A DNA stretch of 32,318 bases from Fidelibacterota bacterium (GTDB lineage: Bacteria; Fidelibacterota; Marinisomatia; Marinisomatales; TCS55), in NCBI GenBank assembly GCA_030746535.1, contig JASLML010000018.1, positions 1 through 32,318 of the forward strand, given 5' to 3'. Below, piece by piece: positions 1 to 32,318 of this stretch (its first letter is position 1; each line of letters opens with the position of its first letter). Position numbers and translations under genes: made by a program. A model generated the notes under the pieces. The model saw nothing but the letters and a program-made list of their open reading frames with translations. It searched no databases and was not told the origin of the DNA.

Positions 1-420
1 GCCGGGAAGAAGGCCGGCCCTTTCAGACGGACTATCCGCAACGGGGGAAATAACAGTGATGTATCCGTTTAAAATATCGAATTCGATACCGATTCCCTGG
101 AACTTGCCCCTGAAAAGCTCATCCACATCTTTTTGCTTTTTCGCAGGGATGTAAATGGAGTGAGGATCGAGCTCCTTCATAATTCCGGAAAAAGCACCAT
201 CCATTAGTTTTTCCATATTTATATCTTCAAAATACAGCTCATTCACATGGTATAATATCTGGTTCATGGTACGCATTTTGTTTTCAATGATGCTGTAAGA
301 GTTTTGCGCAGAAAAGAAATGTTTCTGTACGAACGGTAGCGCAATAAATAAGGTTATCAGTATTCCTGCAAAAAGAGTGATAAATCGATTGCTGCGCATT
401 GCTGATTTAGAGTAACGCAT
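1..420 (-). CDS. S41 family C-terminal processing peptidase (CtpA-like), N-terminal part; truncated by window edge
   Basis: My translation of the reverse complement from ATG at 420: MRYSKSAMRSNRFITLFAGILITLFIALPFVQKHFFSAQNSYSIIENKMRTMNQILYHVNELYFEDINMEKLMDGAFSGIMKELDPHSIYIPAKKQKDVDELFRGKFQGIGIEFDILNGYITVISPVADSPSERAGLLPG. Signal anchor plus LDPHS and F.G.GIGIE, the start of a PDZ domain as in CtpA. Absent from the ORF track because it runs off the window. Confidence 0.88.
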   Translation of the reverse strand, partial: MRYSKSAMRSNRFITLFAGILITLFIALPFVQKHFFSAQNSYSIIENKMRTMNQILYHVNELYFEDINMEKLMDGAFSGIMKELDPHSIYIPAKKQKDVDELFRGKFQGIGIEFDILNGYITVISPVADSPSERAGLLPG

Positions 421-454
421 AAAAAAGAACCACGGGTAATTGACCGATGTTCAG

Positions 455-1366
455 CTACAATCCAAAATATACCATTGCCCGAATAGTAACTCCCTGTATC
501 GCCGATTTTGGAGAATCATCTATTGGATAATGATCGTTCAGAACCCAGCCGCTTTTAGCTATCGTTCCTTTGTTGAACCCGGCACTGATTCGAAGTCCCA
601 TTCTATCTAAGAATTGCCACTTCACAGCGACATATGGCTGAAAGTTGAAAAATGTACCAGTCAAATTCGTCATGCTGTGGCTAACATTTACGGGCATCAG
701 GTATTGCCCTTGAAGAGTATCTATTGCTGATTGCAGTGTTGTGCCGGTGGTGTCTACGGGATAATAAATTGTTCCGTTTGTTACTTCGCCGTACATATTG
801 TTAGAAAAAAGATCATTCCATTCGGGATTACCTGCAAATTGGTCAAATGATAAATTGACCCTTCCTATGCCCATTAGCGCACCGGCAGTAATCTCCAGAT
901 CGCGATACACGGGAACTACATATTCCATGGTTATTGCTCCCAGCAAAAACGAAAATCTGGCCCTGATGGAAGGCTTGGGGAATTGGCTTTCGTATGCTAC
1001 TGCATAATCGCCCGTTGATCCCGCTGGCGGAGCCTGATATCCGCTGACGGTATCCCTGTTCACATAGAGGTATACATCAAAAATATCCGTTATTTCCGAG
1101 CTTCCCATTCCGGCATATCCGCCGAGTCTCCAGCGTCCGGCAATGTGGGCAAACCCTTCGCCGCCGTGAATTACAAACGGAGTTTTAAATTCGGCAGGAT
1201 CCAAACCCAAAGATTTCATTTTATTGCTTCCGGGGATAGAGTCCAGCGTCATGTACATTGCGCTGTAGCCGATTCCTCCGCCGTAGAATTCCTCCACGGG
1301 GAATATATCTCCCTGTGCAGGTACAACAATCGGAAAAAGTAAGACAGTAAGAACTGCCCTTCGCAT
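455..1366 (-). CDS. Putative outer-membrane beta-barrel-like protein with signal peptide
   Basis: Inside ORF 455..1435. Likely start is the internal Met at 1366 (MRRAVLTVLLFPIVVPAQG, a good signal peptide). The body has alternating Gly/aromatic strands and ends ...GVTIRAMVYFGL. Confidence 0.6.
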   Translation of the reverse strand: MRRAVLTVLLFPIVVPAQGDIFPVEEFYGGGIGYSAMYMTLDSIPGSNKMKSLGLDPAEFKTPFVIHGGEGFAHIAGRWRLGGYAGMGSSEITDIFDVYLYVNRDTVSGYQAPPAGSTGDYAVAYESQFPKPSIRARFSFLLGAITMEYVVPVYRDLEITAGALMGIGRVNLSFDQFAGNPEWNDLFSNNMYGEVTNGTIYYPVDTTGTTLQSAIDTLQGQYLMPVNVSHSMTNLTGTFFNFQPYVAVKWQFLDRMGLRISAGFNKGTIAKSGWVLNDHYPIDDSPKSAIQGVTIRAMVYFGL

Positions 1367-1510
1367 ATTGGCTCGGATATTGGTCATTTGATATTGAATG
1401 AAATTACAATTTAGAATGATAGCCGTGAATATCAAATGTCAAAAAAGGTTTCCCTATTTATGCATAATACTTTTTACCGATAAGGGCCTTTTGCTTTGAT
1501 TATTCCGAGG

Positions 1511-1609
1511 GTGCACTCTATATTTACTGAGAATCTGAGGTAAGGGATTTGTAATAACGGTAGTCTTTCTGCCAGCGACAACATCCCTTGAATTACATAT
1601 CGAGTGCAC
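1511..1609. promoter_or_regulatory. Nested inverted repeats directly upstream of the FG-GAP gene start (possible leader structure or operator)
   Basis: Outer arms GTGCACTC (1511-1518) / GAGTGCAC (1602-1609), extended by ATAT/ATAT. Inner arms AAGGGAT (1542-1548) / ATCCCTT (1583-1589). The 3' outer arm abuts ATG 1610. Confidence 0.4.
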
Positions 1610-3691
1610 ATGAATGGAATGAAGGGAATCGTTCAAGTATGGATTTATCCGGCAATCATATTTGTTCTGACAGCTATACGTTTGTTTCCGGGCAGCACTT
1701 ATGTTATACCAGGCTACGATTTAGATAGAGATGGTTTTGGTGAATTTATATTGATCAACGATACAAGCATACAATACGTAGAAATGGCAAATGATTTTGG
1801 GCATAACAAGGTTTGGTCAAAATCATTTGATGATCTCCCATTTTTGATACATCATTCTGAATTGGTGAACGCTACAGATTCCTCAGCGCAATTATTGGTT
1901 TTTAGCGGCACAACAGCATCATCAGATAATGAAGCGATATCCACACTCTTGAATGGATTCCTTTGGTCAGATTCAAGTTTTTCGAACGTACCTATACCAT
2001 TGGTGTCTGGCAATGTGAATGGCGACCGCTTTCGGCCGGGGCACATTGCATTTTCAGAAACTCTCAACCTAGCTGCTGTTGCCGCTAACAGTCCATCCAG
2101 AAATGTTATGCTATATAAACCGGGAAAAGATGACAGCGGCTTTGCATTGATGCACAAAATTGAAACAATTTCAATGCACAACGGACTTGGTAAAATAATG
2201 TGTGAATGGTTTGGGCCAAGACATGACCTCCTTCTTGCGGTATTTTCGATCGAATCGGATTCTATTGTGATCGATGTTTTTCAAGAAAACTCATGGGACC
2301 AACCGGCATATTCCGGGAAGTTTGGCGTTCCTCCATCGCCGATCTTATCAAATCTGATTTTATCTCGCGACCTATCGGGAGACGGTTTTGCTGATGTACT
2401 GATGCCATTTGAAAATGATCATGTTTATGCCCTTTCAGTAGTGGATTCCATACTATCATTTTCACTATCTGACATCAGTCGGGAGGGGCTCTTTACCCTA
2501 CCAGATTCTGCTACGTCTGAGGGAATTAATACCCTTTTTGCAAAGCAGATCAGCGCCGGATTGCTAGATCCGGATTTTATGCTGCTCTTTGAAAGCGGCT
2601 TCCCCGATTCAGTGGATTTGGCATTTATTGATACTATTTCCGTAGGCGATACCATTTCAATCTCAGTTTCCCCTGATTCATCCGCAGGTTTTTATAGTTT
2701 TCGATGGACAAGGCGCCCTCCGCAATCTTCATATTTTGATCCTTTATCAGGATCGATTCAGTGGATTCCTTCGGAACAAGATATTGGACACCATATTATT
2801 TCATATGCATACCAAGTGCGAATCCGAGAATTTCTACTTGAAGATACTGACGAGTTTGGAGACCGCCATCAAATTGTGCCTATGTTGGCCGCTGGTGACA
2901 GCACGTGGGGTATTGTTGTCATTGATTCCGCTGGGTCCGACCTGCCGCCTGTTATATATCCGCAGTTTGAAAAGCGGATGTTTTCGGTTGCGGTAAGAAC
3001 AGATCAATATGATTCCACTGCCTATGATTTTACAGGTGTTCCTTCCTATATCTTGTCAACAGAGATACTTCCAGGCCGCAGCGGTCTGCACCACTCCATT
3101 TCCACCAATATTGCTGCACTTCCTATTGAAGATGAAATTTCATTCTTATATGAGTCTTCTGCAAAGGCGAATAATGCACTGGTAACCCTGACACTTATTC
3201 ATGATCTTAATTCAAATGTGCTTTCTGCTGCCCTTAATCCTGCCTTAGATTCACTCCCGCAGACATTTTATCCGGGAGATTGGGATTATCAGCTTAGCGC
3301 TTACCCGGAATATTTATTCCAGGGTTTTAAGCAGGATATAATTATGGATTCACTGGAACAATCTATAGTGTTTCATACTGCGGACACGGATTTACAAAAG
3401 CAATCCTTTACGCAGTGGATTGAAGTTGTTGCCCCTTCAAGGCCCGATCATGTAATGAGAATATTTTTCTATGACGGAAGTTTACAAAACATTTCAGGAA
3501 CCGTTAGATTCCGAGATGACGGATCCGCAACAACAGTGGCAGAATTTAATTTTTCGGAAGAATTTTATCCTGCAATAATGATGTCAAATATGATTCATTC
3601 AGATCAAGATTCAATTCGTACCAAAGTGATACCCGCAGTACGGCTGGAACGCAGAACAACCTCTGAAAATTCAGAGATTTCGGACTCATGA
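1610..3691 (+). CDS. Secreted FG-GAP/VCBS-like repeat protein with Ig/cadherin-like module
   Basis: ORF 1604..3691. The called start at 1604 is GTG; ATGs at 1610 or 1619 are more plausible. N-terminal hydrophobic segment. Asp-rich loops DLDRDGFGEF and DLSGDGFADVLMPF; module FYSFRW...PP...SGSIQWIPSEQDIGHHIISY. Confidence 0.7.
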   Translation: MNGMKGIVQVWIYPAIIFVLTAIRLFPGSTYVIPGYDLDRDGFGEFILINDTSIQYVEMANDFGHNKVWSKSFDDLPFLIHHSELVNATDSSAQLLVFSGTTASSDNEAISTLLNGFLWSDSSFSNVPIPLVSGNVNGDRFRPGHIAFSETLNLAAVAANSPSRNVMLYKPGKDDSGFALMHKIETISMHNGLGKIMCEWFGPRHDLLLAVFSIESDSIVIDVFQENSWDQPAYSGKFGVPPSPILSNLILSRDLSGDGFADVLMPFENDHVYALSVVDSILSFSLSDISREGLFTLPDSATSEGINTLFAKQISAGLLDPDFMLLFESGFPDSVDLAFIDTISVGDTISISVSPDSSAGFYSFRWTRRPPQSSYFDPLSGSIQWIPSEQDIGHHIISYAYQVRIREFLLEDTDEFGDRHQIVPMLAAGDSTWGIVVIDSAGSDLPPVIYPQFEKRMFSVAVRTDQYDSTAYDFTGVPSYILSTEILPGRSGLHHSISTNIAALPIEDEISFLYESSAKANNALVTLTLIHDLNSNVLSAALNPALDSLPQTFYPGDWDYQLSAYPEYLFQGFKQDIIMDSLEQSIVFHTADTDLQKQSFTQWIEVVAPSRPDHVMRIFFYDGSLQNISGTVRFRDDGSATTVAEFNFSEEFYPAIMMSNMIHSDQDSIRTKVIPAVRLERRTTSENSEISDS

Positions 3692-6600
3692 TATTACCCA
3701 TTCGAAATATAACAATTATTGTGGCTGTTCTCATGTCAGCAGCATTTCCGCAGGAATTAAAAATTATTTACATGGACGGCACCTTTGATCTTGATCAGGA
3801 CAAGCTCCACGAATTTGTTACAATTGAAACTGGCACCATTGATGAATCAGAGGTTTCAGTTGTCCGCTATTATGAAATGGATGAGGATGGATATCAGCGC
3901 CTGAACTGGGAATTGGAAACTCCAGAAGGGCTGTTAGGAAGCTTTGTGGGCGTAAAGGTTGGAGACCTAAACGGAGATGGCATCCCGGAGCTGGTAACAG
4001 TGTTAAATGTTTCTGATGTTGAAGAAGAAGAAATTCTTCAGCCGATAATTTTTTATTATTCCTGGGATGAAGATGGATTTGAGGAGAATCCAGGCGGAAC
4101 TTTGAATTTATCGACCGGGAAAAAGTTTCTTCGCTGCCACAATCTTGATCTGGTTAATGTAGATGGAGACAGCGATGAAGAAATCGCCATCTCGCTCGGA
4201 AGTCCGGTTCGAGGAATTAACATATTGGATATTTCGGAGGATGGATCATTGCGTGTGCTACAGGAATTAAGGCCGGAAGGGCTGGAATCCGGAATCGGGT
4301 TTGTATATGCAGCATCTATTGATATTGACCGTGATGGATTTGACGAATTGCTCGCATTTACGCCGGAAGGTAACACGCTTAGAGTACAGCCATTTTTCAA
4401 TGTAGGCGGTGAATTTTTAACAGGAGATTTGGTTGAGCAGGAAATTCAGGGCATAGATGGATTTTTACCGTTCAGGATTTCAAGAACCGATTGGGACGCT
4501 GACGGATTTCAGGATGTTCTACTGCCTTTTCAAAGCGGTCATGTCATTGGGCTTACGGTATCACTAGGTCTGGTTTCAATTGCTGTACTTCCTGTGGATG
4601 GTGGACCGATGTCTGATATGAATGTTAGCGATTTTAATCATGACGGTTTCAGCGATTTGCTGCTTGTATCCGGTGAAATGAATATTCTTTCTCTTGCTTA
4701 CGGCACCGATGCCGGACTGATTAGCCCTGTAGAATATTTCACTCTTGAGGCGGAAGACGAAGACACGCAAGTATTTACCTCTCTTCCAATTGTATCGGGT
4801 GGGAAATACACCGGATCAATTGTTGCAGCCGGCTGGAACGGAAGACAAACGTCAGTTTTTATTACGGATATCGGCAAGTCGCCGGACCTAACTCCCCCGC
4901 CTCCGGGGATTACAGAACTGGACATAAGGGATCAGGAAGATATGCTGGATATGTATCCGGAGCTAAATCCTGAGATGATTTTAGATTTACCCCGAGTACC
5001 AAAGCCGATGGAATCGATGGGGCAGCCGCTTCCCGCAGGTGTGCTTCCCAGGCATGTTTTACCGGTGAATCAATCTTTTGCTTACACCATTCCGGAGGAT
5101 GAGGCAATGCGGTTTTACAGCTTCCGCTGGCTCGAACCGCCGCCGAAAGGAATGTTTTTTCATTACGAGTCCAAATCCATTAGGTGGATTCCGGATGAAA
5201 CACAGCTCGGTGCGTATCACATATCGTATCATGTGGAAATGAAGGTCGGAGAAAATGTAAAGCTGGAAACTTCCGATAAGGATACACTATTGACCTACCA
5301 AATGATTCCGGATTTAGAAGGTTATGATGAAAGGCTGTGGATTTATGTCAATGATTTGCCCGCGTTTTTAAGCGAACCTTCGCGAACGGAGTTTATCGCA
5401 AATTCGGAGTTTGTATATAAACCACTGGTGCAGGACAGAAATAGCGATGCGGAATTGCGCTATGAGTTGGAAGTAAAACCGGAAGGAATGCTGATTGACG
5501 GCACAAATACAATCAGATGGAAAACCGACAGTACACATGTGGAAGTTTATGATGTTCGAATCAATGTTTCTGATGGATTTGACCGTGCGCTTCAGGAATT
5601 CAGGCTGTTTGCCCGCGCGGGAATAAAAATTCTATCCCAATCTGAAAATGTAATTCCGGTTGATGAGCCTTACGCTTATAAAGTGGAGGTATGGCGTCCG
5701 GATTTGGAATATAAAGTTGGCTATGAATTGATTGATCCGCCTGAGGGTATGACCATTTCCAAAGATGGGCAAATCGAGTGGATTCCTACGGCAACACAAA
5801 TTGACACCCAATCTTATTTTGTGGTAGCTAATCATGGAATGGCAAGGGACACTCAATGGGTAGATTTATTTGTCAATCATCCGCCAATTATTGAAAAAAC
5901 TCTTCCGGAGATGAATGTGATTAACCTTGGCGAAGATTTTGATTTTGAAATTGTTGCTCAGGATCCCAATGCTGATGATAAGCTTATATTCACAGCGGTA
6001 GAAATGCCGGAAGGGATGCGGATGGATCCGTATACAGCAAGAATTCACTGGGAGCCGAATGCTTCCAATATCGACTTTTCACATCTCAAGATTGAAGTGA
6101 CAGATGGAAGAGTAACGAGAATTATTGAATCGGACTTTTTTGTGAATGCGCCGGTTCGTATTGTATCACTGCCGCCGATGATTGGGGAAATGGATACGCC
6201 GTATGAATACCCCATTCTCATTTCCGATCAAAACAAAGGATCGCTTTTGCCATACACAGATCCTGTTAGGCTGAATGATGTACAGCGGGCCAGGATTTAT
6301 GCGATTAATATTTCAGATGATATTTACAAAGAGAATATTGACCGCTACATTCGCGATTGGGAAACTGCGGAGGCTGTGTATTTAATTGATCCTGAGCATA
6401 TGGGAGAAGAGGATTTCGCCCGCCTGAATTTGAAAAAATATGTTCACTCAATATTTTATGAGAATGAACGGCTGATCGTTATTCTTGAGACATTAGATGA
6501 GCGGACTGTATCCATCAGGGATGTTTTATGGGAATTTTTCCAAGGAAGCAAGGGGAAGCCGCCAAGGGTGTTCGTAGAAAGACTGAGCCCCTATAGGTAT

Positions 6601-7377
6601 ACGCTAGTCGATTTTCCAGATGCCATGGTTGTGGATGAATATTCCGGCATGCTGAAATGGACTCCGGGAAAAGATCAATTTGACACCCATCCCGTAAAAG
6701 TGATCGTTTCTGATGGCTACACCAGAGATGAGCAGATATATGATGTGTACGTTAATTATCCTCCGGTTATTGTATCCAACGCTCCTGCATCCGGAATGGT
6801 GGAAGAAGTATACAAATATGAAATTCGTGTTGATGATAAAAATTCTGATTCTGAACTAAAATATTCTCTGATTAAGGGCCCCCAAGGAATGCAGCTCAGC
6901 GATAAGGGAAAAATCGTTTGGATTCCAAAAACAGCACAAATTAACAACAATTATTTTTCTGTGAAGGTGGAAGACGGATATACAGAAGATGTGCAGGATA
7001 ATAATATTTTCGTAAACATTAATCCATCCATTATATCAACTCCCAAACCCGTTGCCCTTACCGGACATGAATTCCGGTATAAAGTAATGGCGGAGGATTT
7101 AAACAGTGACAGGATTCAGTTTAGAGCAATCAAACTTCCGAAGTATTCCGTTTTTAACAGGAAGACCGGATTATTCCGCTGGAAGCCACGTCCATCCCAG
7201 CGCGGTCCGAACGATATCATTATAACGGCAATTGATGAAAGAGGCGCAACAACAGCGCATGAATTTCAGGTCCATGTGTTTGAAGATCCAAGCGCCCGTC
7301 AAATGGTAAACAGAGGCTGGCCGCTGCTACTGACCTTTGTAGGTGTAATGTTCGCTTGGGGAATGGCGCAGTTGTAG
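3688..7377 (+). CDS. Large FG-GAP/VCBS plus He_PIG/cadherin-like repeat protein with C-terminal hydrophobic helix
   Basis: 1229 aa ORF overlapping the previous stop (ATGA). Signal peptide MILPIRNITIIVAVLMSAAFPQ. Loops DLNGDGIPEL, DIDRDGFDEL, DWDADGFQDV and DFNHDGFSDL. Then several ~90 aa modules with the W-x-P motif (IRWIP, IEWIP, IHWEP, LKWTP, IVWIP, FRWKP) and 'VSDGY/F...V'. C-terminus WPLLLTFVGVMFAWGMAQL. Confidence 0.75.
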   Translation: MILPIRNITIIVAVLMSAAFPQELKIIYMDGTFDLDQDKLHEFVTIETGTIDESEVSVVRYYEMDEDGYQRLNWELETPEGLLGSFVGVKVGDLNGDGIPELVTVLNVSDVEEEEILQPIIFYYSWDEDGFEENPGGTLNLSTGKKFLRCHNLDLVNVDGDSDEEIAISLGSPVRGINILDISEDGSLRVLQELRPEGLESGIGFVYAASIDIDRDGFDELLAFTPEGNTLRVQPFFNVGGEFLTGDLVEQEIQGIDGFLPFRISRTDWDADGFQDVLLPFQSGHVIGLTVSLGLVSIAVLPVDGGPMSDMNVSDFNHDGFSDLLLVSGEMNILSLAYGTDAGLISPVEYFTLEAEDEDTQVFTSLPIVSGGKYTGSIVAAGWNGRQTSVFITDIGKSPDLTPPPPGITELDIRDQEDMLDMYPELNPEMILDLPRVPKPMESMGQPLPAGVLPRHVLPVNQSFAYTIPEDEAMRFYSFRWLEPPPKGMFFHYESKSIRWIPDETQLGAYHISYHVEMKVGENVKLETSDKDTLLTYQMIPDLEGYDERLWIYVNDLPAFLSEPSRTEFIANSEFVYKPLVQDRNSDAELRYELEVKPEGMLIDGTNTIRWKTDSTHVEVYDVRINVSDGFDRALQEFRLFARAGIKILSQSENVIPVDEPYAYKVEVWRPDLEYKVGYELIDPPEGMTISKDGQIEWIPTATQIDTQSYFVVANHGMARDTQWVDLFVNHPPIIEKTLPEMNVINLGEDFDFEIVAQDPNADDKLIFTAVEMPEGMRMDPYTARIHWEPNASNIDFSHLKIEVTDGRVTRIIESDFFVNAPVRIVSLPPMIGEMDTPYEYPILISDQNKGSLLPYTDPVRLNDVQRARIYAINISDDIYKENIDRYIRDWETAEAVYLIDPEHMGEEDFARLNLKKYVHSIFYENERLIVILETLDERTVSIRDVLWEFFQGSKGKPPRVFVERLSPYRYTLVDFPDAMVVDEYSGMLKWTPGKDQFDTHPVKVIVSDGYTRDEQIYDVYVNYPPVIVSNAPASGMVEEVYKYEIRVDDKNSDSELKYSLIKGPQGMQLSDKGKIVWIPKTAQINNNYFSVKVEDGYTEDVQDNNIFVNINPSIISTPKPVALTGHEFRYKVMAEDLNSDRIQFRAIKLPKYSVFNRKTGLFRWKPRPSQRGPNDIIITAIDERGATTAHEFQVHVFEDPSARQMVNRGWPLLLTFVGVMFAWGMAQL

Positions 7378-7382
7378 CGCTA

Positions 7383-8414
7383 CTAAAGCTCGAGGATCTG
7401 AAGAAGTTTCTTTAGACCTGTTTCTTGAGGCTGAAATGCAATGCCGACAGCAAAAATCGGAATTTCTCCAACCTCGAATTTTTTTATCTTAACCAAATCT
7501 TTTTCGGTGGTAACAATACATTCCGCTGATAATGCGCTCGCCTGTTGTTGAATTATAATTAAATCATCTTCTAAATACTGATAATGGTCCGGTTTTATTT
7601 CTTCTCCGACAATTTTTGCTCCTGTATTTGCAATGACTGAATGAAAACTACCCGGATCACCTATCCCTGATAAGGCAAATACATTTTTCCCGGAAAGAGA
7701 TTCCAGAGGATTATCATTGCCGGCAGTGTCTGATATTGTTTTTTCCGGGACCATGATGCTCTTAAACATTTCCAAGTCAGTATGAGTAAGCGGTGATACT
7801 GTTTCTCCAAGGTTAGTCTTTGTCAGGAATATGATATCTGCGCGCTTCAACTGGCTTTTAGGTTCGCGAAGCAGACCATAGGGTAATAAATTGCTATCAG
7901 AATTTTTCGATTGGGAATTGATAAGGACAATATCCAAATCTCTCTCGATAGCCCGGTGTTGAAATCCGTCATCCAGTATGATAATGTCCGGGTTAAAATT
8001 CTCGATTAAATACGTACCGCCCCGCACCCTGTTTTCATCAGCAACAATTGGAATTTGGTTTATTTTATTTGCCATAAAAACCGGCTCATCTCCCGCGTCA
8101 GAAACAGATGCAAAGTTTCCCTTCCCATCGGAAACCAACACAGTTCCCTTTGATTTTCTCCCGTAGCCGCGAGTTAAAACTGCAGTGCGCTTCCCCCGGC
8201 TTTCAAGAAGTCTTGCTAAAAAAATTACTGCAGGTGTTTTTCCTGTTCCGCCCACGGATATATTTCCTATGCTGATAATTTTGCAGGACAACTTTTGGGA
8301 CACAAAAAATCCAATATTGTAAAACCAATTCCTCCAGAAAATCATAGCACGATAAAACAGCGCAAGGGGGAATAAAAAGATTTTAAGTGGTCTATGCAGT
8401 ATGGCTCTCAACAT
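7383..8414 (-). CDS. lpxK: Tetraacyldisaccharide 4'-kinase
   Basis: N-terminal membrane helix then IISIGNISVGGTGKTP Walker A, AVLTRGYGRKSKG, DIIILDDGFQHRAIERDLDIVL, all characteristic of LpxK. Confidence 0.95.
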   Translation of the reverse strand: MLRAILHRPLKIFLFPLALFYRAMIFWRNWFYNIGFFVSQKLSCKIISIGNISVGGTGKTPAVIFLARLLESRGKRTAVLTRGYGRKSKGTVLVSDGKGNFASVSDAGDEPVFMANKINQIPIVADENRVRGGTYLIENFNPDIIILDDGFQHRAIERDLDIVLINSQSKNSDSNLLPYGLLREPKSQLKRADIIFLTKTNLGETVSPLTHTDLEMFKSIMVPEKTISDTAGNDNPLESLSGKNVFALSGIGDPGSFHSVIANTGAKIVGEEIKPDHYQYLEDDLIIIQQQASALSAECIVTTEKDLVKIKKFEVGEIPIFAVGIAFQPQETGLKKLLQILEL

Positions 8415-9045
8415 TTTCGATTGCCGCCTTTTCCAGGCAGTTGAGCGCTTCCGTTAATTTGTTTGCGCAGTCTTCAAAAGGATCATCCAGCTTAAAATCA
8501 ATGGGCTCACCGTAAACCACCTCAATGGTCCCGAACGGCTTCGCCACTAGAAAAGTATCCCAATTTGTAAATCCCCAGCTTTTGGTGGATCTGCCCGACA
8601 TTGGTATGATAAGAGCGCCTGTTTTTTGCGCGGCTCGTATTGCACCTGCCTTTGGGACTTTCGCCGGACCTTTTGGTCCGTCAGGTGTGATGGCAACAAG
8701 ATTTCCGGGTTGTTTTAACACATCCAAGAGTTCGTCATAGACCTCCTTGCCGCGTTCTGTGCTCGAGCCTCTTAACACCTGCCATCCGAGTTTTTCTCCA
8801 ATCCGAGAAATGATTTCAGCATCCCCGTGAGTTCCCGCAATCCCGAAATGGTTTTTCCCCGAAAGATGCATAAAAGGAATCAGTAGGCAATCGTGCCAGC
8901 ACGCTACGATAACGGACTTCCCGGATGAAAGTGTGTCAGTAATATAATGTTCGCCTCCCACGTTCCAGCGGTTGGTATTGTACAGGAACTTTAAAATAGG
9001 TTTCCCGAGCATAATACCCAGCCAAAAGATGAAATTCTTTTTCAT
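8392..9045 (-). CDS. DUF374-family lysophospholipid acyltransferase
   Basis: ACWHDCLLIPFMHL, RGSSTERGKEV, AITPDGPKGPAKVPKAGAIRAAQKTGALIIPM is the DUF374/acyltransferase signature. Overlaps the lpxK start by 23 bp. Confidence 0.88.
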   Translation of the reverse strand: MKKNFIFWLGIMLGKPILKFLYNTNRWNVGGEHYITDTLSSGKSVIVACWHDCLLIPFMHLSGKNHFGIAGTHGDAEIISRIGEKLGWQVLRGSSTERGKEVYDELLDVLKQPGNLVAITPDGPKGPAKVPKAGAIRAAQKTGALIIPMSGRSTKSWGFTNWDTFLVAKPFGTIEVVYGEPIDFKLDDPFEDCANKLTEALNCLEKAAIENVESHTA

Positions 9046-10166
9046 GATGTGTGAATTGTTTTTGACAGGATTGCCTCGGCAGCCCGCTGATAGACGCCGG
9101 GCAGCCCAAGAGTTCTTCGGACTTCCTCGTAACCCAATATCATGGTTTTTCTTTCATTCGATTTTGAAAGCAAAGGAAGTACAGCCTTTGAAAGATTGGC
9201 TGCTGTCATACTTGATTGAAGATATTCAGGGACTATTTCTCTGCCGGCGATTAGGTTTACTATAGATACATACGGAACTTTAGAGATCCGCTTGATAAAC
9301 TGATATGAAAGAGCGGAGAGCCTGTAAGAAACGACGGCCGGTGTATCTAAAACTGCGCATTCTAAAGTAACCGTTCCGGAAGCGGCAAGGGCGGCGGTTC
9401 CGCATTCAATGGCGGATTGAACATTCTCATCTTCAATTCTTACATCATCCGGGATTTGTTCGATTGAAATCCCGGGCGCTTTTCCCAATACACACTGTAA
9501 TTCAGGCAAATCGATCTTTAGCATACGGTACGTATCAATAAAAATCGGAAGATGCCTTTCGACTTCTTGCTGTCTACTCCCAGGGAGTAATGTTAAAATC
9601 GGGCGTTCTTTTTCAAAATGGTGCTTAGAGTAAAATGTGTCGGAATTATTACCGTTCATCGCAGATTCTGCAAACGGATGTCCAACGAAAAACGCAGGTA
9701 CACCGCGGGATTCAAACCATTCTTGTTCAAAAGGGAAAATGCAAATTGCCTGATCAATATATTTTCTCAGAGCTTTGACTCTGGATTCTTTCCACGCCCA
9801 AACTTGAGGCATGATGAAATATGTGATGGGGATTCCAAGGCCGTGAATGTTTTTTGCCAAACGCAGATTAAAGCCGGGATAATCAATAAGAATAATTCTG
9901 GATGGTTTCGCTTCTCGAATGGCACCCAGTGTTTCGCCCATAACTTTGGTGAAATACGGCAGGTGTTTTATTACCTCCGTAAAACCAACGACAGACAAGT
10001 CATCCGTGTGTTCCAACACAGTCATTCCGGCTTCAGACATGTTGTTTCCGCCGTGCCCCAGGAATGAAGCGTTTGGAGATTGAAGCAGCATTTCTTTAAT
10101 TAAATTACTGCCGTGGATGTCTCCTGATGTTTCGCCTGCGACAAGAAAAAAGGTGGGGGCACTCAT
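9042..10166 (-). CDS. lpxB: Lipid-A-disaccharide synthase
   Basis: FLVAGETSGDIHGSNLI, FLGHGGNNMSEAG, VVGFTEV, ITYFIMPQVWAWKESRV, LLPGSRQQEVERHLP are LpxB signatures. Confidence 0.96.
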   Translation of the reverse strand: MSAPTFFLVAGETSGDIHGSNLIKEMLLQSPNASFLGHGGNNMSEAGMTVLEHTDDLSVVGFTEVIKHLPYFTKVMGETLGAIREAKPSRIILIDYPGFNLRLAKNIHGLGIPITYFIMPQVWAWKESRVKALRKYIDQAICIFPFEQEWFESRGVPAFFVGHPFAESAMNGNNSDTFYSKHHFEKERPILTLLPGSRQQEVERHLPIFIDTYRMLKIDLPELQCVLGKAPGISIEQIPDDVRIEDENVQSAIECGTAALAASGTVTLECAVLDTPAVVSYRLSALSYQFIKRISKVPYVSIVNLIAGREIVPEYLQSSMTAANLSKAVLPLLSKSNERKTMILGYEEVRRTLGLPGVYQRAAEAILSKTIHTS

Positions 10167-10188
10167 AATTAGTCCCTGTTTATTAGAA

Positions 10189-10764
10189 TCAGGAAAAATA
10201 TGCCCGCAAGGTAATGAACATCAATATTATGACGATGTTCTGTAGTGTTCGCTTTTCCGTGATAAGAGTTTCGCCCAGCGGCAATGGTTCTCTGGGCTCT
10301 GCATCTTTCCAAGCAGAAAGCCTTGGAAGAAGAGCGCGTACGTTTTTCCTGTACGTTTCATAATCTTCACCAAAAAGATTTACCAAGGTTTCTTCTTCCA
10401 AGGAAACAATCAGGGAATACTGAACAATAAAAAATGTAACAGTTACTCCAAGCATCACAGGAAGATTGGGTGAGCCGGCAATCAGAACAATCCCTGCAAA
10501 AATCATGAGATTCCCTATATAAAGCGGATTTCTAACCCTGCTGTATGGGCCGGACGTGCATAAATAAGGGGCGCCAACATCTCGGGTTCGTGTGGCGCCG
10601 CCGGCATGGCTAACCGCCCAGATTCTGATGAATTCACCGATTAAAAGTAATCCTGTTCCTGGGATAATTTGTGTTATCTCAGGCTGCGCAAAGTAGATGA
10701 TAGTCAGCGCAATGGGAATAGGTGTAAAGCTTCTGAACCGAAAAAAGAAATCGCGGATATCCAT
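10189..10764 (-). CDS. Isoprenylcysteine carboxyl methyltransferase/PEMT-like integral membrane methyltransferase
   Basis: Multiple hydrophobic helices plus GPYSRVRNPLYIGN and EEETLVNLFGEDYETYRKNVRALLPRL, typical of ICMT/PEMT-type membrane methyltransferases. Confidence 0.82.
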   Translation of the reverse strand: MDIRDFFFRFRSFTPIPIALTIIYFAQPEITQIIPGTGLLLIGEFIRIWAVSHAGGATRTRDVGAPYLCTSGPYSRVRNPLYIGNLMIFAGIVLIAGSPNLPVMLGVTVTFFIVQYSLIVSLEEETLVNLFGEDYETYRKNVRALLPRLSAWKDAEPREPLPLGETLITEKRTLQNIVIILMFITLRAYFS

Positions 10765-11756
10765 CAGTGTAAATCCTCTATAATAAGGTCATGAATTTGC
10801 GTAGCAACATCCAGAGCTTCCAGCCCCGCACTTCCATCTACAATAGGCTTTTCTGTCCCCCGGATTACGTTTGCAAAGTTCTCGAGCTCAAGATTCAGGG
10901 CATCAGCCTTAGGAACTGCAGGCTTCTCGTAAACTATCTGTTTGCTTAAATCATTTTCATCCAAGGGCGCGGACATCAAAGCTTCGGGATCATCTTCTTT
11001 TGCATCAAGCACCCTGTAAACCTCGGTTAATCCAAGGAGAAAATCGATCGTTACATACATATTTTTTTCGAACACCTTTGCTTTCCTGACTTTATCTTTT
11101 GCAATTCTGCTTGAAAACATGCTGGCTACCGTTCCGTTTTTAAATCGAATTCTAGCATGTGCGATATCCACCGAATCTGTGATGATGGAGACGCCAGTAG
11201 CTCTGATATTATGAACTGGTGACCGTACGAAAGATAAAATTATGTCTATATCATGAATCATTAAATCGAGCACAACAGGAACATCCGTACCTCTGGTAGT
11301 ATAAGGAGCAAGCCTCTGAACCTCGATGAATTTTGGATTCAATTCAAAATTTTTAAGCGGCAACAGTGCGGGATTCAGCCTCTCAATATGACCAACTTGG
11401 ACAGACACTTTATACTGGTCTGCAAGCTGAAGAAGGTTACTCGCTTCTTCAATGGTGTGTGTGATTGGTTTTTCGATGAAAACATGCTTTCCTCCTTTTA
11501 TACACTCAGATGCAACATCGGCATGTGTCTGTGTAGGCGTAACCACGCAAATCCCATCCGAAGCTTCAACAATCGCAGCTATTGATGTAAAGGCTGTTGT
11601 TTTATTTTTTTCCGCAATGGATTTGCATCTCAATTCATCTGTGTCGTGAACACCGGAAAGATTTATGCCGGAGATATTCGCGAGATGCCGTGCATGGTGC
11701 TGACCTAAGTGGCCGACGCCGATAACACCTATATTTACTTTTGCGCGATTGGACAT
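10764..11756 (-). CDS. Gfo/Idh/MocA family oxidoreductase
   Basis: VNIGVIGVGHLGQHHARHLA Rossmann motif, VVTPTQTHADVA, GKHVFIEKPIT, VGHIERLNPA, VVLDLMIHDIDI. Shares one base with the next gene (TGATG). Confidence 0.9.
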   Translation of the reverse strand: MSNRAKVNIGVIGVGHLGQHHARHLANISGINLSGVHDTDELRCKSIAEKNKTTAFTSIAAIVEASDGICVVTPTQTHADVASECIKGGKHVFIEKPITHTIEEASNLLQLADQYKVSVQVGHIERLNPALLPLKNFELNPKFIEVQRLAPYTTRGTDVPVVLDLMIHDIDIILSFVRSPVHNIRATGVSIITDSVDIAHARIRFKNGTVASMFSSRIAKDKVRKAKVFEKNMYVTIDFLLGLTEVYRVLDAKEDDPEALMSAPLDENDLSKQIVYEKPAVPKADALNLELENFANVIRGTEKPIVDGSAGLEALDVATQIHDLIIEDLH

Positions 11757-11920
11757 GATCTAAGGATTTAAGTTCATAAAGTTACGCTATTGCCGAACAT
11801 TTTTTAAAACCCGAATTTTCTTGCTTTTAGAGGTAAATACTGCCAATTTTACATGAACTAAATCGAGGTAAGTTCTTATCAATTCCTTTCAAAAATACTT
11901 GGCATTCATCGAGGAAATCC

Positions 11921-12502
11921 GTGTCTGAAAATTTACGGTCAGGCTTCGGATTTCTGTTCCCGCTAGGCGCCTTAGGTGGATTTATTTTTTCCCTGATTGC
12001 CGAACAATATGTTCTCGGAATCATCTTTGTGGTTGCAGGAATATTGGGATGGTTTGTTTATATGGCCGTTATGGAAATAACGACGCCATCGGAAACAGGC
12101 AATATTATCATTCTATTCGGGACACTGCTTTCCGTTGGCGTTTTTCTCTCATATGGATTATCACAAAATATGTTTGGCGGCTTGGAGTTAAGTCCGGAAG
12201 GCGGTTTGATGTCATTGATTATTCTTTTCTTTACGGTGCTATTGGGATTCGCATTCAAAAGAACGCTTTCGCCCAATAACAATGCACACAAATTAACGGG
12301 CCACGAACAATCGCTTGTGCGCGAAGCTCTTGAAGGGGACAGCGATGACAACACTAAGGTCATTGTTCTAAAACAAGAAGAAGATGCCTCTTCAGAAGAG
12401 GAAGATGAATGGGATTACGAGAGTTATAATCCATACATGTACGCCTATCCTCCGGAATATTACGGAGATGAATATGAGTACGAGGAGGAAGAAGAGGAAT
12501 AA
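11921..12502 (+). CDS. Uncharacterised multi-TM membrane protein with acidic/Tyr-rich C-terminal tail
   Basis: 193 aa, GTG start (MSENLRSGFGFLFPLG...). About four hydrophobic segments, then DASSEEEDEWDYESYNPYMYAYPPEYYGDEYEYEEEEEE. Confidence 0.65.
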   Translation: MSENLRSGFGFLFPLGALGGFIFSLIAEQYVLGIIFVVAGILGWFVYMAVMEITTPSETGNIIILFGTLLSVGVFLSYGLSQNMFGGLELSPEGGLMSLIILFFTVLLGFAFKRTLSPNNNAHKLTGHEQSLVREALEGDSDDNTKVIVLKQEEDASSEEEDEWDYESYNPYMYAYPPEYYGDEYEYEEEEEE

Positions 12503-12531
12503 ACCATTCAATTAATTAAGTTTATCACAAG

Positions 12532-12553
12532 AAGGCGGTTTTCCGCCTTTTTT
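12532..12553 (+). terminator. Rho-independent terminator after the acidic-tail membrane protein gene
   Basis: Perfect 7-bp stem AAGGCGG-TTTT-CCGCCTT followed by TTTT; about 30 nt downstream of the stop at 12502. Confidence 0.85.
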
Positions 12554-13028
12554 ATTTTCTATAAGGCTCCGTCATTGCAAGCACAATATTTGTACTTCCT
12601 ATAAAACTCTTGTGCTGCACAAGTGTCGATTTAATGAATAAATAATATGTAACAGGATAAAGAATGTGAAACCACCATTCCGACACCCTTCCCATAAAAT
12701 ACAAGCCGTCAAAAATTACCATTGCCATAAACACGAGTGTTGTCAGCATGGTCGGCGGATATAAGCTGCGCTTGAGCGCCAGCATTCCTTTAATGAACCG
12801 GTCTCCCAGCTCGGAATGCTCTTCCGAGAATTCTCTGACATTTACTCCTGTGCCGACAAAAAAGAACATAACAAGCGTTTGACCCGCAAGAAAAATGATA
12901 CTTACAAAAATATCCAGTGTAATGTGCTGTCGAGCCCAAAAATCAAAATAATGGTTTATTCCGATTGCGGTAATCCCAAGCGCTGAAATTCCCAGCAGCA
13001 CATAGGACAATATCATAAAAAACCACAT
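12552..13028 (-). CDS. Conserved-looking multi-TM membrane protein of unknown function
   Basis: 158 aa with four or five hydrophobic segments (MWFFMILSYVLLGISALGITAIG...); 10 bp downstream of ychF on the same strand. No family recognised. Confidence 0.6.
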   Translation of the reverse strand: MWFFMILSYVLLGISALGITAIGINHYFDFWARQHITLDIFVSIIFLAGQTLVMFFFVGTGVNVREFSEEHSELGDRFIKGMLALKRSLYPPTMLTTLVFMAMVIFDGLYFMGRVSEWWFHILYPVTYYLFIKSTLVQHKSFIGSTNIVLAMTEPYRK

Positions 13029-13037
13029 AGCAGATCC

Positions 13038-14135
13038 TTAAACATTAAAGTGAAAATAAATACAGTCGCCGTCTTTTACCACATAGTCTCTTCCCTGAAG
13101 CTTCGCCATCCCGGCGTCTTTAACCGCTTTTTCGGAACCGAGCTTGTCAAGCTCGGAATAAGGAAAAACTTCGGCCTTAATGAATCCGCGCTCAAAATCG
13201 GTATGGATTTCCCCTGCGGCCTGCAGTGCAGTTGCGTTGTTTTTTATGGTCCAGGACCGCACCTCCTTCGGTCCGCCTGTGAAAAAGGTTTCAAGTTCAA
13301 GAAGTTTAAATCCGGCGTGAATGAGTTTATTCAGTCCTTCTTCCGGTAAATTGTATTCATCAAGAAACAGAGATTTTTCGTCATCCGAAAGCGATGCAAT
13401 TTCCCGCTCCAATGATCCGCAGAGCCGAATTGCGAGATTTCCCTCTTTTTCAGCGAAATCAAAAAGCGTTTGGCAAAACTGCCCGCGATTTTCCTGAATT
13501 ATTTCAGCTTCATCAACATTGGCAACATAAAGAATCGGCTTACGCGTCAGCAGATGCATCGAGCGAATTACAGAAGATTCATCCTCATCGGCCGCAAACG
13601 TTCTTGCGCGATGTCCATTGTTGCAATGGGATAACAGCCGGTTCAGGACTGCAAATTCTTTCTTAGCTGTTTTGTCATTTTTTGCCGCTTTTTCCGTTAT
13701 GTTTAATCGTTTTTCCAAAGATTCAATATCGGCTAGAAGCAGTTCTGTTTCAATTAATTCTGCGTCCCTCACCGGATTAAGCGATCCCTCAACGTGTGTT
13801 GTGTTTTCATCTTCAAAACACCTTACAATATGCACAATTGCAGCAACTTGGCGAATCTGTCCTAAAAACTGATTTCCTAGCCCCTCTCCCTTGCTTGCCC
13901 CACGCACAAGTCCGGCAATATCAGTGAATTCAACAGTTGCCGGTGTTACTTTTTCCGGTTTGTAAATTTCCGCAAGACGGTTCAGTCTTGGATCCGGAAG
14001 GGGAACTATGCCAACGTGCGGATCGATCGTGCAAAAAGGATAGTTTTCCGCAGGAACAGCAGATTTGGTAAGCGCATTAAAAATGGTTGATTTGCCGACA
14101 TTGGGCAATCCGATTATACCGCAGCGTAATGCCAT
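13038..14135 (-). CDS. ychF: Redox-regulated ATPase/GTP-binding protein YchF (OLA1 family)
   Basis: MALRCGIIGLPNVGKSTIFNALTKS, NYPFCTIDPHVGIVPLPD, FTDIAGLVRGASKGEGLGNQFL; C-terminal GRDYVVKDGDCIYFHFNV (TGS domain). Confidence 0.97.
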   Translation of the reverse strand: MALRCGIIGLPNVGKSTIFNALTKSAVPAENYPFCTIDPHVGIVPLPDPRLNRLAEIYKPEKVTPATVEFTDIAGLVRGASKGEGLGNQFLGQIRQVAAIVHIVRCFEDENTTHVEGSLNPVRDAELIETELLLADIESLEKRLNITEKAAKNDKTAKKEFAVLNRLLSHCNNGHRARTFAADEDESSVIRSMHLLTRKPILYVANVDEAEIIQENRGQFCQTLFDFAEKEGNLAIRLCGSLEREIASLSDDEKSLFLDEYNLPEEGLNKLIHAGFKLLELETFFTGGPKEVRSWTIKNNATALQAAGEIHTDFERGFIKAEVFPYSELDKLGSEKAVKDAGMAKLQGRDYVVKDGDCIYFHFNV

Positions 14136-14170
14136 TTTATCTTGGTTTTTCTAAGGTTGGAAAGAGAGTA

Positions 14171-14716
14171 TTAAAATGGATCAAGAGATGGGTCCATCCC
14201 CGTATCCCACACTAATTTTTCAAAGAGACCGACTTGGAGGTCATGGGCAAAATAAATTGCCTTGTCTTTGATGCGCAAGCTTCCGTCAGCCCAAGCCATA
14301 AATGTTGGCCGTGTGATGAATTTTTTAATGTCAATTTGATAGGTAATCATATCATGATAAGGCCGTATCTGCCCTTTGAATTTTACATCCTTTACTCCCA
14401 GCGCACGGCCCCGCCCCTTGCCGCCGGACCATGAAAGGAAGAACCCGACTAATTGCCAAAAACCGTCCAAACCAAGGCATCCGGGCATAACCGGATCATT
14501 GACAAAATGGCAATCGAAGAACCACTGTTTTGGGTCAATATCAAGCTCTGCCGTTATTTCACCCTTATCGTGTTTTCCGCCTTCCGCCGAAATATGGGTG
14601 ATGCGGTCCACCATCAGCATTGGAGGCGTTGGGAGTTTCCCATTTTCCGGTCCGAACACAATCCCTTCGCTGATTTTTAGAAGCTCTTCTTTTGAATAAG
14701 ATGATTTTTGATTCAT
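14171..14716 (-). CDS. fabA: FabA-like 3-hydroxydecanoyl-ACP dehydratase
   Basis: ORF 14171..14827 is over-extended; the probable start is the Met at 14716 (MNQKSSYSKEELL). LPTPPMLMVDRITHIS, DPKQWFFDCHFVNDPVMPGCLGLDGFWQLVGFF, GRALGVKDVKFKGQIRP are FabA signatures. Confidence 0.9.
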   Translation of the reverse strand: MNQKSSYSKEELLKISEGIVFGPENGKLPTPPMLMVDRITHISAEGGKHDKGEITAELDIDPKQWFFDCHFVNDPVMPGCLGLDGFWQLVGFFLSWSGGKGRGRALGVKDVKFKGQIRPYHDMITYQIDIKKFITRPTFMAWADGSLRIKDKAIYFAHDLQVGLFEKLVWDTGMDPSLDPF

Positions 14717-14828
14717 TTGTTTTTCACAGAAGGAAAGAGAATTTACACGTTTATTCCTGAAATTAGCGTTACTCTTTTGCGGTGAAAAGGAAGCGTGGCT
14801 AAATTGCGGTTTAACGCATGGAGGCACA

Positions 14829-15611
14829 ATGTCAGATTGGGTACTAATACTTGGATGTTCTACGGGACACGGAGGCGCTACGGCAAAGCGCCTTGCAGAA
14901 GATGGTTATGGAATCATCGGATTTCATTTCGATCGCGGCGATGTAAAAAAAGAAGCGGAAGCGGCGCGCGATGCTATTGCCGAAATCAATGGAGGAAGAG
15001 TTCATTTTTGGAATACAAACGCAGCAGACGCAGACACGATGAATGAGTATATCCCAAAGATCAAGGAGATAACGGGAGGCAAACCATTGAAGCTTATGCT
15101 CCATTCCATTGCGTTTGGAACGACCACGAACTTTTTCGGAGATAAGCCGGTCACCCAAAAACAGATGGATATGACCGTTCATGTTATGGGGAATTCAATG
15201 CTGTATTGGACGCAGAAACTTTTTGATGAAAAATTAATCGGTGAAGGTTCAAGAATTTTAGGACTCACGAGCGAAGGCAATTATGTAGCCATGGAAGGCT
15301 ACGGTCCGGTAAGTGTTGCAAAAGTTGCAATGGAAGCTATCATTCGCCAGATCGGCTGGGAGTTGGGCCAGCATGGAATTACTGCTAATGCCGTTCAGGC
15401 AGGCGTAACGCCAACGCGCGCTTTGACAAAAATCACGGACAATTGGGAAGATTGGGTGGATAACACCAAGAAACGCAATCCCATGCGGAGGACTACAACG
15501 CCCGAAGACATCGCAAAAACGATTTCCATGCTTCTGCAGCCGGAAGCGGATTTCATCAATTGTTCCATTATATACTGTGATGGAGGCGAATCGCGCTCCG
15601 GCTCTTTTTAG
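14829..15611 (+). CDS. SDR-family enoyl-ACP reductase (FabI-like)
   Basis: GCSTGHGGATAKRLAEDGY nucleotide-binding motif; YGPVSVAK fits the Y-x6-K spacing of FabI; ITANAVQAGVTPTRAL parallels FabI VRVNAISAGPIRTLA; C-terminal CDGGESRSGSF. Confidence 0.75.
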   Translation: MSDWVLILGCSTGHGGATAKRLAEDGYGIIGFHFDRGDVKKEAEAARDAIAEINGGRVHFWNTNAADADTMNEYIPKIKEITGGKPLKLMLHSIAFGTTTNFFGDKPVTQKQMDMTVHVMGNSMLYWTQKLFDEKLIGEGSRILGLTSEGNYVAMEGYGPVSVAKVAMEAIIRQIGWELGQHGITANAVQAGVTPTRALTKITDNWEDWVDNTKKRNPMRRTTTPEDIAKTISMLLQPEADFINCSIIYCDGGESRSGSF

Positions 15612-15683
15612 TTATTTTAAAATAACCGAGAAAGCCAATTTTCTGTTGAATATGCAGAAAACAACCATTCTACAGTATCCCAA

Positions 15684-16502
15684 ATGACATTTATCCAGTT
15701 TTTACAGCAAGTTGATTTTCCTTTTGTAGTGCACCTTATGCGCGGCATTACCTATCTGGGGAATGAAGTGTTTTACATTCTTGTACTGCCCATTGCTTTT
15801 TGGTGCTGGCGAAAAGATGCCGCTGTTCCGCTTGTATTGCTGCTGATTTGTACTCTTGTGATCAATGTTGGATTAAAAGAATACTGGGCGATTCCGCGCC
15901 CTGATAAATCTGTCCGGCTGATTGCAGCTACAGGATTCAGTTTTCCATCCGGTCACGCACAGGCGCCGATGGTACTTTGGGGATATATTGCGTGGATAAC
16001 AAAATCCTACCGCATTCCAGTACTGATAATATTTCTGATTGGCCTATCGCGAGTGTATCTGGGAGTGCATTTTATTCAGGATGTATTCGCCGGATGGCTG
16101 ATTGGATTTACGACACTGTTTATCGGAATCCATTTGCAAAAAAGGCTGAGCTCACGCGATGTTCATTTTGAGCCAATTCCCATGGCGATTCTTTTTCTGT
16201 TTTTAGGTGCTGCCGTCCCTGTACTGTTTTGGCACGACCTTACCGTGAAAGGCGGCGGACTTATGGCAGGCACGCTGTCCGGACTTTATCTCGAAAGGGC
16301 TTGGGTTAAATTTGAAATGTCCTCAACACTTCTGCAAGGCACCGCAAGAGCATTCATAGGGATGTCTGGCGCAATACTGCTTTATCTCGGGCTCAAAACA
16401 ATACTGCCCGATACGGATATTTTTAACTGGATCAGGTATGCGGATATTGGGCTTTGGATCGGGCTTGTCGCCCCGTGGATATTTGCCAGACTTAAGCTTT
16501 AG
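15684..16502 (+). CDS. PAP2-superfamily phosphatase (membrane)
   Basis: KEYWAIPRPDKS...FSFPSGHAQAPM...LSRVYLGVHFIQDVFAGW matches the KxxxxxxRP / PSGH / SRxxxxxHxxxD motifs. Confidence 0.92.
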   Translation: MTFIQFLQQVDFPFVVHLMRGITYLGNEVFYILVLPIAFWCWRKDAAVPLVLLLICTLVINVGLKEYWAIPRPDKSVRLIAATGFSFPSGHAQAPMVLWGYIAWITKSYRIPVLIIFLIGLSRVYLGVHFIQDVFAGWLIGFTTLFIGIHLQKRLSSRDVHFEPIPMAILFLFLGAAVPVLFWHDLTVKGGGLMAGTLSGLYLERAWVKFEMSSTLLQGTARAFIGMSGAILLYLGLKTILPDTDIFNWIRYADIGLWIGLVAPWIFARLKL

Positions 16503-16873
16503 GAATCTGAATCCACTAGATCTGCCCGCCGTTTCACCAGCTGTACCAGTTCATGGTTTGCGGCGGTAGGCTGTAATTCAAAGCACGTTTCAGCTTCCAT
16601 AACAGCATAATTCCACCAGCCTTTTTTCGTGTACATGAGCGCTAGATTGTGGTGCGTTTGAGCAAGAGCGGAAAGATCTTCCCGTGATAGGTCTCTGGGG
16701 TTTTGCGGATACAGTCTGGCGGCTTCGCGATATTCCAAAATAGCATCGTCAACCAGTCCCTTTTGAGCATACCAATTGCCTAATTCGACATGTCTTGCCG
16801 GCTCATCTTTGCAGGCGCTGAGAGAGAGAAGTGCTACAGCCAGAAATGTAATTCTTGATTGAATGATTTTCAT
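16499..16873 (-). CDS. TPR-like lipoprotein
   Basis: Probable start at the internal Met at 16873 (MKIIQSRITFLAVALLSLSAC, lipobox LSAC). TPR-like EYREAARLYPQNP ... HHNLALMYTKKGWWNYAVMEAETCFELQP. Confidence 0.72.
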   Translation of the reverse strand: MKIIQSRITFLAVALLSLSACKDEPARHVELGNWYAQKGLVDDAILEYREAARLYPQNPRDLSREDLSALAQTHHNLALMYTKKGWWNYAVMEAETCFELQPTAANHELVQLVKRRADLVDSDS

Positions 16874-16930
16874 ACCTCGGTTAAGTAAAATTGGGGGATA
16901 ATACCGACAAAAGGCAAGCAAAAATTCATA

Positions 16931-18199
16931 TCAGTTTATCATGGAAACCGGCTCATCAGAAGTAAGATGCCGAGGCTCTTTTACAAGAAAAATCAGGAGA
17001 GTAACTCCGACAGCTACGCTAACGGCAATGGCAGTAAGGATAGTATCCGTTCCGGCAATCGGTTTGAAATAGCCGGCAAGCATGATCGCTGAAAAAGTAA
17101 ACGGCATCAGAAATGTATCTATAATGGCCATATACACTTTTGAATCCTGTTTCCCAGCGAATTCATAGATCATGTTCATGGCAGAAGGCATAAACCCTCC
17201 GTGACCAATCCCCAGAAAAATGAAAATTGCATATACGCCCGCCATCGTTTCCAGCATTAGCGCAGTAACAGCTGCCGCGAGGTAGGACGAAAAAGACAAA
17301 ATAATGGCGGTTTTATGTCCCAATGCATCCCCGACCTTACCAATCAAATAGCTTGACACACCGGAAGACACTACGGTTATCACCGTAAAAATACCGGCTT
17401 CACTGATATCAAAACCGAATTTATCCTGCGCATGAACCGCATACATGGACATTGCGGGGAAATGAGCGGTGATAAAAATTCTGCTGATAAGATATCTGCG
17501 AAAATTTTTCTGCTGCAGAAACACAGCCCTGGTCTGTTTCCAAAATTCTTCTATGGAAATATGCGGCCTGCTGTTCCGTGAATTGCTCAAATGATACCAA
17601 ATAAAAAGTACGGTTCCTAGAGTGACGGATGTAAACATCAATAAAAATCCCCATCCGAAATTATTCGGGAACGCAATGGAACTGTCCAATATGGCCCTAA
17701 TAATGATTCCGCCGACAAGCCCGCCTATGCTGTTGAAAGCAAACGAAATTCCAAGGAAGCGCCCTCTTGTTTCTCTCGGATTTACATGAGAAATAAATTC
17801 GGTCCAGATTGGAATGATAAACCCCAGAGCCAATCCGTACAGAATAAAACAGATGTAATAAAAAATCCATGCTCCCGGACCGGTGGGCCCGAAGAACGCA
17901 AATACAAATCCTGCAGTAAATATCGGAGGCAGAACAAGTATATGAGCACCGATGATAGATTTTTTATGGTTCTTTATGTTTCTACCGACAATTGCTGAAA
18001 GAAACTGCGGCACAGCGATAAGTATACTGAAAAGCCCTGCTACGGAAATGACAATTTGATCAGGCGCTCCAAGTGTTTTTAAAAACAGCGGAACAACAGC
18101 ATATGTTGTATGAAATGCGATGCCGAACCCCCAGCTGAATTCGTGGGCACAATTCAGGATCAGGTTCGTTTTTTGCTGATTCTTAGTTAAATCAGTCAA
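16931..18199 (-). CDS. MFS transporter
   Basis: 422 aa with about 12 hydrophobic segments and MFS-like loops such as SHVNPRETRGRFLGISFAFNSIGGLVGG and IGKVGDALGHKTAII. Confidence 0.85.
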   Translation of the reverse strand: MTDLTKNQQKTNLILNCAHEFSWGFGIAFHTTYAVVPLFLKTLGAPDQIVISVAGLFSILIAVPQFLSAIVGRNIKNHKKSIIGAHILVLPPIFTAGFVFAFFGPTGPGAWIFYYICFILYGLALGFIIPIWTEFISHVNPRETRGRFLGISFAFNSIGGLVGGIIIRAILDSSIAFPNNFGWGFLLMFTSVTLGTVLFIWYHLSNSRNSRPHISIEEFWKQTRAVFLQQKNFRRYLISRIFITAHFPAMSMYAVHAQDKFGFDISEAGIFTVITVVSSGVSSYLIGKVGDALGHKTAIILSFSSYLAAAVTALMLETMAGVYAIFIFLGIGHGGFMPSAMNMIYEFAGKQDSKVYMAIIDTFLMPFTFSAIMLAGYFKPIAGTDTILTAIAVSVAVGVTLLIFLVKEPRHLTSDEPVSMIN

Positions 18200-19094
18200 G
18201 ATTGCTTCTCGGCTCGCGGGTCAATGTAACAATCGCCGTAATCAAGAGAACCGCTCCGGCAAGCTGTGCTGGATCCAGCATTCGCCCGCGGTAAACCCAG
18301 TCAATCAGTACAGCAGACAGCGGCCAAAATAATTCATAAATAGTTGTGTGTGATGCCGGCAGCTGCTTTAGTCCGTAATAATAGACAAATAAGGCAAGTG
18401 CCCCTGTGGATACGACAATCAACAAAATTATTTTCCAGTGGTGAACAGAAAGTGATGTTATGCTTATAGATCCCTGCCCAATTAGCAAAACAACAGTTGT
18501 TATTATTGCCGTTATCATCAGCCTAAGGGCAGTGACAGTTTTATAATCCAAAGAAGCAAGCACATGTTTGCCAAGCACCGTGGAGCTTCCCCAGCTGAAG
18601 GCCGCAAGCAGCGATAACAAAGCAGCGATCAGCATTTTTTCGTCTGAAAATACCATTAGATTTACACCGAATGTAACCAAGTATCCTCCGGAAAGAGCCA
18701 TCAAAGCAAGCAGCAAGAATCGTTTCGAAAGCTGCTCTTTCAAAATTACCGATGCCAGAAGAATAGCAAATACAGGCTGAAATTTTTGGAGAAGGACAAC
18801 AACAGACAAATCTATGTATTGCACATAACTTAATGCTTTGGTATAGAAGTAAGTGCCGAGCACACCGCCGCAAATGCTTATCCAAAATACTGATCCCCAT
18901 GTCCGCTGATTAAGGAGTTTTATGTTTTTCCATCCGCGAATCAAAAAGGGAAGGAAAATCAGTGCGCCGATAGCATGTTCAGCCGCTACAATGAAAAGAG
19001 ATGAAATGTCTGAGAGATTTTGCCTCAGAAACCCATCAAGACTCCAGAGAAATGCGGCAAAAATCACCGCTGCGGGAGCAAGATATTTTTTCAT
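18192..19094 (-). CDS. EamA/DMT-superfamily transporter
   Basis: 300 aa with about 10 TM segments; two EamA-like halves (VIFAAFLWSLDGFLRQNL..., LLSLLAAFSWGSSTVLGKHVL...; HTTIYELFWPLSAVLIDWVYRG). Confidence 0.85.
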   Translation of the reverse strand: MKKYLAPAAVIFAAFLWSLDGFLRQNLSDISSLFIVAAEHAIGALIFLPFLIRGWKNIKLLNQRTWGSVFWISICGGVLGTYFYTKALSYVQYIDLSVVVLLQKFQPVFAILLASVILKEQLSKRFLLLALMALSGGYLVTFGVNLMVFSDEKMLIAALLSLLAAFSWGSSTVLGKHVLASLDYKTVTALRLMITAIITTVVLLIGQGSISITSLSVHHWKIILLIVVSTGALALFVYYYGLKQLPASHTTIYELFWPLSAVLIDWVYRGRMLDPAQLAGAVLLITAIVTLTREPRSNLD

Positions 19095-19110
19095 GATTTA
19101 GTGATAAAGG

Positions 19111-19686
19111 TTATGCCACGCCGCCACGCCCGGAAATATGGGACATATCAATTCCAAAGGAATTAATTGCTGTATTCCATTGGTCTGCTTCTGGGGTGTT
19201 AAAAATAAAATCCTGTGTTGTGGACTGCAAAAGCCAATCGCCGTTTTCGATTTCCCGTTCAAGCTGACCGCTTGCCCATCCCGCGTGTCCAAGCATCAGT
19301 TTGTAAAACGCAGGACCCTTTTTGTAGGCAATATCCTGAAGAATTTCCCTGTTGCTTGTCATTGCGAATTCATCCGAAAGCTTCACAGTTCCGTCCGTTT
19401 GATAAACAGATGAATGAAGCACAATTCCCCTTTCAATCAGAACAGGGCCTCCAAAGTAAATCTTTGGAATCAGCTGTAAAAACTCTTCCTCTTTAGTAAA
19501 AAGGTGCTCAAACAAATCCTGCAGCTCCGGGTCCTCAAAAGGCTTGTTTACAATTAAACCCATCGCCCCGTCTTTAGTATGTTCACAAATCAAAACGACG
19601 GCTCGGCCGAAATACGGATCCTGCATGTGCGGCATGGATATGAGTAGCTGATTTTTTATTGTGCTCACTTCCAAATGTAGGGTCAT
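19111..19686 (-). CDS. YqgE/AlgH family protein
   Basis: KNQLLISMPHMQDPYFGRAVVLICEHTKDGAMGLIVNKPFE, FGGPVLIERGIVLHS, LMLGHAGWASGQLEREIENGDWL. Confidence 0.93.
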   Translation of the reverse strand: MTLHLEVSTIKNQLLISMPHMQDPYFGRAVVLICEHTKDGAMGLIVNKPFEDPELQDLFEHLFTKEEEFLQLIPKIYFGGPVLIERGIVLHSSVYQTDGTVKLSDEFAMTSNREILQDIAYKKGPAFYKLMLGHAGWASGQLEREIENGDWLLQSTTQDFIFNTPEADQWNTAINSFGIDMSHISGRGGVA

Positions 19687-19804
19687 ATTTTACTTAGTTT
19701 CAATTCTATAAATGTTCTATATGGTAAAATGTAAATCTTTTTTTGAATCCCTTTCTCATGAAGGTAAATTTCATGCTGTCCATTTAAGAATTCATGAGCA
19801 TTAG

Positions 19805-22654
19805 ATGAGCAAATCAGACAATAATATCGTTATTAAAGGCGCAAGGCAGCACAATCTGAAAAATATTGATCTGTCCATTCCCCGCGATAAACTTGTTGTT
19901 ATAACCGGTCTTTCAGGATCAGGAAAATCCTCTCTCGCATTTGACACCATTTATGCGGAAGGACAGCGCCGTTATGTAGAATCTTTGTCGTCATACGCGA
20001 GGCAATTTCTCGGGTTAATGGAAAAGCCGGACATGGACCATATTGAAGGTCTTTCACCTGCAATTTCGATTGAGCAAAAATCCACACAGCGCAACCCGAG
20101 GTCAACCGTTGGAACAGTAACCGAAATTCATGACTATTTACGGCTTTTGTTTGCTCATATTGGCAAGCCGTTTTGCTGGGTATGCGCGCGCCCGATCCAA
20201 AGGCAGACCGTTCAGCAAATCGTTGAAAGTGTATGCAAGTTTCCCGCAAAAACAGGATTGAACATTCTTGCGCCTGTTGTGCGCGGCAGGAAAGGCGAAC
20301 ATAAAGGTGTTTTTAAGCAGGTAACGAAAGAAGGATTTTTACGCGTGAGGGTAGACGGGAAAATTCACAAGCTGGAAGGTGACATTCCCCTTGAAAAAAA
20401 TAAAAAACACTCCATTGAAGTGGTCGTAGACCGAATTGCATTGGAAGGCGACTATAAAGACCGTCTTGTAGAATCTGTAGAATTGGCATTAAAAATCGGA
20501 TCTGGGCTTATCATCATACAGGAGCTTCCCGGGAAGGATCATCTTTTCAGCGAACATTTTGCATGTCCGCACTGCGAAGTATCCATGGAAGAATTGTCGC
20601 CGCGCATGTTCTCTTTCAATTCGCCGTACGGCGCCTGTTCCCATTGTGACGGATTGGGCGCTCACAGAGAAGTAGATCCTGAGCTCGTGGTCCCGGATAA
20701 ATCAAAATCAATTATTCAGGGTGCAATTGCACCGCTCGGCGAACAGCCGCGGGGGAATTGGTACGGAAGCATTCTTAAAAGTTTGTCCAAACATTATCAG
20801 TTTAATTTTACCACACCCTGGCTAAAACTGAATAAGAACGTTCGGCACATGCTTTTGTACGGTACAGGAGACAATGTCTTTAAAATGAAATATTCATCAA
20901 AACGCTGGACCGGCACCTACAGCGGCGGGTGGGAAGGTGCGATTCATAATCTTAACCGCAGATATAATCAAACGCAGTCATCACATATCAGGGAATGGAT
21001 AGAACAGTTTATGAGCCTGAAGCCCTGTCCTGAATGCACCGGGTCAAGATTGCGTCCGGAAAGTATGGCTGTGCAAGTCGATGATAAAAACCTTGGTGAA
21101 ATTTCATCATTGTCCATCGCCAAGGCGCAAAAATTCTTTTCCAATCTTAACCTTTCTAAAACAGACGCAATCATAGCCCATCAAATACTGAAAGAAGTGC
21201 AGAACAGGCTGGAATTCCTTGTAAATGTAGGCTTGGAATATTTGACCCTTGACCGCGCTGCAGCCACCCTTTCCGGCGGCGAGGCGCAGCGAATCCGGCT
21301 TGCGACGCAGATTGGCTCACAGCTGGTAGGAGTACTTTATATTCTCGATGAGCCATCTATTGGGCTTCATCCGAGAGACAATTCCAGACTGCTTAATACG
21401 CTGAAAGTTTTACGTGATTTAGGGAATTCCATTCTGGTGGTAGAACATGATAAAGAAACAATGGAAGAATCCGATGTGCTTGTTGATCTCGGGCCGGGGG
21501 CCGGCGAGCACGGAGGCAAAGTTGTATATTCGGGCCCTCCGAAAAAAATTCTAACATGCAAGTCATCCATCACAGGAAAATATTTATCCGGAAAAAAGAA
21601 AATCGCAATTCCTCCGCAGCGGCGGAACGGAAACGGGAAAGCGCTCACATTGAAAGGTGCAAGAGGAAACAATTTGAATAAGCTGACAGTGTCCTTTCCT
21701 CTTGGAAAAGTTGTAGCTGTCACCGGTGTTTCCGGCAGCGGAAAGAGCACGCTTATAAATGAAACGCTTTACCCTGTATTGGCGAGGGAATTAAATCGTG
21801 CGAGAACTTATCCTCTGCCGTTTGATGCCATCGATGGCTTGGCCTATCTGGATAAGGTGATAGATATTGACCAAAAGCCAATCGGCCGTACACCGAGATC
21901 CAATCCTGCTACATACACCGGTGTTTTCACATTTATTCGTGATCTTTTTTCCCAGCTTCCGGAATCAAAAATGCGTGGCTATAAACCTGGCAGATTTTCA
22001 TTCAATGTAAAAGGCGGCAGATGTGAATCCTGCGAAGGGGACGGCATTATTAAAATTGAAATGAATTTCCTACCGGATGTGTATGTAACCTGTGAAGTTT
22101 GCAAAGGAGCCCGGTATAACCAAAAAACATTGGAAATTCGTTACAAAGGGAAAACAATAGCCGATGTGCTCGACATGTCTGTGGAAGAGGCTTTGGATTT
22201 TTTCAAAAATATTCCATCAGCAAAAAAGAAATTGACCACACTGTATGATGTCGGCCTTGGCTATATCCGCCTAGGTCAACAGGCAACAACGCTCTCTGGC
22301 GGTGAAGCACAGCGCGTAAAGCTTGCAACAGAATTATCAAAAGCAAACAGAGACAGAACACTTTATATCTTGGATGAACCGACAACGGGACTTCATTTTG
22401 AGGATGTGAACATGCTTTTATCTGTGCTGCAAAGGCTGGTGGACAAAGGGAATACGGTCATTGTTATTGAGCACAATTTGGACGTGATTAAGTCAGCGGA
22501 CTGGATCATTGATTTAGGTCCGGAAGGCGGCGATGCCGGCGGTGAAATTATTTTTTCCGGAACACCGGAAGATTTGATTAAGAAAAAGGAATCCTACACA
22601 GCACAGTTTTTGCATCCTGTCATTAACATGAAAAAAATGAATGGAAAATCATGA
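19805..22654 (+). CDS. uvrA: Excinuclease ABC subunit A
   Basis: [98 protein letters not shown] are diagnostic of UvrA. Confidence 0.98.
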
Positions 22655-24975
22655 AGCCGCCAAATGAATTGAAAACAGTATTCCCCCACTGGGAAGTAAC
22701 AAAAGATCTCATTGATCAGTGTATTGATATTATGCTGAACCTACGTCAAAGCGGACACCCTGGCGGTTCAAGGTCCAAAGTCCACGGCATGGTTGCAACT
22801 ATTCTTTCCGGGGCTATGCGCTGGGATATTCGCGATGCGGGTAAACGGCTTGCTGACAGATATGTGCTTGTTGCGGGCCACGCGAATCCTGTGGTATACG
22901 CAACGCTCGCTGTTTTAAACGAAGCTATGCGGATAAAATTCAAACAGACCGGTGATTCAAAATACACACATTTTAAAGGAGAAGGCTTTCAATTGGTTTG
23001 GGAAGATTTACTGACCCTCAGGCGGAACAAGGGACTTCCCGGACACGCAGAAATGGAAGGCAAAACACTTTTCTTTAAGTTCAACACAGGTCCCAGCGGA
23101 CACGGCTCACCGGCTGCTGCCGGCGAAGCGCTGGCATTAAAATACGCCAATGTGCCGGATGTAAAAGTATTTGCCTTCGAAGGCGAGGGCGGTTTTACCA
23201 CAGGCGCTTCACACGAAACTATCAACTCAGCCTGGGGATTGGGCCTTGGGAATCTCGTTTATTTTATGGACTGGAATGATTACGGAATAGATGATCGCCC
23301 GTTCAGTTCAATTATGTACGGAACCCCCGAAGACTGGTTTGGTTCTCACGGGTGGCATGTTGAAGGAACGATGAACGGAGAAGACTGGGAATCGCTGACT
23401 GATGCGTATTATAAACTGCTGGTAGAAAACGCGGCGCCGGATCAGCCAAAAATGATTTATGCAAAGATGCGAAAGGGGCGCGGCTATTATAAGTATGACC
23501 ATAACAGCCACGGAGCCGCTCATAACAGGAATTCAGAATTCTTTTGGAAAACGAAGGAAGATTTTTCAGAAAAATACAATATTGATTTTGAGCATATGGG
23601 GCAGGGAGCGCCCGACACATGGGATGAACAACTGGAACAAGCCGGATCAATGTTTTCATCCGTTTTTTCAGTCATGGAAACCAATCAGGAATTGGTGGAT
23701 TATTTATCCGATACACTTGTGGACTTGGGGAATTCAGTTCCAGATGACGGCAATTCATGGAAATTTAAATCGGCAGATCCAATTGATATTTCATCTATTA
23801 TAAGCGAAGATGATTTGCCGAACGGATTATTTCTAAAACCGGGGGAAAAAGCGCCAAACCGTATCGGTTTTTCAAAAGCTGCGAGCTACATCAATACACG
23901 GGCCATTGAAAAAACAGGCAGACCGCTGGTTGTGGCAATGAGCGCTGATCTTGCAGATTCCACCAATATATCCGGGTTTGCCAAAGGCTGGGATGGTTCG
24001 CCGGACCTCGGGCTTTTTAACAAAAATACCAATCCCGAAAGTCCGCTGATGCCGCAGGGAATTACCGAATTCACAAATGCGGGTATGATGGCCGGCCTTG
24101 CCACTGTCAATTTCAGCGAAAATCCCTATAATTCTTTTTGTGGTTTCTACGGAGCAATGAGTACATACGGTTCCTTCAGCTATCTTAAGTACGGTCCGAT
24201 AAGGCTGTTCAGCCAGATTGCGCAGGATTCGGATTTAAAGGTCGGGAAATTAATTTGGGTTGTTGGTCATTCAGGTCCTGAAACGGCAGAGGACAGCAGA
24301 ACGCATTTCGGAATATTTTCTCCCGGAGTGACACAGCTATTTCCAGATGGGCATGTGTTGAATATTCATCCGTGGGAACACAATGAAGTTGCACCGGCTC
24401 TTGCGGCGGCCCTCCACACCGACGTGCCGATTATTGCAGTTCATTTGACACGCCCTCCTGTTGAGATTCCGGATCGCGAAGCTCTTGGAATGGATCCCCA
24501 CTTTGATGCAAGTAAAGGCGCGTACCTTATTAAGGATTATGATTCGGATAAGGAAAAAGAAGGTGTAGTGATAGTCCGCGGCACAAGTTCCACAAATTCC
24601 GTTGTCAGCATCCTTCCGCAGCTAAAGGAGAATGGTCCGAACATAAAAATTGTTGCTGCCATTTCCTGGGGGCTGTTTCAACTGCAACCCAAAACTTACA
24701 GAGATTCCATTATGACTGCAGCAGATTGGTATGATTCTATGATTATTACAAACAGCGCAAGAAGGCTGATGCAGAAATGGACATCAAATAGAATTGTTCA
24801 TGAATACACGTTAAGCCCGGACTGGGATAACCGATGGCGGACAGGTGGATCATTGGATGAAATTGTAGCGGAAGCCCAACTTGATCCTGAAAGTGTATTA
24901 AAGGGAATTAAGGCCTTTGCTAAAAATCGGAAAAAGCGTTTGTCGAAAATAAAATCAGAAATTCCTGAAAACTGA
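22651..24975 (+). CDS. Transketolase-like thiamine-diphosphate enzyme (atypical)
   Basis: 774 aa. [63 protein letters not shown], and [20 protein letters not shown] (catalytic-Glu region) align with transketolase landmarks but with variant motifs. Confidence 0.85.
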
Positions 24976-25063
24976 TTTCAGTCTTTTCTTGGCGACCCCT
25001 TGATTCATTATGTATCTTCTTGACTCGCAACCATGTCAATTTCAACCATTTCATCTGTAATTC

Positions 25064-26089
25064 ATGTCTGATTCTTACGTAACCGACCCCACCCGCCTCG
25101 AAGACGATATTGCTGTAGAAAGCACCCTTCGCCCTTCGAAGTTTGAGGACTTTATAGGACAAACAGAAGTGGTGGATAGTCTTAAACTTTACATCGAAGC
25201 GGCAAATAAGCGCGGCGAATCCTTAGACCATGTACTGCTTTTCGGGCCTCCGGGACTTGGAAAGACGACGTTGGCAAATATCATTTCTCATGAGCTTTCT
25301 TCCGAACTGCGCCAGTCTTCTGGCCCCGTCCTGGAACGCGCCGGTGATCTTGCAGGTATGCTCACCAATCTACAGCATCGCGATGTTTTTTTTATTGATG
25401 AAATCCACAGACTGAATTCGGTCGTGGAGGAATATATGTATTCTGCCATGGAGGATTACCGCATTGAAATCATGATAGATAAAGGGCCGAGCGCCAGAAG
25501 CGTTCAGCTTAATCTTGAGCCATTCACCCTTGTCGGCGCCACAACTCGGCTCGGGAATATTACTTCTCCGCTGAGAGACAGGTTCGGCGTAGTACTGCGG
25601 GTTGATTATTACGATCATAATGCTCTCTATGAAATTGTCATACGGTCCGCGGGAATACTGGAAGTGAATATTGATGAAGCTGGCGCAAAAGAAATAGGCC
25701 GCAGATCGCGCGGGACACCCCGAATCGCGAATCGAATTTTGCGAAGAACAAGAGATTATGCTGAAGTGAAAGCGGACGGTAAGATTACGATTGAAGTGGC
25801 AAAAGATTCCCTCGCATCGATGGGTATTGACGAATACGGGCTCGATGATATGGATCGAAGAATTTTATCAACACTCATAGACAAATTTCAGGGAGGGCCG
25901 GTTGGCGTCAGCTCCCTATCAGTTGCCATCGGTGAAGATGCCAACACAATTGAAGATGTTTATGAACCTTTTTTAATTAAAGAAGGATTTATCCAGCGGA
26001 CATCCAGAGGACGCCTAGCTCAGGAACGAGCCTTTACTCTGCTGGGCAAATCCCCATCAGGAAAACAACAGGAAAGGCTGTTCGAATGA
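25064..26089 (+). CDS. ruvB: Holliday junction branch migration DNA helicase RuvB
   Basis: [101 protein letters not shown]. Confidence 0.98.
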
Positions 26090-27138
26090 TTAATAAAAAA
26101 CCAAAGTTTAAACTGGCTGATTTTGAATATCCCCTGCCAAAAAAATACATAGCACAGTATCCGGCAAAGCAGCGGGATCGTGCAAAATTAATGGTAGTGC
26201 ATCGTGATACGGGCGAGATTGAGCACAAGCAGTTCAGCAACATTGTTCAGTACACGAGAAAAAATGATTTAATTATCACCAACAATACGCAGGTATTTCC
26301 GGCAAGGCTTTATGCTACAAAAGACCGAACGGATGCGAAAGTTGAGGTCTTCCTCCTGAGGGAGCTGGAAAACGACCTCTGGGAAGTAATGGTCCGCCCA
26401 GCAAGGAAAGTACGCATTGGAAATAAACTCATGTTTTCAAAAAACTTTCATTGCGATGTGATTGACAATACGGTTTCAGGCGGACGTGTGGTTCGGTTTG
26501 AATATGAAGGTGATCATATTTACAATATCATAGACCGCGTTGGCATTTCTCCCCTTCCACCTTATATCACCCGAGAACCGGAAACGATGGATAAAAAGCG
26601 CTATCAGACAGTTTTCGCGGCCGAGCGTGGAGCGGTTGCGGCGCCCACCGCAGGTTTGCATTTCACCCAAGGATTGCTGAACCGGTTTGAAAAGAAAGGT
26701 GTAAAACACAGCAATGTAACGCTCCATATAGGGCTTGGTACATTTCGCCCTGTTCAGGTAGAGGACTTGAACCGGCATCAGATGGATTCCGAGTATTTTC
26801 AGGTGACCCCAAAAACTGCGTTGATGATTAATGAAACAAAAAAGAAAAGACGCAATGTATTTGCAGTCGGCACATCAACCGTGCGGGCGCTGGAAACCGT
26901 GGTTGTTTCCGGATTTCAGGTAACGCCAAAGCGCGGCTGGACTGACAAATTCATTTATCCGCCGTATGATTTCAAAATGGTTGACGGCATGATAACGAAT
27001 TTCCATCAGCCCAAAAGTACACTTATTATGATGGTTTCTGCTTTTGCAGGCCGCGATCTGATAATGAAAGCGTACAGAGAAGCGAAGAAAAATGATTATC
27101 GCTTTCTGAGTTACGGCGACGCAATGCTTATTCTCTGA
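26086..27138 (+). CDS. queA: S-adenosylmethionine:tRNA ribosyltransferase-isomerase
   Basis: [95 protein letters not shown]. Confidence 0.97.
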
Positions 27139-27821
27139 TGGAGTTCCCGGGAAAAGTTGGCGCCGTAATCCCGGCCGCCGGTTCCGGGCAGCGCTTTGGA
27201 GAAAAAAAACAGTTTAAGCAGTTAGGCAAACGCCCCCTTCTTTATACAACCATTGCTCCTTTTCTGGATTGCAGCCTCATTTCGGAAATTTCCGTTGCAG
27301 TCCCCCAGGAAGATGTGGACAAAATTTCGCGGGAAATGCAGTCCATTGTCGGATCCGCTTCCGTTACGGTAACTGCAGGAGAATCCATACGGCAGAATTC
27401 AGTCCGAAATGGAATAAACGCACTATCTGATGACTGCGATATTATTTGTATTCATGACTGCGCACGCCCGCTTGTTACAGAGCAGCTGATAAGGGACACC
27501 ATCAACGGATGTAAAAATCATGACGGATGTATTACTGCGATGAAGGCTTCAGATACAGTAAAAAGAGCGGATGGAGATATCATCACCGCAACATTAAACA
27601 GGGATCACATTTGGCTGGCTCAAACTCCTCAGGCGTTTCACCGCGATATTTTATTACATGCATTTGAGAATGCAGACAACAATGATGCTATAGGAACAGA
27701 TGAATCTGCGCTAGTAGAAATGGTTGGCGGAAAAGTAAAAATAATTGAAGGTCTGGCTGATAATATAAAGATTACGAATCAGCAGGATTGGAAAACACTG
27801 GAGACGGGGCTCATTGACTAA
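27138..27821 (+). CDS. ispD: 2-C-methyl-D-erythritol 4-phosphate cytidylyltransferase
   Basis: VGAVIPAAGSGQRFGEKKQFKQLGKRPLLYTTIAPFL, ICIHDCARPLVTEQLI, LNRDHIWLAQTPQAFHRDIL. Confidence 0.96.
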   Translation: MEFPGKVGAVIPAAGSGQRFGEKKQFKQLGKRPLLYTTIAPFLDCSLISEISVAVPQEDVDKISREMQSIVGSASVTVTAGESIRQNSVRNGINALSDDCDIICIHDCARPLVTEQLIRDTINGCKNHDGCITAMKASDTVKRADGDIITATLNRDHIWLAQTPQAFHRDILLHAFENADNNDAIGTDESALVEMVGGKVKIIEGLADNIKITNQQDWKTLETGLID

Positions 27822-28290
27822 ATCCGGGATAGGATTTGATGTGCATCCGCTTGCAGAAGGAGAAAAATTGATTCTCGGCGGTGTTGCAATACCATCGGAA
27901 AAAGGAACCGTCGGCCATTCAGACGGCGACGTACTGATTCATGCGATTGTAGATGCTATTCTTGGAGCAGCCAGTTTGGGAGATATCGGATCATTTTTTC
28001 CAAGTGAAGATGAAAAATGGAGAAATGCCGATAGCAGACAATTTCTTACACATGCTCTCGAGGAAGCTGAGAATGCCGGGTTTGCCATAACGCACATTGA
28101 CAGCACCATCATACTGGAAAAACCGAAATTAGCAGATATTATTCCGCAAATGCGTTACCAGATTGCCTATACGCTTCAGGTTGACGAGTCTGCGGTTTCC
28201 ATAAAAGCGACTACTACTGATAAGCTGGGAATTATCGGCAAAGGCGAAGGTGTAGCAGCTATGGCAATTGCCACCCTGAATCCCGCCTGA
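27814..28290 (+). CDS. ispF: 2-C-methyl-D-erythritol 2,4-cyclodiphosphate synthase
   Basis: TTG start overlapping the ispD end. GIGFDVHPLAEGEKLILGGVAIP, GHSDGDVLIHAIVDAILGAASLGDIGSFFP, SIKATTTDKLGIIGKGEGVAAMA. Confidence 0.96.
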   Translation: MTKSGIGFDVHPLAEGEKLILGGVAIPSEKGTVGHSDGDVLIHAIVDAILGAASLGDIGSFFPSEDEKWRNADSRQFLTHALEEAENAGFAITHIDSTIILEKPKLADIIPQMRYQIAYTLQVDESAVSIKATTTDKLGIIGKGEGVAAMAIATLNPA

Positions 28291-28294
28291 AAAC

Positions 28295-29134
28295 ATGACT
28301 GACATTTCAATTACCTCGCCGGCAAAGGTGAACATCGGCCTGAAAATCCTGGATCAGCGCAAAGACGGATACCATAATATTCACACCCTTTTCCAGGAAC
28401 TTGAATTCGGAGATTCTGTTCGAATTAGCAAATCAAAATCCGGATGCAAAATTACCGCAAAAAATCAGAATACGCCGACGGATGAATCCAATACATGTTT
28501 CAAGGCATGGCAGGCCATAAAAGAGGAATACCCGCACGTTGGAGGTGTTTCCATACATCTCGAAAAACACATTCCTGAAGGTTCGGGCTTGGGCGGAGGC
28601 TCTTCCAATGCCGCAACGGTGCTGAAAAGGTTAAATAAACTTTATTCCCTTGATTTATCTGAAAATGAACTGGAAGCGATAGCTCTTCGGATTGGCGCCG
28701 ATGTTCCGTTTTTTATCCGCGGCGGTACGCAAATTGGTAGCGGTATCGGCGAAAAACTGACACCTGCATCTAACAAAGTTGAGGGATATTATTTACTTGT
28801 CATTCCTGGATTTTCCGTCAATACATCCTGGGCTTATGGGCAATATAAAAAGCGGTTGGAGGGTACAGTTCAATATCCTAATTTCGCCGACCTTTTAGAA
28901 GAGGATACAATCCCTTTTAAGCTGTTTGAGAATGATTTCGAAGATGTGGTAATTCCTGCACATCCAGAGATTGGCGGCATAAAGTCCGGACTTGAATCAT
29001 CCGGATCAGTGTTCGCGGGTCTGTCGGGCAGCGGTTCGACTGTGTTTGGAATTTTCAGCGACGATGCCTCAGCCAAAGAGGCGGAGCAAAATTTCAAACC
29101 CCAATATCGTACTGTTCTCACTTCCCCCGTTTAA
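28295..29134 (+). CDS. ispE: 4-diphosphocytidyl-2-C-methyl-D-erythritol kinase
   Basis: SPAKVNIGLKILDQRKDGYHNIHTLFQEL, HIPEGSGLGGGSSNAATVLKRLN, IGADVPFFIRGG, GLSGSGSTVFGIF. Confidence 0.96.
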   Translation: MTDISITSPAKVNIGLKILDQRKDGYHNIHTLFQELEFGDSVRISKSKSGCKITAKNQNTPTDESNTCFKAWQAIKEEYPHVGGVSIHLEKHIPEGSGLGGGSSNAATVLKRLNKLYSLDLSENELEAIALRIGADVPFFIRGGTQIGSGIGEKLTPASNKVEGYYLLVIPGFSVNTSWAYGQYKKRLEGTVQYPNFADLLEEDTIPFKLFENDFEDVVIPAHPEIGGIKSGLESSGSVFAGLSGSGSTVFGIFSDDASAKEAEQNFKPQYRTVLTSPV

Positions 29135-29175
29135 TCTCAAAACAACCGAATTACCCGTTTTCAGAAACGACCCAT

Positions 29176-29247
29176 TGGGATGTGGTCTAACGGCAAGACA
29201 CCGGACTGTTAATCCGGATGATGGTGGTTCAAATCCACCCGTCCCAG
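29176..29247 (+). tRNA. tRNA-Asn (anticodon GTT)
   Basis: TGGGATG/CGTCCCA acceptor, anticodon region CCGGACTGTTAATCCGG, T-arm GGTGGTTCAAATCCACC, discriminator G; 3' CCA not encoded. Confidence 0.95.
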
Positions 29248-29251
29248 CGAT

Positions 29252-29322
29252 TGCCGGGTCGTCTAATGGCAGGACCGCGGCCTTTGGAGCCGTTAATCTT
29301 GGTTCGAATCCAAGCCCGGCAG
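29252..29322 (+). tRNA. tRNA-Gln (anticodon TTG)
   Basis: TGCCGGG/CCCGGCA acceptor, anticodon stem-loop GCGGC-CTTTGGA-GCCGT, T-arm CTTGGTTCGAATCCAAG, discriminator G; 3' CCA not encoded. Confidence 0.95.
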
Positions 29323-29336
29323 CTAGAAGAAAAATT

Positions 29337-30284
29337 ATGAGTGAAAGAAAATTAAAACTTTTTTCAGGACGCAGTAATCCAGCGCTTGCGCAGGGGATTG
29401 CTGATTATCTTGACATTCCGCTTGGCGAAGTTTCCATAAAGAATTTTGCAGATGGAGAACTTTGGATAAAGTTTGAAAAGAATATTCGCGGTGACGACGT
29501 TTTCATCATCCAGTCCACAAATGCTCCTGCACAAAATATCCTTGAGCTGACGCTTATGCTGGATGCTGCAATACGGGCATCTGCAAAGCGAGTTACAGCT
29601 GTTATCCCTTATTTCGGATACGGCCGTCAGGATAGGAAAGACCAGCCGCGGGTTCCAATTTCTTCACGTGTTATTGTTGATATGTTTACTTCCGCCGGTG
29701 CGGACAGGCTGATATCCATGGATCTTCATTCCACACAGATACAAGGATTTGCAACCATTCCGTTTGACCATTTGTATAGTAGGATGGTTCTGCTTGAAGA
29801 AATAAAAAATTTAGGACTCGACCCCGAAAACAGCGTTGTCCTTTCTCCCGATGTCGGCTCTGCTCTTATGAGTCAGGCGTATGCAAAACATATGGGAATG
29901 CACTTCGCTTTGATTGAAAAACGGAGATACGAACACAACCGCGCGGAAGTAACCCATTTAATCGGCGAATTAAATGACAGGCACGTGTTGATCATTGATG
30001 ATATGATTGACACGGCAGGCACAACAGTAAACGCAGCAAATGCGGCCAAGGAACACGGCGCAAAATCTGTTACCGCAATTGCAACGCATGCACTTTTATC
30101 AGGCCCTGCCGTTGACAGAATAAAAGATTCCGGCATAGCCAATTTGATTGTAACAGACACGGTCGAGATCCCAAAAGAAAAATTAATGAATCGAATGAAA
30201 GTAATTACAGTTTCTCAAATTTTTGGGCAGGCGATACAGCGCATTCACACAGGTGAATCGGTAAGCGCACTGTTTGAGTTTTAG
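29337..30284 (+). CDS. prs: Ribose-phosphate pyrophosphokinase
   Basis: True start ATG at 29337 (MSERKLKLFSGRSNPALAQGIADYLDIPLGEVSIKNFADGE). YFGYGRQDRKDQPRVPISSRVI, DMIDTAGTTVNAA. The longer ORF 28992..30284 reads through both tRNAs and is an artefact. Confidence 0.97.
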   Translation: MSERKLKLFSGRSNPALAQGIADYLDIPLGEVSIKNFADGELWIKFEKNIRGDDVFIIQSTNAPAQNILELTLMLDAAIRASAKRVTAVIPYFGYGRQDRKDQPRVPISSRVIVDMFTSAGADRLISMDLHSTQIQGFATIPFDHLYSRMVLLEEIKNLGLDPENSVVLSPDVGSALMSQAYAKHMGMHFALIEKRRYEHNRAEVTHLIGELNDRHVLIIDDMIDTAGTTVNAANAAKEHGAKSVTAIATHALLSGPAVDRIKDSGIANLIVTDTVEIPKEKLMNRMKVITVSQIFGQAIQRIHTGESVSALFEF

Positions 30285-30298
30285 TAAGGAGTGCAATA

Positions 30299-31033
30299 AT
30301 GGCAAACTACACGGAATTAACAATTGACACACGCGATGTGCTTGGCGGAGCAGCATCGAAATCACTTAGGTCAGAAGGCAAGATACCCGCAGTCTTTTAT
30401 TTTCACGGTGAGGAGAATCAAAATTTAGTTTTAGACAAAAGTATCTTTAACAAAGCGATTCACAGCGGAAGCCATATTTTTGAAGTGGAACTCAGCGGCC
30501 GCAAGCGGTACGTCATGGTAAAATCCGTGCAGTATCACCCGGTAACAGAGGAAATTATTCATGTCGACCTTCAAGGCGTGCGGATGACCGAGAAAATCGG
30601 AATTTCCATTCCAATTGTATTAGAAGGCGAAGCCGAAGGTGTTAAAGAAGGTGGCGTATTAATGCAGAATTTGACGACTTTGGATATCCAATGTCTTCCG
30701 ACAGATGTGCCTGAGAATGCAACCATCGACATCACCTCACTTAAAATCAACCACAATTTCACCGTAAGCGACATTTCACTCGGTGATGAAATTGAGGTTG
30801 TTACTGCCGAGGACACTACCGTGGTAACGATTCAGCCTCCGATCACCGAAGTCGAACCCGAACTTCCGGAAGAAGAACTCGAAGAAGGCGAAGAAGGCGA
30901 AGAGGGTGAAGAACTTGAAGAAGGCGAAGAACCGGCAGAAGGTGAAGAGGCGGCAGAAGGCGAAGAAAAAGCTGATGGCGACAATAAGAAAGAATCCTCA
31001 GATGATAAAAAGGGTGAAAAAGAGGGCTCATGA
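30299..31033 (+). CDS. rplY: 50S ribosomal protein L25/general stress protein Ctc with acidic C-terminal extension
   Basis: LTIDTRDVLGGAASKSLRSEGKIPAVFYFHGEE, VKSVQYHPVTEEIIHVDLQGV (L25 fold), beta domain EGGVLMQNLTTLDIQCLPTDVPENATIDITSL, then a Glu-rich tail. Confidence 0.94.
   Translation: MANYTELTIDTRDVLGGAASKSLRSEGKIPAVFYFHGEENQNLVLDKSIFNKAIHSGSHIFEVELSGRKRYVMVKSVQYHPVTEEIIHVDLQGVRMTEKIGISIPIVLEGEAEGVKEGGVLMQNLTTLDIQCLPTDVPENATIDITSLKINHNFTVSDISLGDEIEVVTAEDTTVVTIQPPITEVEPELPEEELEEGEEGEEGEELEEGEEPAEGEEAAEGEEKADGDNKKESSDDKKGEKEGS
30868..30970 (+). repeat. Low-complexity imperfect repeat encoding (E)EGEE units at the rplY 3' end
   Basis: Repeated GAAGAAGGCGAAGA-like units encode EEELEEGEEGEEGEELEEGEEPAEGEEAAEGEEK. 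Confidence 0.8.
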
Positions 31034-31581
31034 TCGCCTTTGTTGGCTTAGGTAACCCCGGAAGTGAATACGCAAACACAAAACATAATGCAGGCTTTTG
31101 GGTGGTGGATGAACTGTCCCGGCGCTGGTCCATCAGTTTCAATCCCGGGAAAGGTGATTATGTTTTTGCGGAAGGCGGCGATAGAAAGGCCTTGCTAATG
31201 AAACCGACTACAGGAATGAATATTAGCGGCCGCGCCGTCAAGCATTTCGTTAGCGAATTTGGCCTCTCACTTTCGGATTTACACATTGTTGTAGATGATG
31301 TGGACTTGCCACTGGGTAAGATTCGTGTTCGCCCAAAAGGCGGCGATGGATGCCATCGCGGGATGGAATCTGTGATTTACTGTTTGGGGAATACACAGTT
31401 CCCCAGGCTTCGTTTCGGTGTTGCAGCATCAGATCAGAAACGGCCGGCAGAAAAATATGTCTTAAAGGCATTCAGAAAAACAGATCAGCCTGAAGCTAAC
31501 GAAATGGTACAGATTTCCGCCGATGCAGCAGAGTCAATCATGCGAAACGGAATTACCAAAACGATGAATCAATTTAATTAA
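31030..31581 (+). CDS. pth: Peptidyl-tRNA hydrolase
   Basis: MIAFVGLGNPGSEYANTKHNAGFWVVDELS, LLMKPTTGMNISGRAV, DVDLPLGKIRVRPKGGDGCHRGMESVIYCLG. ATGA overlap with rplY. Confidence 0.97.
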   Translation: MIAFVGLGNPGSEYANTKHNAGFWVVDELSRRWSISFNPGKGDYVFAEGGDRKALLMKPTTGMNISGRAVKHFVSEFGLSLSDLHIVVDDVDLPLGKIRVRPKGGDGCHRGMESVIYCLGNTQFPRLRFGVAASDQKRPAEKYVLKAFRKTDQPEANEMVQISADAAESIMRNGITKTMNQFN

Positions 31582-31599
31582 ATAAGGAACTGACGAACT

Positions 31600-32318
31600 A
31601 TGAACGAAGTGACAATATATTTATGGATGGTGCTTAACGCCGGTGTGGTGGCGCTGCTGTATTCTTCCTGGAAGACAGGCTGGATCTCAAAACAGGATGA
31701 AGGCACTGACCGCATGAAAACAATAGGTGCAAATATCGCAGAAGGCGCGATGTCCTTTTTAAAAGCGGAATACAAAGTATTGGTTGTATTTGTTTTAGTT
31801 GTTGCTGCTCTTCTTGGGTTTGCGAATGCAGGAAAAGAAGGATCAAGCGAATTGATTGCTCTGTCCTTCGGAATAGGTGCTCTTACCTCAGGGCTTGCCG
31901 GATTCCTCGGAATGCGCGTTGCGACAAAAGCAAATAACAGGACAACTAATGCTGCAAGAACAGGCCTCGCTCCCGCGCTTAATGTCGCTTTTACAGGAGG
32001 GTCAGTAATGGGCCTGTCTGTTGTAGGATTAGGTGTGTTAGGCTTAGGCGGTTTATTCACATTTTATCAATTTCATTTTGATGCGGATTACCCGAGAATT
32101 TTAACAGTGATTTCAGGGTTTTCATTAGGCGCATCTTCCATTGCTCTGTTTGCCCGCGTTGGCGGCGGTATTTATACCAAGGCAGCCGATGTTGGTGCAG
32201 ATTTAGTTGGAAAGGTTGAAGCAGGAATCCCGGAAGATCATCCGCTAAACCCTGCAACGATTGCTGATAATGTCGGGGACAATGTTGGCGATGTAGCCGG
32301 AATGGGCGCCGATTTGTT
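31600..32318 (+). CDS. hppA: Membrane-bound ion-translocating pyrophosphatase, N-terminal part; truncated by window edge
   Basis: My translation from ATG at 31600 stays open to the window end. [52 protein letters not shown] is diagnostic of membrane PPases. Missing from the ORF track because no stop is reached. Confidence 0.95.

Follow-up and report, generated by a model that had tools for sequence, protein, structure and literature searches.

An FG-GAP propeller and Ig-like protein pair and an adjoining probable barrel gene point to an envelope module of Fidelibacterota

Two overlapping genes, A and B, and the neighboring gene c5, all located on a 32,318-nucleotide stretch of Fidelibacterota DNA (the window), point to an undescribed envelope module. 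B and c5 were shown to be inherited and lost together, with c5 being the steadiest genomic partner of B. The best explanation of the locus, which we put forward tentatively, is a conserved Fidelibacterota (Marinimicrobia) envelope cassette of c5 and an anchored rod, B, joined by A in the order to which the window belongs, in which B would link the membranes. Members of this phylum are widespread in the ocean, freshwater and the subsurface and are nearly uncultured. B is conserved across most of the phylum at approximately the rate of the lipid A enzymes, has no described role and is lost as a block with c5; thus, B marks an envelope function that is overlooked by the current annotation of 'FG-GAP repeat protein' and that can be tested by use of natural deletions of c5 and B (families f9 and f13).

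Gene content of the locus and domains of A and B

The window corresponds to the entire contig C9 of a draft genome, which measures 1.47 Mb and is 85% complete. The TonB, ExbD, ExbD, ExbB, S41/PDZ protease and c5 genes of the locus are on one strand and A and B on the opposite strand. The S41/PDZ (CtpA-type) protease gene (positions 1-420, reverse strand) is incomplete at the window edge, and complete S41 relatives were found to run on into ExbB-ExbD-ExbD-TonB. On the 3' side of B, a convergent LpxK gene (7383-8414, reverse strand) bounds the cassette and is followed by acyltransferase, LpxB, PEMT-like and MocA-type genes. Families f20, f24, f30 and f31 of the phylum also largely retain the gene order of the cassette. 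Among the flanking genes, the methyltransferase encoded at 10189-10764 near lpxB was found to have sub-cut-off similarity (8e-17) to the Leptospira lipid A 1-phosphate methyltransferase LmtA, and its possible role is the methylation of lipid A. The genes at 11921-12502 (c8) and 12552-13028 had no Pfam match, and c8 occupies the same position in approximately 32 regions. At one locus of another genome (L140 of G184), a second B-like gene, the sequence of which is partly N, adjoins a TonB gene.

Gene A (1610-3691, forward strand, with an alternative GTG start at 1604) encodes a protein of 693 aa with an N-terminal hydrophobic signal, a propeller, one Ig-like domain and a C-terminal beta domain. 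The propeller (approximately residues 28-290; 1691-2479), as delineated in the AlphaFold model, is of degenerate FG-GAP type with two Ca-loop-like motifs remaining, and the Pfam gathering score was not reached by A (best FG-GAP 13.6 bits versus a cut-off of 22.1). The Ig-like domain (approximately residues 339-440; 2624-2929) holds FYSFRWTRRPPQ...SIQWIPSEQDIGHHIISY and is paralogous to the first Ig domain (Ig1) of B. The C-terminal beta domain (approximately residues 455-663; 2972-3598) carries the motifs HDL..N and YPEYxFxGF; it was matched by no model of Pfam or NCBIfam and, in a profile search, by no PDB sequence at a significant level. The domains of A were well shown in the AlphaFold model (pLDDT 76, pTM 0.60), with poor relative placement. 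In four families (f3, f4, f5 and f8) the upstream partner of B is a variant, A', that has an acidic linker and is devoid of the C-terminal domain.

Gene B (3688-7377, forward strand) encodes a protein of 1229 aa composed of a signal, an FG-GAP beta-propeller (residues 22-396; 3751-4875) with five to six Ca-loop-like motifs, a linker, seven Ig-like (He_PIG) domains (residues 447-1200; 5026-7287) and a C-terminal transmembrane helix, GWPLLLTFVGVMFAWGMAQL (7315-7374). The propeller was delineated from the AlphaFold model, in which the linker is disordered, and the Ig string from this model and Pfam. Within Ig5 is an alpha/beta insert of approximately 100 aa (residues 863-966; 6274-6585), which is strongly conserved in the window's order and, like the C-terminal domain of A, gave no match to Pfam or NCBIfam and no significant one to PDB sequences by profile search. 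As for A, the domains in the AlphaFold model of B (residues 22-1200; pLDDT 83, pTM 0.41) were well shown and their relative placement was poor.

The original prediction of a hydrophobic C-terminal helix in B that is missing from A was borne out by Kyte-Doolittle values of 1.48 over 19 aa for B versus -0.04 for A. By contrast, A had been described as devoid of Ig-like modules, and this proved incorrect, as it holds one such domain (with the shared FYSFRW block) in addition to its own C-terminal beta domain. The description of both products as giant secreted proteins does not fit A, which is only 693 aa, and secretion is doubtful for B in view of its membrane anchor and slow evolution. The FG-GAP and He_PIG domains expected of the pair were above the Pfam gathering scores in B (He_PIG 3.4e-27, FG-GAP_3 3.9e-11 and FG-GAP 1.2e-08), but not in A.

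B thus holds domains of the FG-GAP/VCBS and He_PIG proteins (PF13517, PF01839 and PF05345) above curated cut-offs. It differs from such proteins in the fixed succession of its propeller, seven Ig domains and C-terminal helix, in its vertical inheritance at a fixed locus and in its Ig5 insert of no known family, while A falls below all cut-offs. When the whole models of A and B were searched against the PDB by fold, generic propeller and Ig-string matches only (DDB1, titin and cadherins) were obtained, with an integrin alphaM structure among the matches of the A model. The ectodomain of integrin alpha is analogous to B in architecture, with an N-terminal FG-GAP-like Ca-loop propeller, beta-sandwich domains and a C-terminal membrane helix; however, identity is approximately 9%, there is no global superposition, and B is a bacterial envelope protein that stops right after the helix.

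Kinship of A and B and origin of the duplication

A and B overlap by ATGA at 3688-3691 as predicted, with the ATG of B at 3688-3690 and the TGA of A at 3689-3691. Translational coupling of the two genes had also been proposed; the overlap agrees with this, but no clear Shine-Dalgarno sequence precedes B, so that the inference of coupling is drawn from the overlap. The two sequence blocks quoted as common to A and B are both present. BLASTP aligned the proteins with E=7e-12 over 100 aa (the second block) and E=2e-05 over the propeller, and when profiles built from 29 homologues of A and 34 of B were compared, the probability was 100% and E=6e-44 over 595 columns; the kinship of A and B is therefore solid. 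The original observation is thus upheld, far above chance.

Conservation of the pair was examined in 121 near relatives, with 40 regions compared. B was found in most families of these relatives, its full-length aligned copies being 43-88% identical to B of the window, and A was found directly upstream of B at 20-63% identity. Wherever both genes and intact flanks were present, adjacency, order and strand were the same, and no broken or reordered A-B pair was detected in the 40 regions. The overlap was conserved in kind but not in exact length: most pairs in the family to which the window belongs share 4 nt, pairs of other families are mostly spaced by -1 to +40 nt, and the more negative spacings of a few loci probably reflect start-codon choice. 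In a few loci (e.g., L102) B is split across frames or contigs. One family (f9) was found to retain A without B or c5; thus, A does not strictly need B and must have a role of its own.

These data bear on whether A and B are ordinary FG-GAP/Ig proteins that are adjacent through chance duplication and share no function. FG-GAP and He_PIG are common domains, and A is fast-diverging and is kept alone in f9, all of which would be expected on such grounds. We consider this explanation improbable, however, as adjacency, order and strand have been retained across approximately ten families since a single duplication and B is lost jointly with c5.

The original prediction held that the second copy, B, had gained its Ig modules and helix after duplication, and here the direction was found to be reversed. 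Matches to the B profile were detected in 184 of 245 genomes of the phylum, some of the weaker ones being other propeller or Ig proteins, and the named relatives of B in a scan for close relatives were all Candidatus Neomarinimicrobiota / Marinimicrobia (Fidelibacterota in NCBI). Outside the window's order B usually stands alone; its copies there consist of the propeller and Ig string, and nearly all of them have a C-terminal hydrophobic helix as well. In a propeller tree, which was built quickly and in which some branches are long, A, A' and the B of the order formed one clade apart from the B of other classes (SH-aLRT 97); A, A' and B were each one group, and A' and B were joined with a value of only 84. 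A gain of modules by B was ruled out by the single B found phylum-wide together with this tree. Judged on these sequence comparisons, B was shown to be ancestral, with the propeller and first Ig domain kept by A. As B stands alone phylum-wide and A, A' and the B of the order form a clade, A appears to be the derived copy that lost modules; the simplest reading is that the ancestor of this order underwent a single duplication, followed by loss of modules from A.

Co-inheritance of c5 and B

Gene c5 (455-1435, reverse strand; 326 aa) encodes a signal peptide followed by what is probably a small outer-membrane beta-barrel, with YFGL at its end. Alignment of its homologues revealed the signal, an amphipathic pattern and an aromatic YFGL-type C-terminal ending, and these features, along with its length, make a small outer-membrane barrel probable. 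Matches of c5 to Pfam barrel families were weak (best 0.0015). Neither PorP_SprF (Pfam) nor any NCBIfam model matched among 31 c5 members, no TonB-dependent-receptor domain was detected in c5 by Pfam, and a search of PDB sequences with the c5 profile gave nothing significant.

Presence of B (E<=1e-60) and c5 (E<=1e-50) was compared in 130 genomes of the window's order. Both genes were found in 76 genomes and neither in 44, with B only and c5 only in 5 genomes each. Presence and absence thus agreed in 120 of the 130 genomes (Fisher p ~3e-23, uncorrected for phylogeny); many of the genomes with neither gene belong to one reduced family (f15), and therefore this p value overstates independence. 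Eight of the ten disagreements are at contig ends (G013, G020, G023, G027, G031, G067, G085 and G145), and A is truncated in the other two (G144 and G146).

The absences of c5 and B in three families look like separate losses. In f13 (L194), c5, A and B are all missing, leaving S41 immediately next to LpxK, and the TonB and lipid A genes are intact. In f9 (L083 and L111), A is the only one of these three genes still present, with ExbBD-TonB, S41 and the lipid A genes in place, and in f14 (L193) the TonB side alone is retained. In family f23 (L147 and L148), a single B is divergently oriented relative to two c5 paralogues in tandem, and no TonB cluster is nearby. Outside the order, f26, f27 and f29 were found to have B without an adjacent c5 homologue, with weaker c5-like matches elsewhere in their genomes.

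Evolutionary rates across the order were compared by use of a same-genus locus (L073) as the identity reference. Median identity was 50% for B and 51% for c5, compared to 53% for LpxB, 45% for LpxK, 57% for S41 and 75% for ExbB; A, at 25%, diverges faster than B. The conservation of B approximates that of a core enzyme and differs from that typical of exposed adhesins, which is suggestive as to location. B and c5 evolve about as slowly as LpxB and LpxK, and these rates would be more in keeping with a buried structural role than with exposure as an adhesin.

A proposed membrane-linking cassette and its alternatives

According to the membrane-linking cassette that we tentatively favor, B would be exported by Sec and held by its C-terminal helix in the inner membrane (inner rather than outer is assumed), and its Ig string would cross the periplasm as a rod, the length of which is guessed from the domain count. 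The propeller would meet c5 at the outer membrane, and B would tether the two membranes or act as a scaffold between them. A, with the same propeller and first Ig domain as B, would be soluble in the periplasm and probably binds where B does at the outer membrane, in an accessory or competing role. A more specific proposal is that c5-B(-A) is a trans-envelope system particular to Fidelibacterota, with an inner-membrane-anchored integrin-like rod, a dedicated outer-membrane barrel and, in one order, a duplicated soluble version of the rod; this we regard as doubtful. It may be speculated that the module provides envelope linkage or muropeptide handling. The cell wall of a cultured member of the Fidelibacterota is built with muropeptides of foreign origin (PMC11652737). 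No description of a c5-B-A module, as a family or in a paper, was found in a literature search, which had most subscription journals outside its range; this search also found no paper linking Marinimicrobia with FG-GAP and, for Marinimicrobia with type IX secretion, nothing on the subject.

In Bacteroidota, barrels of the SprF/PorP type serve giant Ig adhesins, with a small barrel gene beside that of the large Ig protein. The placement of c5, a small probable barrel gene, beside the large Ig protein B recalls these pairs, and thus a type IX system was tested for. SprA was detected in all 41 relatives searched (38 over the cut-off) and in none of 14 controls, and type IX cargo tails were likewise present in 41 of 41. 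The genome of the window (G000) has 31 matches to the C-terminal sorting domain TIGR04183 elsewhere and SprA on another contig (C20, 1800-7724). No TIGR04183 match was found in A or B by NCBIfam, and A or B as type IX cargo was ruled out on this basis.

These findings frame the rival in which B (and A) are surface-displayed, adhesin-like proteins and c5 is their outer-membrane anchor or export partner, similar to SprF/PorP. The integrin- and cadherin-like architecture, the adjoining barrel-like gene and the SprA translocon of the relatives are consistent with such a role. It is nonetheless unlikely, as neither A nor B has the C-terminal domain of type IX cargo, no PorP_SprF or NCBIfam match was obtained for c5, and B is anchored by its C-terminal helix and is conserved like the neighboring enzymes.

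Somewhat less likely still is a cassette accessory to TonB-ExbBD transport, with c5 as an uptake pore and B and A as periplasmic proteins that capture substrate or gate the pore. A neighborhood with TonB, ExbB, two ExbD and the S41 protease is widely shared, which would agree with such a function. By contrast, ExbBD-TonB persists where c5 and B were lost (f9, f13 and f14), f23 keeps c5 and B away from any TonB cluster, c5 is devoid of a detectable receptor domain, and no ligand-binding domain was recognised.

GldM/PorM of the type IX motor is a membrane-anchored string of Ig-like domains that is expected to span the periplasm. B, as proposed for the membrane-linking cassette, is similar in this respect; however, its anchor is C-terminal, its propeller is at the far end, there is no sequence match (B had no NCBIfam match of any kind, including the GldM/PorM model TIGR03517), and B is absent from genomes that keep the translocon. 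GldM was found in 1 of the 41 genomes, on a short contig, and not in the genome of the window, so that B could be viewed as the replacement of a missing motor rod, driven by the nearby ExbBD. Families f9, f13, f14 and f15, which are without B, were found to retain SprA as well as cargo tails, which gave 56, 44, 68 and 3 matches in G047, G051, G052 and G053, respectively, and therefore B cannot be a required type IX motor; this candidate was rejected, and the replacement of GldM/PorM by B is largely refuted and very improbable. Apart from the role of B, nearly all of the 41 genomes appear to have a type IX system, as seen in SprA and the cargo tails, without its known motor rod.
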